Shown here: in pieces, positions 1-64,000 of the stretch
Numbering within the stretch: position 1 is the stretch's first letter
Layout: each line of letters starts with the position of its first letter
Assembly (NCBI GenBank): GCA_002162955.1
Contig: MABD01000018.1
Span: forward strand, 248,001 to 312,000
Length of the DNA stretch: 64,000 bases
Direction of reading: 5' to 3'
Origin: Gammaproteobacteria bacterium 45_16_T64
GTDB lineage: Bacteria; Pseudomonadota; Gammaproteobacteria; Pseudomonadales; Ketobacteraceae
The notes under the pieces: model-generated
Seen by the model: the letters and a program-made list of their open reading frames with translations, nothing else
Told to the model about the DNA's origin: nothing
Databases searched by the model: none
Program-made: the position numbers and the translations under genes

Positions 1-590
1 TTACCACCCCACTGATCTGTACGCCGATTATGGCGCGGGCTTAGAAACTGACTCACCAAATAGCCATGGGCACCGTGTATCTGCACCCCACTAAATCCTG
101 CCTCTTTTGCCAACACTGCGCTGTCGGTAAAACGACGAATAATGTCTTCTATTTCTAACTCGGTTAACGCTCGCGGAGTATTAAATATCTTTTCCAAGCC
201 CCTCTCCAATGGAATCGCCGAGGGAGCAACGGGCTGCTTATTGAGAAATTTGGGGATTTGCTTCCCAGGGTGATTGAGCTGCATCCAGATATGGGCACCA
301 TTCTCCGTTCCCGCTTTTGCGCACGCGCTAAAAGGGGCCAAATCAACCCCCTTTTCCAATACAACCTGCCGCGGCTCGCCCATTGCATCTTTAGCGATCA
401 TCACGTTGCCGGTTACTATCAAGCCAACCCCACCTTGGGCCCACGCACTGTAGAGTCTTGCTAGACTTGCATGAGGCAGCAAGGCTTTGGTCGATTGCTG
501 CTCGCTCATAGCCGACTTAAAAAAACGATTCTTGATAGTGACGCCATTATTTAGCGTTATCGGCGAAGCAATATTCACTGTATCACTCAT
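1..590 (-). CDS. Old Yellow Enzyme-family NAD(P)H:flavin oxidoreductase (partial, C-terminus outside window)
   Basis: The reverse-strand reading frame starts at ATG 588-590 and runs off the left edge, giving about 196 residues of an OYE-type TIM barrel. Visible family features are the start of the barrel (ITLNNGVTIKNRFFKSAM), the GLIVTGNVMI strand, the MQLNHPGKQ segment with the flavin-contacting Gln/His region, and GVQIHGAHGYLVSQFLSP, the classical substrate/FMN-binding His-Gly-Ala-His-Gly motif. These FMN enzymes reduce activated C=C bonds, nitro compounds or quinones with NAD(P)H. The gene lies directly downstream of a NemR-like TetR gene on the same strand, and both carry the same operator-like palindrome, so a nemRA-like electrophile-responsive unit is likely. 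Exact substrate cannot be given; a 2,4-dienoyl-CoA reductase-like member is possible because the C-terminus is not visible. Confidence 0.9.
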   Translation of the reverse strand, partial: MSDTVNIASPITLNNGVTIKNRFFKSAMSEQQSTKALLPHASLARLYSAWAQGGVGLIVTGNVMIAKDAMGEPRQVVLEKGVDLAPFSACAKAGTENGAHIWMQLNHPGKQIPKFLNKQPVAPSAIPLERGLEKIFNTPRALTELEIEDIIRRFTDSAVLAKEAGFSGVQIHGAHGYLVSQFLSPRHNRRTDQWGG

Positions 591-629
591 TGGGCAAACT
601 CCTCTTCTATTCCAGTTATGGTATAAATA

Positions 630-646
630 CTAGACCGGTCGTCTAG
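630..646. promoter_or_regulatory. TetR-type operator upstream of the OYE gene
   Basis: The 17 bases CTAGACCGGTCGTCTAG form a perfect 6-bp inverted repeat (CTAGAC/GTCTAG) around a CGGTC centre, about 40 bp upstream of the OYE start. A near copy lies in front of the adjacent TetR gene at 1294-1310. Shared palindromes before regulator and target are typical of TetR autoregulation; the resemblance to the NemR box (TAGACC...GGTCTA) is from memory. Confidence 0.75.
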
Positions 647-685
647 TTAATGTTTATAAAAAAAGCGCGATACCCGCGCCCATTA

Positions 686-1282
686 TTATGCTCGAAATAA
701 ACTATCTAATAATACCGCCAGCGTCTGCTCTACGGTCGCAGTACTTCCGGTCACTTTCATGCGCAAAAGGCTGCCCTCCCACGCGTTCCAAAATGTTTCT
801 GCCAACAATTCAGCCGTTACATCCTGCCGTATTTGCCCAGCCTCCTGCCCTGCAACCACAATCGGTACAAATCGCTGAAACCACTTACCATAAGCAGAAG
901 ACATGGCAACCTGACACAGGGAACTGCTTGCACCCAACTCCGCAGCCAGATTCCCTAACAAACAGCCCTCTCGACACTCTTTGCGCTTAAACTCCACGAC
1001 CATCCAGCCATAAATTTGCTTGATGATATCTACAGGGGTTTCCGTGGTGTATAGCAAGTAATTATCGAACACTTCCAGCAGTCGATCGATATACAGCTCG
1101 ACGACCTGTGCAGCGTACGCTTCTTTACTATCAAAGTAGTGATAAAAGGAACCCTTAGGTATCTGGACAGCATCCAATATTTGCTTGAGCCCGGTACCGT
1201 TATACCCCTGCTCACACAGCAAATCGATGCCCTTTGCCAGTATCACTTCTCTGTTATGTTCTGTTCGTCTCGGTCTAGCCAT
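686..1282 (-). CDS. TetR-family repressor, NemR-like
   Basis: 198 residues. The N-terminal helix-turn-helix spans about residues 8-55, with the typical recognition region GTGLKQILDAVQIPKGSFYHYF followed by DSKEAY. The C-terminal ligand domain contains Cys103 and the segment REGCLLGNLAAELG with Cys107, matching the redox-sensing cysteine region of NemR-type repressors, which respond to electrophiles or hypochlorite through a conserved cysteine. It lies upstream of the OYE gene on the same strand, with near-identical operators before each gene (630-646 and 1294-1310), so autorepression and control of the OYE gene are inferred. The inducer is unknown. Confidence 0.85.
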   Translation of the reverse strand: MARPRRTEHNREVILAKGIDLLCEQGYNGTGLKQILDAVQIPKGSFYHYFDSKEAYAAQVVELYIDRLLEVFDNYLLYTTETPVDIIKQIYGWMVVEFKRKECREGCLLGNLAAELGASSSLCQVAMSSAYGKWFQRFVPIVVAGQEAGQIRQDVTAELLAETFWNAWEGSLLRMKVTGSTATVEQTLAVLLDSLFRA

Positions 1283-1293
1283 GCCAAACAGTA

Positions 1294-1310
1294 TGCGACC
1301 GGTCGTCTAC
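1294..1310. promoter_or_regulatory. TetR-type operator upstream of the TetR gene
   Basis: TGCGACCGGTCGTCTAC shares the core GACCGGTCGTCTA with the palindrome at 630-646 and lies 12-28 bp upstream of the TetR start codon, consistent with autoregulation. The left half-site is less perfect than in the OYE copy. Confidence 0.65.
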
Positions 1311-1346
1311 AAACTCAATAGCTGATTTGTAAATAACACGTTTACA

Positions 1347-2261
1347 TTATGGAATATGTGGATAATCCATTTCTTTGGCCCAAGGAGCCATCGGCCGACA
1401 GCGCTCAACCACAAACTCAATAAACGACACCAACTTAGAAGGCGGCTGCTTACGGCTCGGATACACCAAATACATCATTTTTTCGGTGAAGGGGAAATCC
1501 AATAATAATGGCAATAACTCACCATTTTGTAACTCTTCATGGGCCAATGCACAAGGTAACATACCGATACCCATGCCACGTTTAAGCACGCTTTTAACCA
1601 GTGACATATCGTTAAGCGCTAACCGAGACTTCAATTCCAGCACCTCAATCCCGTCAGGCCCTTGAAGCTCCCAGGCCGCAGATGGGTGCCTGACGATGCT
1701 ATGGTCGTGTAAGTCTTGAGGGGTACGAGGCACTGGGTTTTTTTCTAAATATTCGGGGCTTGCGCAGATCACCAATTGCGCAGCGCCTAAACTTCTAGCG
1801 ACAAAGCTTGAGTCTGCCAACGGCCCCACGCGGAACGCTGCGTCGTATTCCTCTTCAACCAAATCGACATTACGATTATCTAAGATCAACTCAATCGATA
1901 TTTGCGGATGCAACGATAAGAACTCTTCTAACATATCTTGCAAGAATGGCTCGCCAAACGCGAGCGGCGCACTCACTCGTAACATGCCAGACGGCTCAGC
2001 CTGCATATTGGTGACAAGGCTGTTGGCTTCATCCGCCTCCTCTACCATTTTTGCACAATGGTGATAGTAGGCTTTGCCTGTTTCTGTTGGCTTTAACGCC
2101 CGAGTCGTACGATTGAGTAACCGAACACCCAACCGCTCTTCTAACTGGCTAATTTTTCTGCTCACCGTCGACTTCGGCAACCCTAATTTATCTGCCGCTT
2201 TCGTAAAACTACCCGTATCAACAACTTTGGCAAATACCGCCATCTCATTTAAATCGAACAT
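1347..2261 (-). CDS. LysR-family transcriptional regulator
   Basis: 304 residues with the canonical LysR N-terminal winged HTH: FAKVVDTGSFTKAADKLGLP, then STVSRKISQLEERLGVRLLN. A substrate-binding-type effector domain follows from about residue 90 (SGMLRVSAPLAFGEPFLQD; ELILDNRNVDLVEEEYDAAF). Its length is usual for the family. It resembles the large AaeR/DmlR-like subgroup by the RLLNRTTRALKPTETG region. It neighbours the TetR/OYE unit and an exported protein on the same strand, and the target is not evident because no divergent enzyme gene is present. Confidence 0.85.
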   Translation of the reverse strand: MFDLNEMAVFAKVVDTGSFTKAADKLGLPKSTVSRKISQLEERLGVRLLNRTTRALKPTETGKAYYHHCAKMVEEADEANSLVTNMQAEPSGMLRVSAPLAFGEPFLQDMLEEFLSLHPQISIELILDNRNVDLVEEEYDAAFRVGPLADSSFVARSLGAAQLVICASPEYLEKNPVPRTPQDLHDHSIVRHPSAAWELQGPDGIEVLELKSRLALNDMSLVKSVLKRGMGIGMLPCALAHEELQNGELLPLLLDFPFTEKMMYLVYPSRKQPPSKLVSFIEFVVERCRPMAPWAKEMDYPHIP

Positions 2262-2355
2262 CTATCTCCGCCCTAACAAAGAAAATACAGCTTAACCAGC
2301 TTCAAGGACAATACGCTTTTTTTGTCCTCGGGGCATTAGAAACTTATTCCTGCCA

Positions 2356-2880
2356 CTACCGAAGACGGCCCGTATAGGGAATATAACGCCCATCGAGATG
2401 GCGAAAAAACAGGTTACAAGCCGTCAACTCATAGCGTCCTCTAGAGAGTCGCTCTACATACGGGTTTAATTCCAGCACCACAGGTACCGCCGACGCGGCG
2501 GTCAATTCGCCTTTGTACATTGCCAATAAGGCCTGATATAACTGATGCTTTTTGCCTGCATTTTGCCTTCCTATAGACGAATCCACCTCCCCCCGAGGCA
2601 TTCTGATCAACAAATTGCCACTACATGCTGGGGCTGCAATAGGGAACGTTGCACGGCTTATTTCGAATTCAAATTGCCCACCCTCGATTAAAAAATCCTG
2701 CTCTGACATTTCAGCAAATGACACAAAATTATTGCGCGTCAGCGAATACTCGAGGTGATAATAATCCAACTTCCCTGCCGTAACGGCGACAACCTCAACA
2801 GCTCCGATACTTTGCTTCGCAAACACCGCACACACAACCAACAAAACCCAACGCACCACCCCCAAATTGGCCTCCCGCAC
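2356..2880 (-). CDS. Hypothetical exported protein
   Basis: 174 residues from a GTG start, with a hydrophobic N-terminal segment (VVRWVLLVVCAVFA) that looks like a signal peptide ending near residue 26. The mature part is beta-rich (KLDYYHLEYSLTRNNFV, GQFEFEISRATF) and has cysteines in PACSGNLLI and TACNLFF that could form a disulfide in the periplasm. No family recognised. It follows sfsA on the same strand with a gap of about 65 bp, so it may be co-transcribed. An internal GTG start near 2840 is an alternative. Confidence 0.55.
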   Translation of the reverse strand: MREANLGVVRWVLLVVCAVFAKQSIGAVEVVAVTAGKLDYYHLEYSLTRNNFVSFAEMSEQDFLIEGGQFEFEISRATFPIAAPACSGNLLIRMPRGEVDSSIGRQNAGKKHQLYQALLAMYKGELTAASAVPVVLELNPYVERLSRGRYELTACNLFFRHLDGRYIPYTGRLR

Positions 2881-2945
2881 AACTGAATAAACACTTGAAC
2901 AAACACTAAGGTCAGGTAAATTGTAGCTTGTATATCAAACACCGC

Positions 2946-3668
2946 TTACAACGACAGGTCCACCGGTAGCTCCCGCTTCAACACAATCTCTGTTGACGAC
3001 ATATTTGCCTGCCACGCAATAATTTCCACTCCAACCTGCGCTGCCAGCCTAAGTGTTTTACCGTATTCAGGGTCAATTTCATCTGCCGGACGCACCGACT
3101 CAATCCCAGAGTGTTGCACGCAAAAAAGCAGTACTGCACGCTCTCCCCCTTCTACCACAGCGATCAACTCCCTTAGATGCTTACGCCCCCGTTCGGTAAC
3201 AGCATCAGGAAATGACCCGTCCGAGCCTACCGACAACGTGACATTCTTCACCTCGACATAACACGCAGACCGCCCTTCACTCTCCAACAGTAAATCAATT
3301 CGGCTATTTTCAGCACCGTACTTCACCTCCCTTCGAATGCTGGAATACCCTGATAACGCAGGAATAACATCACCCTCAACGGCCTCTTGCACCAACTTAT
3401 TCGCAAGACCAGTGTTAATCCCCGCGAGCGGAAACTCTGACCCAACATCACCGACACTGACCAACTCCCACGTATGGCGATACTTTCTCTTATCGTTGTG
3501 ACTGTCAGAGAACCACACGCGACTACCCGGCTCTGCGCAATTCTTCATGGACCCAGTATTGGGGCAATGAATGGTAATTTCGCTCCCATCTTCGCAACGC
3601 ACGTCCGCTAAGAATCGTTTATAACGCTTGATTAGCGTGCCAGTTAGTAACGGTTCGGAGTATTTCAT
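2946..3668 (-). CDS. sfsA: Sugar fermentation stimulation protein SfsA homologue
   Basis: 240 residues, the usual SfsA size. Family hallmarks are visible: KRYKRFLADVRCEDG near the N-terminus, IHCPNTGSMKNCAEPGSRVWFSDS with the NTGSM motif, ENSRIDLLLE, CYVEVKNVTLS and FPDAVTERGRKHLRELI. These carry the acidic/Lys residues (D...EVK) of a nuclease-like fold. SfsA is reported as a DNA-binding or nuclease-fold protein linked to maltose metabolism, but its true role is unsettled. It sits divergently upstream of dksA, the same neighbourhood as in Pseudomonas, which supports the assignment. Confidence 0.93.
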   Translation of the reverse strand: MKYSEPLLTGTLIKRYKRFLADVRCEDGSEITIHCPNTGSMKNCAEPGSRVWFSDSHNDKRKYRHTWELVSVGDVGSEFPLAGINTGLANKLVQEAVEGDVIPALSGYSSIRREVKYGAENSRIDLLLESEGRSACYVEVKNVTLSVGSDGSFPDAVTERGRKHLRELIAVVEGGERAVLLFCVQHSGIESVRPADEIDPEYGKTLRLAAQVGVEIIAWQANMSSTEIVLKRELPVDLSL

Positions 3669-4143
3669 TTACAGCAATCCTCTTTAATATTCAAAATCAA
3701 CCACTTACTTATACAGGTTCTATTTTACCCAGCAACCCTAGGAACATAATTAGGTGTTCAAAAATACTGAATTTCGCCCCCTGATAGCGCACCCAAAATA
3801 CCGTAATCCAATAAAGCAGCAGAACCAACGAGTGTATCCACAAGTGTATATTAAGTAACGAAGTGTAAATTTAACTATTCACAGTGCTGATAAATGGGTA
3901 TATGATCGAGCGCTGTTGATAAGCACTTGAGCCACTTCAACAACAAAAATAATAATATAATTAATATAACGATCCGCTATCAAATAGCGCTTCTTTAATG
4001 AATAAAGAAGTACGCAATGTTATCTGTCATATTGGGAAGGTATAGTGCTTTTCCGTGAATATGACCGAAAATACATTGAGGATTTGCCAATCTTAGTGAT
4101 TCTTGCTATAGATCACAGATTGACCAGTTGCGAGGAATGACCA
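3669..4143. other. Long divergent intergenic region between sfsA and dksA
   Basis: About 475 bp without a convincing gene. It is AT-rich toward dksA (AATAATATAATTAATATAAC around 3950-3970), as expected for promoters. I see no strong hairpin terminator, operator or structured RNA. dksA promoters must lie here but cannot be pinned down by eye. Confidence 0.5.
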
Positions 4144-4593
4144 ATGGCAACAACGAAACCGAACAAGAAGGTAGTAGACCTATCACGCTCAAGCTTCACT
4201 CCATACGAGGAAGCAAAAGGCGAAGAGTACATGAACGACAACCAGCTGGAACACTTCCGGCAAATATTGACTGCTTGGCGGCAAGAGTTAATGGAAGAAG
4301 TTGATCGTACAGTACACCACTTGCAAGACGAACCTAACAACTTACCCGACGCAGCCGACCGCGCCACTCAAGAAGAAGAGTTTAGCCTTGAGCTAAGAAC
4401 TCGCGATAGAGAACGAAAACTCATTCGTAAAATCGGCAAATCCCTTGAAGAAATTGAATCGGGCGATTATGGCTGGTGTGAAACCTGCGGAATTGAAGTA
4501 GGCATACGCCGACTCGAAGCTCGCCCCACCGCCACTCTTTGCATCGACTGCAAAACACTTCAAGAAATCAAAGAAAAACAGTGGGGGACCTAA
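4144..4593 (+). CDS. dksA: RNA polymerase-binding transcription factor DksA
   Basis: 149 residues, matching the approximately 150 usual for DksA. The coiled-coil tip carries the acidic pair in NLPDAADRATQEEEF, needed to act on the RNA polymerase secondary channel with ppGpp. The C-terminal zinc finger has all four cysteines (CETCGIEVG...CIDCKTLQEI). DksA mediates the stringent response at rRNA and amino-acid promoters. Followed by a strong intrinsic terminator at 4612-4643, so it is largely a single transcription unit, and then gluQ, the classical dksA-gluQ arrangement. Confidence 0.98.
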   Translation: MATTKPNKKVVDLSRSSFTPYEEAKGEEYMNDNQLEHFRQILTAWRQELMEEVDRTVHHLQDEPNNLPDAADRATQEEEFSLELRTRDRERKLIRKIGKSLEEIESGDYGWCETCGIEVGIRRLEARPTATLCIDCKTLQEIKEKQWGT

Positions 4594-4611
4594 CTCCATA
4601 CACTGACACAG

Positions 4612-4643
4612 AAAGGAGCGTGTAACTACGCTCCTTTTTTGTT
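4612..4643 (+). terminator. Intrinsic terminator after dksA
   Basis: The 10-bp stem AAAGGAGCGT / ACGCTCCTTT around the loop GTAACT is followed by a T-run. A hairpin between dksA and gluQ is also known in other proteobacteria, where it limits gluQ read-through. Confidence 0.9.
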
Positions 4644-4679
4644 TGCCCCCACGTTAACCACTCATCCCTTACGTTGAAT

Positions 4680-5585
4680 ATGCAGCAATATGTAGGTCGC
4701 TTTGCCCCCTCACCAACAGGCCCTCTCCATTTCGGCTCATTGCTCACTGCAGTAGCAAGCTACCTTGATGCAAAATCCAACGACGGTTTATGGCTGGTAC
4801 GAATTGAAGACCTAGACCCACCGAGAGAGATTCCCGGGGCTACGGCAAACATCCTATCCACACTGGAAAGCTATCACCTGCACTGGGATCAAGACGTTGT
4901 CTACCAAAGTCAACGCCACAAACATTATGACGCCGCTATTCAACAATTACTGTCTCGTGGCAAAGCCTTTTATTGTACCTGCACTCGTAAACAGCTCTCG
5001 CAACAATCCGAACAATCCGGGACAGCCTACCCTGGCAATTGCCGGGGGTGCTCGCAAGAACCCAGCGCCCCCCACAGCATACGCTTGCAGGTCAATGCCA
5101 AACCGGTGACCATTCAAGATGACCTACAGGGCCCATACCAACAGAACATTGAACAATATGTCGGGGATTTCATTATCCGGCGCAAAGACAAGCTGTACGC
5201 TTATCACATTGCCGTCGTAGTCGACGACCATGAACAGAAAATTAGCCATATCGTAAGAGGCATCGACCTGCTCGATAACACGCCAAGGCAACAATACTTA
5301 CAACATCAACTGGGGTTTCTTGCCCCGCAATATTGCCACCTCCCTATCGTCGTCAACTCACAGGGCCAAAAATTAAGCAAACAGACATTTGCCACTCCAG
5401 TCCCCAGCACACAGTGCAATCTCTATCTATGGCACGCCTTAACAGCACTCGGATTAGCACCCGCACCAGAACTCAAATTAGAAACGACTGAAACACAACT
5501 AGCTTGGGGTATCTCTGTCTGGAACAAGGACAAGCTTAAGGGGCTAAAATCGATTCCCTCCACCTCCGTCGCAATCGATGTATAA
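4680..5585 (+). CDS. gluQ: Glutamyl-Q tRNA(Asp) synthetase
   Basis: About 301 residues from ATG 4680; an in-frame TTG two codons earlier (4674) is an alternative. It is a catalytic-domain-only paralogue of glutamyl-tRNA synthetase: RFAPSPTGPLHFGSLLTA contains the HIGH-like HFGS motif, RIEDLDPPRE follows, and KLSKQT is the KMSKS-like loop. The zinc-site cysteines are in YCTCTRKQL and PGNCRGC. The anticodon-binding domain is absent, as expected. The enzyme attaches glutamate to queuosine at the wobble base of tRNA(Asp). Position directly after dksA is typical and expression likely depends on dksA read-through. Confidence 0.95.
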   Translation: MQQYVGRFAPSPTGPLHFGSLLTAVASYLDAKSNDGLWLVRIEDLDPPREIPGATANILSTLESYHLHWDQDVVYQSQRHKHYDAAIQQLLSRGKAFYCTCTRKQLSQQSEQSGTAYPGNCRGCSQEPSAPHSIRLQVNAKPVTIQDDLQGPYQQNIEQYVGDFIIRRKDKLYAYHIAVVVDDHEQKISHIVRGIDLLDNTPRQQYLQHQLGFLAPQYCHLPIVVNSQGQKLSKQTFATPVPSTQCNLYLWHALTALGLAPAPELKLETTETQLAWGISVWNKDKLKGLKSIPSTSVAIDV

Positions 5586-5634
5586 TCAATCCAACCGACT
5601 CGACAAACAATCTTGACAGAGTGCAAATCGAACC

Positions 5635-5811
5635 ATGTATATTGACCGACTTGTGTTACTTCTTATTGCAGGCGGATTCGTCTTATCACCTTCCATTATG
5701 CAATGGTGGGCTGAGGGTGGCACCGCGTGGTATAGGCCTTACTTAGTGTGGGCAATTCTGATCGGGCTCACGTTCTGGATCACCAAAAGTAGAGACCTAG
5801 ATGAGCTTTAG
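5635..5811 (+). CDS. cbrX: Small membrane protein upstream of cbrA (CbrX-like)
   Basis: A 58-residue frame, ATG 5635 to TAG 5811, begins MYIDRLVLLLIAGGFVLSPS and ends with a second hydrophobic stretch (YLVWAILIGLTFWIT) and a short charged tail. This suggests two short membrane segments. Its stop overlaps the cbrA start (ATGAGCTTTAG), a layout that implies translational coupling. From memory, a small gene named cbrX overlapping cbrA is described in Pseudomonas putida; position and size match, sequence identity was not checked. Its job is unknown, possibly only setting CbrA translation. Confidence 0.75.
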   Translation: MYIDRLVLLLIAGGFVLSPSIMQWWAEGGTAWYRPYLVWAILIGLTFWITKSRDLDEL

Positions 5812-8782
5812 TCTTACCCAAATATTTCTTATTGGCATCAGCTACCTTTCCTTTGTCTTTCTTGTCGCCTACTTTACCGAGCAAGGCTACTTACCGGCAA
5901 AGTTTGTTCGTCACCCCGCGGTCTACGTACTTTCCCTCGGCGTCTTTGCAAGTGCCTGGGCAATCTATGGAGCGGTAGGGTTCGCCAGCCGCTTTGGCTT
6001 TAACTTCATCGCTTACTACCTGGGGATATCAGCGGCCTTTATGTTGGGGCCGATACTACTTGCCCCCATCCTAAAACTCATCAAGAACTACCAGCTTGGC
6101 TCACTCGCCGACCTATTAGCCTTTCGCTATCGCAGCCCATGGGTTGGTGCATTAGTGACGCTTTGCATGCTCATTGGCATCATGCCCTTACTGGCACTGC
6201 AAATTCAGGCTGTCGCAGACACCATCCATATACTCAATCAAGAAACCTCCCCCAACACGTTAGCTTTTATATTCTGCTGTGTGATTATTTTGTTCGCCAT
6301 TTTATTTGGCGCTAGGCACATATCCACTCGGGATAAACATGAAGGCCTTGTTATCGCCATTGCGTTTGAATCCTTGATTAAGATTATCGGCATGGTCAGC
6401 ATTGGTATCTTTGTTTTATTCAATGTATTCGATGGCCCCACAGGGTTGCAGCAATGGCTTACTGACAATCCTTACGCCACTGAGACTCTGTACGCCCCGT
6501 TAAAAGAAGGCCCTTGGCGCAGTATTGTGGCGGCATTTTTCTTTTCAGCAGTCGTTACACCTCATATGTTCCATATGGCCTTTACTGAAAACCTGAACCC
6601 TCGAGCATTACTTACCGCAAGTTGGGGACTTCCTCTTTATCTATTCATTCTTGCTCTGCCCATTCCAATCATTCTGTGGAGCTCAACCATTGTCCAACCC
6701 GATGTGGCGGCCGAATACGTCACACTAGGCGTGCCGATGGCACTCAATTCACCGACTTTTTCATTAATAGCGTTTGTCACTGGCCTGTCCGCTTCTAGTG
6801 GCGTCATTATCGTCTGCACACTCGCATTGTCCGCCATGTGCTTAAACCACCTGGTACTCCCTCTATCCCCCGTAAATACTCAAAACAACCTCTATAGCTG
6901 GTTACTTTGGACAAGAAGAGCGCTGATCGCCTTTATTATCCTGGCCAGTTACATTATCTACCGCGTCATGGCTGGGCGGCATTCTTTATCTGAACTCGGC
7001 TTTTTAACTTTTGTCGCTACGATGCAGTTTGTACCAGGCCTTTTCGGTGTGCTTTTTTGGCCAAAAGCGAATCGATACGGCTTTATCACCGGACTACTTT
7101 CAGGTATCTCTGTATGGGTTTTCTTGCTCCTACTGCCCATACTGTTTGATTACCAAGTAACCATCAATATACCGCTATTGATACATGACACCTTTCCACA
7201 AGGAGATAATAGCTACTTAGCGGCAACTGTCGCCATTTTTGTCAATTGCATGGTGTTTGCCACCATTTCAGTCTTCACCAACGCTAGCACATCGGAAAAC
7301 CTCGCGGCAGAAACGTGCAACGTCGACAACCTGCGTCGCTCTTATCGATGGGAGCTTTCAGTAAGTAATAGTCGCGAGTTCATTGAGCGACTGACTAAAC
7401 CGCTAGGGGCAACCACCGCCCGAAGGGAGGTCGAACTTGCACTACATGACCTTGCGATGAGCCTTGATGAGACCCGCCCCTACTCTCTTCGACGTCTAAG
7501 AGACCAGCTAGAAACCAACCTATCGGGATTGCTAGGGCCATCCGTAGCGCATGAAATCATCGATGAAGCGCTACCCTATGTCATGCACTCCGACGAATCA
7601 GCAGTCCAAGATATCCACCATACCGAGAGCAGACTTGAGGAATATCATCACAAATTGACTGGCCTCGCGGCAGAACTCGATAACCTTCGCCGCTTTCACC
7701 GCCAAACCCTACAAGACTTGCCCATGGGTGTATGCTCCCTCGGCCTCGATGGCGAGGTATTCGGGTGGAACCACTCGATGGTTAAGATCACCAACATTCC
7801 TGTTGGCGACATTGTTGGCTCCAGCTTAGACCACCTACCCGAGCCTTGGCGCAGCCTGCTTCAACAACTCAGCGTCGGCCCAGAAACCCACGAATATAAA
7901 AAAGAAGTTGAATCCCAAGGCGTCACACGCTGGCTCAACCTCCATAAAGCGTCGATCAGAGCGGAGAATCAAACCAAATCCCACGGCGGCCTGGTTATCG
8001 TAGTTGAGGACCTCACAGAGACCCGCATGCTCGAACATAAACTCGCACACAATGAACGACTCGCCTCTGTAGGTCGACTTGCAGCAGGTGTCGCACATGA
8101 GATAGGCAACCCTATCACCGGTATCGCCTGCCTCGCTCAAAACCTTCAATATGAGTCTGACAACCCTGACATTGTTGAAATGTCCAATGAGATAGTAGAG
8201 CAGACCAAACGCGTGACACGCATCGTGCAATCCCTGGTGAATTTTAGTCATAGCGGCACAAACAAAGTCATTCAGGCTCCTGTTTCACTGAGAGAATGCG
8301 CTCAAGAAGCATTTGACCTTCTTAAATTAAGCGGCGACGAAAAAACAGAGAACTTTACTAACGACATTGATGCCGATCATATAATAAGTGGCGACAGACA
8401 GCGCATCACTCAAATATTTATCAATTTACTCAGCAATGCACGAGATGCTTCTAGCATCGACTCCCCCATTGTTACCCGAAGTGTTACCCGAAACCATACG
8501 GTAACTTTGGAAGTTGAAGACAGGGGCTGCGGGATTCCCGAAAACATTAAGGAAAGTATTTACGAACCTTTCGTTACCTCAAAAGACCCTGGAAAAGGCA
8601 CAGGACTAGGGATGGCGGTGGTATACAGCATTATCGAAGAACATTTTGGCCATATTTCTATCGACAGCCCTATCAGCACCGATTATAAAGGAACACGTGT
8701 TACCATAACGTTACCCCGTTACCGTGAAAATGACGAAATATCACCCAGCAACAACAATGGTGAGGAGAGCAACACCCTATGA
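5801..8782 (+). CDS. cbrA: Sensor histidine kinase CbrA with SLC5-type transporter domain
   Basis: 993 residues. Residues 1 to about 500 form a sodium/solute symporter (SLC5)-like domain with about 13 membrane segments. A linker with coiled coil (about 600-640) and a PAS domain (DLPMGVCSLGLDGEVFGWN) follow. Then come a dimerisation domain with phospho-acceptor His766 (AGVAHEIGNPITGI) and an ATPase domain (NLLSNARDAS N-box, DRGCGIPE G1, GKGTGLGMAVV G2). CbrA controls carbon and nitrogen source use in Pseudomonas with CbrB, and its transporter domain is reported to transport histidine. It overlaps the cbrX-like gene upstream and cbrB downstream (ATGA), so the three form one operon. No receiver domain is fused. 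Confidence 0.95.
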   Translation: MSFSLTQIFLIGISYLSFVFLVAYFTEQGYLPAKFVRHPAVYVLSLGVFASAWAIYGAVGFASRFGFNFIAYYLGISAAFMLGPILLAPILKLIKNYQLGSLADLLAFRYRSPWVGALVTLCMLIGIMPLLALQIQAVADTIHILNQETSPNTLAFIFCCVIILFAILFGARHISTRDKHEGLVIAIAFESLIKIIGMVSIGIFVLFNVFDGPTGLQQWLTDNPYATETLYAPLKEGPWRSIVAAFFFSAVVTPHMFHMAFTENLNPRALLTASWGLPLYLFILALPIPIILWSSTIVQPDVAAEYVTLGVPMALNSPTFSLIAFVTGLSASSGVIIVCTLALSAMCLNHLVLPLSPVNTQNNLYSWLLWTRRALIAFIILASYIIYRVMAGRHSLSELGFLTFVATMQFVPGLFGVLFWPKANRYGFITGLLSGISVWVFLLLLPILFDYQVTINIPLLIHDTFPQGDNSYLAATVAIFVNCMVFATISVFTNASTSENLAAETCNVDNLRRSYRWELSVSNSREFIERLTKPLGATTARREVELALHDLAMSLDETRPYSLRRLRDQLETNLSGLLGPSVAHEIIDEALPYVMHSDESAVQDIHHTESRLEEYHHKLTGLAAELDNLRRFHRQTLQDLPMGVCSLGLDGEVFGWNHSMVKITNIPVGDIVGSSLDHLPEPWRSLLQQLSVGPETHEYKKEVESQGVTRWLNLHKASIRAENQTKSHGGLVIVVEDLTETRMLEHKLAHNERLASVGRLAAGVAHEIGNPITGIACLAQNLQYESDNPDIVEMSNEIVEQTKRVTRIVQSLVNFSHSGTNKVIQAPVSLRECAQEAFDLLKLSGDEKTENFTNDIDADHIISGDRQRITQIFINLLSNARDASSIDSPIVTRSVTRNHTVTLEVEDRGCGIPENIKESIYEPFVTSKDPGKGTGLGMAVVYSIIEEHFGHISIDSPISTDYKGTRVTITLPRYRENDEISPSNNNGEESNTL

Positions 8783-10176
8783 GTCATATTTTGATTGTGG
8801 AAGATGAATCGGTCATTCGATCTGCACTACGCAGACTATTGACCCGGCACGACTACACTGTAAGCGAAGCTGGTGCTGTATCCGAGGCAGTTGACCAATA
8901 CAAACTTTCCGATTTTGACTTAATTATCACAGACTTAAGACTGCCCGGCGCACCAGGTACAGACATTATTCCGCTTGCAGAAGAAGTCCCTGTTCTAGTG
9001 ATGACCAGTTACGCTAGCCTGAAGTCTGCCGTTGACTCGATGAAAATGGGTGCCGTCGATTATATTGCAAAGCCCTTTGACCATGACGAGATGACACTGT
9101 CGGTGGAGCGAATCCTCAAGGAACGGGCGTTAGTAAGACAAAATGCAGCCCTCAAATCTGTCATCAATCGAGATTACCCCATTTCAGGTATGATCGGTGA
9201 ATGTGACGCGATGAAACTATTGTTTAAACGCATTAGCAAAGTCGCACCGACCGATAGCACCGTCTTAATCCAAGGGGAATCAGGAACAGGCAAAGAGCTC
9301 GTCGCCCGCGCCCTACACGAACAAAGCACCCGCGCAGGGGGACCGATGATATCGGTCAATTGCGCAGCCATCCCCGACACGCTAATCGAATCAGAGCTAT
9401 TTGGTTACGAAAAAGGCGCTTTTACCGGTGCCAACACCAACCGAAAAGGCTTGGTAGAGGCTGCTGACGGTGGCTCATTATTCTTGGATGAAATCGGCGA
9501 ACTCCCGCTAGAAGCTCAAGCCCGGTTACTCAGAGTTCTACAAGAGAAAGAAGTCCGGCGCATCGGCTCCGTACAAGCAAAAACTGTGAACGTAAGGCTA
9601 ATGGCAGCCACACATAGAGACTTAAAAGCTTTATCTAAAACAGGCCAATTCAGAGAGGATTTGTACTACCGCCTTCATGTAGTTGACCTAAAGCTTCCCG
9701 CCCTGCGAGAACGAGAAGACGACATTCAGAAATTGGCTGAATCACTCCTAGAGCGGACGGGAAACCGAATGAACACCCCGAACCTCTTCTTTAGTAAAGA
9801 CGCCTTGCTTGCCATCAATCACTATAACTGGCCAGGAAATGTACGCGAATTAGAGAATGCCATTGAACGCGCCGTGATTCTTTGTGAAAGCGAAGAAATC
9901 AGCCAAGAGTTATTAGCAATTGACGTCAACATTAGCCAGTTAAAGCACCCCAATACCACCTCAATTAGAAGCACACCACAATTCACCCCCGAAACAACAG
10001 ATCCTGAAGAGGACCTATCCCTCGAAGACTACTTCCAACATTTTGTCCTAGACCATCAAGACCAGATGACCGAGACAGAGTTAGCACAAAAGCTCGGTAT
10101 TAGCCGCAAATGCCTTTGGGAAAGAAGACAGCGCCTTGGTATTCCCCGCAAAAAGCCCGCCATCAAACAAGCCTGA
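8779..10176 (+). CDS. cbrB: Sigma-54-dependent response regulator CbrB
   Basis: 465 residues with NtrC-type architecture: a receiver domain (1-115; phospho-acceptor Asp52 in IITDLRLPG), an AAA+ domain with Walker A GESGTGKE, the sigma-54 contact loop GAFTGAN, GGSLFLDEIGELP (Walker B) and an arginine-rich sensor region, then a Fis-like helix-turn-helix (ETELAQKLGISRKCLWERRQ). Starts inside cbrA (4-bp overlap), so it is the cognate regulator. In Pseudomonas CbrB activates the small RNA crcZ from a sigma-54 promoter located before pcnB; the matching promoter and RNA are present here at 11980-12351, making that the likely main target. Confidence 0.96.
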   Translation: MSHILIVEDESVIRSALRRLLTRHDYTVSEAGAVSEAVDQYKLSDFDLIITDLRLPGAPGTDIIPLAEEVPVLVMTSYASLKSAVDSMKMGAVDYIAKPFDHDEMTLSVERILKERALVRQNAALKSVINRDYPISGMIGECDAMKLLFKRISKVAPTDSTVLIQGESGTGKELVARALHEQSTRAGGPMISVNCAAIPDTLIESELFGYEKGAFTGANTNRKGLVEAADGGSLFLDEIGELPLEAQARLLRVLQEKEVRRIGSVQAKTVNVRLMAATHRDLKALSKTGQFREDLYYRLHVVDLKLPALREREDDIQKLAESLLERTGNRMNTPNLFFSKDALLAINHYNWPGNVRELENAIERAVILCESEEISQELLAIDVNISQLKHPNTTSIRSTPQFTPETTDPEEDLSLEDYFQHFVLDHQDQMTETELAQKLGISRKCLWERRQRLGIPRKKPAIKQA

Positions 10177-10228
10177 CACTAACCTAATTAGCGTAAGGCT
10201 ATTAATACCCATTAACACTTGATATATA

Positions 10229-10256
10229 TTCTCATTTGCACTACATTATCATCATT
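10229..10256. promoter_or_regulatory. Fur-like box upstream of bfd
   Basis: The region TTCTCATTTGCAC plus ACATTATCATCATT, 24-51 bp before the bfd start, resembles overlapping halves of the iron repressor consensus (GATAATGATAATCATTATC). bfd is a classic Fur target, induced by low iron. The match is imperfect and was judged by eye. Confidence 0.5.
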
Positions 10257-10279
10257 GAATTTAATGTAGGAGAAACACC

Positions 10280-10492
10280 ATGGTCGTTTGTATTTGCAAT
10301 CGCATAAACGACAGAGATATTCGCAACGCTATTCACGAAGGCGCCAGCAGCTTTAGTGACGTGCGCGAGACTCTTGGTGTGGGTAGTTGTTGTGGACAAT
10401 GCGCCCCGTTTGCAAAAGAGCTTGTCGACGACACAATCTCTCAATTACAAATCTCCCAGAATTACAATCTTGCTTATGAGGCTAAAGTATAA
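10280..10492 (+). CDS. bfd: Bacterioferritin-associated ferredoxin Bfd
   Basis: 70 residues with cysteines at 4, 6, 38 and 41 (MVVCICNR... and GSCCGQC), exactly the [2Fe-2S] ligand pattern of Bfd. The helical body DVRETLGVGSCCGQCAPFA matches the family. Bfd passes electrons to bacterioferritin heme to release stored iron. ATG 10280 follows a good ribosome site (GTAGGAGAAACACC). It is placed just before two bacterioferritin genes, though a 145-bp gap suggests separate promoters, as expected because bfd is normally iron-repressed and bfr iron-induced. A Fur-like site lies upstream. Confidence 0.96.
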   Translation: MVVCICNRINDRDIRNAIHEGASSFSDVRETLGVGSCCGQCAPFAKELVDDTISQLQISQNYNLAYEAKV

Positions 10493-10636
10493 CCACCTGA
10501 TAAATTAGACTTAAAATTCACCAACTGTTCTATTTACTCCTTAAGAACATAGACTAAACTAGTAGCTGGTTTAGCGACCATTTATTGTTCGCAAAAAGCC
10601 AAAAACTAAATTTAGTGACCTCTTAAGGAGACGACA

Positions 10637-11107
10637 GTGAAAGGCGATCCCAAAGCCCTTGAACTTCTCAATGCCAATCTTGGCAACAAACTCATTTCCA
10701 TCAATCAGTACTTCCTGCACGCCCGCATGTTTAAGAATTGGGGCTTCGGCGAATTAAACGAACACGAATACAAGAAATCCATTGTCGAGATGAAAGATGC
10801 CGACAAACTGATTGAACGCATTCTTTTCCTTGAAGGTCTACCCAACCTACAGAAGCTCGGCAAGCTGCTGATCGGTGAAACCCCCGAAGAAATGCTCAGT
10901 TGCGACCTCACCTTGCAAACCAATATCCGCTCCGACCTAGTAGACGGCATCGCCACCTGCGAAAGCATCGGCGATTACGTAAGTCGCGATCTTCTTGAAG
11001 ACATCCTCGAATCCGATGAAGAGCATATTGACTGGATCGAAACCCAACAACATCTTATCTCCAACGTTGGCCTAGAAAACTACCTACAATCCATGATGGA
11101 TAGCTAA
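10637..11107 (+). CDS. bfr: Bacterioferritin subunit, heme-binding type with degraded ferroxidase centre
   Basis: 156 residues from GTG 10637, preceded by TAAGGAG at 7 bp. Overall strongly bacterioferritin ([39 protein letters not shown]). Met52, the axial heme ligand, is present (VEMKDAD). By counting, four ferroxidase ligands differ from the E18/E51/H54/E94/E127/H130 set: Lys18, Asp54, Gln94 and Asp127; Glu51 and His130 remain. This subunit therefore probably binds heme but cannot oxidise iron well by itself. It is followed 14 bp later by a second bfr with the opposite pattern, implying a mixed 24-mer, as known for paired bfr genes in Neisseria and Pseudomonas putida. Confidence 0.93.
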
Positions 11108-11121
11108 AAGGAGCACACACT

Positions 11122-11589
11122 ATGAAAGGCACTCCAGTAGTCATTGACTCCCTGAACTATCTTCTAGCAGGAGAGTTAGCAGCCATGGATCAGTACTTTA
11201 TTCACTCCCGCATGTATGAAGACTGGGGCTTGAGTAAACTTTACGAGCGCATCGGTCACGAAATGCAAGATGAGACAGAGCACGCAGACCACCTGATCAA
11301 ACGTATACTGTTCCTAGAGGGAACGCCTGACCTCACTACTCGCCCTCCTATCAACGTAGGGTCAACCGTACCCGAAATGCTACAAAGCGATCTAAACTTG
11401 GAGTACAAAGTAGTCAAAGACTTAAGAGAGTCTATTGCCCTATGCGAAAAGGAGCGAGATTACGAAACCCGGGAAATCCTAGAGAAAATGCTTGAAGACA
11501 CTGAAGTTGACCACGCCTATTGGCTTGAGCAGCAACTAGGGCTCATCAAGCGCATCGGCCTACAAAACTACCAACAGTCACAAATGTAA
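11122..11589 (+). CDS. bfr: Bacterioferritin subunit, ferroxidase type lacking the heme methionine
   Basis: 155 residues, ATG 11122 with AAAGGAGC upstream, 14 bp after the first subunit. Ferroxidase ligands Glu18, Glu51, His54, Glu94, and a Glu/His pair three apart in [13 protein letters not shown] (Glu128, His131) are intact. Position 52 is Thr instead of the heme-ligating Met, so this subunit can oxidise Fe(II) but should not form the intersubunit heme site alone. It complements the upstream subunit. Iron entering the shell would be oxidised here, and release via heme and Bfd would depend on the partner. A long hairpin follows at 11602-11644. Confidence 0.95.
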
Positions 11590-11601
11590 CCCACAGCCAT
11601 A

Positions 11602-11644
11602 CCATCACTAAGGCAATAGCGTCAATTTTTTGCCTTAATGATGG
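11602..11644 (+). terminator. Long hairpin after bfr (terminator-like or mRNA 3' stabiliser)
   Basis: CCATCACTAAGGCAA and TTGCCTTAATGATGG form a 15-bp stem with one mismatch around a 13-nt loop. A T-rich loop but no downstream T-run means classical termination in the plus direction is uncertain. Confidence 0.55.
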
Positions 11645-11811
11645 CACCCCACGCCGTCAAAATACCTCCCATCACTTCGCAACACATTTTTTGTCCCCAG
11701 CCTATTTATTGACACATCCTTATCTTTCACCACCCTTTCCGTACCAAGCGATGGAAATCTAACCAAATTACCCCAAAATTTTAGCGCAATTAACCTTTCG
11801 ACTCCTGCCGA

Positions 11812-11896
11812 GTAACAACTTAAGTAACACAAAGTTCCCGAATAATTTGTTACGGTGTTACCGCAGAGGAAACACTTTTAGTCGAAAGAGGTAACA
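11812..11896. promoter_or_regulatory. Cluster of TGTTAC/GTAACA hexamers, candidate CbrB upstream activating sites
   Basis: GTAACA occurs at 11812-11817, 11824-11829 and 11891-11896; TGTTAC at 11848-11853 and 11856-11861. Five exact hexamers in 85 bp end about 85 bp before a sigma-54 promoter, the expected place for enhancer sites. From memory, inverted TGTTAC hexamers were proposed as the CbrB recognition element in P. putida; the spacing here is not identical and was not tested. Confidence 0.65.
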
Positions 11897-11979
11897 AAAT
11901 ATTGTCAATTTCACCCCACCCCATCAAGCAGAATTCATAACTCATTGTTTTATAAGGATATTGTGTTTTCTTGAAAAGC

Positions 11980-11995
11980 TGGCACGGGATCTGCT
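11980..11995 (+). promoter_or_regulatory. Sigma-54 promoter of the CrcZ-like RNA
   Basis: TGGCACGGGATCTGCT matches the consensus TGGCACGN4TTGCW at 14 of the 15 letters that matter except one (C for the first T of TTGC), with exact GG-to-GC spacing. The predicted start is about 12 nt downstream of the GC, near 12006, directly at the onset of an A-rich non-coding stretch. Confidence 0.85.
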
Positions 11996-12005
11996 TTATA
12001 TATTA

Positions 12006-12351
12006 CGTAACCGCAGCGGGGCGAAACAAAAACAATAAGCGCTTTGTAACGGTGACAACAAAATAAAAATAAGAAACAAGCAATAATAATAAAAATAGCA
12101 CTAACAAAAATAATAACTGACAATAATAACAATAATTACTAACAATAAAAAACACTCTAGAAAGACAGATCAACAACAATAATAAATAGATCAATTTAAA
12201 AATAATAATAAATAACGCTAAAACAATAAAAAGAGTCGGCACATAAAAGAACTGGATCTAAGGATCCAGTTCAAAAAACAAATACTCATCTGTAATAAAA
12301 AAAATAAATAGCAGATTATGAAAGGGAGAGCTTAACCGCTCTCCCTTTTTT
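12006..12351 (+). ncRNA. crcZ: CrcZ-like Hfq-sequestering small RNA
   Basis: This approximately 345-nt non-coding stretch lies between a sigma-54 promoter and a strong terminator, in the cbrB-pcnB interval where Pseudomonas crcZ (about 400 nt) is located. It contains at least ten A-rich runs such as AACAATAA (12030s), AACAAAAATAATAA (around 12103-12116), AATAATAACAATAA (12122-12135), AACAACAATAATAA (12172-12185) and AATAATAATAAATAA (12202-12216). These are the (ARN)n/CA-type motifs bound by the distal face of Hfq with Crc. A perfect 10-bp hairpin (12249-12272, loop TAAG) interrupts them. Predicted role: transcribed by CbrB when preferred carbon is scarce, it titrates Hfq/Crc and relieves catabolite repression. 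Hfq and Crc are not in the window. Start and end are predictions. Confidence 0.82.
12321..12351 (+). terminator. Intrinsic terminator of the CrcZ-like RNA
   Basis: AAAGGGAGAG and CTCTCCCTTT pair as a 10-bp stem around CTTAACCG, followed by a run of T. It ends the A-rich RNA and isolates it from pcnB, which starts about 165 bp later. Confidence 0.9.
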
Positions 12352-12515
12352 ACATCCTCAAATTTCCTCATCAGCAACACCAGATTAGTCAAAACCCGCC
12401 TTTCACCAAGTCATTGAAAAAAATAGACGTTTTGTAACGTGTATACCAGTGCTAAACTGTGGCCAAATTGACCTAACTTCATTTGAACCACCCCAATACA
12501 GGTGCAGCGCTACCC

Positions 12516-13865
12516 ATGCCAAAACGGCTGATCAAAAAAATCAAAAAAATCATCACGCGAGGCAACACCCCAGATGGGAACATGCCCGTCATCATTGGCG
12601 CGAACCGGCATTCTTTTGATCCTAGCCTAGCAAGCCCCAATGCGATCAGGGTGGTCGATACGCTGACTAAGGCTGGTTACGAAGCATATTTGGTCGGTGG
12701 CTGTGTAAGGGATGGGCTGCTTGACCTTGACCCTAAGGACTTCGATGTATCCACCGATGCACACCCAGAAGAAATTAAGGCGTTGTTCCGCAACTGCCGG
12801 CTCATTGGGCGCCGATTTCGACTAGCCCACATCCGATATGGGCGCGAAATAATCGAAGTTGCCACCTTTAGAGGTAGCCATAGTAACGCCTCTAGCGACC
12901 AGCAATCCTCGACCTCAGATCACGGAATGCTATTACGAGACAATGTGTTCGGCAACCTTGATGAAGACGCTGTGCGCAGGGACTTTACCGCTAACGCCCT
13001 CTATTATCGCCACGAAGACCAGGCCATTGTTGACTATGTCAATGGGTTTGAAGACATCCAGAATCGCTGTTTACGCCTCATCGGCGACCCTGAGCTGCGC
13101 TACAAAGAAGACCCCGTACGAATGCTAAGGGCTATACGCTTTAGTGCAAAACTGGACTTCGATTTAAGCGATGAGACAGAAGCACCTATTCGTGATCATT
13201 CCGAGTTGCTCGGCTTGATCCCCGCAGCCCGGCTATTTGATGAAGTTCAAAAGCTCTTTATGTCAGGTGTCGCGGTAACGGTATGGGATCTATTGCAGCA
13301 CTACGACCTTGCCCGATGGTTATTTCCTAGCTCTGTAGAATCTAAAAACAAGCACCCAGGCGCCATGGGCATGATTGATCAAGCAATGATCAACACTGAT
13401 GAACGAATAGCGTCAGGAAAGTCCGTCACCCCCGCATTCTTTTATGCCGTAATGCTGTGGGGGCCACTGCAAACCCACTGGGAAAAGCTCAAACGCGATG
13501 GCATTCCGCCCGTCCCAGCCTTACAGCAAGCTATCCAGCGCACCCTGCAACAACAGGCTAAACACACCACCATTCCTAAACGCTTTGTCACGACTATCCG
13601 AGAAATTTGGGAACTACAACCAAGGCTCACTCGTCGTCACATCAAGCGTGCACAACAGCTTGTAGAGCATCAACGCTTTCGTGCAGCCTACGACTTATTA
13701 CTACTTAGAGAGCAGGCCGAGGAAACACCAGCAGGTCTCGGGGAGTGGTGGACGGAGTTTCAACACGCAGACCCTGTAGCACAAAAAGCCCTTGCAGCTG
13801 ACCACGCACAACCCAGAAAAAAACGCCGACCACCTCGGCGCAAGCGTCGTGATAACCAACAATGA
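12516..13865 (+). CDS. pcnB: Poly(A) polymerase I
   Basis: About 449 residues from ATG 12516; an in-frame TTG at 12483 would add 11 residues. N-terminal basic stretch (KRLIKKIKKI), then the nucleotidyltransferase head AYLVGGCVRDGLLDLDPKDFDVSTDA with the GG and DxD catalytic motifs, the RRFRLAHIRYG and RRDFTANALYY segments, and the neck RLIGDPELRYKEDPVRMLRAIRF. The C-terminus is very basic (RKKRRPPRRKRR), typical of PcnB rather than CCA-adding enzyme. It adds poly(A) tails that promote RNA decay. folK overlaps its stop, so the two are co-translated. This start is weakly supported; unusual starts are known for pcnB. Confidence 0.95.
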   Translation: MPKRLIKKIKKIITRGNTPDGNMPVIIGANRHSFDPSLASPNAIRVVDTLTKAGYEAYLVGGCVRDGLLDLDPKDFDVSTDAHPEEIKALFRNCRLIGRRFRLAHIRYGREIIEVATFRGSHSNASSDQQSSTSDHGMLLRDNVFGNLDEDAVRRDFTANALYYRHEDQAIVDYVNGFEDIQNRCLRLIGDPELRYKEDPVRMLRAIRFSAKLDFDLSDETEAPIRDHSELLGLIPAARLFDEVQKLFMSGVAVTVWDLLQHYDLARWLFPSSVESKNKHPGAMGMIDQAMINTDERIASGKSVTPAFFYAVMLWGPLQTHWEKLKRDGIPPVPALQQAIQRTLQQQAKHTTIPKRFVTTIREIWELQPRLTRRHIKRAQQLVEHQRFRAAYDLLLLREQAEETPAGLGEWWTEFQHADPVAQKALAADHAQPRKKRRPPRRKRRDNQQ

Positions 13866-14380
13866 GCATACGTGCTTTCATTGGGCTCGGGAGTAATTTA
13901 GATACCCCGCTAGAGCAGATCACACAAGCAATACAAGCCATCGGGGAAATAGAGAGTACGCAGGTGCTGGCTCGCTCCCCTCTTTATAGCAGCAAAGCCA
14001 TTGGTCCTGGTGTTCAACCCGATTATGTCAATGGCGTTCTCGCCATCACCACTGCCCTACCGGCAGAGTCGCTACTACGGGCGCTACAATATATCGAAAA
14101 TCAACAGGGACGTGTCCGAGGCTCAGTCCGCTGGGTTGCCCGAACCCTTGACCTCGATATATTATTGTTTGGCGAAGAAACAGTAGATACAGAAGTACTC
14201 TGTATCCCCCATCCTCGCATGACCGAGCGCAATTTTGTCTTATACCCACTACGGGACCTGGCATCCGAGATTGCACCCGCATTATCCATGCCGAACGGAA
14301 CAAGCATTATCGAGCTTGCCAAGCAATGCTCCTCCGCAGGCATAACACCATTCGACGCCCAGCACACCACCCCAGTGTAA
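13862..14380 (+). CDS. folK: 6-hydroxymethyl-7,8-dihydropterin pyrophosphokinase
   Basis: 172 residues. FolK signatures: FIGLGSNLDTPLEQI at the N-terminus, YVNGVLAITT, ENQQGRVR and the ATP/Mg site VARTLDLDILLFG with the DLDILL motif, then PHPRMTERNFVLYPLRDLA. It transfers pyrophosphate from ATP to the pterin in folate synthesis. ATG overlaps the pcnB stop by 4 bp (ATGA), the usual pcnB-folK coupling. panB follows after about 137 bp with its own probable promoter. Confidence 0.96.
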   Translation: MSIRAFIGLGSNLDTPLEQITQAIQAIGEIESTQVLARSPLYSSKAIGPGVQPDYVNGVLAITTALPAESLLRALQYIENQQGRVRGSVRWVARTLDLDILLFGEETVDTEVLCIPHPRMTERNFVLYPLRDLASEIAPALSMPNGTSIIELAKQCSSAGITPFDAQHTTPV

Positions 14381-14517
14381 CTTACACTAATCTCGTTCAC
14401 TTTTTACGTCTGCCATTTGTACCCATCGAAAGCTATAGTTTATGATGTCGCTACGCTCGGTTTCAGCCTAGCGTCTATCAAGGACATGTGAGCAGTCCCT
14501 AATCAGAGGTATCACAG

Positions 14518-15312
14518 ATGAATATTACCCTAAGCACCCTTAACAAACGTAAAGCTGAAGGCCAGAAATTTAGCTGCCTTACCGCTTACGACTCCACTTT
14601 TGCCAACATCGTAAGTAGCGCAGGAGTAGAAGTTATTTTGGTCGGGGACTCTCTTGGCATGGTATTGCAGGGAAAAGACAGTACTGTCCCTGTAACCATG
14701 GAAGAGATGATTTACCACACCACGTGTGTAAGCCGCGGAAATCAAGGGTCACTCATCATGGCAGACATGCCTTTTATGAGCTGCGCCACTGAAGAACAAA
14801 CCTTTGAGAATGCAGCAAAGCTTATGCGTGCCGGTGGTCACCTGGTTAAAGTTGAAGGTGGCAGCTGGTTTACTGGCACCATCTCAAAACTAACGGAAAG
14901 AGGTATACCGGTCTGCGTACACCTTGGACTCACACCTCAATCGGTCAACAAATTTGGGGGCTACAAAGTGCAAGGGCGGGATGATGCATCGCGCGCAGCA
15001 CTACTGCAGGACTCTATCGACGCTGAAAAAGCAGGGGCTGCCATCTTGCTGTACGAGTGCATTCCCAGTGAACTGATGGAAGAAGTCATGTCAAACGTAT
15101 CCATCCCTGTTATCGGTATCGGAGCAGGCCCAGCCTCAGACGCACAAGTCCTTGTGTTACATGACATGCTAGGTGCCACACCAGGTAAGGTCGCCAAATT
15201 TGTTCATAACTTTATGCCCGACGGCGACGGTACGATTCAAGGCGCTGTAGCCGCTTATCACCAAGCGGTGAAAGACGGTAACTTCCCGAAACCAGAACAC
15301 GGCTTTGCATAG
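14518..15312 (+). CDS. panB: 3-methyl-2-oxobutanoate hydroxymethyltransferase
   Basis: 264 residues, standard for PanB. Visible: [37 protein letters not shown] (metal-ligand Asp), [12 protein letters not shown] (substrate lysine/Glu region), [24 protein letters not shown], and [13 protein letters not shown] with the catalytic Glu, followed by PVIGIGAGP. It makes ketopantoate from ketoisovalerate and methylenetetrahydrofolate in pantothenate synthesis. ATG 14518 is preceded by AGAGGTATCAC. panC follows within 12 bp, so panBC is an operon. Confidence 0.97.
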
Positions 15313-15324
15313 GTGGAACCTTCT

Positions 15325-16173
15325 ATGGATATTATTCATACTATCGCGGGGCTCAGAGAGGCCGTCACAAAGCAAAAGCTCGCGGGTAAAACCGTTGGTT
15401 TTGTGCCCACCATGGGAAACCTACATGAGGGTCATATAACCCTACTACATGAAGGTCATAAACATGCGGATTTTATGGTATCCAGTGTTTTTGTTAACCC
15501 GACACAATTTGGTGAAGGAGAAGATTTTGATTCTTACCCTAGAACCTTAGAAGCTGATAGCGAAAAGCTGCAAGCAGCGGGTTGTCACCTCCTTTTTGCC
15601 CCAAGCGCAGAAGAAATGTATCCCGCAGAAACGAGTCACTGGGCCACGGTTCAAGTACATGACATTACAAAGGATCATTGCGGTGCCGACAGGCCAGGGC
15701 ATTTCGACGGCGTATCCACAGTAGTGTCCAAACTGTTCAATATCGTAACACCCAATGTTGCGCTATTTGGCAAGAAGGACTTTCAACAACTTGCAGTCAT
15801 TCGTAGAATGACCAAGGCCCTATGTTTTGACATCAATATCGTTGGCGTTGAGACCGTACGGGAAGACAGCGGTCTGGCGCTAAGCTCCCGCAATGGCTAT
15901 TTGACTGACGAAGAAAAAAGTATTGCGCCACTGCTCTACCAACAACTCAAACTAGCAAGAGACAAAGTACTACAAGGAGATAACAACTTCGCCCAGATCA
16001 TAAAAGACGCACGGGACACACTGACCTCAAGCGGCTTTGGTGACGGCTACTTCAACATTTGCAATAGTGAAAGCCTTGATCCAGCCGCCAGTCAAGATAC
16101 ATCCTTTGTTATTCTAGCCACCGCACAAATGGGCGGTGCTCGATTGATCGATAATATCGACTTTGAAAGATAA
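15325..16173 (+). CDS. panC: Pantoate--beta-alanine ligase
   Basis: About 282 residues from ATG 15325, chosen because AGGTGG lies 7-8 bp before it; a GTG immediately after the panB stop (15313) would add four residues. Nucleotidyltransferase signatures: GFVPTMGNLHEGHITLL (HxGH motif), SSVFVNPTQFGEGEDFDSYPR, ADRPGHFDGVSTVVSKLFNIV, ALFGKKDFQQLAVIRRM and the KMSKS-like DSGLALSSRNGYL. It condenses pantoate and beta-alanine with ATP. Its stop lies inside the next gene. Confidence 0.97.
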   Translation: MDIIHTIAGLREAVTKQKLAGKTVGFVPTMGNLHEGHITLLHEGHKHADFMVSSVFVNPTQFGEGEDFDSYPRTLEADSEKLQAAGCHLLFAPSAEEMYPAETSHWATVQVHDITKDHCGADRPGHFDGVSTVVSKLFNIVTPNVALFGKKDFQQLAVIRRMTKALCFDINIVGVETVREDSGLALSSRNGYLTDEEKSIAPLLYQQLKLARDKVLQGDNNFAQIIKDARDTLTSSGFGDGYFNICNSESLDPAASQDTSFVILATAQMGGARLIDNIDFER

Positions 16174-16663
16174 GCCCATTGTCGGCATAAGTAGCTGCTT
16201 ACTAGGGGAGGCTGTGCGCTATGATGGTGACCATCAGCACACTCCCCTAATCACTCAAATACTCTCGCAACACTTTTGCTTTCACTCATTTTGTCCTGAA
16301 GTATTTATCGGACTTGGCGTTCCCCGCCCTCCCATACAATTGATCGCAACATCAAACGGTATTCGCTGCCAGGGTGTCGAGCCACCGCACAACGATGTCA
16401 CGGCCAAACTCGCTCGGGCAGGAAAACAACCCTGGATGAAAAACCTTTCAGGCTACATTGTTAAATCACGCTCTCCGAGCTGTGGCAACGGAACCGTAAA
16501 AGTACATCACGAACAACACATCGATACCGATGGTATAGGGGTATTCACCCAGCAACTACAGTTACACTATCCCAACATACCTATCATTGAAGAGACAGCA
16601 TTAGAAGACCCCAGGGCGAGACAAGATTTCATTAGGCAGGTAATGCAATATCACTCAACCTAA
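16163..16663 (+). CDS. DUF523 / TudS-like thiouracil desulfidase family protein
   Basis: 166 residues from TTG 16163, overlapping the end of panC by 11 bp. The family pattern is clear: GISSCLLGEAVRYDG (Cys12), FCPEVFIGLGVPRPP (Cys44) and YIVKSRSPSCGNG (Cys107). DUF523 members such as TudS hold a [4Fe-4S] cluster on three cysteines and remove sulfur from thiouracil; the three cysteines here fit that. The activity of this protein is inferred from the family. Translational coupling to panC is suggested by the overlap and non-ATG start. It is the last gene of the conserved core before a mobile-element scar. Confidence 0.82.
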   Translation: MKDKPIVGISSCLLGEAVRYDGDHQHTPLITQILSQHFCFHSFCPEVFIGLGVPRPPIQLIATSNGIRCQGVEPPHNDVTAKLARAGKQPWMKNLSGYIVKSRSPSCGNGTVKVHHEQHIDTDGIGVFTQQLQLHYPNIPIIEETALEDPRARQDFIRQVMQYHST

Positions 16664-16705
16664 ATCAGTCATGATTAGTTGCTTTTCATTTCACAAAGGG
16701 GTTCT

Positions 16706-16725
16706 AGGGACATTCCGCCCTAATG
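16706..16725 (+). repeat. Outer inverted-repeat candidate, left copy
   Basis: AGGGACATTCCGCCCTAATG is, in reverse complement, about 15 of 20 identical to CATTAGGACACAATGTTCCC at 24548-24567. The two copies bracket the island just outside the IS6 remnants in opposite orientation. They may be ends of an older element or coincidence. Confidence 0.35.
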
Positions 16726-16819
16726 TAACACTTGTCATTACAGCTCACGTATTACAGGGCATCTAGAGGCACCTTAGTTTTCAAAATCATTGTGACATTT
16801 CGATTGTAGTAGTATTCAG

Positions 16820-17146
16820 GGTGCTGTCGCAGCCAGTGATGTCAGAGAGCCGCATGGCAGAATGATCTAATTCAAAGGCAGACACACTCCTCAATCGATC
16901 ATCCTTCACTGTGTCCGTTGGTACCGTGCCTATTCACTCAGCTATCGAAACATTAAAGGGAATAGAGTTGATAGTGATTTTGAAAAAGGGCAACGACGAT
17001 ATTTTTCTCAAAGTCATGTGACACCAGTTGAACAATTTTATGCTTTGGCGGCATAGTCACGTCCAGAAACCCTTCAGTTTTCTCCTGGGGGAAACTTGTA
17101 ACAGAACCGCTACTTGCCCCCCCTCCCCCCGAGATGCGACGGAACC
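16820..17146 (+). mobile_element. Decayed IS6-family element, left flank of island
   Basis: The left end GGTGCTGTCGCA (16820-16831) corresponds to the IS6-type GGTTCYGTYGCA, and the sequence following it aligns with the left end of the copy at 24094. Both contain the stretch CTCAGCTATCGAAA that encodes LSYR of the transposase N-terminus. Right-end-like sequences occur twice: GAAACTTGTAACAGAACC (17091-17108) and TGCGACGGAACC (17135-17146). The transposase frame is destroyed. C-runs lie between the two right ends. Orientation is the same as the right-hand copy, so the island sits between direct IS copies. Confidence 0.7.
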
Positions 17147-17294
17147 GTCGACTTTGTTGTCTTCGCGAATCGTTACGACAAATAATCATTTAGACGATAA
17201 ATTCCGTAAAACCGGCTAAGTTATTTTTACAGAACACTTCTAGTCTATTAGTTCAAGCCCAAAAATGGGCAACGTCCAGTGGAGTAGAAAGAAT

Positions 17295-17984
17295 ATGAAG
17301 TTACACAATAGATCGTTTGGTTTGCTTTTCTGTATCACTATCTTGATTGCGATGATATCGATGCCGGTATCGTCCGAAGAAAGGGATAGTCAATTTTGGG
17401 GTTCAGCAATCACTAAAGCTTGGCAAAGCCAAGACAAAAAAAGTAAATTATTTCTTTATGGAGAATTTAGAGAAGACAACAATATGAGGTCTCGCTCAGG
17501 GTCCTTCGTAGGACCGATGATTCGTCATAAGATAAACGATAATGTTGCTATTGGGGCTGGAATAAAATTTATCGATTTTAGAAATAGTGACGGCACTCAT
17601 AAATATTCTAGGCGATATGAGGCTGAGATAACGCCTTCTACAGCACTGACATTGGCCGATCGAATCTATAAGTTCAGCTTGAGAAATAGACTTGAATTCA
17701 TCGGAGGGTCAGATGACAAGGAAAAAACACGTTATCGACATAGATTGAAAGTATCGAATAAAGTGTCGGAAAATAGTTATATCGATTCATTTTTCATGAG
17801 TCAGGAGTATATCTACGTCACCAGTGGAATTGATAGCAAGCTGGATCAAACACGTATGATTCCTTTGGGGGTTAAGCTAAGGGTGGATCCGAAATACAGT
17901 GTAACCGTGTTCTATATGATCAACAGAAAAATGAACTCTCCAGGAAAAACAAATAATGTACTTGGTATTGGAGTGAGTTTTTAG
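17295..17984 (+). CDS. DUF2490-like outer-membrane beta-barrel protein
   Basis: About 229 residues from ATG 17295 (GGAG at 17281 precedes; an earlier in-frame ATG at 17265 lacks such support). A signal peptide (LLFCITILIAMISMPVSS) is followed by QFWGSAITKAWQ, amphipathic strands every 20 or so residues, RYRHRLKVSNKV and a C-terminal phenylalanine after GIGVS, the usual outer-membrane insertion signal. This fits the small DUF2490 barrel group. First gene of the island operon; it could be the outer-membrane exit or a surface sensor for the ligase/MFS genes that follow. Function is not known for the family. Confidence 0.7.
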   Translation: MKLHNRSFGLLFCITILIAMISMPVSSEERDSQFWGSAITKAWQSQDKKSKLFLYGEFREDNNMRSRSGSFVGPMIRHKINDNVAIGAGIKFIDFRNSDGTHKYSRRYEAEITPSTALTLADRIYKFSLRNRLEFIGGSDDKEKTRYRHRLKVSNKVSENSYIDSFFMSQEYIYVTSGIDSKLDQTRMIPLGVKLRVDPKYSVTVFYMINRKMNSPGKTNNVLGIGVSF

Positions 17985-18047
17985 CATCAAGAATTTCAAG
18001 ATGAAACTATAAATAGAATCAGATGTACTCGTGTGAAGAGGTGTTCT

Positions 18048-19262
18048 ATGGAAACGGTGGATCAATATTTATCGGCGGTATTGGAAAAATTAAAATCTGA
18101 TGGAAATGTTGCAATAATTTATGCAGGAAATCCGAATGATGCGGGGACTGTGCAGTTTAAAAGCCACAATCCACGGCATTGGAAGAGCTATCGGTCAGTT
18201 GCAGAGGACATACAAAATGCACTTAAACTTTTAGGATTTCGAAATCTATTTCTACTCGAGGAGAGCATGCTTCTTCCCGCTAGACTAAAGAATCTAAAGA
18301 TAGATTTTGCGTGGTTAAATACTGCTGGAGTTCAAGGTGTAGATTCATCTTGTCACTGTGCTGCATTATTGGAAAGTTTAGGCATTGGTTATGTAGGTCA
18401 TACACCCGCCAACGTAGCGTTGATGGACAATAAACATCTCTTCAAAATCCACCTGCTCAGCCAAGGCGTGAGAACAGCACCCTATATGGTGTGGAGACCT
18501 GAAGATGATGTTCGATCGAATCTGAATTCGACGCTAGATAGATTTATCCAAGAGCTAAAGGAAGATGAGCAGTTCGAGGATAGTACGAAGTTTGTGGTTA
18601 AGCCTGTCTGCGGCCGGGCGTCAAACCACATTTTTATTGCGGATTCGATTGAGGAAGCGAGGGAGCTATCCAGGAGAGTATTCACAGAAACTGGGAATAC
18701 TGTACTGATTGAACCTTTTTTATCGGGTAAGGAATTTTGTATATCGGTAATGGGTGGTAGAAGTGGGGTTAGAGACAACGAAAGAGGCTGGGAATTCAAG
18801 CAGGATAGTTACGCATGTTGCTTCGGTCAGTTTGAGCGTAGATTAGAAGACCCTAACGGGATTTTTACCTCAATGGATATCAGACCTATTGGTAGAGATA
18901 CAATCAAAGTGCTAAGTGAATCGTCAGAAAGTGCAGTGCTAGGAAATATCAATACTATTGCACGCACGATATTTCGAAATTTAGGGATATATAGCGTTAT
19001 TCGAATTGATTTGCGGATGAATAAATCAGGTCATCTCTATGTGCTAGAAGCTAACCCTAAGCCCGATTTAAGAGCGCCAAGTGATGAGGCTACTAGCTTG
19101 GTATCCATGGGGTTAGGCCAGCTTGGAATAAGTTATGAACAGATGATACTGAACCAAATAATCAATACACTCGCCCATTTTCATCTCTATCGAAAATCAA
19201 TTGCCTATCGTTTGCTGACGCTAGATAGGAGCACGTGTTCTCTTGCAGTAGGAAAAAACTAA
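18048..19262 (+). CDS. ATP-grasp ligase, D-alanine--D-alanine ligase-like
   Basis: About 404 residues from ATG 18048 (GAAGAGG 6 bp upstream; GTG 18033 also possible). N-terminal domain has WLNTAGVQGVDSSCHCAALLESLGIGYVGHTP, then KHLFKIHLLSQGVRTAPY, the D-Ala ligase-like subdomain order. The ATP-grasp core shows FVVKPVCGRASNHIFI (ATP lysine), VLIEPFLSGKEFCISVMG, and metal ligands in YSVIRIDLRM and LYVLEANPKPDL. It should join a carboxylate to an amine through an acyl phosphate. It lacks an adjoining ddl-ftsQAZ context and is about 100 residues longer than Ddl, so a specialised dipeptide-like or amino-acid ligase is more likely than cell-wall Ddl. Followed 6 bp later by an MFS gene. Confidence 0.82.
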   Translation: METVDQYLSAVLEKLKSDGNVAIIYAGNPNDAGTVQFKSHNPRHWKSYRSVAEDIQNALKLLGFRNLFLLEESMLLPARLKNLKIDFAWLNTAGVQGVDSSCHCAALLESLGIGYVGHTPANVALMDNKHLFKIHLLSQGVRTAPYMVWRPEDDVRSNLNSTLDRFIQELKEDEQFEDSTKFVVKPVCGRASNHIFIADSIEEARELSRRVFTETGNTVLIEPFLSGKEFCISVMGGRSGVRDNERGWEFKQDSYACCFGQFERRLEDPNGIFTSMDIRPIGRDTIKVLSESSESAVLGNINTIARTIFRNLGIYSVIRIDLRMNKSGHLYVLEANPKPDLRAPSDEATSLVSMGLGQLGISYEQMILNQIINTLAHFHLYRKSIAYRLLTLDRSTCSLAVGKN

Positions 19263-19268
19263 AATTCA

Positions 19269-21716
19269 ATGGATAGGGGTACAATCGTGAATTTCGTTAA
19301 AACTATTCTTTCTCTACAAATAGTCATGGTCTTGTCAATTGGACTTTTACTCTTTATCGGCATAGGGGAGTCGTATCGTGTCTCTCCAGCATTGTCGCTC
19401 ACGAATGTCTGTAATCAAGCGGAATTACTTGAAAGCTCAATTGAGGGGAATTTACGTTTAGGTGTGCCCATTGAATTCCAAGGGTTTACATTACAAGCAA
19501 ATAATCTTGCTGATCAAAGTGACCAAATAAAGTCTATCAATATAGTGAATTACGGGCAGGCGGATAATGTAAGTAAGGGGCTTCATGAGTCCCATTTATT
19601 AACCTGTGACATGTCGGAAAAGGCGCTGCTACGTGAACTTACCATTGATTGGATAGGATTAACGATGGAGTCTCATCAGCATGATAAGTACGAGATTGTT
19701 CTTGAGCTTGAAGATAAAATCACCCGCGTTGGGAGTCTTGTCATTACGCCAACGGATGGATTATTCAGCGATGTAATCAATGCCCAGTTTAGATGGGTGG
19801 TTATCTTCTCCTTGCTGCTCATTGTGTTAATGCCGATAGTGATAACGCTCGCACAGCGTTTCGCCAACAAAAAACCTGTTTTGATACAAAAGAGTCTCTA
19901 TCATTTAACCTTTGTTGTCGTTGGATTCGTCATAATTCAAAGTCTTATTCAACTGTATGCTGCCGGAATAAAGGGGCAGTCCTACTCTCTGGCGAGTTCG
20001 CTGGAGGCCCGATTGAATGTTCCAGGTAAACTTGGATTTGATCTTGATCGGGATCTAACGGGTATTGATGTGCTGTTTGAGGAATACCGGTTAAAGAACC
20101 CAGATATTAGCCATATCTATTTAATACACCATGGCAATATTAGCCAATACGCGACGGAAAGTGGATCACTAGATTATTACAATGAGTACAACGAAGACTT
20201 TATAGTGACTCGTCTGGCGCTAATTGATGATAGTTACCAAGTCGTCGTAAAAACGCCTTGGAGTAAAGTTTATGCAAGGTTATGGCGAGCGACGCGTAAT
20301 ATTCTGGTGCTATTCATTGCCTCTGTTCTTCTGTCTAATCTATTTTTGGATGTTTTGTTGTCGATACAACGGGAAATGAAGAAAGCGAATAAGCGTCAGG
20401 CGGCACCGAATTTATCGCTGCAATTACAATTAATTAGACCTGTATTTGCCCTCGGGGTATTGATGGAAGCAATTAATCTTTCCTTTCTCCCCGCTTACTT
20501 TTCAGTACTATTTCAGGGCAGCGGATACTCTGTGTCGACGGTGTTCGGCGTCTATTTTGTGTCCTTTGCGGCCATTCTGCTCCCCGCTGGTCGTTGGGCT
20601 GAGTCGCACAGCTTACGTAATATGATGCTTGCCGGATTGATGTTATCTGTTGGTGGATTGGGAGGTATGGCTCTGATTGATGATGTTCCCTTGGTGGTTG
20701 CCTTGAGGGGTATCGCAGGGGTTGGCCAAGGCATACTCTTTATCGCCGTACAAAGTTACCTATTGAATCTGGAAAGTCAAAATAGTCGATTACAGGGGAC
20801 TGAGCAATTGGTTATTGGATTTAATATGAGTACGATCTCCGGAGCCGCTATCGGAGCGCTACTGATGCCGATGCTTGGTGAGCAAAACGTATTTTTTGCA
20901 GGGTCAATTATCGGATCCATTTGTTTAGCATATTGTCTGGCTATGATATCAGATCCTGTTTTCAATCAAGACGACGAGCCAACTAAGGACAGGCGAAATA
21001 CGGGATTTGGTTTTAAATTTAAGAATTTGATGACAGATTTCGAACTCTACAAAACGGTGTTGTTAATTGGCTTTCCCACGAAAGCGCTCTACGTGGGTGT
21101 GCTCATTTTTACTATGCCAATGTTGCTAAAAGAACTGGAGTTTGACACCGATGTTATTGGCCAGATATTGGTGTTCTATTATCTAGGAGTATTGGTATCG
21201 ACCCGTTTGGTGGGCAAGATTCGCTTGTGGCTTGTACAGATAGAACTGATTCTATTTATCGGCTGCGTTGGAAGTGGGCTTGGTTTAATACTGATCGGTC
21301 AACAGGAGGTATTGCTTCAGCTACCTTTCGTGACGTTGCTCTCTCTACAGATGCAAAATGTCGTTCTCATTGGCGTGATTCTTACGGGCGTGCTGCTTAT
21401 CGGATTATCCCATGGATTTATACATGCTCCGATTGTTTCACATGTGGCTGAATCGAAGAATGCTCGAATAGTAGGTAAAGCAACAACGGCAGCAGCATAT
21501 CGATTCTTGGAACGACTGGGGCATGTCGCTGGACCCTCTTTAGCAGCATTCCTGTTGCTTAATAGTGACGACACTGTCGATATAAAGGCTTTATCGAATC
21601 TGGGTGCAATGATTATCGTTCTCGGATTGATATTTATGTTACTTAATTATTTTTCCTCCATGAAAATACTTCGAAAATCACAAATAACTCGATCGATAGG
21701 AATCCCCGATGAATAA
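19269..21716 (+). CDS. MFS transporter fused to an N-terminal periplasmic sensor-like module
   Basis: 815 residues. An N-terminal membrane segment (10-31) is followed by an extracytoplasmic region (about 32-170), two membrane segments (about 175-197 and 208-230), a second extracytoplasmic domain (about 235-340; LDRDLTGIDVLFEEYRLKNPDISHIYLI resembles Cache-like sensor folds), one more membrane segment (345-365), and then a 12-segment MFS domain (about 390-800) with LPAGRWAESHSLRNMMLAGL, the loop 2-3 motif. Such sensor-MFS fusions are unusual. It overlaps the next gene by 8 bp. Inferred job: ligand-gated export (or uptake) of the product of the neighbouring ligase. Confidence 0.75.
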   Translation: MDRGTIVNFVKTILSLQIVMVLSIGLLLFIGIGESYRVSPALSLTNVCNQAELLESSIEGNLRLGVPIEFQGFTLQANNLADQSDQIKSINIVNYGQADNVSKGLHESHLLTCDMSEKALLRELTIDWIGLTMESHQHDKYEIVLELEDKITRVGSLVITPTDGLFSDVINAQFRWVVIFSLLLIVLMPIVITLAQRFANKKPVLIQKSLYHLTFVVVGFVIIQSLIQLYAAGIKGQSYSLASSLEARLNVPGKLGFDLDRDLTGIDVLFEEYRLKNPDISHIYLIHHGNISQYATESGSLDYYNEYNEDFIVTRLALIDDSYQVVVKTPWSKVYARLWRATRNILVLFIASVLLSNLFLDVLLSIQREMKKANKRQAAPNLSLQLQLIRPVFALGVLMEAINLSFLPAYFSVLFQGSGYSVSTVFGVYFVSFAAILLPAGRWAESHSLRNMMLAGLMLSVGGLGGMALIDDVPLVVALRGIAGVGQGILFIAVQSYLLNLESQNSRLQGTEQLVIGFNMSTISGAAIGALLMPMLGEQNVFFAGSIIGSICLAYCLAMISDPVFNQDDEPTKDRRNTGFGFKFKNLMTDFELYKTVLLIGFPTKALYVGVLIFTMPMLLKELEFDTDVIGQILVFYYLGVLVSTRLVGKIRLWLVQIELILFIGCVGSGLGLILIGQQEVLLQLPFVTLLSLQMQNVVLIGVILTGVLLIGLSHGFIHAPIVSHVAESKNARIVGKATTAAAYRFLERLGHVAGPSLAAFLLLNSDDTVDIKALSNLGAMIIVLGLIFMLLNYFSSMKILRKSQITRSIGIPDE

Positions 21717-22914
21717 GATAATCCTTGTTTTAGTACCTCTGCTAATCGTTTCACTGCATTCTATGGGTTACGCATCAAGTTCATCTAGATTCTGCGCACG
21801 TATGAAGATCGAATCTAATGGGAACCAATTAGATACACTTAGTTGCAAGCCTGCTGGTCGCGAATGGATGCGTGAGATTGAAGAGTTTCAAGATTATGCT
21901 GTTCCCGCGGTAATTACCACAGGCAGCACCATCGATGCGAGGGTGCTTATTCTATCCCCGAAATGGTCAGGAGCTTACGATATATCCTCAAAAACCATAA
22001 TCAACGAATTACGAAGTCGTGGTTTGGGAGTGGAATTTACTCTATTTAACTATCAGGGAGATACTCAGCAAGCGAAAATTATAATAGAAAATGCAGAGAC
22101 TAATGGCATTGATCTCATTATTTCAATGGGGTCTGCTACGACTGCATTCTTAAGCGAATTCTATGCAGGAGGAAATTTACCGGTAGTGACCTCTTGTAGC
22201 AAAGACCCTGTATCGATGAATTTAATTGATCCCACCGTTGGTATGAGCCAGAACAATATCGCTTACACCTCGCTCAATATCAGTGTTAGTACTCAGGTAT
22301 CCTATCTAAAAGAGAAATTCCTCACAGATCTACATCATATTGCGGTTATCTTCGATCGGAATAATCCCAGTTCGATACTGACTCAGGTAAAACCGTTGGA
22401 GAGATATCTGGCTAATAGTGACGTCGATATAGAATTAGATATGATAGAGGTTGATTTTGATCGTATCGACGAAACGCTGTATGAACCAATGCAGCGATTT
22501 TCAGATAATTCCTCGACCACTAGAGACCGTGTGTTTCTTGTGACAGGTAGCACTGAGCTATTTAACGTGATAGAAAATATTAACTATTACGCAAATGATG
22601 TGCCAGTATTGAGTGTGACCCCTAGCCATGTTATGGCCAATAGTAATAGTGTTTTTATGGCAATAGGGGTTAGCTTCAAAACAAACGCCAAACTGGCTGC
22701 GGACTACGCCTATCGTATTATCACACATCAGTCAGATCCGCAGACGTTACCCGTTGGATTGGTATCAACACCGGATATTGCAATTAATTTTCAGCGCAAA
22801 CCTCCTGGCGATCTAAAGGTGCCCTTTAAGTTTTTCGAGGATGCTTTCTTTATTTTTAATCATGATGGTGTTGCGGTGAGGGAAGATGGTAAATCAATCA
22901 GTCGCGGGCAATGA
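21709..22914 (+). CDS. ABC-type substrate-binding protein, PF04392-like
   Basis: 401 residues with a signal peptide (VLVPLLIVSLHSMGYAS). The two-lobed binding fold of the ABC_sub_bind family is suggested by IDLIISMGSATTAF, LPVVTSCSKDPVSMNLI, HHIAVIFDRNNPSSILTQVKPLE, PVLSVTPSHVMANS and NAKLAADYAYRIITH. No ABC permease or ATPase gene is nearby, so it is probably a periplasmic ligand sensor partnering the sensor-MFS protein or the next membrane protein rather than part of an importer. It overlaps both neighbours (8 bp and 29 bp), implying a tightly coupled operon. Confidence 0.75.
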   Translation: MNKIILVLVPLLIVSLHSMGYASSSSRFCARMKIESNGNQLDTLSCKPAGREWMREIEEFQDYAVPAVITTGSTIDARVLILSPKWSGAYDISSKTIINELRSRGLGVEFTLFNYQGDTQQAKIIIENAETNGIDLIISMGSATTAFLSEFYAGGNLPVVTSCSKDPVSMNLIDPTVGMSQNNIAYTSLNISVSTQVSYLKEKFLTDLHHIAVIFDRNNPSSILTQVKPLERYLANSDVDIELDMIEVDFDRIDETLYEPMQRFSDNSSTTRDRVFLVTGSTELFNVIENINYYANDVPVLSVTPSHVMANSNSVFMAIGVSFKTNAKLAADYAYRIITHQSDPQTLPVGLVSTPDIAINFQRKPPGDLKVPFKFFEDAFFIFNHDGVAVREDGKSISRGQ

Positions 22915-24079
22915 AAAGAGCGAGTTGGATTTCGCGATGGTTGAGATAGAACTGCTTATTGCCTATGTATCTAGGATAGGGATACCGGTTAAATCAACAC
23001 TGATCAAATCTAGCCTGCAGTCAAGGAAGGAGTTTCAGACAAAAGGGGGATTGTCAGCGACGGGTGAGGCCCAATTTTGGACTGACTACAATCAGCTTAT
23101 CGGATTAATAAAACCAGCCACATTAACGAGCATACAGCACACAAGCCCATCACCTTTATGGGCGGAGAGAAATCATCGTACGATACGACAAGTAAAATGT
23201 GTTCCGTGGTATTATGGCACTGCAGTATTTGTGATCATACTAATTACTGTAGTTTTGCAATCTTATTACATGATAGGGGTGGATGTACTGAACAAAACCA
23301 GTGTTCTTTTTGAAAAGCGCAATAAAGTAAGGATCGAATTAAAGAAAGAAACTAGATTAATAGAGTCGAATAATAGTGAAGCGTCACTAGAATCTCGTAT
23401 TCAATTACAGCAGAAAGAGACGATGCTTGATCAGAAATTTGATGCAAATAGAATTCTATTATTCCAATGGAATGGCGTGTGGAAATTCGGAGAGGGAGTC
23501 AATGCTGAGTTCTCTCACTATGATAATTATATATATAGCCAAAAAGTAGATAGATTACATCAAGATATAGTTCGCGAAGAGAATAGATTAGAGGGGGATG
23601 CGGATCTTATTGGGATAAGCGACATCATTAGAAGACTTAAACTCGAATCATCTAAAGTAGAAGTTGCCAGACAATTAGGTATGTCGAGGAATTTATTTTT
23701 TAGAAATCAACTGCAAGCGGAGTATATGCTAAATTTGCTTTCTGGATATGCTCTTCCTCTATTGTTTGGTTGCCTGGGTGCGTTTACGTTGGTGTTACGT
23801 TCCATTCATAGTGCGTTTCAACAGGGAACGTTCACACTAAAGCACCGATTGGATTATAATCTTAGGGTTGTTCTCGGCGGTGTTATGGGAATCTCGAGTG
23901 GTCTTTTTTTTGGCGAAGATCAGGCTGCTTCGGTGGGGCAATATTCCCCTATGATGATAGCATTCTTGATTGGATATAATGTGGAGATCCTTTTTTCTAT
24001 GATGGATAACTTAGCAAACCGTTTGGCCATTGAATCAAAAGCCAGTGCGCGTAAAGGTTCGAAGTCAATTAAACCCTAA
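22886..24079 (+). CDS. Membrane protein with coiled coil, unknown function
   Basis: 397 residues. A soluble N-terminus (1-105) precedes a membrane segment (about 110-132, YYGTAVFVIILITVVLQSYY), a charged helical region likely coiled coil (about 140-265), and three C-terminal membrane segments (about 280-303, 322-342, 352-372) ending with SPMMIAFLIGYNVEILFSMMDNLANR-type sequence (reported in part; residues about 355-380). I recognise the last motif as recurring in uncharacterised bacterial membrane proteins but cannot name a family. Start overlaps the binding-protein gene by 29 bp. Last gene before the right IS6 remnant; it may transmit a signal or anchor the system. Confidence 0.65.
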   Translation: MVNQSVAGNEKSELDFAMVEIELLIAYVSRIGIPVKSTLIKSSLQSRKEFQTKGGLSATGEAQFWTDYNQLIGLIKPATLTSIQHTSPSPLWAERNHRTIRQVKCVPWYYGTAVFVIILITVVLQSYYMIGVDVLNKTSVLFEKRNKVRIELKKETRLIESNNSEASLESRIQLQQKETMLDQKFDANRILLFQWNGVWKFGEGVNAEFSHYDNYIYSQKVDRLHQDIVREENRLEGDADLIGISDIIRRLKLESSKVEVARQLGMSRNLFFRNQLQAEYMLNLLSGYALPLLFGCLGAFTLVLRSIHSAFQQGTFTLKHRLDYNLRVVLGGVMGISSGLFFGEDQAASVGQYSPMMIAFLIGYNVEILFSMMDNLANRLAIESKASARKGSKSIKP

Positions 24080-24093
24080 TATACGCAAAGTCT

Positions 24094-24547
24094 GGTTCCG
24101 TCGCATTCAGCGAATGCGATCTCATTGCATTGTAGAATGCATATCTCAAAACCCTATCAAACTGAGCAATTCATGATCACCATACTTCAATGCGTGCGTA
24201 GGTAGCGTGCATATCCTCTCAGCTATCGAAAAATTGAAGAGATAATGACTGAACGTGGTATCAAGATTGATCATAGTACATTGAATCGACGGGTTGTTCA
24301 CTACGCACCGAAGCTCGAGAAAACCTTCCATAAAGAGAAGACACGACCAGGTGATCGCTGGATAATGGACGAAACCTATTTAAACGTAAAAGACCAATGG
24401 CGCTACTATTATCGGGCAGTCGATAAAGAGGGAAATACGATTGATTTCCGTCTCACAGCTAAGCGTGACACCAAGGCAGCTCTACGTTTCTTCAACAAAA
24501 CCGTTTTGATGCTTTTCACATCAAATGTGAGGTTTGCGACGAAACCG
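24094..24547 (+). mobile_element. Truncated IS6-family element, right flank of island
   Basis: Left end GGTTCCGTCGCA (24094-24105) and right end TGCGACGAAACC (24535-24546, approximate) form the inverted repeat GGTTYCGTCGCA typical of IS6 relatives. At about 454 bp the element is little more than half the usual 800 bp; its transposase lacks the C-terminal half. Same orientation as the left remnant at 16820. Confidence 0.8.
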
Positions 24548-24553
24548 CATTAG
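24218..24553 (+). pseudogene. IS6-family transposase fragment
   Basis: The frame reads LSYRKIEEIMTERGIKIDHS, then RRVVHYAPKLEKTF, RWIMDETYLNVKDQWRYYYR and AVDKEGNTIDFRLTAKRD, then ALRFFNKTV. This is the N-terminal and first catalytic part of an IS6 transposase, with the first Asp of the DDE triad in MDETY. After FFNK the reading is junk and the second Asp and Glu regions are missing, and the start of the protein is also lost. The element cannot move by itself. It preserves enough to assign the family and orientation with confidence. Confidence 0.88.
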
Positions 24554-24567
24554 GACACAATGTTCCC
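24548..24567 (-). repeat. Outer inverted-repeat candidate, right copy
   Basis: CATTAGGACACAATGTTCCC is about 15 of 20 identical to the reverse complement of 16706-16725. It abuts the right end of the IS6 remnant. Confidence 0.35.
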
Positions 24568-24836
24568 AGCCCTCCATAAACGTCAGGGGTTATTTTTCAA
24601 CCACCTACTCACGTTTATGTCATTAATTTTTACACCGTAATATAAACGTCACAATATTCTGCTACTTGTATCTAACAATCTAGGCTACTCTTTTAGTCTT
24701 AATGACACTAGGCCATTAATACGATAAAAAACTCTCACATCTATTACTTTCCCAAGGCAGCCCATTAATACCCAGCGCCCCACAAATACTGTTGTATATC
24801 AGATTGCGATCAAGCATTTATTTTACGGTGTAACAA

Positions 24837-25766
24837 ATGGACTTTAAGCAAAATACAAAACAAATTGGATCTATTCAAATTTTCTGCAAAGCCGCAGAGC
24901 TATCAAGCTTTACCGCCGCGGCAAATGCACTCGGCATTACCCCTGCGGCAGTCAGCCGATCGGTCGCCCGAGTTGAGGAAAAATTGGGCGTAAAGTTATT
25001 TGCGCGAACCACTCGACGAATTCGCTTAACGGATGACGGTCAATTGTATTTTGAACAGTGCTCAGAGGCGCTACGAAAAATCGACGATGTTGAGAAGATG
25101 ATCACTGGCAATTTATCCGCGCCAAAAGGTACGTTAAAAATAAGCGTACCGACCACCTACGGCTACTTTCGAGTGTTACCGGTTCTTACTAAATTTAAAG
25201 CACTCTACCCACAGGTCACGCTTGAGATCGACATATCCAATAGGACTATTGATTTCATTGAAGAAGGTTTTGATCTGGCTATTAGACTAGGCCAACCCAA
25301 AGACTCTCGCCTCGTTGCTCGACGAATAGAGGCAGCAACCCTCGGTGTTTATGCCTCGAAGAAATACCTAGAAGAACACGGAACACCACAAACTCTGCAC
25401 GATCTTAAAAGCCATGAATGCATTCAATTTATCACGCCAAGTACAGGCAAACCCCTACCGTGGGTTTTTCTCGATAATGGCGAGGAAATCGAACCTGCTT
25501 TTAACAGTAGCATTCGCTTCTCAGGGGATGTTCTGGGTTGTGTCGGGTACGCATTGGCCAACGGTGGATTATTTCAAACCTATGACTTTATCGCAGGACA
25601 ATCCCAATACCAGGACCTAATAGAAGTCCTCGCACCTTACCGGGGGCGTTCTCGTTTTTTTTCCATCATATATCAACAAAACCGAATGCTCTCAGCAAAA
25701 GTGAGAGTATTTATCGATCTTTTGGTTGAGGAATGCCAGCTATCGATGAATAAAGAAACACACTAG
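24837..25766 (+). CDS. LysR-family transcriptional regulator
   Basis: 309 residues. HTH region: FCKAAELSSFTAAANALGIT, AAVSRSVARVEEKLGVKLFA, RTTRRIRLTDDG. Effector domain with GTLKISVPTTYGYFRVLP and DFIEEGFDLAIRLGQPKDSRLVARRI, the CrgA/DmlR-like subgroup pattern. It stands alone between the IS6 scar and a convergent small gene, so no target can be named; an enzyme gene normally found beside such regulators may have been lost with the rearrangement. Confidence 0.85.
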   Translation: MDFKQNTKQIGSIQIFCKAAELSSFTAAANALGITPAAVSRSVARVEEKLGVKLFARTTRRIRLTDDGQLYFEQCSEALRKIDDVEKMITGNLSAPKGTLKISVPTTYGYFRVLPVLTKFKALYPQVTLEIDISNRTIDFIEEGFDLAIRLGQPKDSRLVARRIEAATLGVYASKKYLEEHGTPQTLHDLKSHECIQFITPSTGKPLPWVFLDNGEEIEPAFNSSIRFSGDVLGCVGYALANGGLFQTYDFIAGQSQYQDLIEVLAPYRGRSRFFSIIYQQNRMLSAKVRVFIDLLVEECQLSMNKETH

Positions 25767-25783
25767 CGTTAATCCGAAGAGCA

Positions 25784-25978
25784 TTACATTCTCCGCGCAC
25801 ACTTTTGCATACATAATTTTTGTATTGAATATTTCGATTCACAATCCAGGCAACGAAAATCTTGCGCACTCAAAAGGTCATTCATGATTAAGTAGTGAAT
25901 AATATCAACACTGAGTTCTAACTTAACCGAATTGCTTATTTCTTGAGCTAAAACCAAATCAGGTAAAGCACACCCCAT
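25784..25978 (-). CDS. Small cysteine-rich protein behind a Fur box
   Basis: 64 residues from ATG 25978, chosen because GGAGG lies 6 bp upstream (GTG 25981 is also in frame). Sequence starts MGCALPDLVLAQEI, is helical, and ends with a cysteine cluster FRCLDCESKYSIQKLCMQKC: a CxxC followed ten residues later by CxxxC, suggesting metal or Fe-S binding. A strong Fur-like palindrome (26025-26053) lies about 50-75 bp upstream. The excellent ribosome site and operator make this a real gene despite its size. No family recognised; a low-iron-induced metal-handling or regulatory peptide is an inference. Confidence 0.65.
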   Translation of the reverse strand: MGCALPDLVLAQEISNSVKLELSVDIIHYLIMNDLLSAQDFRCLDCESKYSIQKLCMQKCARRM

Positions 25979-26024
25979 CACGCACCTCCAGGCAAAGTCC
26001 TTTAATAACAGAAGTCACACACAT

Positions 26025-26053
26025 AAATGATAATAATAACTATTCTCATTTAG
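26025..26053. promoter_or_regulatory. Fur box
   Basis: Within 26025-26053, AAATGATAATA at the left is mirrored by TATTCTCATTT at the right: an inverted repeat with one mismatch that fits the overlapping Fur consensus. It lies between the divergent-facing upstream regions of the small Cys-rich gene (minus strand) and the 3' end of the lipase-like gene, so the small gene is the only target. Confidence 0.75.
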
Positions 26054-26096
26054 TCAAGTAATGGTGCATCATATCTTGGGTTTCAACCTAGGTACA

Positions 26097-27374
26097 TTAG
26101 CTCTTCTCATCATAACGTTTGAAAATAGCATGTAATTTATCCAATACACGCTGATTCTGTAAAATGGATACATGTCCCTCATTAAACCCTTTTACTTCAA
26201 CTGCTTGATCTTGCGCCGCATAGGCCAGCACACTCGATAAGGCAACGGTGCCATCATTACTTTCAAATCCAACTAAACGATTCTGCTTGATACCGAAAAG
26301 AAGATGGTGAGGTAATTGATTGGGCAACGGGGGTTTAAAAAGATCCGATAGATACTCGCTATCAGGTTCCATATCAAACCATACCGGAATCACCGCTGGC
26401 GCGTATTCAACGCCTATTTTAGCTGCTTTATGCCCACCCCAGGGGGTCGAGATGCTAGTAAACGATCGTAGGTACTCGCATCCACCCAACTCTGAACATT
26501 GATTTAGGTAACCCCGTACTAACAACCCACCCATACTATGCGCCACGAGGTGCAAGTCTTTTACACCATAGCGACTATTCAAGGTATTCATGAAATTAAA
26601 CAGGCCTTTCGCCTGAATGCCCAAGCGGAACCCAGACGCATAATACAAGACCCAGGGTTGATATTTATCCGTATCCAAATTATCGATCAAGTACTTAAAA
26701 TTTAACGGCGAACCATCCATTCCGTGCACAAACAACACTGGCGTCTTAGCCGGGTCGTAGGGTTGCATAAAATGAATGCCGGCGCCTCCATCCCAAATAA
26801 ATGACATCGGGCTCCACATTCCCTTGTGTGACTGCTCTGGGGAAAAAATAGGGTCCTCCAAAGAACTCACCGTCCCCATATTGACCTCAATCCCCGCAAT
26901 ATAAGACAGCTTTGTTTCTGCTAGCCGCGTAAGATTAGCAGGGGGTGGGGATGAGTTTTTATCATGGGCCTGTAAAGTAATTTCGATCTCAGCAGAGGTG
27001 CTCTGAGGGTCAAATACAGCAGGGTCAATTTTATACCAGCCATAAGGCTCAAACGCTTGCAGAGTAAGGTCGTTATTCACATCGCTAAAAGCAAACATAT
27101 AAGAGGGCGTCACTTTTGCACGATACTCAAAGGCACCTGGCTGCTCAACGACTCGGTAACCTAGCACTTCATTAGCGTGTTCATCCTGCAGCAAAACAAT
27201 AACAACAGGGGACTTTTCATGGCCCTTACCTTTAATAATTCCTCTGAGGGGCTGGTATTCTATATTTACCGCCTCGATATACCGAAGGTCTTGCGTAAGC
27301 GCCCGATAATCGGCGCACCCGGTGAGCAGAAAGACGCCCAAAAACACCAAACACCCTATTCCCCATTTACCCAT
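26097..27374 (-). CDS. Alpha/beta-hydrolase lipoprotein (lipase/esterase-like)
   Basis: 425 residues. Lipoprotein signal FLGVFLLTGC with acylated Cys20. The C-terminal half is a lipase-type alpha/beta hydrolase: PVLFVHGMDGSPLNFKYLI (oxyanion strand-turn), LHLVAHSMGGLLVRGYL with nucleophile Ser280, and EGHVSILQN near the end supplying the likely catalytic His. Residues about 35-160 form a beta-rich N-terminal domain (SPVVIVLLQDE, YMFAFSDVNNDLT). Probably anchored in the outer membrane and acting on lipids or esters; the substrate is unknown. Divergent from cinA with about 195 bp between them. Confidence 0.8.
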   Translation of the reverse strand: MGKWGIGCLVFLGVFLLTGCADYRALTQDLRYIEAVNIEYQPLRGIIKGKGHEKSPVVIVLLQDEHANEVLGYRVVEQPGAFEYRAKVTPSYMFAFSDVNNDLTLQAFEPYGWYKIDPAVFDPQSTSAEIEITLQAHDKNSSPPPANLTRLAETKLSYIAGIEVNMGTVSSLEDPIFSPEQSHKGMWSPMSFIWDGGAGIHFMQPYDPAKTPVLFVHGMDGSPLNFKYLIDNLDTDKYQPWVLYYASGFRLGIQAKGLFNFMNTLNSRYGVKDLHLVAHSMGGLLVRGYLNQCSELGGCEYLRSFTSISTPWGGHKAAKIGVEYAPAVIPVWFDMEPDSEYLSDLFKPPLPNQLPHHLLFGIKQNRLVGFESNDGTVALSSVLAYAAQDQAVEVKGFNEGHVSILQNQRVLDKLHAIFKRYDEKS

Positions 27375-27570
27375 ACCGATATATCCCCTAGCGGCTATCT
27401 CATCTGCTTTCTATTTCTTTGCCCCCATACTACACAAGCAATCATGAGTTTTCTCTTTCAATGCCTCAAATTCAGAATGAGCAGCAAGACATCTTGTCGT
27501 TAACTCAGTTAGGGGATACCCTTGCGAACATAAAAGCACCGAGCTGCGATACGTTAAGGAGAAACACACG

Positions 27571-28839
27571 ATGAAGATTGAGATGATTTGCACTGGAGAA
27601 GAAGTGCTATCAGGGCAAATAGTCGATACCAATGCCGCCTGGTTTGGCAATCAGCTGATGGACCTCGGCATAGAAATGGAGCGCCGAGTCACGGTCGGTG
27701 ATCGTTTGGAAGACCTCACCGCTGTTTTTCAAGAACGTAGCCTATACGCTGATGTGATTATTGTTAACGGCGGCCTCGGACCTACTACTGATGATATGTC
27801 GGCACTTGCCATGGCAAACGCCAAGAACGAAGCGCTAGTCGAAAACACCCAATGGCGAGAAACGTTGGAAGCCTGGTACTCCGATAGAGGGCGTACAATG
27901 CCCGCAAGTAATGCAAAGCAAGCGCAGCTCCCCGCCACTGCCATCATGATAGACAACCCCGTTGGCACTGCCTGCGGGTTTCGCGTTAAACTCAATCGCG
28001 CCTGGCTCTTTTTCACCCCAGGGGTTCCTCACGAATTTAAGCAAATGGTGCAAGAGCAATTTATTCCCTTTATTCAACAGGAATTTGATTTAGAAGAAAC
28101 GACCCAACTACAAAAGCTACTCACTTTTGGCATCGGTGAGTCGACGCTAGCCGATGAGCTTGATCAATTACCCATTCCAGAACATATTACAATGGGTTAT
28201 CGCTCTTCAATGCCCCATATAGAAATCAAACTATTCGCCCGCGGAGAGAATGCAATAGAAGCGTTGCCGGATGTTACTGCAAGGGTGAAAGCAGTACTTG
28301 GTGATGCGCTTGTTTCCGAGAACCACCCAACGCTCGCGGCTGAAATACATCACTTACTATTACAACAGAAAAAAACACTGAGCTTGGCGGAATCCTGCAC
28401 TGGCGGCTTAATCGCCAGTCAACTCGTCGATTTCCCTGGCAGCTCGAACTACTTGCAACACTGCCTAGTCACCTATTGCAACGCCGCGAAAACGACGCTA
28501 TTGAATGTATCCGAAGCCATCATCAATCAATACGGTGCGGTATCGATAGAAACGGTTGAAGCAATGGCCTCTGGCGCAAGAAACATTCTCGACAGTGACT
28601 ACGCTCTCGCTACCAGTGGTGTTGCCGGGCCTGATGGAGGCTCTGACGATAAACCCGTTGGCACCGTCACCATTGCTTTGGCGTCTAAGAGCGCTATATG
28701 GAGTCAACAAGTACATATACCAATCAATAACCGCTCGATGATTAGAACCATCACCTGTGCGATCGCTTACGATATGCTCAGACGTGCGCTACTCGGTAAG
28801 GATCCCGTCGCGAATTATTCTTTTATCAAAAAACGATAA
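27571..28839 (+). CDS. cinA: CinA-family nicotinamide-nucleotide amidohydrolase
   Basis: 422 residues with both domains of full-length CinA. N-terminal COG1058 part: [58 protein letters not shown]-terminal PncC part from about residue 255: [20 protein letters not shown] and [19 protein letters not shown]. It deamidates nicotinamide mononucleotide in pyridine nucleotide salvage, with pyrophosphatase activity in the N-terminal domain of some members. ATG 27571 is preceded by TTAAGGAGAAAC, a strong ribosome site. Confidence 0.93.
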
Positions 28840-28850
28840 CACGAATATAA

Positions 28851-28877
28851 CGATACGCACGTATACCGTGCGTATCG
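28851..28877. terminator. Hairpin between convergent genes cinA and the exported protein
   Basis: CGATACGCACG and CGTGCGTATCG form a perfect 11-bp stem around TATAC. It lies 12 bp after the cinA stop and about 24 bp after the end of the convergent gene. No T-run on the plus side; it may act in both directions or as an RNA 3' barrier. Confidence 0.6.
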
Positions 28878-28900
28878 CCTGCGCATACTGTATAACAATC

Positions 28901-30100
28901 TTATTTCGGCGACCTGAAAGACCTACCAATAAAATAGGCATCATCCCACACTACGGAAAAATCACCGGCTCCCTGAATAACCTGAATCCCCGCTAACTTA
29001 ACGCTTCTAGATCCACCCGCCGGCACCAAATCAGTAATGACTAGCGATTGCCATTCATCACCATCAACGGGGTCAGCATGTTTGTTCGAGATGGTATGGC
29101 GCCCCTTGCAGTTTTCAAATTCATACCAAGTTGGACGGTAACGACCACCACCGTCTTGAGTTGATCTGCTTAGTCGCTTAAATTGTATGCCCATTTCGAA
29201 CTGCTGTTGTAAACCAAAATTTACGCACTGGCTAAACACCCCAGTACCCATCGATCCTTTTTTTGATGTGATCGTCGTTCTTAAAGCACCCCGAAGAGAT
29301 ACGCCTTCATCGCTAATCCATTGGTGATCGGTGGACACCCGCCACTGCTGTGTATCCTCATCAAACCCGCTATTTAATACGTAGTTTTTCCCTAAAGGGC
29401 GTTCATTGAGATCCGGCTGATATTTAGCCTGTGCAACAGCATTCGACGATTCAACGCCCGGCGTAACCGCCATATAGATATTATCCCAAAGACCAAAGGC
29501 AATGGGTGGCGAATAATCAACACCCAAAAAATCCAATATCCAATACCGCACACTCATCATTACACCAACCGATTGCGCAGACGTACGCTGATTTTGCGCT
29601 AGCTGAATTTTTACCGATCGAGCATTGAGTGCAGCCCGTTGGCCGGCGGCCTGCAATACTTGCCAGCCGTACTGAAGCTTGGGCTCGACATAATTGCCAA
29701 ATTGCCCGCCTTTTTTACAGTACTCATCTTCAAACCAAATAATATTTAACCGGTGCCCACTTGAAATTTCCGGTAAAGACTCATATTTGAAGGAAGCTTG
29801 AAAATCAAAAAGTGATGCCTCTCTCAACGACAGACAAGTTTCGGCCTTCGCTTCATGGATAGTTTTTTTGTCAGCAAGAAAAGGAGCATTCATAAAAATC
29901 GCCGCAGTACCATCCTCACCCTGATCACTGCTCCAAGTGATCAGTGGGGACGTATTCCAGTACTGTAGACGCTGTTGAAAACTGCCGTTATTGACAAAAT
30001 TGGTTTCTATCTCTACGTCGCCTAGGGGTGAAGTCGACCATGACAACGTTGAGGTAAACAACCACAGCAACCCAAATAAACCAACCATAATTTTTTTCAT
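28901..30100 (-). CDS. Exported protein with two jelly-roll-like carbohydrate-binding repeats
   Basis: 399 residues with a signal peptide (VGLFGLLWLFTSTLSWS). Two similar halves are visible: NFVNNGSFQQRLQYWNTSP ... FGLWDNIYMAV (about 34-210) and NYVLNSGFDEDTQQWRVS ... FSVVWDDAYFIG (about 240-392). The N-x-(S/G)F-x-W opening and WDN/WDD-Y close are characteristic of CBM4/9-type beta sandwiches. It has no catalytic domain, so it likely binds a glycan or acts as an adhesin or surface protein. Convergent with cinA. A LysR remnant lies just upstream. Confidence 0.6.
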   Translation of the reverse strand: MKKIMVGLFGLLWLFTSTLSWSTSPLGDVEIETNFVNNGSFQQRLQYWNTSPLITWSSDQGEDGTAAIFMNAPFLADKKTIHEAKAETCLSLREASLFDFQASFKYESLPEISSGHRLNIIWFEDEYCKKGGQFGNYVEPKLQYGWQVLQAAGQRAALNARSVKIQLAQNQRTSAQSVGVMMSVRYWILDFLGVDYSPPIAFGLWDNIYMAVTPGVESSNAVAQAKYQPDLNERPLGKNYVLNSGFDEDTQQWRVSTDHQWISDEGVSLRGALRTTITSKKGSMGTGVFSQCVNFGLQQQFEMGIQFKRLSRSTQDGGGRYRPTWYEFENCKGRHTISNKHADPVDGDEWQSLVITDLVPAGGSRSVKLAGIQVIQGAGDFSVVWDDAYFIGRSFRSPK

Positions 30101-30121
30101 TTACCGTCTCTCAACTTGCAA

Positions 30122-30345
30122 TTAATTAGGCGACTTATCGTTACGTAATCGCTCGACCATAAGATCAATAAAGGTTCGCACCTTGGCGGTTGCTAACTGC
30201 CCTTCTCGGTGAACAATGTGCGCCGATTTTGCGTCAGGCTCAACATGTTCCAATAAAGCCTTGAGACGACCATCCGCCAAATACTCCGTTACCTGATACG
30301 ATAATAATCACGTAATGCCAAAACCCTCTACTGCCGGCATGGACC
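30122..30345 (-). pseudogene. LysR-family regulator remnant (C-terminal fragment with in-frame stop)
   Basis: Reverse-strand reading to the stop at 30122-30124 gives GFGIT, a stop at 30308-30310, then LLSYQVTEYLADGRLKALLE, DAKSAHIVHREG and VRTFIDLMVERL. This is the last 65-75 residues of a LysR effector domain (normally GIALLPSYQV...). The upstream part of the gene is missing and nothing LysR-like can be read beyond about 30345. The in-frame TGA and truncation show it is not functional. Confidence 0.8.
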
Positions 30346-30427
30346 AAGAGCAAGACGTGAACTACCTAACCATAACAAATTTTGTCCCACAGCCCTTTCC
30401 GTCACTTGGGATAAGGCAAAGAATAGC

Positions 30428-31798
30428 TCATATAGGAGGGTCATACACAAATGCCACCTCAAACGCTAACCCTCCTAACTGAGAGTCCGAAAGCTTAATT
30501 TTCGCTTGATATCGTCGCGCAACAATATCAACAATTGCGAGTCCTAATCCAAAGCCACCGCTCTGTTGATTGCGACTTTTATCTATACGATAAAATGGCA
30601 TCAGTATTTTTTCTCGTGAGTTCGCGGGTATTCCAGGCCCATCATCTTCGACGCAAAAAACAATACCAGCTTCCTGCTTGATTAATCGAATACACACCCT
30701 ATCATCGGCGTATTTTAGAGCGTTTTTTATTACGTTATCAAACACCATCTGAAAATGAATAATATCCCCCGTAAATCCCACATGGGCATGCACATCAAGA
30801 TCGACCACCTTGTCTTTGTGCGCTAACTTCAGCTCAACGACTCTCTCTAACAATAACCCGCTCAAATCCAATTGAGTATTATCTATCACTGGCGCTTCAT
30901 GTTGCAGCTTAGAAAAGGTCAACGTCTGATTAACCAACTGTTCCAATTCCTCATTATAACGCAACAAATCACCTACTAGAGGGTTGTCTTTAACCTCCGG
31001 TTGCTGTCGTTGAAGCATCTCTAACGCCAATTGAATTTTACTCAATGGCGTTCGCAATTCATGAGACACTGCGTTCATCATGACCTGTTGTTCTTTAGCG
31101 TATTGATCTAAGTTATTTGCCATATGATTAAACCCCGCCGCCAATTTATCTAATGGCGACGGCAAGCTCTCGTTGGCTTTGGCCGCGAAGTCACCTTTTG
31201 ACCATGCAACACTGCTATCGACAAGTTCATCGATATGACGCCCGATACGATTAACCATCAATATCATTATTCCTGCGATAAGCAACAGTAATGCCGCCAT
31301 GCTGCCCCGGATGATATGCATCGTGATATATTCTTCACGCTGCTCTCGCGCCCAGTGAATAGAGGCCTCAGGGCTAAGGTCCTGTTGATCACGGTCTGGG
31401 GCCATATCAGAAAGAATCAACCATTGCTGGCTACTCTGCAGCGGACGAGCGGAAATATAACCTTCCTCTTCCGCGCTAAAAATTGTCACATTACCTTTTT
31501 GTGTAATAACGTCAACCGAGTCGATATATTGCCGAAAATCAGTATCATCGATAAGGCTCACGACAAAGAAATATTCATCACTCACCTGTTGAATTAGCGC
31601 CACATCAATTTTATGCTCTTCCCTCCATTGCTTGACTAACGATTGAGCCGCCAACTCAGTATCAATATAGAAATCTTCGTAGTCAGATTGATAATCAACA
31701 TAACCTGTCACTCCAACAAAAACGCAGCCAATAATAAATAATGCCGCTAAAATACTTAAATACAACTGCAAAAATAAGGACGACCCGAACCTCACCAC
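30428..31798 (-). CDS. Sensor histidine kinase (OmpR-pair type)
   Basis: 456 residues. Two membrane segments (about 10-33 and 160-185) enclose a periplasmic sensor domain of about 125 residues. HAMP domain follows, then MMNAVSHELRTPLSKIQLAL (phospho-acceptor His), N-box NVIKNALKYADD, G1 VEDDGPGIP and G2 GGFGLGLAIVD. It resembles the RstB/CpxA class by layout; the signal is unknown. It starts 1 bp after the response regulator stop on the same strand, so the pair is one operon. Confidence 0.88.
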   Translation of the reverse strand: MVRFGSSLFLQLYLSILAALFIIGCVFVGVTGYVDYQSDYEDFYIDTELAAQSLVKQWREEHKIDVALIQQVSDEYFFVVSLIDDTDFRQYIDSVDVITQKGNVTIFSAEEEGYISARPLQSSQQWLILSDMAPDRDQQDLSPEASIHWAREQREEYITMHIIRGSMAALLLLIAGIMILMVNRIGRHIDELVDSSVAWSKGDFAAKANESLPSPLDKLAAGFNHMANNLDQYAKEQQVMMNAVSHELRTPLSKIQLALEMLQRQQPEVKDNPLVGDLLRYNEELEQLVNQTLTFSKLQHEAPVIDNTQLDLSGLLLERVVELKLAHKDKVVDLDVHAHVGFTGDIIHFQMVFDNVIKNALKYADDRVCIRLIKQEAGIVFCVEDDGPGIPANSREKILMPFYRIDKSRNQQSGGFGLGLAIVDIVARRYQAKIKLSDSQLGGLAFEVAFVYDPPI

Positions 31799-31799
31799 G

Positions 31800-32498
31800 C
31801 TACTCCTTTACCAACATATAACCACGCCCACGCACAGTAATAATCCGCTGACCACCATCCCCATTGAGCCCCAGTTTTTTTCGCAATGAAGATACTCTCA
31901 TATCAATGGAGCGGTCTAAGCCATCATAAGACAAACCACGTAACTGTTCACAACACGCCTCCCGACTCACAATGTCTCCGACATGGCGGGCCAATAATTC
32001 CAACACATCAAATTCAGCACTCGTAAGAGGAACAACCTCATTGCCAATATGAAGTGAACGTTTTTCTGCATCGACACTCATGTCCCCCAATATCATCGGG
32101 CCTTTTAACGGTTCGACAGGAGCAACTCGAGTGCGCTTAAGTAAGGCTTCAATCCTTGCCAATAAAAGATGGGGTTTGATCGGCTTGATGACATAATCAT
32201 CCGCTCCCTGCTTAAAGGATGCCAACTCTGTAATGTCATCATCACGCCCCGTCAGCATTAATACCGCTCCCTGATAAAAATCTCGAATGACTGCACACAC
32301 CTCAATGCCACTTAACCCGGGCAGCATCACATCCAGAATAACCACATCTGGGTCAACCTTTCGAATCACCTCGACAGCGTCATCCCCACGATAAACGGCT
32401 TCACAATCAAAACCCTCTGACTGGAGCAATAATAAGGTTAGGCGAGAAATTTCAGTGTCATCCTCCACAACAACAATTTTTACTTCTCGCTCACCCAT
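31800..32498 (-). CDS. OmpR-family response regulator
   Basis: 232 residues. Receiver domain with acidic pocket VVVEDDTE, phospho-acceptor Asp in VVILDVMLPGLSG, switch residues MLTGRDDD and the Lys in YVIKPIKPHLL. C-terminal winged helix with VVPLTSAEFDVLELLARHVGDIVSR and RSIDMRVSSLRKKLG, ending ITVRGRGYMLVKE. It resembles RstA-type regulators. Partner of the kinase gene immediately downstream. Nearby targets could include the upstream lipoprotein gene, but no operator is recognised. Confidence 0.9.
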   Translation of the reverse strand: MGEREVKIVVVEDDTEISRLTLLLLQSEGFDCEAVYRGDDAVEVIRKVDPDVVILDVMLPGLSGIEVCAVIRDFYQGAVLMLTGRDDDITELASFKQGADDYVIKPIKPHLLLARIEALLKRTRVAPVEPLKGPMILGDMSVDAEKRSLHIGNEVVPLTSAEFDVLELLARHVGDIVSREACCEQLRGLSYDGLDRSIDMRVSSLRKKLGLNGDGGQRIITVRGRGYMLVKE

Positions 32499-32595
32499 TA
32501 TTACTCCTCAACCCTCGCCTACACATCTGCCACAGATATATTCATATTAGATTGAGTATCGGCTACACACCTAAGAATACGCAAGTAGAGGTCGT

Positions 32596-33918
32596 TTATC
32601 GGCTCTCAACCAACTCCCCATTTGAGAACACATACTCGGAGGAAGCAAACGTTACTTTTTCGATATTAACCAATGTTGTCACTCCGTTGCGTCCATCCAC
32701 GGAATCTTGTACCACAACATCGGTTCCCAATACGCTCACACTGTACTCATCATAGGCACCCTCAAATACCGCGGTATCTGTGCCACCTTTTCCGTCAAGA
32801 GTATTGGTTCCCGCGTTACTCAACAATATGTTGTCATGATCATTGCCCAGTAGGTTGCTATCATTGCTGCCTGTCAGTTGCGCATTCACTAGATATTGTG
32901 ATTTATGGGTATAGGGTGAAGAAAGGTCAAACGCCATCAAAAAATCACCTTGAAACGCGCTAACGATACGAGCCCTGTAAGTCACCACCGGGTTAAAATA
33001 ATCCGCAACTATCGCAGCCCCCATTGGGTCTTTTACAGTCACCTCTGCTCGTGTCTTGGCGATGTAGATACCCATCATACCACCCGCATTCGACGTATCT
33101 GCCCCCCAGTAACCATAATAACTATCGATCACTGATGCGAGGTATTCCTGGGATAAACTGCCTTCTTTGCGCAACTCCTCAATCCATTGCAAGGTATCGC
33201 TGTCCACGCCAGCAGTGGGCCACAACGATAATGTACTCGCATTTTGTTGCGCGCTATCGATGGCAGCAGTGTAACCGGGTAATGCCCCTGGCGTACCGGT
33301 TACACCAGAGGTACCTATGCCATAATCATGCATAAGATGCAGGATCTCCTCAAACGCTGCATCACGATGGTTTTCGTAGTCGTTGTTAATGTAAGCTGGC
33401 GTGCCCTCTACAATAAGTTCAGTATCATAAAGTGGCTGTCCATCTATTGTGGGGTCGTTAGTGCCATCATCAGATCCATTAAGTAACAGCATCCTGGCTT
33501 GATTATTCGCCATTGCATTCGCGACGCCCGTCTTATCCGCACCATAGGTGGTACCCGGAACACTCTCTAAGTAAAAATTCAATATATTGTGAGCTCGTAT
33601 CAATTGCTCGTCACTAATATTCGACTGGGCATAAATCTCAATTGGTTTTCCGTTCGGGGCATCAATCGCAATATATTTACAGAATGAGGCCTTCAGCTTT
33701 GCATCTGCACTTGACGGTATAGTCTTAATGCCGTATTCGGCACCTAACTTTACGTCAAAACAGGCTTCTGTACTGCCACTAGAACTGTCGCTAGACGCCT
33801 CACTTGAAGAACACCCTGGGGCACAGGAGGTATTACCAGAGGTCGCACCTCCACAACCGCTTAACAGAGCAATCATCGAAAACGTGAAAACGGGGGCAAT
33901 CAATTTTGTTGTAGGCAT
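32596..33918 (-). CDS. Lipoprotein with RTX-like C-terminal repeat region
   Basis: About 440 residues from ATG 33918 (GGAG 9 bp upstream; a longer in-frame start at 33978 lacks support). Lipobox IALLSGCGG with Cys22, then a Ser-rich linker (SSSEASSDSSSGS). A middle domain of about 300 residues is unknown; it contains AAFEEILHLMHDYGIG, which recalls zinc-peptidase helices (HExxH-like) but has EEILH instead. The C-terminus has LLGNDHDNILLSNAGTNTLDGKGGTDTAVF, the GG-x-G-x-D nonapeptide pattern of calcium-binding RTX modules as in serralysin C-termini. Probably surface- or outer-membrane-anchored. Having both a lipobox and an RTX tail in one protein is unusual. Confidence 0.6.
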   Translation of the reverse strand: MPTTKLIAPVFTFSMIALLSGCGGATSGNTSCAPGCSSSEASSDSSSGSTEACFDVKLGAEYGIKTIPSSADAKLKASFCKYIAIDAPNGKPIEIYAQSNISDEQLIRAHNILNFYLESVPGTTYGADKTGVANAMANNQARMLLLNGSDDGTNDPTIDGQPLYDTELIVEGTPAYINNDYENHRDAAFEEILHLMHDYGIGTSGVTGTPGALPGYTAAIDSAQQNASTLSLWPTAGVDSDTLQWIEELRKEGSLSQEYLASVIDSYYGYWGADTSNAGGMMGIYIAKTRAEVTVKDPMGAAIVADYFNPVVTYRARIVSAFQGDFLMAFDLSSPYTHKSQYLVNAQLTGSNDSNLLGNDHDNILLSNAGTNTLDGKGGTDTAVFEGAYDEYSVSVLGTDVVVQDSVDGRNGVTTLVNIEKVTFASSEYVFSNGELVESR

Positions 33919-34037
33919 GGGATGAATCTCCAAATCATTTATCGGTATTTTTTTGATTTCGAGATCGATTATTATCAATTCGTCACAGAAAAGGGGTAAG
34001 CCTCCGTCAGTCTGTGTAAGAGATTGTAAGGCATCCT

Positions 34038-35309
34038 TTACGCTGCGATTTCCTCAAGCCCCTTGGCAAACGAAGAGAGACTCGCGTGGGCGATCATAAC
34101 TAATTGTTTATCCTGCCTTTCACAGTGTTTTTTAACACAGTTATAAGCATCATGACTCACGCAATCTAACGGGCATACCACTGCATCAGCCTGAGCCAAA
34201 ATAGAATTAAGCCTCTGTCGACCATCGTCTTTACCCCCATCATGATAGAGAAACTCACCATTGGACTGCTCTACCAACGCCCTAAAGTTAGAACACTGAC
34301 TCGCCCTGCCCCCAACATAAAGAATGTTCTTGCCGAGTACATTATTCAAAGGGCAAGACTGTGTATCTGACAGTTCGCAATCCACTGCACATTCGGTATT
34401 CAACAACCGACTAAGTGCCGTTTCCACCGCACCTAACTCCATTGCACGCTGTCGCTCTCGTTTCTCTGCATCCTGCTTTAATTGCACTACCTGCTGAACT
34501 TGGTCTTCCAGCGCAAGGTTCTTCTGTTGTTCTTGCTTTGCCTTCGATAGCGCTTGGTAACATTGACCCGTTAAGTTCTCGACCATGAGTTCTAATTGTT
34601 TCTGACGCCCCTCCCGCTCAAGGTCATCAAGGCGTTTCTTTGATTTTTCCAGCTCAACAATTCTACATTCCAACACCTCATTAGATTCGCGTAGGCGACT
34701 AATTTCAGCCTCTTTCTTACGCAATCGCTGCTCCAAAACGCTGGTATTACGACTATACAGATCACTCGATTCTTGTTGTTCCTTTTGTAAATCGCCCAAC
34801 TTGCGGATATCGTGACGTACTGATGCACCCGAAATATGGGAAAGCATATGTACATCGCCCACGACCCGTTCGTGGATTTTGATATCGATGCGCGAATTGG
34901 TCATCATCGCCCAAAACGCAGAGCTAATGTCTCCGCTGGCCACTGCCTCACACCATAATTGTTGTTGCGAGTCAGCCGTTTTGGCCTTAGCAAATTGCCG
35001 TATAGCACGACTATACTTTTTGTCCAATAGCTTCTGGATATGGCGAGTCGATTCGGTCGGAGCACTCGCTAATCCAACAAATAGGCTATGAAGTTCATAG
35101 TCAGTCATACGTGCCCCCAACGTGTTAGTCACCTTGAACTTATGGGCAGCAGCACGTAGCTCCTTAAGCGATAAGCAGGTCCCAATAATGGCGCAATGAT
35201 ACGCAATATCTAGCTGCCACAACTTACGTCGAGCCCCCTGGCCCATCACCTGAGCAGCGCTTGCTGACATAATTTCTGTACTAATCGCTGCGTTTGAATC
35301 TGAGCACAT
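34038..35309 (-). CDS. DUF2325 domain protein with coiled coil
   Basis: About 423 residues from ATG 35309 (AGGAG 5-6 bp upstream; 35336 is an upstream alternative). The middle (about 190-300) is a long charged coiled coil (RLRKKEAEISRLRESNEVLE). The C-terminal 95 residues match DUF2325: NILYVGGRASQCSNFRALVE, FLYHDGGKDDGRQRL and AVVCPLDCVSHDAYNCVKKHC, with several cysteines. A Fur-like box lies 32-52 bp upstream, so low-iron induction is likely. The role of DUF2325 is not established. Confidence 0.75.
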   Translation of the reverse strand: MCSDSNAAISTEIMSASAAQVMGQGARRKLWQLDIAYHCAIIGTCLSLKELRAAAHKFKVTNTLGARMTDYELHSLFVGLASAPTESTRHIQKLLDKKYSRAIRQFAKAKTADSQQQLWCEAVASGDISSAFWAMMTNSRIDIKIHERVVGDVHMLSHISGASVRHDIRKLGDLQKEQQESSDLYSRNTSVLEQRLRKKEAEISRLRESNEVLECRIVELEKSKKRLDDLEREGRQKQLELMVENLTGQCYQALSKAKQEQQKNLALEDQVQQVVQLKQDAEKRERQRAMELGAVETALSRLLNTECAVDCELSDTQSCPLNNVLGKNILYVGGRASQCSNFRALVEQSNGEFLYHDGGKDDGRQRLNSILAQADAVVCPLDCVSHDAYNCVKKHCERQDKQLVMIAHASLSSFAKGLEEIAA

Positions 35310-35340
35310 ATGGACTCCTATGAAATACCAAAACATAAAC

Positions 35341-35361
35341 GCTAATAATAATCATTACCAA
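35341..35361. promoter_or_regulatory. Fur box upstream of the DUF2325 gene
   Basis: GCTAATAATAATCATTACC differs from the 19-bp consensus GATAATGATAATCATTATC at about four positions. It lies 32 bp upstream of the DUF2325 start and could in principle also serve the divergent gene at 35423. Confidence 0.7.
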
Positions 35362-35422
35362 CAAATATGCAAGTGCCATCGACCCCCACAAAGTCAGGCT
35401 TTCAGCTATGCTTTAGGAATCT

Positions 35423-36733
35423 TTGTCTTTTTGCCTTGAGGCCTTATTTACTTTGCTCTTCCAACAATTTAACTCACGCCCCCTCTGTACAGCCCCCTCA
35501 GCACTTCTACTCGTGCTCTTATTGACAATGCTAAGTGCCTGTAAACAATCAGATAATAGCACCATTAAAGTCGGCATCCTTCACTCATTAACGGGGACCA
35601 TGGCTATCAGCGAACAATCTGTTGTTGACGCAACCCTCATGGCAATTGAGGAGCTTAATGCGCAAGGTGGAGTGCTAGGTAACCAAATCGAACCCATACT
35701 TATTGACGGCAAGTCTGACTGGCCTACCTTTGCGAAAGGCGCTCAAGCGTTGATTCAAGATCACCAGGTGAGTGTTATTTTTGGCTGCTGGACATCTGCC
35801 AGTAGGAAAATGGTGAAGCCAGTGGTAGAAAAGCTTGATAGTCTACTATTTTATCCCGTGCAATATGAAGGCTTAGAAAGCTCACCCAACATTATTTATA
35901 CCGGCGCGGCACCTAACCAACAAATAACACCCGCAGTAAAATGGAGTGTCGACAACATCGGTAAACGTGTATTCCTAGCGGCTTCCGATTATGTGTTTCC
36001 TCGTGCTGCAAATACCCTCATCCATAAACAAATCCATGCACTCGACGCTGAGGTTGTGGGTGAATACTATATTCCTCTTGGCCACAAGAATGTAGATGCC
36101 ATGATAGACGCTATTGCGTTGTCCCAACCTGACGTAATACTCAACACCATTAATGGCGATAGTAACTTAACATTCTTTAGGGAACTATCCCAAAGAGGTA
36201 TAGAAACCCCAGTGATGTCCTTTAGCATCGCCGAGGATGAGCTGCAACACCTCGATCTAAAGACAATGGTCGGACATTACAGCGCATGGAATTATTTCCA
36301 AAGTCTAAACACGCCGGAAAATAGACGGTTTGTAACACGTTTTAAGCAAGCCTACGGCAAAAGTCGAACAACTAACGCATCGATGGAGGCAGGGTACCTA
36401 GGGGTATATCTTTGGGCAAAGGCCGTCCAACAGGCCAGAACCACAGAATCAACGTCTGTCAGAGAAGCCCTTAAGGGCGCTACGCTCGATTCCCCAGAAG
36501 GGAATGTGTTTATCAGCGGCATCAATAACCATTTATGGAAACCCTTCTACATTGGCCAAATTCAACCAAATGGACAGTTTTCGATAATCTGGCGTCAACC
36601 GAAACCAATACGGCCATTACCTTTTCCAGCTTATCGATCAGTATCTTCCTGGCAAAAATATTTACGGACGATGTATCAAAGTTGGGATAAAAGCTGGGCA
36701 GCTCCACCGTTAACAGCGGGAGCAGAAATATGA
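35423..36733 (+). CDS. UrtA/FmdD-like (urea/short-chain amide type) substrate-binding lipoprotein
   Basis: 436 residues from TTG 35423 (AGGA 6-7 bp upstream). Lipobox LLLTMLSAC at about residues 32-40. Then the Periplas_BP_6 fold of UrtA-type proteins: VGILHSLTGTMAISEQSVVD, LIDGKSDWPTFAKGAQ, VIFGCWTSASRKMVKPVVE, LLFYPVQYEGLESSPNIIY, GAAPNQQ, and MEAGYLGVYLWAKAV. No urea ABC permease or ATPase follows. Instead its stop overlaps the start of a hybrid sensor kinase (ATGA at 36730), so it is most likely the ligand-binding partner of that kinase rather than a transporter component. Confidence 0.85.
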   Translation: MSFCLEALFTLLFQQFNSRPLCTAPSALLLVLLLTMLSACKQSDNSTIKVGILHSLTGTMAISEQSVVDATLMAIEELNAQGGVLGNQIEPILIDGKSDWPTFAKGAQALIQDHQVSVIFGCWTSASRKMVKPVVEKLDSLLFYPVQYEGLESSPNIIYTGAAPNQQITPAVKWSVDNIGKRVFLAASDYVFPRAANTLIHKQIHALDAEVVGEYYIPLGHKNVDAMIDAIALSQPDVILNTINGDSNLTFFRELSQRGIETPVMSFSIAEDELQHLDLKTMVGHYSAWNYFQSLNTPENRRFVTRFKQAYGKSRTTNASMEAGYLGVYLWAKAVQQARTTESTSVREALKGATLDSPEGNVFISGINNHLWKPFYIGQIQPNGQFSIIWRQPKPIRPLPFPAYRSVSSWQKYLRTMYQSWDKSWAAPPLTAGAEI

Positions 36734-39700
36734 ATATACAAAACAAGCTGCTGCTGGCTTTTTGGTTTGTTGCACTATTATCCGGTGGTTTACTCGCCAC
36801 CACAGCACTCTACAACGCAACCGATGCAATCTCCTATGAAATCGAGAACGCGCTCAACACTATTGCAGATGAAAACGTAAAACATATACAGAAATATGTC
36901 TTACAGAAAGAGCATGACGCCGCAACATATGGCAGCCTCCCCATTGTCGCCAGAGCAATGGAAGACTTAGACCGGTATTACAAAGAAGGGATCGAAACTC
37001 TTAACTACCAAACAAGAGCTATTAAGTATCGCCCCACCTTGCAACAACTAAAAAATAGGCTTAATAGCTACAATCTATTCCTGATTAATACCGAAGGCGA
37101 CATCGTCTTCTCGATTATCAGAGAGAGAGACTTTGCAACTAACCTTCTAACAGGACCCTATAAAAGTACCCAGCTGGCAAAAACATTTATTGGATCTTCC
37201 ACATTATTGGAAACAAAAGTATCAACATTTTCTCCCTATTTACCCTCGCAATGGCGTATGCATGAAGAGCTACCCGGGCTTGGACAGGAGCGTCACAGTG
37301 CATTTGTTGCAGCCCCTATTTTTGTCGGTAACACCTTGTTGGGTGTATTGGCATTTCAACTCCATAGCAATGACTATTACCACCTTTCAGGAAATTACGC
37401 CGGCATCAAACGTTCAGGGGAGATCGTTATCAGCAAACGGGTGAACAACAATGCTATCGTCATCGCTCCGCTACGTAGAAACCCTGATGCCGCATTTAAC
37501 GTAAAGATTCCCCTCGACGGAATGGTTGCCAAACCCATTCAATGGTCGGTCACGGGTAACAAAGGCTCCGGACTGTCAATTAGTTACGAAGGTACAGAAG
37601 TATTCGCGGCTTGGCGTTATATTCCCGAATTGGAATGGGGAATAGTCATAAAAGTTGAAGCCGCTGAAGCCTTTGCCTCTGCAAACTCCCTGAAACGGCA
37701 ATTTCTAATTGTCGGGGTAACCTGTTTTCTAATCACGGGGTTACTCGGTGCCTATTTTGCTCGTCGGTTAACTGCACCTATTCTACTTCTACTCGATGCG
37801 ACTAAACGTATTACGCAGGGTGATTTGGAACAAGAGATCACGGTAGACTCATCCGATGAGGTTGGACAATTGGCGGTAGAATTTAATGAAATGCTAATCT
37901 CTCGAAAAAAATATGAAGGAGACCTCAAAAAAACCAATAAAGAAGCACAGGATGCGTTAAGAGAATTAGCCGAACAGAAGTATGCACTCGATCAACACGC
38001 TATTGTATCCATTACGGATTTGGAAGGCATAATTACATTTGCCAACGACAGATACTCTGATATTTCAGGATATAGCCGTGAAGAATTGGTTGGGCAGAAC
38101 CAACGCTTATTAGACTCTCGGTGCCACGCTTATGATGAGATAGAACAGATCTACAATACTATCTCCCACAATAACGTCTGGAACGGAGAAATATCCAATA
38201 AGAATAAGTCTGGTGAAATCTACTGGACAGATACCACCATCACACCGTTTATCGGTGATGACGGGCTACCCAAGAGTTATATCTATATTCGTTCAGAAAT
38301 AACAACCCGCAAACATGCGGAAATAGCACTCATTGATTCAAAAAATGCAGCGGAGGCCGCCACTCAGGCAAAAAGTGACTTTTTGGCTAGTATGAGTCAT
38401 GAAATACGCACGCCAATGAACGGTGTACTGGGTATGCTGGGTTTGTTATTCAAGACAGACCTCACAAAAGACCAACAACGTAAAGCAGGTCTTGCACAAT
38501 CCAGCGCACAATCACTACTATCACTGATTAATGATATTTTAGATTTCTCAAAAGTTGATGCGGGTAAAATGGAACTCGAGATTCTCGATTTTGACTTGCG
38601 CACAATGTTAGACGAATTCACCGATAGCATGGCATTTAAGGCCCAGGAGAAAGGCTTAGAAGTAATTCTCGATGTCATTGGTATAGAGCAGTCCATGGTA
38701 AGGGGGGACCCTAGCCGACTACGGCAGATTCTTACGAATTTGGTAGGCAACTCAATCAAATTCACCTCGTCCGGTGAAATTGTAATTAGTGCACGGCTAC
38801 TACCTGACGGTGATCAACTCAGCCTCCAATGCACCATAAAAGATACTGGCATTGGCATTCCCGATGATAAACAAGCCATGCTTTTTGACGCATTTACCCA
38901 GGTCGATGCATCAACCACCCGACATTATGGCGGCACAGGCTTGGGATTATCAATCGTTAAGAAATTATGTCATCTCATGGGAGGCAGCATTCAAGTCTCA
39001 AGCTTTGAAGGAGAAGGCAGTACCTTCAGCTTTAACATTACGTTAGAACAAAGCACGCGATCTATTCATGTGATTCCTAAGATTGATATGTCGACGTTGA
39101 CCTTATTGGTGGTCGATGACAACTCAACAAACCGAGCGGTATTAGGTGAGCAACTTGAACACTGGGGAGCAAAAGTACAATTAGCCGAAAACGGCGACCA
39201 GGCACTCGCGCTAATGCAAAAACGTAAATCCGAAAATAAGTCTCCATTCGATGTCGCATTCCTGGATTATCAAATGCCAGAGATGGACGGGTCGCAGTTG
39301 GCCGAAAATATCAAAAAGGACTCCCACTTAGGCAAGACAAGATTGGTAATGATGACGTCACTTACCCACCGAGGTGATGCGAAGTATTTTGCTGATTTAG
39401 GGTTTGATGCATATTTCCCAAAACCTGCGACAACTTCCGATATATTCAATGCTCTTTCGGTTATAGTCGATGATTCCGAGGCACTCAGTAACGCTCAACC
39501 GTTAGTCACACACCACTATCTCGCGTCTTTACAAAACGACGCGAACAAATCACTGGAAAAATTGGAAGAGGCAGATACCTCAACGCCACGATGGCCAGCG
39601 AACACTCGACTCTTATTAGTAGAAGACAATCAAATCAATCAAGAGGTCGCCAAAGGTGTCTTAGAGGTCATTGGGTTAGAAACAGATGTCGCCGCCGACG

Positions 39701-40398
39701 GTAACGAAGCCATCCAGTCACTCCAGTTGGCACCAGACAATATGCCTTACACGTTAATATTAATGGATTGTCAAATGCCGCAAATGGACGGCTACGAAGC
39801 CACCCATAACATTCGTATTGGTAAAGCAGGGGAACGCTACTTATCCATTCCAATCGTCGCGATGACAGCCAACGCGATGAAAGGTGACAAAGAAAAATGC
39901 CTCACCGCTGGCATGGATGATTACGTCAGCAAACCCATCGAACCCGATGAGTTGGAAATTATACTGCAGCGCTGGCTTTCTGCTGGTAGCTCCCAACTCA
40001 CCGCAAGAATAAGGCCAAAGATCGCCAACAAACTCAGTGAAGAAGAAAAAACCGCTATCTGGGATCGACGTGGATTTTGCTCTCGATTACAAGGCCTTGA
40101 GGAATTACAACAATCACTTTTGGATCTTTTTCTAGAAGAAATGCCCGACAGATTAATCGAACTTAAACAATTTATCGAACAAGACAATATGGCAAAAACA
40201 GCACATATATCTCACATCATTAAAGGTATTGCCGCTAACGTTAGCGGCAGCTTACTGCACGGGTATGCTACCAATATGGAAGTCTCCTCCCTCGCAGGAG
40301 ACAAAAAGACAGTAAAGTCGTTACAACAAGATATCGATCAAGCGTACCGAGCCCTCGCCGAGCAAATTTCTCACTATACCCAACAAAAAACCGGATAG
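36730..40398 (+). CDS. Hybrid sensor kinase: Cache-HAMP-PAS-HK-REC-REC-HPt
   Basis: 1222 residues. A membrane segment (7-28), an extracytoplasmic domain of about 290 residues (double-Cache-like), a second membrane segment (about 325-345), HAMP, and PAS (YALDQHAIVSITDLEGIITF; YSREELVG). Kinase core with His557 (SMSHEIRTPMNGVLGML), N-box TNLVGNSIKFT and GTGLGLSIVK. Two receiver domains with Asp846 (FLDYQMPEMDG) and Asp1013 (LMDCQMPQMDG). Histidine phosphotransfer domain with His1162 (ISHIIKGIAANV). The phosphorelay is complete. Coupled to the UrtA-like lipoprotein, this resembles periplasmic-binding-protein-linked kinases such as TorT/TorS. No dedicated response regulator is obvious next door. 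Confidence 0.9.
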   Translation: MNIQNKLLLAFWFVALLSGGLLATTALYNATDAISYEIENALNTIADENVKHIQKYVLQKEHDAATYGSLPIVARAMEDLDRYYKEGIETLNYQTRAIKYRPTLQQLKNRLNSYNLFLINTEGDIVFSIIRERDFATNLLTGPYKSTQLAKTFIGSSTLLETKVSTFSPYLPSQWRMHEELPGLGQERHSAFVAAPIFVGNTLLGVLAFQLHSNDYYHLSGNYAGIKRSGEIVISKRVNNNAIVIAPLRRNPDAAFNVKIPLDGMVAKPIQWSVTGNKGSGLSISYEGTEVFAAWRYIPELEWGIVIKVEAAEAFASANSLKRQFLIVGVTCFLITGLLGAYFARRLTAPILLLLDATKRITQGDLEQEITVDSSDEVGQLAVEFNEMLISRKKYEGDLKKTNKEAQDALRELAEQKYALDQHAIVSITDLEGIITFANDRYSDISGYSREELVGQNQRLLDSRCHAYDEIEQIYNTISHNNVWNGEISNKNKSGEIYWTDTTITPFIGDDGLPKSYIYIRSEITTRKHAEIALIDSKNAAEAATQAKSDFLASMSHEIRTPMNGVLGMLGLLFKTDLTKDQQRKAGLAQSSAQSLLSLINDILDFSKVDAGKMELEILDFDLRTMLDEFTDSMAFKAQEKGLEVILDVIGIEQSMVRGDPSRLRQILTNLVGNSIKFTSSGEIVISARLLPDGDQLSLQCTIKDTGIGIPDDKQAMLFDAFTQVDASTTRHYGGTGLGLSIVKKLCHLMGGSIQVSSFEGEGSTFSFNITLEQSTRSIHVIPKIDMSTLTLLVVDDNSTNRAVLGEQLEHWGAKVQLAENGDQALALMQKRKSENKSPFDVAFLDYQMPEMDGSQLAENIKKDSHLGKTRLVMMTSLTHRGDAKYFADLGFDAYFPKPATTSDIFNALSVIVDDSEALSNAQPLVTHHYLASLQNDANKSLEKLEEADTSTPRWPANTRLLLVEDNQINQEVAKGVLEVIGLETDVAADGNEAIQSLQLAPDNMPYTLILMDCQMPQMDGYEATHNIRIGKAGERYLSIPIVAMTANAMKGDKEKCLTAGMDDYVSKPIEPDELEIILQRWLSAGSSQLTARIRPKIANKLSEEEKTAIWDRRGFCSRLQGLEELQQSLLDLFLEEMPDRLIELKQFIEQDNMAKTAHISHIIKGIAANVSGSLLHGYATNMEVSSLAGDKKTVKSLQQDIDQAYRALAEQISHYTQQKTG

Positions 40399-40677
40399 AA
40401 CTTATTGTTCTAACCGCGACAACAAGATGAGTCTTTACGTACAAAACTCACAAAACGAACATTTCAAACATTTAATTATTTTATGGATTACTATCAACAA
40501 GTTATGCTCCACCCTCGAGCACTGACAATTAAATACAGCCCCTTCAAACTTCTCTGAAACTTCACATATCACCGACATTAGCCTTTTGTCGCTTTTTTTA
40601 TAGACAAATGTTCTTTTTGTTCTCTTTCGTCTAACCCTATAATTTTTCCTGCAACTGACCACTTAGAGAGCCCTAGA

Positions 40678-41370
40678 ATGGACAATCGCTTTATCAGCAC
40701 CTCAGGTGCCGCTAAATTACTTTCCGTCACCGCCATTACCATTCGCCGTTGGACCGATGATGGGGTATTACAATGCCGAAAAACTGCAGGGGGGCACCGC
40801 CGCTACCTCTTGTCAGACATTGAAAACCTGCGGGACGAAGCAGGTTATCATGATACAGCTGGCACGGCAGCACAGACAACATTCCCCTCCCCATCGTTTG
40901 ACTCTCGGTTCTATCACGACGTCAACATGGCCAGTACCGTTTTAAAGTTAAACTTATCTATCGCATCAATGGTTCAAACAATGAAAGGGGAAGTCGATAG
41001 AGTCGGCTTAGCTATTGAATCAGTAGAGTCACTTTCTTCAGAAAATAACGAATTTACCGAAAAACAAGAAAAGAATGTAAATCAGCATATCAACAAATTA
41101 ATCACGGCACTTCAATACGAAGATGCACTATCTCAAAAAATAGGTGCAGTACAATCTGCACTCGATGGCATCAATGAAACATTTAAACTGTACCTTTCTC
41201 AATTCGATCCAACAGAAAAGAATCAGTTTATAGCAGAAGTGACTAGTGGCAATAGAGGTCTAGATAAAGGGGATATCTATAATTTCATTCACAATATCGC
41301 CACGGAAGGAAAACCAAAATTCGATTTCACCCCCCCTACGTCATCGACGAGCAATCATGAGATTTTTTAA
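40678..41370 (+). CDS. MerR-type HTH protein with CheZ-like helical C-terminus
   Basis: 230 residues. N-terminus is a MerR-like DNA-binding domain: FISTSGAAKLLSVTAITIRRWTDDGVL, RKTAGGHRRYL. The C-terminal 140 residues are helical and contain INKLITALQYEDALSQKIGAV, close to the (Q/E)D-x-(L/I)-x-Q helix found in CheZ and other chemotaxis helpers (an FQD-R-x-Q-like pattern). This gene precedes cheD. A regulator tied to chemotaxis or a DNA-bound phosphatase-like protein is possible; the combination is unusual. It ends SNHEIF. Confidence 0.65.
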   Translation: MDNRFISTSGAAKLLSVTAITIRRWTDDGVLQCRKTAGGHRRYLLSDIENLRDEAGYHDTAGTAAQTTFPSPSFDSRFYHDVNMASTVLKLNLSIASMVQTMKGEVDRVGLAIESVESLSSENNEFTEKQEKNVNQHINKLITALQYEDALSQKIGAVQSALDGINETFKLYLSQFDPTEKNQFIAEVTSGNRGLDKGDIYNFIHNIATEGKPKFDFTPPTSSTSNHEIF

Positions 41371-41463
41371 GGCATCCCGGATAATGAACGCTGCGCACCT
41401 CTACACTAGCGTTTTCAGCTGTTCCTCAAGTCATTACAAAAAAAACGTAGGCACTAAGAGAAT

Positions 41464-42135
41464 ATGACCAGCACTCTAGCTCATTATGTACAAACAGACG
41501 CAGTTCAACCAAAAGCACTACCTGGATTCTCTCATATCAACCGATATTGGGACAAAAGGCATCATGCCTATGCCGCCAAGATTGCTCCAGGAGAATTCTA
41601 CGTGACATCTGGTGAAGAAATTATTGTAACCACTCTTGGTTCCTGTATCTCTGCTTGTATTTGGGACACCAAGACTGGTGTCGGCGGCATGAATCACTTT
41701 ATGCTTCCCTCAAAAAATGCCTATAGCACCCCAAAGAAGGAGAAAAAAGATTTTTTTGATCAAGAATCCACGCGTTATGGTAATTGGGCCATGGAATACC
41801 TTATTAATGAGATCCTCAAAAATGGTGGTTCCCGTGAAGACCTTAAGGCAAAATTATTTGGGGGCGGAAGAGTCCTTAATGGCATGAACCAGTACGATGT
41901 TGGTGACAATAACATACAATTTATAAAACGCTTTGTAGCCCTAGAAAAGCTGAATGTTGTCGCTCAGGATCTAGGAGGGGTTTGCCCCAGAAAAGTACTT
42001 TTCTATCCTTGCACAGGAAAAGCCAAGGTGCGAAAACTCACCAAGGTAAAGAACAACACCATCGCAACAAGAGAAAAGCAATACTCAACAGCCCTAGCCA
42101 AATCAACATCGGTGGGAGAGGTGGAATTATTCTAA
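41464..42135 (+). CDS. cheD: Chemoreceptor glutamine deamidase CheD
   Basis: 223 residues. CheD signatures: IIVTTLGSCISACIWDTKTGVGGMNHFMLP, holding the catalytic Cys (GSC) and His (MNHFMLP), then AKLFGGGRVLNGMNQYDVGDNN. It deamidates glutamines on methyl-accepting receptors and can bind CheC/CheY-P. The C-terminal 40 residues are a basic extension. No other che genes are in the window apart from the MerR/CheZ-like gene upstream, so it serves a chemotaxis system elsewhere. Confidence 0.93.
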   Translation: MTSTLAHYVQTDAVQPKALPGFSHINRYWDKRHHAYAAKIAPGEFYVTSGEEIIVTTLGSCISACIWDTKTGVGGMNHFMLPSKNAYSTPKKEKKDFFDQESTRYGNWAMEYLINEILKNGGSREDLKAKLFGGGRVLNGMNQYDVGDNNIQFIKRFVALEKLNVVAQDLGGVCPRKVLFYPCTGKAKVRKLTKVKNNTIATREKQYSTALAKSTSVGEVELF

Positions 42136-42193
42136 CGCCAGAGAGCATTTGTCATGGGTAAAAACCAACATCGAGTGGAATTTGATGCCTGAG

Positions 42194-42736
42194 CTAAAAA
42201 GAAGACCCCGCTTTTTTTAGAAACTCAATTTCGTCCTCTGTGGATTGTCGTCCGAGAATATCATTACGGTGCGGATAACGACCAAAATCATCTATGATCG
42301 CTTTGTGCCGCCGTTCAAAATCCAAATTATCTTCTAAGCCCGGTTCAGAGAAAAGAATCAAGGCTTCTTCATGTATAACCAAGGACTCGCTGTGCATGAA
42401 TGGCATAAAAAGGAATTTCTTCTGCTCTATAGCAAGTTCACGATGAAGTGACAATCCAATCGCTTCCTGTGCTAATACCAGCGCAATAGGATCTGACGAA
42501 AAGGCTCGAATATTATCGCGATAAATATTTCGCGAAAACTGATCCAACACAATAATTTCTGCTAACCGCCCTTGCGCCGATTTCCGCCAAGATACCAACT
42601 CTCCCTTTGCCGCAGCCTCCAGGGTTGCACCGAACCGTTGACCAATTTCCACATCGAATGACGCATCCTTCACCCACCATTGCTTCGGCGTTATTTCCTC
42701 AAACCAAAATTTGATAATTTCATCGCTGGTAATCAC
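42194..42736 (-). CDS. DUF924 family protein
   Basis: 180 residues, normal for DUF924. Characteristic pieces: IIKFWFEEITPKQWWVKDASFD, GRLAEIIVLDQFSRNIYRD, AFSSDPIALVLAQEAI, FLFMPFMHSESLVIHEEA and FGRYPHRNDILGRQST. The family is an alpha-helical TPR-like fold of unknown function. Divergent from the 7TMR-DISM kinase gene. Start ATG 42736 has an AAGGAGAACG ribosome site. Confidence 0.92.
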   Translation of the reverse strand: MITSDEIIKFWFEEITPKQWWVKDASFDVEIGQRFGATLEAAAKGELVSWRKSAQGRLAEIIVLDQFSRNIYRDNIRAFSSDPIALVLAQEAIGLSLHRELAIEQKKFLFMPFMHSESLVIHEEALILFSEPGLEDNLDFERRHKAIIDDFGRYPHRNDILGRQSTEDEIEFLKKAGSSF

Positions 42737-42929
42737 TCTCGTTCTCCTTAAGTGGAATCATGGTTAGCCTCTATCAGAACCAGATAAGGCTTATGCCATC
42801 GAAATAACTGTCTAACAGGCTATGCTTATACAATACACCCGCATGGCTCATCGAGCCACAAACTAAAGAAATTAGCTTTCTATACAGTTCCACCCTCTTC
42901 ACTGACGAATAATGGTGAGGTAACGTAGA

Positions 42930-45821
42930 TTGCACGTGCAGTTAACAAGTTCTGATAGTACATCAACTCATCGTAAAATCCGGCGAGCAACCCTGTGTGC
43001 ATGCATTTTTCTATTGCTATGGAACATACCGGTCGTTGCCAATGAGCTACAGCCTATCCGTTTATTCTTGGACGACAGCTATGATCTCAATTTAAAAATG
43101 TGGATCTTAGTTGATGAGTCAAACAGTCTCACCATTGACAATATTACCACACAAGAATATCAACCCTCATTCAAGAAAAACACCCAAAAAATACTGAATC
43201 TTGGCATTAGCGACTCAACCTATTGGATGAAGGTAAAGCTGTATTATCCAAGCGCTTACCCAAATAAAGATTCCGATAAACAGTGGTTATTGGAAATTGC
43301 CAACTCCAGTTTAGACATCGCTGAATTATTCATTGCAGAACATGACGGTATCTATGATGTAAGAAGTGCCGATACCCGCAGAAGCTATTCGGACCGGGAA
43401 GTATTGCATATAAATAGCGTTTTCCCCCTCCGCCTATCGCTGGGGCAAGAGATCACGCTATATATCAGAATCAAGAATACTACCTCGATGTATATCCCAT
43501 TGACACTATGGACTCCCGCAGCCTTTTCTGCAAAAGTAGCAACAGAGGAGTTTATATTTGGCGTATTCTTTGGAAGCATGCTTATTTTAGGTATATACAA
43601 TCTCTATATTTATCTCACGATACGTGATGTCAGCTACCTTTTTTATTTTATTTATCTAGGAGGCATTACAACATTCGAAATGCTGGAGGTTGGCCGAGGC
43701 ATTATTCATATTGACCGTCACCTTGGAGCCATCGACAGAAAACACATCATATTTTTTATTTGGATCACAGCAATAGCGGTGATGTATTTCGCAAAGCACT
43801 TTGTCTCTATTGTCGAAAACCATCGCATCACCAACAAAATTCTCGACACATTTCTCATAATTGCTTTTGCTAGCTTTATTCTTGCCTATTTCACAGAGTA
43901 TTCCAATGCAGTTTTATGGAATGCATGTTTCATGAGTATTTTCCTACCCGCCTTTTCAATAATATTGATCTACTGTTGGTTAAAGGGGAATGAAAATGCG
44001 AAGTTCCTTTTCTTTGCTTGGATTTCTAATGCAATCGGGCTCACCCTTTTCGCCGGCCTGACCTACAAAATACTACCTGCCACACAGCTCACTCTGGTAG
44101 TCACATTTATCGGAATTTTTATCGAAGCGTTATTATTATCTTTCGCGTTAGCACATCGCATAAAACGCGAACAAACCATGGCACTGCTTGCCGACAATCG
44201 CGCCATGACCAACCTATCCCAATACCAATCGGCCTTTGATAACTCAATGGAAGGTAGGTACACGATGTCATTGAATGGGCACATAGTAAACTCTAACCCC
44301 GCTATGGTCGACATGTTCGGATTCACCAGTTCCGATGAACTCACATACCACGAAAAATCAGTCGCCAAAGTACTATTTGATGATATCACACGACAATCAA
44401 TGAAAATGTTACAACATAAGATATCCTCCAATAACATCACATTTTTGCGTGGGGATGGAAAACAAACCTGGGCGATCCATAAAACCAAGATCATCACTAA
44501 AAACACAGGGGATATCAGTCATATTGAAGGTTCTATTATTGACGTCACACAAATAAATCTAAAACATCTCGCTTTACTAGAACAAGATAAAGAACGAAAA
44601 AGTCTCGCTTATGCTGAATCTTCAGCCAAGGCTAAAAGTGAATTCCTATCAAATATGAGTCACGAAATAAGAACACCGCTAACCGCAATCATTGGCTTTA
44701 GTGAATCACTAAAAGACCCGAATTTATCACCCAAGGAAAGGAATGATGCTGTTAACCTGGTATCAGAAAGCAGTCGTAGCCTGCTTGAACTTATAAACAA
44801 CATTCTCGATTATTCAAAATTGGAAGCACATAGGTTGCACATAGAGAACGTTGCCGTAAACATATTCTCAATTGTAGACGACATACATCAAGAATTTTCA
44901 ACCACGTCGAAACATAAAGGACTGAACTTTGATATCAATTATAAGTACCCAATTCCAGAGAAAATATTGGGTGACCCCCTGCGTATAGGCCAAATAATTC
45001 ACAACCTTTGTTCAAACGCAATAAAATTCTCCCGCATCGGAAATATACAGTTATCTATATTGTGGGATAGCACATTAGAAAAACTCGTGTTTAAGGTGAG
45101 TGATAATGGTCTAGGGATAACCACAGAAATGCAAAACAATCTCTTTGTTTTTTTTGAACAAGGCGACACCTCGTCAACACGCCAATTCGGCGGTGCTGGA
45201 TTAGGGTTAGCCATATCAAGAAAACTCGCCACAATGATGGGAGGTGATATTAAGGTTCAAAGCGAACTGGGAAAAGGCAGTGAATTTGCCTTTATTGTTG
45301 GCGGTGAGATACCAGACGAGACTATATGGGTACATGACAAAAACACGTTGATGGCGGATAAGAAAAAAAACCTTTCCCTCTCTGGTACCGTATTACTTGC
45401 TGAAGATAATATCGTCAATCAAAAGCTTATAGAAAAGGTACTTCGAACAACGGGGCTACATGTTGTTATCGTCGAAAATGGCCTACAGGCATGTAATATA
45501 TGTAACGAAATCCAGGCGGACCTTATACTAATGGACATAAACATGCCAATTAGAGATGGTTTCGAGGCGACAGAGTATTTACGAAAGAACGGCCATGTTA
45601 TGCCTATTTATGCACTGACCGCTGAGACCGACAAACGCCACATAAAAAAAGCAATCAAGGCTGGATGTCAAGGAGTGCTCAGCAAACCCATTAACAAAGC
45701 GTCTCTTCTAAATACGCTGAACAAACACCTATCTCCAAGTTCAACACCAGAGAAACCACCTCCTGAAAACAACCCAACTAAAAATCAAGACTCAGAGGGC
45801 ATTAAAAAAGAGACGCCGTGA
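42930..45821 (+). CDS. 7TMR-DISM hybrid histidine kinase
   Basis: 963 residues from TTG 42930 (GTG 42936 possible). Signal segment (CACIFLLLWNIPVVA), then an extracellular 7TMR-DISMED2-like beta domain (about 45-190; STYWMKVKLYYP), seven membrane segments (about 205-410; FIFGVFFGSMLILGIYNLYI, YFIYLGGITTFEM), PAS (QSAFDNSMEGRYTMSLNGHI), kinase core with His578 (SNMSHEIRTPLTAIIGF), N-box HNLCSNAIKFS, G2 GGAGLGLAIS, and a receiver domain with Asp869 (ILMDINMPIRDG). DISM receptors are thought to sense carbohydrates or other extracellular ligands. The next gene is a GGDEF-EAL protein with an N-terminal receiver domain, its likely partner. Confidence 0.88.
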   Translation: MHVQLTSSDSTSTHRKIRRATLCACIFLLLWNIPVVANELQPIRLFLDDSYDLNLKMWILVDESNSLTIDNITTQEYQPSFKKNTQKILNLGISDSTYWMKVKLYYPSAYPNKDSDKQWLLEIANSSLDIAELFIAEHDGIYDVRSADTRRSYSDREVLHINSVFPLRLSLGQEITLYIRIKNTTSMYIPLTLWTPAAFSAKVATEEFIFGVFFGSMLILGIYNLYIYLTIRDVSYLFYFIYLGGITTFEMLEVGRGIIHIDRHLGAIDRKHIIFFIWITAIAVMYFAKHFVSIVENHRITNKILDTFLIIAFASFILAYFTEYSNAVLWNACFMSIFLPAFSIILIYCWLKGNENAKFLFFAWISNAIGLTLFAGLTYKILPATQLTLVVTFIGIFIEALLLSFALAHRIKREQTMALLADNRAMTNLSQYQSAFDNSMEGRYTMSLNGHIVNSNPAMVDMFGFTSSDELTYHEKSVAKVLFDDITRQSMKMLQHKISSNNITFLRGDGKQTWAIHKTKIITKNTGDISHIEGSIIDVTQINLKHLALLEQDKERKSLAYAESSAKAKSEFLSNMSHEIRTPLTAIIGFSESLKDPNLSPKERNDAVNLVSESSRSLLELINNILDYSKLEAHRLHIENVAVNIFSIVDDIHQEFSTTSKHKGLNFDINYKYPIPEKILGDPLRIGQIIHNLCSNAIKFSRIGNIQLSILWDSTLEKLVFKVSDNGLGITTEMQNNLFVFFEQGDTSSTRQFGGAGLGLAISRKLATMMGGDIKVQSELGKGSEFAFIVGGEIPDETIWVHDKNTLMADKKKNLSLSGTVLLAEDNIVNQKLIEKVLRTTGLHVVIVENGLQACNICNEIQADLILMDINMPIRDGFEATEYLRKNGHVMPIYALTAETDKRHIKKAIKAGCQGVLSKPINKASLLNTLNKHLSPSSTPEKPPPENNPTKNQDSEGIKKETP

Positions 45822-45997
45822 TTCAAACGGTATACTCAGTCTCGCCCTCTGCACACGACGCCTTATAAAATATTTCATATAAGCTTAGAAGAAGTCGTTC
45901 TATTATTAGGAGGTCATAGTCAATAAATTTACGGGCTTTTCACCTATACTTAGTCAATGTTCCACCGTTGCGACTGACTCAGACTGGCAATCATTAT

Positions 45998-48115
45998 ATG
46001 AGAAAAGTATTAGTTGTAGACGACCATCAAGCAAACCGTATCGCTCTTACTTCCATACTACGGGATTTGGAGGTATCGCTATTTTATGCCGCTTCAGGCA
46101 GCGAAGCACTAAAACTCGTTTTACATCATAACTTTGCCGTCATTCTTATGGATGTCAATATGCCGCTGATGGACGGTATTGAAACAACGGAGATCATTCA
46201 TAGCGATGAGGCCTATAAGAATTTGCCCATCGTCATGGTCACCGCTGCAGATAACTCCAGTGACGCGCTAAGAAAAGCCTATGAAGCTGGCGCAATTGAT
46301 TTTGTCTACAAACCGATTGAACCTGAAGTTCTATTAAGTAAGGTCAGCCAATTCGTGGAACTAGAAACTGCACGAATCAACGCAGAGGCCAATCGAGAGC
46401 ATCTTAAAGTCATTCTCGATTCTGCCGGTGAAGGGGTTCTCGGCTTAACATTAGCTGGAGATATCACCTTCGCCAATCCTAAGGCAGAGGCCATTCTTGG
46501 GCTTGCTCCTGACTCGCTGTGTGGCACTAATATTCGAGCGTTTATTTATTCGAGCGAGCTTGAGGAGCAAATCAGAAAAGAAAGTCGTATCTTCTCCACG
46601 CTTAAAGAAAGAAATAATCTTCAGTGTGATACAGAATGTTGGTTTAAAAGTGATGGGACGACTATTTCTGTTGAATATACCTGTGAATCTACAGTCACCG
46701 TCGAGGGAAGTTCGACCGCAGGCGTGCTTATTTTTCAAGACATTACTTTACGAAAACTAAGGGAAACAAGAGAGAAATACTTAGCCAATTTTGATAGCCT
46801 CACTGGCCTAGCGAATAGAACAAGTTTCTACGAACACCTGAACAAATCAGTGTCACGAGCCAAACGCTCCAAAGAACTACTCAGCGTCATTATCTTTGAT
46901 GTTGATCATTTCAAGTGCATCAATGATACCTATGGGCACCATGCAGGAGATACACTTTTACGCGAAATTGGCCAACGAGTATCCCTCACACTTAGAGAAG
47001 GTGACGTCGTCGCCCGTCTCGGTGGCGATGAATTCGGAATCATTCTTTATGATATATCCGAAGCGATGGCCGCCAACGCGGTGGCTCATAAGGTAATCGA
47101 ATCATTTTCACAGTCATTTTCGCTAAACGATATAGAAGTTGACGTGAGTCTCAGCGTGGGTGTGGCTATTTTTGATAATCACTCAATGACATCGGAGGAA
47201 TTAGTCAGGCTTGCAGACACGGCGATGTATCAAGTTAAACACGAGGGTAGGAATGGGTACCGGTTATTTGAATCTGAAATGATGAAAGCCAGCATTGAGA
47301 AGCGAGAGTTGCATATGCTTCTACAGCGAGCGATAGCCAATCAAGAACTGTACTTAGTTTATCAACCCAAGATTGCTATAGATACAAAGAAAATGATCGG
47401 CGGCGAAGCACTACTACGCTGGAAACGAAAAGATGGACAAAATATTAGTCCCGCTAAATTCATCCCTATAGCAGAAGAAAGCGGACAAATAATAGCGTTG
47501 GGCGATTGGGTATTAAATGAAGCCTGCAAACAAGTCAGTGCCTGGGGGAAAAATGCACTTCCTATATCAATCAATGTATCGGTTAAACAGTTATTAACAC
47601 GTGGATTTAGCCAAAACTTAGAAGCATCGCTGGTTAAGTACCGATTAGACAGAAACTTGATTGAGATAGAGGTTACCGAGACCGGAAGTATCGAAGATCA
47701 GCAGAAAGTGTCAGAGGAACTACAGAAAATACATGATATGGGTATTAGAATATCCATAGATGACTTTGGTACAGGGCACGCATCTCTCGACTACTTACGA
47801 AAGCTACCTTTTGACGTACTTAAAATCGATCGTAGTTTTGTTAAAGATATTGGCCTTGATGAGCATGATGAAGAAATTATTCGGGTTATCATGGCAGTTG
47901 CAAACACCATGGGGCTTGATGTTATCGCTGAAGGTGCTGAAACATTAGAGCAGCTTCAATTCCTCTCAAAAATTGATTGTCACCATATACAGGGTTATTA
48001 TTTTAGCGCACCTCTTTCAGTGCAAGAATATACACTGATGCTAAAAGATAGTAGCAATATTCTCGCGCCAAAATTCTCTTCGCTTACTTCTTACCTCAAA
48101 ACCAATGTAGCCTAG
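45998..48115 (+). CDS. Response regulator with PAS, GGDEF and EAL domains
   Basis: About 705 residues from ATG 45998 (TTG 45968 in frame upstream). Receiver domain (KVLVVDDHQANR, Asp in VILMDVNMPLMDG), PAS (ILDSAGEGVLGLTLAGDITF), diguanylate cyclase with intact active site ARLGGDEFGI, and phosphodiesterase with GGEALLRW (EAL), SIDDFGTGHASLDYL and KIDRSFVKDI. Both c-di-GMP synthesis and breakdown may therefore be possible, phosphorylation-controlled. Follows the 7TMR-DISM hybrid kinase after about 175 bp; a c-di-GMP output for that receptor is inferred. Confidence 0.92.
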   Translation: MRKVLVVDDHQANRIALTSILRDLEVSLFYAASGSEALKLVLHHNFAVILMDVNMPLMDGIETTEIIHSDEAYKNLPIVMVTAADNSSDALRKAYEAGAIDFVYKPIEPEVLLSKVSQFVELETARINAEANREHLKVILDSAGEGVLGLTLAGDITFANPKAEAILGLAPDSLCGTNIRAFIYSSELEEQIRKESRIFSTLKERNNLQCDTECWFKSDGTTISVEYTCESTVTVEGSSTAGVLIFQDITLRKLRETREKYLANFDSLTGLANRTSFYEHLNKSVSRAKRSKELLSVIIFDVDHFKCINDTYGHHAGDTLLREIGQRVSLTLREGDVVARLGGDEFGIILYDISEAMAANAVAHKVIESFSQSFSLNDIEVDVSLSVGVAIFDNHSMTSEELVRLADTAMYQVKHEGRNGYRLFESEMMKASIEKRELHMLLQRAIANQELYLVYQPKIAIDTKKMIGGEALLRWKRKDGQNISPAKFIPIAEESGQIIALGDWVLNEACKQVSAWGKNALPISINVSVKQLLTRGFSQNLEASLVKYRLDRNLIEIEVTETGSIEDQQKVSEELQKIHDMGIRISIDDFGTGHASLDYLRKLPFDVLKIDRSFVKDIGLDEHDEEIIRVIMAVANTMGLDVIAEGAETLEQLQFLSKIDCHHIQGYYFSAPLSVQEYTLMLKDSSNILAPKFSSLTSYLKTNVA

Positions 48116-48172
48116 CGGCAAGAGCCACACACATAAATCCGTGCGCAGCCCTTGCCCAACCGTTGTCCAAGC

Positions 48173-48934
48173 CTACCCTTTCCAGGTGTTTTCGTTATGG
48201 GATTCACCTTTAAAAGGAATGATCCACATCTGATAAAGCGACGTCAACATCATAAAGCCAGACGCCACGGAATAACCGAAACCACCAATGATAGTGAGCA
48301 CCGCAAAATTCGGATACCACTTGACTAACCACCAAGAGAACACATCAAGAATAAGGAAAATAAAGGGAATAAAAATAATCGTCGCTTTTACCCAAGGTTT
48401 GATCCCTACTGACAAACTAAAAATCAGCCCAATAAAGAAGAAAATAAACGCTATACCAAACAAGTGGATATGAGAAACTCGCGTAAGCGAATCTACCGAC
48501 GCCCCCTTATCAACCTCTGCTACATGCTTGACCGCAGCTAACTTATTAAAATCGGGCAATCCAGGTATGTTGCCATGACACTGGGTACAATTTTGTTTAA
48601 ATAAACCTTTTACTTTAGGCTCCCAGTCTTGTTCCGGTGCTCCGTCCTGCACCCATTGAATTATTTGAGTACGCACCTCAACTGGCGCTTTGTCTTTCAT
48701 CGAGCCATTGAGTTTAGCTTCAAGCCGACTATTACCTCTATCGCCATAATAGCTATAAACAATATCGTCAATGGAAACCCCCAATTTTCCATCGGCCATA
48801 CCATGAGTCAATAGGATTTGCACACCAGCCATCATCAGGCCAAGGCCCGTCACAAGTAGATAACCGGTAAATAATGTGCGTAAGGGTAAAGATAAGCTTG
48901 GTAGATTTAACCAACCGTCGGTGCTGTTTTTCAT
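48173..48934 (-). CDS. Membrane-anchored monoheme cytochrome c
   Basis: About 253 residues from ATG 48934, chosen because GGGAG lies 8 bp before it; a TTG at 49027 would add 31 hydrophobic residues. One N-terminal membrane segment (TLFTGYLLVTGLGLMMAGVQILL), a periplasmic part with the heme motif CTQCHG (LFKQNCTQCHGNIPGLPDF), then four membrane segments with His in VSHIHLFGIAFIFFFIGLIF that could hold a second redox group. Layout resembles the membrane part of PuuD-like proteins. It is divergent from the 669-residue exported protein, with about 310 bp between starts, so the two may work in one electron-transfer pathway. Confidence 0.7.
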   Translation of the reverse strand: MKNSTDGWLNLPSLSLPLRTLFTGYLLVTGLGLMMAGVQILLTHGMADGKLGVSIDDIVYSYYGDRGNSRLEAKLNGSMKDKAPVEVRTQIIQWVQDGAPEQDWEPKVKGLFKQNCTQCHGNIPGLPDFNKLAAVKHVAEVDKGASVDSLTRVSHIHLFGIAFIFFFIGLIFSLSVGIKPWVKATIIFIPFIFLILDVFSWWLVKWYPNFAVLTIIGGFGYSVASGFMMLTSLYQMWIIPFKGESHNENTWKG

Positions 48935-49243
48935 TGAAATTACTCCCTCTCTCTGCTTCCAATACAACAAGAAAGCAAGCCATGGCAGTCCGATCGCCAA
49001 TAAGGAAAAAATTATAAAACCGATCAAACATCCCTTGACTAACCGAGCCCTAGAATACCCGATCGTAGCTCAAATGAAAACAAAGTTGACCTGTATAAGG
49101 CAAGAGCTCCCGCTACTTACGAGAAGTAAAAAGGGCTAACGCCTCATACTTACACAAGCGCAATTGATAATTACTCTCAATTTCATTAAGATTCCGCTCA
49201 ACGATAACAAGTTTACATTTTTGCCTTTATTTATGGAGTAAGT

Positions 49244-51253
49244 ATGCGCCCTTTTCTTTTATCTGCGTTAAGTCTAGCTATGGCAGCCACAGGGATCGCC
49301 AACGCCCAGACCACTGTCAACGTCGTTGATCCTTCTCATAGCCCCGCGAGCAACTTCTTAGCTTACACAGAGTTTGAGCTATCGGGTGAACCACTTGCAG
49401 AAGCATTGGGCTTAGACCTTGATACCCTTGACCCAAATGCGGTCAATAAACCAACAGCTTTTGATTATGCTGCGGGGATAGAGGCATACGAATATTCAGA
49501 AGAGGCAATGTATGCTCTAAACTACCAGTCACAAATGGGACCTCACCTTGTTAACGGTCCTAGCAATGCAAGCCGTGGTGGAAACTTTGAATCACTGAAG
49601 AAGCGCATTAGTGGCTTTGTTGCAGCGGTCGGTTTTGATGAAGCAGAAGTGCCGAGCAATATTTACCCAATATCTATCCCTTATTCATCCGGCACACCAA
49701 AACTAGATATCGCGCCCAACATCGCCAACAAGAAAGGTGAAAGCATCGACGTTATTGATGCACAAGGAAAAAGTAGCACACAAAATACGCTATCTCCCGC
49801 CTACCTTGGCGATTACTCTCTCGTTGCTTGGGACAAGAGCTCGTTCGATAAATCCATTAACCCTGCGGCTATCGGAGGCATACTACTTAAAGAAGTTATG
49901 TGGTCTCAGGATTTTCTCGGTGGCATGCATGAAACAAAAACCGACGAAGAAGTAGAAGCAGAATCGTCAACTCAGGACAGTGGCCCTTTTAGTTTAGGTG
50001 TATCTGCTGCTGATGGCTTCCAAGGTATGTTGCTGACGGAAATTTCGTTAGATAAGCTTCGATTACTACAAGACAAACTAGCATACGACGGTAAATCCCT
50101 CGGCGCCAAGCTTACTCCTCAATACGACCCTAAGAAGCAGCCCATTTGGTTCCCGCATAGCATATCAGTAAAAGAAAGCAGTGCGAATGGGGTGAATGCA
50201 CTAGGTAAGCTAACAGTCAACGATAGTAGTTCAACACTACGTGATACGTGGATGTTGCTATGGCCAACCAGTGAATATTTCTCCTATACAGACCAACGCA
50301 TCAGCAATACCGCACAGAACCCCGCATTCCTAGCAGTATTTGATAACGCACCTTTTGCCGCATCACCAAAAGCCAACACGGATTCTGACGCTGCAAATGA
50401 TATTGTCGGAAGCGACGGTTTCTCTCTGGCATCTAATCTTTCAAGTGCATTATTTAAGAATATTGATACGCTTCACTTTAATGCCCACGAAGGTACATTC
50501 GTAGACAGCGTAAAGGACGGCAAACAATCAACATCGGTTACTACCTTTGACGCTGCTTATTCTATCGTTGCGTTATCTATCTATCAGCGTGCCCAAGATG
50601 CATTGCCGGTTGGATACGCGTCAGCTGAAGGCGGCGACGTAAACCTTAAAACTGCACAAGGCAAGCGTGCGTTAGCACTTATTACGAAGCAAGCAGATTT
50701 CCTAAGCACCAAGGCGCTCACCGAAAACGGGCTTGTTGCCGATAACGTTAGCCTTGGTAAAAAAGCAAGTGGAAGCACGTCTCTATCCACTCAGTTTGCA
50801 ACCATTAGAGGATTAATTGCTGCTGGCCTTGCCACCGGCAACGACGGTTATCTAGCCGCAGCTAAAGCCTTATTTATCTCTGTCGAAAAGTATCAATTCG
50901 ACAATAGCATAGGCACTTGGGCTGACCAGCCAGGAAAGGCAACGATTCACACGCCTTACACAGCAGCCGCTATTTCCGGTGGACTACGAGAAGTTATCCT
51001 TCACTTGGCAAACAAAGACAGTGAAAACACTCCTGAACTGTCTTTAAAGCATCTAACCTCTCGATACGTTTCTTGGTTCAAGACAGTGATCAATGGCGGC
51101 GCACAGCTAGCCGAATGGAACGTAGATACTGGAGAGAATAAGCTTGAAAAAAACAACACAACCGATTCGGATAAGGATGGTGTAATGTCGGTTATTGGTG
51201 CAGGGTATGCGGCAACAATGGCAAATCAAGTAAGCGTTAGCCGAGGTAAGTAA
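49244..51253 (+). CDS. Large exported protein of unknown function
   Basis: 669 residues with a clear signal peptide (LLSALSLAMAATGIANA, cleaved before QTTVN). ATG 49244 is preceded by TGGAGTAAGT. The C-terminal half is helical with recurrent segments (FDAAYSIVALSIYQRAQDA, GKRALALITKQADFLS, TQFATIRGLIAAGLATGND, GYLAAAKALFISVEKY) resembling an alpha/alpha-toroid repeat. The tail KNNTTDSDKDGVMSV is a calcium-binding-like DxDxDG loop. No catalytic motif or heme site seen, no family named. Divergent from a membrane cytochrome c gene. Highly expressed-looking layout: own promoter region and a strong terminator. Confidence 0.75.
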   Translation: MRPFLLSALSLAMAATGIANAQTTVNVVDPSHSPASNFLAYTEFELSGEPLAEALGLDLDTLDPNAVNKPTAFDYAAGIEAYEYSEEAMYALNYQSQMGPHLVNGPSNASRGGNFESLKKRISGFVAAVGFDEAEVPSNIYPISIPYSSGTPKLDIAPNIANKKGESIDVIDAQGKSSTQNTLSPAYLGDYSLVAWDKSSFDKSINPAAIGGILLKEVMWSQDFLGGMHETKTDEEVEAESSTQDSGPFSLGVSAADGFQGMLLTEISLDKLRLLQDKLAYDGKSLGAKLTPQYDPKKQPIWFPHSISVKESSANGVNALGKLTVNDSSSTLRDTWMLLWPTSEYFSYTDQRISNTAQNPAFLAVFDNAPFAASPKANTDSDAANDIVGSDGFSLASNLSSALFKNIDTLHFNAHEGTFVDSVKDGKQSTSVTTFDAAYSIVALSIYQRAQDALPVGYASAEGGDVNLKTAQGKRALALITKQADFLSTKALTENGLVADNVSLGKKASGSTSLSTQFATIRGLIAAGLATGNDGYLAAAKALFISVEKYQFDNSIGTWADQPGKATIHTPYTAAAISGGLREVILHLANKDSENTPELSLKHLTSRYVSWFKTVINGGAQLAEWNVDTGENKLEKNNTTDSDKDGVMSVIGAGYAATMANQVSVSRGK

Positions 51254-51269
51254 CCCGACTAAAACTTAA

Positions 51270-51310
51270 AAACCTAAGGTGACCAAGTACACGGTCACCT
51301 TAGGTTTTTA
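51270..51310. terminator. Bidirectional terminator between convergent genes
   Basis: AAACCTAAGGTGACC (51270-51284) and GGTCACCTTAGGTTT (51293-51307) form a perfect 15-bp stem around an 8-nt loop, with T-runs on both strands. The right arm overlaps the stop codon and last codons of the minus-strand gene. Confidence 0.93.
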
Positions 51311-53135
51311 GCAACCGCCATTGCACGCCAAACTGATGGATCATTTCACGCAAGGGCGATTCTAGTATTTCATCTACATGCCAAATATTCTTTTGGCGAT
51401 CCTCCTCAAAAAAACATGCGATTGCGAGTGTCACAAAATCCAACGATTGCTCAGGGAAATGACATGTCCTATCACTCACGTCTACACTCTCCTCTGCCCC
51501 CTCCTCGCTAACATTTTCAGTCCTGCCAACATCCTCACCAAAGCGTTTATAGTGATGTAATGAACAGAAGATCGAACACAAGTTGATTTGCATCATCTCA
51601 TATAGACTTAGCACGTCATGCGTATTATCACTGTGTAAAGCAGACGTTTCGCTATTCTCCGTCGACAGCAGTTGACGGTAGTGCACAGCTATATGTTGAA
51701 CAATTGCTTCCAATACCCGATGAGATTCACTATCCGAATATCCACACTGCAATAACTCATTCACTAGCGACATATACTGTACGGTTCCCTTCGCTAACGA
51801 CAGATAAGGGCTTGCAAGACTATCAATATGCTTTGCCGCATCACTAAAGGTTAGATCCAGGCGCACGATATGACTTGCCAATACCGATGACGAGGGAAAT
51901 TCAAGCCCATTACTTTCTGCAATTGGTGCAAATTTATATTCAGCCATATCTGCCGTCAGCTCGGCAACACAGGCATTTAACGCGACAGTTACACGACCAC
52001 GAATATCCCGCCGAATCCACTGATCCATTGCGGTATAATCAATCGCTAGGCCATCATTTGAATCACGGCTTATCGCCGCCCCAAGGCAGTCATTGGGGGC
52101 TTCGCTATAAATAGAGGGTTTCAAGATCGACAACGGCTGACGAAACTTTCCCATTTTGATATATAGCCACTCAAAATCACACAAGGTTTCTTGCCACGCA
52201 TGCCCCCATGCATCATGAATAAGAAACTTCTCAATTTCTTGTGACGCCATCAGTAACAACATAGAGCCCAATGTCTCAATCACAATATGCTGGGATACAT
52301 TGCGATACATCTCACCTTGCTGTTGTATATAAACGGTGAGTTCCTCTATTAGCGTTACATCTAGGGCCTTTCTATTAAATACGCCAACCGATGGAAAATA
52401 CACTCGCTCCGTTGCACTTTCTAATGCTAACCCCTGCAGGAAACGACTAAAGTTCTCATTATGCTGGGGCAGCCATCGATACTTTGCTGCATCGATGAGT
52501 CCATCGTTATCATAAGGTACACAGAAAAAGAGCTGAGCATCCGTGATTATCACATCCACCAAATTCGGCGGTATATCAATATCACCGTACATTTGCTGAA
52601 ACAGCCCCAAATGATCGGACGTTGATTGCAGGCGCTCACTAAGGTAACCAGCGATAAGCCGTTTGATTTGGCAATTGCTTGTTTGTGCAGCGACCTCTCC
52701 CCGTACATCACGAATCATTCGCTCAGGAATACCCATGCCTTCTAAGACTTGATCAACCAGCGGCCATTCGCATTCCTCTAAGACCAGGTCGACAGCATAC
52801 AGTTTATGGGTTTCACATCCGAGAGAGTCATAATGCGACCTCCCAGAGGAATAAGGTAGTTGTAGCCAGAGGTATATGGACTTAACAAAGCTACGAACAA
52901 AATATTCAGAGTTACTCTGTAGATAGTCAGGAAGCGCTCCCAACAGCAATGCCTTGTTCGCAAGAATATGCTTGGCATAGGACTCAGCTTCCAGGGCTAG
53001 CGCCGATACATCGCCGCCCGCTTTGCCTTGCCGATAAAGCTGACTAATCTTATCAGCAGCGGCCAATACCTGCTGGTATTGGCCGCGCTTAATGGGTTCA
53101 AAAAGGGATAAATCTGTTAGATCAGTACTGGACAC
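51300..53135 (-). CDS. Hypothetical protein, last gene of the TelA cluster
   Basis: 611 residues from GTG 53135 (GGGGTAAGCTT upstream). No signal peptide or membrane segment; mainly helical (KRGQYQQVLAAADKISQLYRQG; YAKHILANKALLLGALPDYL). About a dozen cysteines are scattered without a clear motif. I recognise no domain. It follows telA by 18 bp on the same strand, so it belongs to the six-gene cluster 51300-59358 and is presumably a cytoplasmic effector or scaffold for it. Confidence 0.7.
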   Translation of the reverse strand: MSSTDLTDLSLFEPIKRGQYQQVLAAADKISQLYRQGKAGGDVSALALEAESYAKHILANKALLLGALPDYLQSNSEYFVRSFVKSIYLWLQLPYSSGRSHYDSLGCETHKLYAVDLVLEECEWPLVDQVLEGMGIPERMIRDVRGEVAAQTSNCQIKRLIAGYLSERLQSTSDHLGLFQQMYGDIDIPPNLVDVIITDAQLFFCVPYDNDGLIDAAKYRWLPQHNENFSRFLQGLALESATERVYFPSVGVFNRKALDVTLIEELTVYIQQQGEMYRNVSQHIVIETLGSMLLLMASQEIEKFLIHDAWGHAWQETLCDFEWLYIKMGKFRQPLSILKPSIYSEAPNDCLGAAISRDSNDGLAIDYTAMDQWIRRDIRGRVTVALNACVAELTADMAEYKFAPIAESNGLEFPSSSVLASHIVRLDLTFSDAAKHIDSLASPYLSLAKGTVQYMSLVNELLQCGYSDSESHRVLEAIVQHIAVHYRQLLSTENSETSALHSDNTHDVLSLYEMMQINLCSIFCSLHHYKRFGEDVGRTENVSEEGAEESVDVSDRTCHFPEQSLDFVTLAIACFFEEDRQKNIWHVDEILESPLREMIHQFGVQWRLLKT

Positions 53136-53153
53136 AAGCTTACCCCATTGCGC

Positions 53154-54317
53154 TTATAATATTTCGATTTCTAAGGAAGAAGCCACTTCTTTGGCTTTTT
53201 CGATATCTTGAACCTTCTTCTCGGCGGCTTCCGTCAAGCTATCAAGTTCAATGATGTTTTGTGCCATTGTTGGCAATGCTTGTTGACGGAACTCGGAGAT
53301 ATCATCCATGGCTGAATTGATATCTGCAAAGGCTTGTTTGAGTACGTCCATATCCAACATCGTCTCACTGGCCTGCTTATGAATATCAGCACCTTGAGTC
53401 TTAAGTTTTTCAGCCGTGCTGGCAATAAGACTATTGGTGGTTTCATTTACCGCGTTGATTTTTTCAAGCACTATTTTTTGATTTGCTAATGCCAACGATA
53501 ATGTTACAGCCACCTGTAAAGCCTGTACAGTAACGGATGCAGCTCGATTCACACCTCGAATCAATTCCTTATTATTCCGGATGACAATCTCAACCGTCAA
53601 AATACCCTGTTGATTCACTGCAAGCAATTGCTGTAAATCTTGAATGCGCTGACGTAATGGAAATAATAATTCATCAGCAACAAATTTGTATAACGGATCA
53701 TCTTTAGTTAATTCCGTTTCAAGCTTCTCGCTCAAACTCTTATCAATCAACTGCCCTAATTTGATACCTTCTTGCAGCTTAAGGGTCATCGATCGCATGT
53801 CATTCTGATCGTTCTGCAGCGTGATATTGTCACGCTTAAGTTGCTCACCACCATCCTCCAAAGAGCGTATAATAGCGTCGATTACTGTAGACGCACTTTC
53901 ATATTGGGTAAAATAGGCTTTTAATGGTGTACCGATAAAAGGCAAGAAGCCTAGAGTACGTGTAAGCCATCCCGCTTCGAAGTCAAATTTTCCAGGGTCT
54001 AGCTCTTCTACTTGTATCTTCAGGTCAACCAACGATTTTGCAACGGGGCCACCGTCTTCTCCCTTTTTCGACAACGTCGCGATTGGAGCCTTGAGCATCG
54101 CGCTTTGCTTACCCGCTTCCATCTGAAGCTTGCTACACATACCTTCAATAGAGGTTCGAATGGCACTTTGCGATTCAGGATCCTTCATGTTGACCGCAAG
54201 TAAATTCTTACTGATACTTTCAGCTTGCTTTAATAGTTCAGGGTCAACTTGCTTCTCTTCGCCACCGAGAAGAATTTCCTTTTTAACGCTCTCAACTTCA
54301 ATTGTTTGTAAGCTCAT
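53154..54317 (-). CDS. telA: Toxic-anion-resistance family protein TelA
   Basis: About 387 residues from ATG 54317, chosen for the AAGGAAAAG ribosome site (a longer start at 54359 would overlap the upstream stop). TelA/KlaA signature regions: LDPGKFDFEAGWLTRTLGFLPF, IGTPLKAYFTQYESASTVID, IIRSLEDGGEQLKRDNITLQ, LYKFVADELLFPLRQRIQDLQ and VSVTVQALQVAVTLSLALAN-like helices. A cytoplasmic, strongly helical protein. The family was named for tellurite resistance but usually accompanies stress or envelope genes; here it partners an XpaC-like protein, VWA and OmpA-fused proteins. Confidence 0.88.
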   Translation of the reverse strand: MSLQTIEVESVKKEILLGGEEKQVDPELLKQAESISKNLLAVNMKDPESQSAIRTSIEGMCSKLQMEAGKQSAMLKAPIATLSKKGEDGGPVAKSLVDLKIQVEELDPGKFDFEAGWLTRTLGFLPFIGTPLKAYFTQYESASTVIDAIIRSLEDGGEQLKRDNITLQNDQNDMRSMTLKLQEGIKLGQLIDKSLSEKLETELTKDDPLYKFVADELLFPLRQRIQDLQQLLAVNQQGILTVEIVIRNNKELIRGVNRAASVTVQALQVAVTLSLALANQKIVLEKINAVNETTNSLIASTAEKLKTQGADIHKQASETMLDMDVLKQAFADINSAMDDISEFRQQALPTMAQNIIELDSLTEAAEKKVQDIEKAKEVASSLEIEIL

Positions 54318-54359
54318 ATTACTTTTCCTTTTGTTACATTTCTCAATATTCGATTTCAT

Positions 54360-55166
54360 TTAGACAGAGTAGTCTTGCGCTCTACTCGCCATTTTCTCCA
54401 GTTCACGCATTGCGGTTTCCATATCCACTGTCGCGTGACCTTTGCTTGTTGTGATTTTCGATAACGCCATTGTCGTGCTGTCAATTTTTGTCATTGCACC
54501 TTCATTAAGGCCCAGCAAATCGTCGGTCTCTTCTATCTGCTGCTGAAAAAGTGACAGGCGCTCTTTTAGGGATGCTATCTCAACAGCAAATTTTTGATCT
54601 CTTTCATCCAGTTCCGACAACCTAGATTCCAAGAACTCTTCATCAATCGCTTTGACACTTTCAAGCCGATCTACGATGGACTGTAGATTGTCCAACGCCG
54701 AAAGATACACCTGCTCTGAGATGCAAAGGTAACGCTCATAGGTCAACTCACCCTGCTGCAATTTATTACCCAGTACTTTCTGGAGCAGTGCGAATTTTTC
54801 TTCTAAACGGCCAAGCTGCGACAATCCTCGCTCCGACTCAACCTCATTCAACCCCTGCTTCAGTCGTTCTAAGCGGCGCTCTCGCTCTCTCACTATTTCC
54901 GCATGAATCTTTCGAATATAGACATTCCTAAAAAAATCCTTACGAAAAAAATAGTTTGTCGCTAACGTACCCAAACCCACCGTCGCTCCGACACCAGCAA
55001 TCGCAAGCAAAGGAACACTCGCCCCCAGTATCCCGACGGCTAACCCGCCAAGAACACCAACTGCACTGGGATAAAGCACCAACGGATGCTGAATACTATC
55101 GCGCCGTACCGCTTGATGAATCGCGGATTCTGAATATGACGCTTGTCGTTTTTTTCCTGCATCCAT
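54360..55166 (-). CDS. XpaC-like membrane/coiled-coil protein
   Basis: 268 residues. Two hydrophobic segments close together (about 29-50, SAVGVLGGLAVGILGASVPL, and 51-70), then a basic RKDFFRNVYIRKIHAEIVRERERR and a long coiled coil (about 90-225). This arrangement and the position directly before telA match XpaC (the so-called 5-bromo-4-chloroindolyl phosphate hydrolysis family), which is usually paired with TelA. The identity is suggested by context and layout; no sequence search was possible. A cytoplasm-facing helical rod anchored in the inner membrane is expected. Confidence 0.6.
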   Translation of the reverse strand: MDAGKKRQASYSESAIHQAVRRDSIQHPLVLYPSAVGVLGGLAVGILGASVPLLAIAGVGATVGLGTLATNYFFRKDFFRNVYIRKIHAEIVRERERRLERLKQGLNEVESERGLSQLGRLEEKFALLQKVLGNKLQQGELTYERYLCISEQVYLSALDNLQSIVDRLESVKAIDEEFLESRLSELDERDQKFAVEIASLKERLSLFQQQIEETDDLLGLNEGAMTKIDSTTMALSKITTSKGHATVDMETAMRELEKMASRAQDYSV

Positions 55167-55229
55167 TAGGTAATAATCTTATGTGTCAGTAAATGAGTAA
55201 AACGAAAAAACCACCACTATAACCAGGCT

Positions 55230-56792
55230 CTACAGTTCTTCTGCAACTAAGGATAGTTCCACACGTGGTAGCCGGTAATTAAGCGATCGACTGCTTTCAC
55301 CGGGCATCTTCGGCAATGGTCTTTCTGCTCCGTAACCTACCGCTCGAAGCCGATGCTTATCAATGCCATACGTTGCGACAAAATATTCTGCAACAGACAC
55401 CGCTCGAGATTGAGACAGTGCTTTATTTGCATCAGCATCACCCCGCAACCCTGTATGACCACCCACCACAAGCCTAAAGTTCGGATAGTGGGACATTTGC
55501 TTTGCTGCTTTATCGAGCTCTACTCGACTATCATCGTCCAGCACAGATGTACCACTCTGAAAATTAAGCAATCGATTTCGTAACGTGCCAACCTCTCGCG
55601 TTTGCAACCATGCATCTTCCGACAGTTTTGGAAAACTCTTAGTTAAAGAGTTTGCAAGGGGTTGGTCGGTAGTCTTCCCGAACCCTTGAGAGCTACCCGT
55701 GCGAAATAAACTCTCAACAACCTCTCGCTGGGTCAAACGGTAAGGGTTATTATCAGGTAACGGTGATGCAGAAAAATCGCCAGCTTCCAACAAGATATCC
55801 AAGGTCGCATCAATTGACTCCACTAACCCTTCCTGTGTATCAATGCCGTCCATTTTCACACCAAACCACGCTAGCGCATTTTCACTAAGCGTCGCCCAAT
55901 GAACACCTTTCAACACCTTCTTTGCCGCGTCTTTGCTAATAGAATCTCGCTGCGCCAACAAACTCACCAAAGCATCTGGGTCTTGCTTATAAGACTTAAG
56001 AGTTCGGAAATAGTTATACAATAAATCCGATACAACACTCTTGTTCTCTTGATAGTAATCTCGGTTCACCAGCAAAATATCCACCACAAGATTATGGGTA
56101 TCTTCAGTACCCAACACTTTTTGAATATTAGGGTTAGTAAGCGCCTTAGAAACGTCCGGCTCCCATAGCACTGCAGCATCAACTTTTTTATCAAGTAATT
56201 GCGCCAGTGCATCCGTTGAGCCATCAGTTTCGATCCGCCAAGCTCCTTTTTTATCGCTAAAGTGAGCAACATCAAAGTGTGAAGCAATCGCTTTCAAAAG
56301 GTGTTCGCTGGGCGAATTAGCGGTAAATCCTACTTTCAGTAGATTATTGGCTTTAAAGTTATCAATGGTCGTCGCACTGTCTTTCCAAGCAACCAGAGCA
56401 TCTCCGCCTTTGGATTCATCAATAACTGCGACAATTGCACCCGGGTAATTCACTTTATCGCCATTCAATAGATAGGAATCAACCGTTGCCACTGCAAAAT
56501 CGATTTTTCGCTTTTGCAGTTGCTTCATTCGCCCCGCGTAGTCAGCCTGGTCATCGATACAGTCCAATAAATATCCAGACTGACGCATTCGTTTTTTCAT
56601 TTCACCGGAACATAGGGGTAAATATCCCACCCAATTATCGACGCCAATACGAATTTTCCCTTTAATATCTTTGGCGTCCGATGTACTCAGTTGAGTCAGG
56701 TCAACTTTCTCAACCAACACCGTTTTATAGGCGACCAAGCCAATGGCACCTACAAAGATCAGCAATAAGACAATTTTAACGTGTGTATTCAC
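55230..56792 (-). CDS. Substrate-binding-protein/OmpA fusion
   Basis: 520 residues from GTG 56792. N-terminal signal anchor (VKIVLLLIFVGAIGLVAYKT), then an NMT1/PhnD-like solute-binding domain (about 45-330: GKIRIGVDNWVGYLPLCSGE, KVGFTANSPSEHLLKAI, KVDAAVLWEPDVSKAL). The C-terminal OmpA peptidoglycan-binding domain (about 400-518) has LVVGGHTGLRGDADANKALSQ-type sequence and RAVGYGAERPL. The protein would span from the inner membrane to peptidoglycan while binding a small ligand. No ABC transporter partner is present. A second protein of the same design is two genes upstream (57625-59358). Confidence 0.82.
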   Translation of the reverse strand: MNTHVKIVLLLIFVGAIGLVAYKTVLVEKVDLTQLSTSDAKDIKGKIRIGVDNWVGYLPLCSGEMKKRMRQSGYLLDCIDDQADYAGRMKQLQKRKIDFAVATVDSYLLNGDKVNYPGAIVAVIDESKGGDALVAWKDSATTIDNFKANNLLKVGFTANSPSEHLLKAIASHFDVAHFSDKKGAWRIETDGSTDALAQLLDKKVDAAVLWEPDVSKALTNPNIQKVLGTEDTHNLVVDILLVNRDYYQENKSVVSDLLYNYFRTLKSYKQDPDALVSLLAQRDSISKDAAKKVLKGVHWATLSENALAWFGVKMDGIDTQEGLVESIDATLDILLEAGDFSASPLPDNNPYRLTQREVVESLFRTGSSQGFGKTTDQPLANSLTKSFPKLSEDAWLQTREVGTLRNRLLNFQSGTSVLDDDSRVELDKAAKQMSHYPNFRLVVGGHTGLRGDADANKALSQSRAVSVAEYFVATYGIDKHRLRAVGYGAERPLPKMPGESSRSLNYRLPRVELSLVAEEL

Positions 56793-56806
56793 CCAACATT
56801 CCTTGT

Positions 56807-57601
56807 TTAGTTAAACTCGTTAATACCAAATGCATCCAGCTCAGCCAGTACGTTTTCCAGCCCCGCTTTGAGTGCCTCGGGATTATCTGCAGACTTGTAA
56901 TAGGTTTTGCCCGGCTGATTAAGCGAATGACGCTGATCAATGCAAAATCCAATGGTATGTAATATTACTGGCGAGTCTTGATAGATTTCATCCACCATAT
57001 GCGTGGGATTCTCACCTACTGACGCGTCGCCGTCCGTGACAACCACCAAGTGATATTCGCCGTAACCTAGCTGTTTTTTGCCCTGCTCGGTCAATTTTTT
57101 AAACGCTTTATTCAATGCGGTTTTTAGCGGCGTACTGGATGTTGCAGTAACACGATTAACCTCATCAATAAACGCCGGCCGATTTTGTTGGCCCAATGGT
57201 AAGCGTTCATTAATTCCACGCTGGTCAAATGCCAACATACCAAGATTTGCGGTTGCTGGTATTGCACCTGAGAATGCCGCCAGCGCCTGCTTTGCCACTT
57301 CCATCTTAGTGCTGTTACCGGCACATTTTCGGCTCTCCATACTGCCTGAACCATCAAGAATAACGTAGTAGTTCACCGCCAAAGCATCATCAGCTAATTC
57401 TATTGGCTCTGACTCACTCACGTCAGGCCACGTATAATCCACCAACTTAGCAGGTGCCGCAGGTATTACCGGCATGGCCTCTTGCGTTGTAGGAAGCGAC
57501 CGAGACACGCTTTGTGAGTCGGTCGAATTACTATTGTCTTTACACCCACTGGCCCCTAGCATTGCTGCTACGGACAGTAATATCGATATTTTTTTCATCA
57601 T
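56807..57601 (-). CDS. VWA-domain lipoprotein
   Basis: 264 residues. Lipobox AMLGASGC (about residue 20). A von Willebrand A domain covers residues about 75-245 with an intact MIDAS: VILDGSGSMESRK (DxSxS), TATSSTPLKTAL (Thr) and LVVVTDGDASVGENP (Asp). It would bind a divalent cation and a protein partner at the membrane. It sits between the two SBP-OmpA fusion genes (14 and 23 bp gaps), so the three form a co-transcribed envelope module. Confidence 0.88.
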   Translation of the reverse strand: MMKKISILLSVAAMLGASGCKDNSNSTDSQSVSRSLPTTQEAMPVIPAAPAKLVDYTWPDVSESEPIELADDALAVNYYVILDGSGSMESRKCAGNSTKMEVAKQALAAFSGAIPATANLGMLAFDQRGINERLPLGQQNRPAFIDEVNRVTATSSTPLKTALNKAFKKLTEQGKKQLGYGEYHLVVVTDGDASVGENPTHMVDEIYQDSPVILHTIGFCIDQRHSLNQPGKTYYKSADNPEALKAGLENVLAELDAFGINEFN

Positions 57602-57624
57602 AACACTCCAGTAGTTAAATCCTT

Positions 57625-59358
57625 TTATAACGGTGAAAACACAGAGGATTCAGCCTCTACTTGGATGATACGAAACACAACACGCATATTGCTGCGCCAC
57701 TCTTGTTCAGTTTTTGGTGCACAAGGATCGCTACCACAGATGCCAGTATTCGGCTGACTGATCCCTTGACCCACTACCGCAAACTGACCGGCATCTAATT
57801 TCACCTTGACACTATCGCCATACTCTATGAGTTTGCTTCGAACCGCGTTAGCACGCGTAAGGCTCAGATTTTTCGCTGACTGCTTAATTCGCTTAAGCAC
57901 AACACCGCTTTCTCCATTTTTCTTTTTCTTTAAATACCCCATAGGATCGCTGTGCCCTTCAATGGTAATCAATGCTCCGCCGTAAGTACTAGCCAGATTA
58001 ATTACATTGTTAAAAGAGTCCGCATAAAGATCCGTTGAGAAACTATTTTGATTGGGCTGAAAGAAAACCTCAAAGGTAAATAGCGTGCCATCATCTAAGG
58101 TTCCCTGTTGCTGCTTACGTGCAACCACCGCACTGACTTTCGCACTGTCGAAGCGAGAGGCTGTACTGGCCTTTGTGTTTAACAATCCAGCCTGTAGTCT
58201 TCCGTAATCCCAATTGGCATGTTCCAACGCAATGACTCCATTGAGCAAACCTAAAGACTTAAATTGCTGTTGAATATCTTGGCTCAATCGCGCCATATTT
58301 CTTGGGTAATTAGGATTCGTAAAGAATTTGACGTTTTCAGGGTAACCTGCAAACTCCATATCGGCATACAACCCTTCGCTATCAGCAATGGCTGTTTCAG
58401 AATCCAACAAGAATTTACCTGCCGCTTTTAACAGCGATTTCCGAGGCTTTCCACTGGATTTCATAATACCTTGCACCTGCTCTTGTGCTTTAAATAGCGC
58501 ATGCACAAGCTTCTCTACCTCAGCGCGATTACTCTGAAAGTAATCCGATCTCACCGCATAAATATCCGCGATAATACGGTTTGCCGTTTTAGTAGAGAGC
58601 ATAATTTTTGCACCCTTAATCGAATCTTCGGCACCAGTGCCTATCGTACCATTGGAGGTTAACGCCAATGCATCGGGAATAATCATCAATGCAGCATCGA
58701 TATTTGACTCATACAGTGCTGTCATCGGAGTATTATCGGTGCCCGTCAAATCAGGCAACCACTTCACTTTAATATCCTGCATGCTCAACCCAGAATCACT
58801 CAGGATCTTGGTAAGGTAATCCACATGAGGTCCATAGGCTTGCAACGCAACAGTTTTACCCTTGAGGTCACGCGCACTATTAATACCTGGCTTCACCACA
58901 AGTGCATCACCACCCGCTGACCACGTCAGCTGAGAAATAATAACTGGCTTTGTACGCGGGTCTTTTGACAGCACTTCTAAGGCTTGAGCGCACATACCCA
59001 ACGTACATCGCAGGTAAGGTGAATCACCACGCATATAAGATTCAACCTGCTTAACAAAGTTATCTTCACGCACTAATTGAAAATCGAGCCCAGCTTTACC
59101 AAACAGACTATTTGGTGCGGTCTTCAACGCTCCACCATTGGCATGAATGGTGGCAAACTCGGCTCCCCAGGTAATAATGGGCAAACGAGTCTGAGTTGAT
59201 TGTTTTACCGAACCAATCGAGGTGTTTATTACTGAGGCCAGGGGTTTGGCGTCGATATAACGCGGGGCTGCCACAGCTGTCGATGCGGCAATCAATGCCA
59301 CTATTGCTGTCACACTGACACATAAAGTCCTATTTAGACGGGTCATCATCCTTTTCAC
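57625..59358 (-). CDS. Substrate-binding-protein/OmpA fusion (first gene of cluster)
   Basis: 577 residues from GTG 59358 (GGAGG 6 bp upstream). Signal peptide TAIVALIAASTAVAA. Solute-binding domain of the NMT1/TauA-like kind (about 55-320: RLPIITWGAEFATIHANGG, LKGKTVALQAYGPHVDYLT, YESNIDAALMIIPDALAL). OmpA-like C-terminus (about 425-570: TFEVFFQPNQNSFSTDLYAD, LITIEGHSDPMG, NLSLTRANAVRSKLIEYGD) with QGISQPNTGICGSDP insertion and two extra cysteines. Its start faces the Fur-like region at 59574, about 215 bp away, but that box is closer to the divergent gene. Confidence 0.82.
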   Translation of the reverse strand: MKRMMTRLNRTLCVSVTAIVALIAASTAVAAPRYIDAKPLASVINTSIGSVKQSTQTRLPIITWGAEFATIHANGGALKTAPNSLFGKAGLDFQLVREDNFVKQVESYMRGDSPYLRCTLGMCAQALEVLSKDPRTKPVIISQLTWSAGGDALVVKPGINSARDLKGKTVALQAYGPHVDYLTKILSDSGLSMQDIKVKWLPDLTGTDNTPMTALYESNIDAALMIIPDALALTSNGTIGTGAEDSIKGAKIMLSTKTANRIIADIYAVRSDYFQSNRAEVEKLVHALFKAQEQVQGIMKSSGKPRKSLLKAAGKFLLDSETAIADSEGLYADMEFAGYPENVKFFTNPNYPRNMARLSQDIQQQFKSLGLLNGVIALEHANWDYGRLQAGLLNTKASTASRFDSAKVSAVVARKQQQGTLDDGTLFTFEVFFQPNQNSFSTDLYADSFNNVINLASTYGGALITIEGHSDPMGYLKKKKNGESGVVLKRIKQSAKNLSLTRANAVRSKLIEYGDSVKVKLDAGQFAVVGQGISQPNTGICGSDPCAPKTEQEWRSNMRVVFRIIQVEAESSVFSPL

Positions 59359-59573
59359 TTATTACCTCCGATGGTATCGAATCATAGTTATATAGATATG
59401 CTATCGCTTGACTGATTTTCAAGAGCTCGATATTACCACAAGAGAAGGAATAATCTTGTGATCATCACCAAGGTTGTATTTGACTATTTTTCAAACACTT
59501 ACTGATAATTCGATCATTTTTGAGGTTAGGCCCCCCTACAATGGGTGATGTAGCGGGCCTTACTACAATTTAT

Positions 59574-59595
59574 AACAAGAATCACTCTCATTATA
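59574..59595. promoter_or_regulatory. Fur-like box before the cytochrome pair
   Basis: AACAAGAATCACTCTCATTATA read on the other strand contains AATGAGAGTGATTCTTGTT, close to the Fur palindrome AATGAGAATNATTCTCATT. It lies 62-83 bp before the membrane cytochrome gene and 216 bp before the divergent SBP-OmpA gene. Confidence 0.6.
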
Positions 59596-59656
59596 TTCCG
59601 CATTTAGCGGTATAATTTACCTCTAATTCGTCCGTGATACGGTTGCCAAGGTTTTC

Positions 59657-60136
59657 ATGTCATCGCCACAATTACATCGATCTAGCCTACTCTCGATCAA
59701 AAAGTCCTGGGACAGCTATTTTACTCGACTTGCCTTTAAGAATAGAGCCGCAGAATGGACCGCTATTGCACTATTTTTCAGCGGATTGCTGCTGTGGGAC
59801 GTGCTACCTGTGGAATGGATGATTGCGCGCTGGTCATTAATAATACATATCATTGTGGGTATTTTGATTCTCCCCCTAACCACCGGCGTGTTCTGGCTCA
59901 GCCATCGCCAACTCATGCTCAAGAGCCAGAAACCACGATTACGACAAACCGGACGGGCTCTCGATTTTATCCTGGGTGGATGTTTTATCTCTGGGCTAGT
60001 TTTGACTTTTTTGGGAGATACCGGCAATCTGCCCGCAAGCCTGACAAGTGACGCGCACTTAATCAGTGGCCTGATAATGGGCCCAACGATGCTCATTCAC
60101 GCATGGCGATACTCTGTACTGCGCTTTCGCCATTGA
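59657..60136 (+). CDS. Four-helix b-type membrane cytochrome-like protein
   Basis: 159 residues with four membrane segments (about 36-52, 60-82, 100-117, 130-150). Histidines lie in or next to them in spaced pairs: SLIIHIIVGILILP with FWLSHRQ (about 18 apart), and DAHLISGLIMGP with MLIHAWRYS (about 15 apart), the arrangement expected for two bis-His hemes, as in b561/DUF4405-like proteins. It precedes the hexaheme cytochrome by 38 bp, so it is the likely inner-membrane electron donor. A Fur-like site lies upstream. Confidence 0.65.
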   Translation: MSSPQLHRSSLLSIKKSWDSYFTRLAFKNRAAEWTAIALFFSGLLLWDVLPVEWMIARWSLIIHIIVGILILPLTTGVFWLSHRQLMLKSQKPRLRQTGRALDFILGGCFISGLVLTFLGDTGNLPASLTSDAHLISGLIMGPTMLIHAWRYSVLRFRH

Positions 60137-60174
60137 TTCGCTAGCGCCAATTTGACCCAGGAACACCCTTCTAG

Positions 60175-63123
60175 ATGAATCTATTGCGGCCTTTTCTATG
60201 TGTATTGTGTGTTTTATTCAGTGTTAATGGTCAAACACAAACGATAGATAGCCCAGCAGTCAGTAGTAGCAGCTTGCAGTGGTCTCAAGATCGCCACACC
60301 ATTTACTCCGCTAATCTATGGCATGGCAGCATTAGCCAGCGCGCCGCCGCACCTGAGCATTCTCAGCTCCCCCCCCAACAACTCAGCCTGGGCAAAGATA
60401 TTAGGCGCATCGCCATTAATCACCAACAACAGGAGTTAATGGCAACCGATTACCTCAATAATGAAACCATCTGGGTAGACTTAAAAAGCTGGTCAATAAA
60501 ACAACGCATCCCTACGGGGCAGCGACCCTTTGGAGTTGTCTACCAAGCCAGTCATGATCGTTACTGGGTCAGCATTTTTGAAGATCATCAGTTATTGGCA
60601 ATTCAAGATGGGGAGATCATCCACTCGATCTCAACCCTAGATACGCCACGCGGACTTGCATTGCTGGATGACCGGCTTTTTGTCACTCACAGTATGACTG
60701 GGCAACTCTCGATTTATGATGTTTCATCACTACCTGAGAAACCCACAACCGTCATTTCACTTGCGGAAATACAGCATACCGATGAAACCGTTTCACAAGG
60801 CTTACCAAGACTATTGGATGACATTGCCATCAGCCCCAACGGCAAAGAAGCCTGGCTGCCACATGTATTGTGGAATTTTGACCATAAGTTTCAATTTCAA
60901 TCCACGGTATTCCCAGCGGTATCCGTTATCGAGCTCACCCCAGGTCATGAGAAGGAACGCATTGACCATCGTAAAGAACTGTTCAAAACGATTAATATTG
61001 TCAGCAAAAACAGAACACGTATTGTGTCCAACCCCGCCGATGCTGAATTCTCAGCCTCTGGGAAAAAAGTCTACATTAGCCTATCAGGTTCCGACGATAT
61101 TATCGTATTTGATCGCTCGCGCAGCGGAAAAAGCAATAAGAAACGCCACCGTCGCAAAAAACACAGCGGCGGTGCCAAGGCCTCTCAAATCTACCGTCAT
61201 ACGCCAGAGCAAAACCCGAGAGGTTTGTTGATTCATGGCAATACGCTTTGGGTACAACAAGCCATATCACATACTCTCACTACCTTTGATAGGGGGGGGG
61301 ACAATGCCTTTGATCGCCTGCGCTTACACGATACGACTCAACATTTATTAACGCCGACTAACGCACTGTCGGTCCCCCACATAGACAGCATCGATCGAGG
61401 CCGGGCCCTGTTTCACTCCGCAAACACCGACCTAAATCCAGCGCACCCTATCGCAGGTGATTTTTGGATGAGCTGTAACAGCTGCCACTTGGACGGATTT
61501 AATTTCACCAATCAATATTTGCTAGAGGCTTACGGGCAAGACAAGAAAAAAGATGCCCGCGTTGGCCACACCGATTTGGACAATATGATCAGTGGTGACT
61601 TTATTACAGATTACCTCAATATTATCCAGAAAACCCAAGGCGGTATGGGCGAAGACGATAGAGATGGCGCGGTATTGATTAGCCCCCAACAAGCCCCGGA
61701 TGAGATAATGGACGACATGATGGATTTACATCATTTTGTCACCTTGCCCCACAACCTTCCCTTTGTCGCCACCTGGCTACGAACAGATGAAAAAACGCCG
61801 ATACATCCCAAAGAATTCACCAACTCAGCTCAGTGCGCTGAATGTCATCAACCCATTTTTGATCAATGGGCCGATTCCAATCACCGCCTAATGGGAGAAT
61901 CCAACCCTTACTTTATGACATTACTTGAGATTGCCGGTAAAGAAGAAGGGGAGAGTTTTAAGGATTGGTGCCTAGGCTGTCACATGCCGAACAATGTTCT
62001 GAGCAATACACCTATATCCAACAATGGCCATATGTTTGAAAAGAATGGCGCCACACTAAAAACGGCCCTCGCCAATAAACAACCCGATCTCGATGAAGGT
62101 ACAGGCTGCCTATTCTGCCACCGCATTATGTCCCTGGAAGATGCCGGTGGGAACGCCGCATTCACCGTGAATTTATCCGATCGCGATCACTATGTTGGCG
62201 AAAAGGAAACCGATTCGACACTTCTACAATGGTTTGCCAGTCGACAGATCAATAGCAAACCAGGCGCTCACAAGGCTTCCTATATAAAGCCATTTTATGA
62301 CGACCCTACACTTTGCAAGAGCTGTCATAACGAATTTGCCCCTGGGACTGGTGCAATGATCGTTGATACATTTGGCGAATGGGAAAGCTCCTCATACAAC
62401 AACCCCAGTGACCCAGCACAACATAAAACCTGTATCGACTGCCATATGCATGGCGATATCGCACAGATAGGAAATAACATTCCAGGCCTCTCGACTCAAC
62501 GGGGCACCGCCAAGCAGAATGTTGCCACCCATCAATTTACCGGCGCTAACCACCACCTTGTTGGTCTACGTAATAAGCAACAAGAGGCCATGAGCATTCA
62601 GCTATTACGTTCAGCTGCCACACTGGAGCAACATGTTGGGGTCCAACGAGATGACTCATCAGCGCTTATCGTTTCCGTAAAAAATGTGGGTGCGGGCCAC
62701 TCCCTGCCCACTGGCGTAGCGGACTTCCGCCAATTCTGGCTAGAAGTCATCATGAGAGATGTGGATGGCAATATCGTTTTCAGCTCAGGTGTCGCTGATG
62801 ACGAAGGCAACTTACCCACTGATACCCGGCTATTTATGAAAGTCATGGGGGATACTATGGGGCAACCCGTTGGTTTACGCTTCTGGCGCTACAGCCAGCT
62901 ACTTAGCGACACCCGCATTCCCGCCAATGGCTCTAGGGAAGAACGCTTTTCAATACCCCATTCAGCTCAACCTATTACCATAAATACACGCCTGCTCTAT
63001 CGTATTTACCCCCAATGGATTACCCGGCAAGTGCAAGTCAACCAGCCTGACTTGCCTACCCCGCCCATCGTAGAATTGTCATCTATCACGAGTGTATTGT
63101 CACTTCCGGCTACCCTGAAGTAA
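60175..63123 (+). CDS. Exported beta-propeller/hexaheme c-type cytochrome
   Basis: 982 residues with a signal peptide (FLCVLCVLFSVNG). Residues about 35-400 form a YVTN-like beta-propeller (DIRRIAINHQQQELMATDYL, RQRPFGVVYQAS-like strands). The first heme site, CNSCH at 434, lies in a MauG/peroxidase-like setting (RGRALFHSANTDLNP). Five further CxxCH sites follow at 554, 599, 645, 714 and 753, with many extra histidines (THQFTGANHHLVGL). The C-terminal 200 residues are beta-rich. It should carry electrons in the periplasm or at the cell surface, fed by the upstream b-type protein. A run of nine G (61292-61300) lies in the coding sequence (about codons 373-375). Confidence 0.85.
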   Translation: MNLLRPFLCVLCVLFSVNGQTQTIDSPAVSSSSLQWSQDRHTIYSANLWHGSISQRAAAPEHSQLPPQQLSLGKDIRRIAINHQQQELMATDYLNNETIWVDLKSWSIKQRIPTGQRPFGVVYQASHDRYWVSIFEDHQLLAIQDGEIIHSISTLDTPRGLALLDDRLFVTHSMTGQLSIYDVSSLPEKPTTVISLAEIQHTDETVSQGLPRLLDDIAISPNGKEAWLPHVLWNFDHKFQFQSTVFPAVSVIELTPGHEKERIDHRKELFKTINIVSKNRTRIVSNPADAEFSASGKKVYISLSGSDDIIVFDRSRSGKSNKKRHRRKKHSGGAKASQIYRHTPEQNPRGLLIHGNTLWVQQAISHTLTTFDRGGDNAFDRLRLHDTTQHLLTPTNALSVPHIDSIDRGRALFHSANTDLNPAHPIAGDFWMSCNSCHLDGFNFTNQYLLEAYGQDKKKDARVGHTDLDNMISGDFITDYLNIIQKTQGGMGEDDRDGAVLISPQQAPDEIMDDMMDLHHFVTLPHNLPFVATWLRTDEKTPIHPKEFTNSAQCAECHQPIFDQWADSNHRLMGESNPYFMTLLEIAGKEEGESFKDWCLGCHMPNNVLSNTPISNNGHMFEKNGATLKTALANKQPDLDEGTGCLFCHRIMSLEDAGGNAAFTVNLSDRDHYVGEKETDSTLLQWFASRQINSKPGAHKASYIKPFYDDPTLCKSCHNEFAPGTGAMIVDTFGEWESSSYNNPSDPAQHKTCIDCHMHGDIAQIGNNIPGLSTQRGTAKQNVATHQFTGANHHLVGLRNKQQEAMSIQLLRSAATLEQHVGVQRDDSSALIVSVKNVGAGHSLPTGVADFRQFWLEVIMRDVDGNIVFSSGVADDEGNLPTDTRLFMKVMGDTMGQPVGLRFWRYSQLLSDTRIPANGSREERFSIPHSAQPITINTRLLYRIYPQWITRQVQVNQPDLPTPPIVELSSITSVLSLPATLK

Positions 63124-63176
63124 AAATTCCTGTGCTAAGGTAAATTTCGTCGCTAGAAAAAACGTAGGAAAACACG

Positions 63177-64000
63177 ATGAATAATAGAACGCCAATTAGC
63201 CACTCATTCCTCATCAACAATAAAAATATGAATGTCTATGAATGGCCTGGGGAAGGCGACCCCATTCTATTACTCCACGCCACCGGGTTTCACGCTCGCT
63301 GCTGGGACCAAGTCATTCATCAACTCCCCAACGCCCCCATTTATGCTGTTGATGCGTTGTGCCATGGGCAGAGCGATAGCATCGACCCACCTTATAGTTG
63401 GCTGGATTTCTCGAGCCACTTAGAAGCACTACTAAACACGCTTGGCATTAATAATATTACCGGCGTTGGGCACTCATTTGGTGGACATTTACTCACACTA
63501 GCTTGCGCCAACATACCCGAGCGTTTTAAGCGTGCGCTATTATTAGACCCCGTCATCGGCAATCCGGATTATATAAAGCATTGGCAAAAAGGGGCACAGA
63601 CCAATAACCCCGTCGCCAAACGGCGTAATCAATGGAGCTCGGTGGAAGAACTGCACAAACAACTTGGTGGCAAGGTACCTTATAGCACTTGGGCACCAGA
63701 AGTATTTAACGACTATTGCCAATTTGGATTAAGCCTCTCAGATAGCCATGACGGATACCAGCTGGCCTGCCCTCCGGCATGTGAAGCTGCCATTTACGGA
63801 ACCATTGGCGCCGAAACCATCTACAGCAAGCTATCTCGCATTCAGGTTCCTACAACGATTATTCGCGCTAAAGAACGTACCGCTGACGATGCGATGTTTG
63901 ATTTTAGGCCCAGCCCAACCTGGACTGAGCTGGCAAAACAATTCCCCAACGCCAAAGATATTTATTGCGCCGATAGAACGCATTTTTTCCCAATGGAAGA
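63177..64000 (+). CDS. Alpha/beta-hydrolase (partial, cut by window end)
   Basis: ATG 63177 follows GTAGGAAAACAC and the frame is open to the window edge (274 codons). Features: PILLLHATGFHARCWDQVI (oxyanion region), IYAVDALCHGQSDS (the family's DxRGHG position), GVGHSFGGHLLTLACANIPE with the nucleophile Ser in GHSFGG, TIIRAKERTADD and a probable catalytic His in DRTHFFPM. It resembles epoxide hydrolase/haloperoxidase-like or esterase members of the family; the substrate is unknown. It follows the hexaheme gene after about 53 bp on the same strand and may be co-transcribed. Confidence 0.85.
   Translation, partial: MNNRTPISHSFLINNKNMNVYEWPGEGDPILLLHATGFHARCWDQVIHQLPNAPIYAVDALCHGQSDSIDPPYSWLDFSSHLEALLNTLGINNITGVGHSFGGHLLTLACANIPERFKRALLLDPVIGNPDYIKHWQKGAQTNNPVAKRRNQWSSVEELHKQLGGKVPYSTWAPEVFNDYCQFGLSLSDSHDGYQLACPPACEAAIYGTIGAETIYSKLSRIQVPTTIIRAKERTADDAMFDFRPSPTWTELAKQFPNAKDIYCADRTHFFPME

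Follow-up and report, generated by a model that had tools for sequence, protein, structure and literature searches.

The window, that is the whole 64-kb (64,000-nucleotide) stretch of DNA analyzed here, belongs to a 6.49-Mb draft genome (58 contigs, 97% complete). It contains the following genes and features:

5801–8782, + strand: cbrA, encoding a 993-aa histidine kinase (PAS, HisKA and HATPase_c matches) whose N-terminal part is long
8779–10176, + strand: cbrB, encoding a response regulator of the sigma-54-dependent type that has the conserved CbrB C-terminus
10280–10492, + strand: bfd, between cbrB and the RNA
10637–11107 and 11122–11589, + strand: two ferritin-like/bfr genes, between cbrB and the RNA
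11602–11644, + strand: terminator-like inverted repeat 3' of bfr (−18.6 kcal/mol)
11812–11817, + strand: GTAACA, putative CbrB subsite (sequence match)
11824–11829, + strand: GTAACA, putative CbrB subsite (sequence match)
11848–11853, + strand: TGTTAC, putative CbrB subsite at −132 (−131 to −135 in most members of the window family)
11856–11861, + strand: TGTTAC, putative CbrB subsite (sequence match)
11891–11896, + strand: GTAACA, putative CbrB subsite at −89 (−88 to −90 in the window family)
11938–11950, − strand: IHF-like site at −42 relative to the promoter, differing from the consensus by one mismatch
11980–11995, + strand: sigma-54 promoter TGGCACGGGATCTGCT (sequence match)
12006–12353, + strand: predicted untranslated A-rich CrcZ-like RNA, its start predicted from the promoter
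Within 12025–12308, + strand: ten (A-R-N)n≥4 runs from a motif scan of the RNA, at 12025–39, 12062–76, 12079–99, 12103–17, 12122–36, 12141–52, 12172–86, 12198–212, 12222–36 and 12294–308
12235–12242, + strand: conserved 8-mer GTCGGCAC
12249–12272, + strand: perfect 10-bp hairpin
12288–12316, + strand: small stem with an ARN run in its loop (predicted fold)
12320–12351, + strand: conserved intrinsic terminator
12516–13865, + strand: pcnB, encoding poly(A) polymerase (the listed ORF starts at TTG 12483)

In E. coli (L277), gluQ adjoins pcnB; in the window (4674–13865), cbrAB and the RNA lie between these two genes. The CbrB C-terminus is 92% identical to that of the Pseudomonas-type genome G034. 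The N-terminal part of CbrA of the window gives no transporter family match at 1e-5. In Pseudomonas, this part of CbrA carries an SLC5 transporter-like domain. GTAACA/TGTTAC hexamers are also present at 8470, 8482 and 8698, close to the 3' end of cbrA and shortly upstream of cbrB; these may point to CbrB autoregulation or be due to chance.

The bfd gene and the two bfr genes lie between cbrB and the RNA, as originally predicted, and are seen only in the window genome: tblastn found this insert in none of 50 relatives' regions and none of 80 named loci, which places it outside the conserved unit. The insert-free regions include those of the congeners G004 (L034) and G003 (L117), and the contig of G001 stops before the RNA. 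The terminator-like repeat at 11602–11644 could limit read-through into the RNA. In P. putida, read-through from the cbrB promoter holds basal crcZ levels high, according to the available text of PMC8871633; the insert and its terminator may lower such read-through here.

Promoter region and predicted RNA

Five GTAACA/TGTTAC hexamers can be read inside 85 bp upstream of the RNA, followed by the sigma-54 promoter, in agreement with the original prediction for both. The window holds 33 such hexamers in total, and when 33 hexamers were placed at random, five fell within 85 bp in 0 of 20,000 trials. The IHF-like site, recognized at the level of the consensus, is located between the subsites and the promoter. 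This layout matches that given for P. putida crcZ, crcY and PP2810 in the available portions of PMC6296734, which also describe an IHF site for crcZ and crcY. IHF-like sites with at most one mismatch occur in 22 of 41 relatives' regions (3.9 expected by shuffling) and in 57 of 78 named loci (2.2 expected), and recur at a set position in the relatives. The position is −32 in most named loci, in contrast to −42 in the window, and the site is not universal even in the window family (L035 has two mismatches). Hexamers are located at about −104 and −124 in most Pseudomonas loci, and Halomonas has two exact hexamers at −80 and −125.

The predicted RNA (348 nt, 52% A) corresponds well to the A-rich non-coding stretch of about 345 nt first proposed. 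No + strand ORF of at least 20 aa starts inside it; two + strand ORFs (25 and 31 aa) begin upstream of the predicted start site and extend into it. The ten or more AAYAAY-type runs previously noticed are borne out by 17 overlapping AAYAAY motifs (z 7.3; none of 200 dinucleotide shuffles as high) and the ten (A-R-N)n≥4 runs, so that at the level of sequence the predicted transcript is an untranslated RNA with several such runs. In the predicted fold (−61.5 kcal/mol versus a shuffle mean of −29.7; z −8.9), 150 of the 153 ARN-run residues are unpaired. The perfect 10-bp hairpin and the T-tailed terminator of the original prediction are both found, the latter as a predicted-fold hairpin (12320–12349) overlapping the T run, although a consensus terminator scanner missed it and listed only the 12249–12272 stem, on the − strand.

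Comparison with the Rfam CrcZ model (RF01675), a check proposed at the outset, gave 22.6 bits, aligned to model positions 255–380 (the 3' part of its 398 positions) with E-values of 7e-4 and 3e-4. The gathering score is 95 bits, and nothing in the 64-kb window reaches it. The control, L045 (the G034 locus), scored 306.8 bits, and the other 15 of 16 relatives' loci scanned fall below the cut-off. The RNA is thus CrcZ-type by anatomy and synteny, but not an RF01675 member by score.

Conservation and distribution of the CbrB-associated unit

The 3' parts of 12 window-family RNAs were aligned (alignment A3), without G005 (L044), which showed no 3' element. Both the 10-bp hairpin (five of eight counted pairs changed on both sides) and the terminator show compensatory changes. 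In the two hairpins together, 8 of 18 pairs are changed on both sides and 98.6% of cells are paired; the covariation score is reached by none of 500 shuffles and drops from 0.302 to 0.089 upon a one-column slide, shuffles being a weak control for sequences as closely related as these. Further standard pair types give no support for structure, as 462 of 500 shuffles reach the same level. The 8-mer GTCGGCAC is kept in 11 of the 12 aligned RNAs, with GTCGGCAT at its place in G004, and G005, outside the alignment, shows none. Among the 80 named loci, it is present only in L117, L123 and L124, and in no Pseudomonas or Halomonas locus; L123 is a member of another family. This 8-mer is possibly a pairing seed or a protein site. 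The AAYAAY surplus is shared by nine window-family relatives with a called RNA end (L034–L039 and L041–L043; z 6.4–10.5) and by L117 (z 5.8). The terminator finder is too strict outside the window family, where most rows have no call, and lengths and z-scores are therefore restricted to RNAs whose end was called.

A CbrB search matched all 57 relatives' genomes at E ≤ 1e-50, paralogues included, and 50 relatives' regions were taken around the best matches. cbrA is present in 45 of these 50, and pcnB lies 3' of cbrB in 38. The named loci are the best 80 of at least 467 loci confirmed by a CbrB C-terminal signature; they are an uneven sample of the order, mostly from Pseudomonas, with Stutzerimonas, Halomonas, Litchfieldella, Bisbaumannia, Chromohalobacter and uncultured bacteria, and a few duplicate the genomes G001, G003, G006 and G035. 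In 79 of these best 80, pcnB is downstream of cbrB.

Counting the window, 41 of 51 relatives' regions have a sigma-54 site accompanied by one or more hexamers 3' of cbrB, as do 78 of the best 80 named loci. No scoring promoter with a hexamer was found in the other ten regions (L033, L048, L053, L061, L066, L073, L075, L076, L077 and L079, of which L033, L053, L061 and L073 are cut by contig ends) and in two named loci (L116, at a contig end, and L182). At least 200 nt downstream of the promoter can be read in 118 of the 119 promoter-bearing loci, with 2–19 AAYAAY motifs in up to 400 nt; in L064, the promoter is followed by a short gap without AAYAAY, and this locus was dropped from the ARN-run counts. 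In L040, L041 and L044 of the window family as well as in L063 and L074, cbrB is followed by the promoter and the A-rich stretch, and no pcnB was found within the 5–6 kb fetched downstream. The window genome does not score as a Pseudomonas, its nearest named locus being that of an unclassified gammaproteobacterium, and the CbrB–RNA system thus extends to another lineage, as the original prediction had proposed for this case.

A spaced pattern (GTAACA, 72–100 nt, TGGCAY-N6-TGCW) occurs in 201 of 293 genomes of the order, as against 56 of 293 for a wrong-spacing control whose spacer is shorter by one base. Some true loci escape the pattern: in G016, the promoter was read directly and there is no pattern match. 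Four matches occur in the window genome, one being the cbrB–pcnB locus itself. The other three were rejected as second copies, since, judged by eye, the candidate on contig C50 precedes a fliL-like gene and the remaining two are coding.

Two good sigma-54 promoters are present in the cbrB–pcnB gap of four relatives (G025, G050, G042 and G019). In L049, L057, L058 and L072, the two promoters of this gap are several hundred bases apart, possibly marking tandem copies of the RNA unit that recall CrcZ/CrcY; comparable pairs also turn up among the genome-wide matches to the spaced pattern. In L078, L081 and L082, gluQ is directly 5' of cbrB and no cbrA was found, leaving CbrB without a kinase at the locus.

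CbrB itself is not confined to the order: among 274 genomes of the class, 36 carry its C-terminal signature, and 33 of these carriers lie outside the order. In the 20 of these 33 loci that were read, the hexamer-bearing sites have at most two AAYAAY motifs in the next 400 nt, as judged from the two best sigma-54 sites per locus and with at least two of the 20 stretches being short (L257 and L264). In L259, L267 and L269, a CbrB-like gene is followed by sigma-54-like sites with hexamers and no A-rich stretch.

Hfq and Crc in the window family and the order

hfq is present in the window genome and in all 30 genomes asked. The Hfq core is conserved in the window family apart from changes such as Tyr25Phe: position 25 is Phe in this family and Tyr in the Pseudomonas-type genomes G034 and G106. 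Phe25 is also found in the Crc-bearing G051, G050 and G020.

Of the two genes that the original prediction wished to see in the genome, hfq exists and crc was not found. TIGR00633 finds a single protein in the window genome, XthA, with exonuclease III (1ako) as the best PDB match (2.6e-116), and no nuclease-dead ExoIII relative of the Crc type known from Hfq/Crc catabolite repression. Among 20 genomes, four window-family members have one TIGR00633 match each and 15 of the 16 others at least two; the second type in G034 (L108), used as a positive control, is Crc (PDB 4jg3, E 1.4e-155). A search with Crc alignment A1 found nuclease-dead Crc in none of 15 window-family genomes. Twelve of them match only at the XthA-like level (E 1e-22 to 1e-27), G006 (54% complete) and G012 give no match at all, and the lone strong match, in G005, keeps all checked catalytic residues. 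No crc was found in G007, a single-contig genome of this family.

The catalytic residues are not all kept in 10 of a first 30 and 20 of a later 29 proteins (59 checked; L253 is incomplete). Crc-like proteins with intact exonuclease catalytic residues are found elsewhere in the order (L095, L102, L238 and others), and G017, G037 and G043 have such a catalytic protein and a nuclease-dead Crc side by side. Co-occurrence of the two forms hints at how Crc arose.

Crc and the promoter pattern were tallied by hand over the 293 genomes, with a Crc-type cut-off of E ≤ 1e-40 and kinship ignored. There is no Crc-type match in 52 genomes, 11 of them in the window family. The promoter pattern occurs in 10 of these 11, in 8 of the 41 Crc-less genomes outside the family (19.5%, versus a control rate of 19.1%), and in 183 of the 241 genomes with a Crc-type match, catalytic forms included. 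These counts suggest that, outside the window family, the RNA promoter and Crc tend to co-occur or to be jointly absent, and the window family is the clear exception. Some Crc-less genomes are also without a close CbrB (G032, G038 and G054). The promoter and A-rich stretch are present without nuclease-dead Crc in G035, G039, G045 and G030, whose best Crc-type match is catalytic, and without any Crc-type match in G046 and G016 (75% complete).

(A-R-N)n≥4 runs were counted in stretches of up to 400 nt, with G006 and G035 each counted twice, and mean residuals were taken after regression on G+C content. The median is 7.5 in the window family (n = 14, range 6–14; residual +2.7), 6 in Pseudomonas and the other named loci (n = 67, 4–6; +0.2), 6 in Halomonadaceae (n = 8, 4–8; +0.1), 3 in other Crc-bearing relatives (n = 22, 2–6; −2.0) and 5 in other Crc-less relatives (n = 7, 2–7; −1.0). 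Surplus ARN runs are a trait of the window family, not of Crc-less lineages, and a general rule that pairs Crc loss with more ARN motifs is contradicted by the counts in the other families.

In a four-protein tree (43 taxa, rooted with E. coli; only loci with three or four of these proteins included), G039, G056, G030, G035 and nine window-family members form one group of 13 taxa (support 83) that nests inside Crc-bearing lineages, and G031, which is without nuclease-dead Crc, is placed elsewhere. In a CbrB tree, for which G040 was chosen as the root, G046, G048, G045, G035, G039, G056 and G016 group with the window family, and G030, G041 and G031 are placed elsewhere. The simplest reading is that Crc was lost in an ancestor of the grouped Crc-less taxa. 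Alternatively, it may be primitively absent from them, given that backbone supports are only 24–66.

A candidate Hfq decoy and competing explanations

The RNA of the window resembles CrcZ (Pseudomonas, RF01675) and CrcY (P. putida, Azotobacter) in its position 3' of cbrB, the GTAACA/TGTTAC subsites and IHF-like site of its sigma-54 promoter, its length (348 nt, the Rfam model having 398 positions), its ARN motifs, its terminator and the presence of hfq in the genome. The same place, the same promoter parts in the same order and the same class of ARN motif, along with a weak Rfam match in its 3' portion and a chain of relatives that extends to Pseudomonas itself, support the CrcZ-like reading put forward originally. 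It differs from CrcZ in its low score for RF01675, the position of its IHF-like site, the bfd–bfr–bfr insert, the GUCGGCAC element and the Crc that was not found in the genome or its family. The ARN repeats do outnumber those of CrcZ, as was expected, at ten runs, where 400-nt stretches of named Pseudomonas-type loci have a median of six; the original figure of five or so CA motifs for CrcZ itself gives way to the six (A-R-N)n≥4 repeats reported for P. aeruginosa in the available part of PMC4063720. RsmY/RsmZ and CsrB/CsrC, which according to the same source are repeated-motif RNAs that titrate a global translational repressor, are similar in principle, whereas the target here would be the A-rich-RNA face of Hfq and not CsrA/RsmA. 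The ARN motif of the window RNA differs from the GGA motif of those RNAs.

We consider it probable that the RNA is a CbrB/sigma-54-driven Hfq decoy, a counterpart of crcZ that would be broadly distributed in the order and would work here without Crc. Upon carbon limitation, CbrA would activate CbrB, which would bind the GTAACA/TGTTAC cluster and activate the sigma-54 promoter, probably with the aid of DNA bending by IHF. The RNA would then draw Hfq off the A-rich translation starts of catabolic mRNAs, allowing these mRNAs to be translated. Transcription, the dependence on CbrB, IHF and sigma-54, Hfq binding and the effect on catabolic mRNAs are what we infer from the sequence. In P. aeruginosa, CrcZ sequesters Hfq via the distal face, with Crc as an auxiliary factor (PMC4063720, in the portion available); as the circuit of the window family has no detectable Crc, the decoy would act on Hfq itself. 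Phe25 of the window-family Hfq counts against the decoy, because Tyr25 of P. aeruginosa Hfq is needed for CrcZ binding, as indicated by the Y25D mutant in the same portion of that paper. So do the low RF01675 score, the Crc-less genomes outside the window family that carry the promoter pattern at about the control rate, the ten relatives' regions in which no hexamer-bearing promoter was found, the AAYAAY-free gap of L064 and the draft state of the window genome.

The strongest competitor, which we nevertheless regard as unlikely, is a CbrB/sigma-54-controlled RNA whose main partner is not the Hfq distal face, and which exerts its effect by base pairing (via the GUCGGCAC 8-mer, for instance) or by binding another protein. 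Retention of GUCGGCAC in 11 of 12 aligned window-family RNAs, the Crc that was not found and Phe25 of Hfq would all fit such an RNA. The unpaired ARN runs, in numbers far above those of shuffles, argue for the Hfq decoy instead, as does a motif class shared with CrcZ, which the available text of PMC4063720 presents as a proven Hfq decoy; in addition, the 8-mer is confined to three of the 80 named loci.

Much less probable are two further explanations. The RNA might be the 5' end of the pcnB transcript and regulate pcnB in cis, pcnB being directly downstream and co-oriented both in the window and in most other loci. Such a leader is hard to reconcile with the conserved terminator and T run before pcnB, with the two promoters in the gap of some relatives, and with the five loci that have the promoter and A-rich stretch and no pcnB in 5–6 kb. 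It is similarly improbable that the RNA is a relic, a CrcZ in decay within a lineage from which Crc has been lost. Apart from the Crc that was not found, decay of this kind would agree with two Crc-less relatives, G056, which has no sigma-54 promoter in the cbrB–pcnB gap, and G048, in which no hexamer-bearing sigma-54 promoter was found 3' of cbrB; yet conservation in the window family covers the promoter, the subsites, the hairpins and the ARN runs, with compensatory changes, and its ARN runs are no fewer than in Pseudomonas. A functionless low-complexity A-rich spacer misread as an RNA would fit A-rich DNA being common and the RNA being a prediction; this explanation is hardly credible, as the shuffle tests, the covariation, the recurrence 3' of cbrB and the promoter pattern all speak against it.

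The decoy reading can be widened to one in which the RNA switch under CbrAB and sigma-54 serves the whole order as an Hfq decoy without any need for Crc, and for this joint reading as a whole we see the case as evenly balanced. It holds that the window family and single genomes of the further families f22, f26, f33, f3, f32 and f17 keep the decoy with no nuclease-dead Crc found, and that Crc was lost in their common ancestor or, conversely, joined an already existing Hfq-decoy circuit in other lineages. It also holds that the extra ARN runs and GUCGGCAC of the window family may reflect a broader titration of Hfq than in Pseudomonas.

CbrAB and crcZ have been described as exclusive to Pseudomonas and Azotobacter or to Pseudomonadaceae (PMC8871633 and PMC6296734, in their available text), and a 2022 review, as far as its available text goes, calls them unique to Pseudomonadaceae. 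cbrAB transcripts have been recorded in a mesopelagic seawater metatranscriptome, where the accessible passages do not name the hosts or mention Crc (PMC5073097), and in the accessible parts of the open-licence literature on Halomonas, Marinobacter and marine genera we found no CrcZ-type RNA described for bacteria other than Pseudomonadaceae. Contrary to the Pseudomonas/Azotobacter-only view, the CbrB–RNA unit recurs in most of the relatives' regions read across the order, cultured Halomonas and Chromohalobacter included. In the window family, a decoy RNA and Hfq, apparently without Crc, would make a natural lineage in which to test directly how far Hfq alone can carry carbon catabolite repression, and whether the circuit acquired Crc only late.
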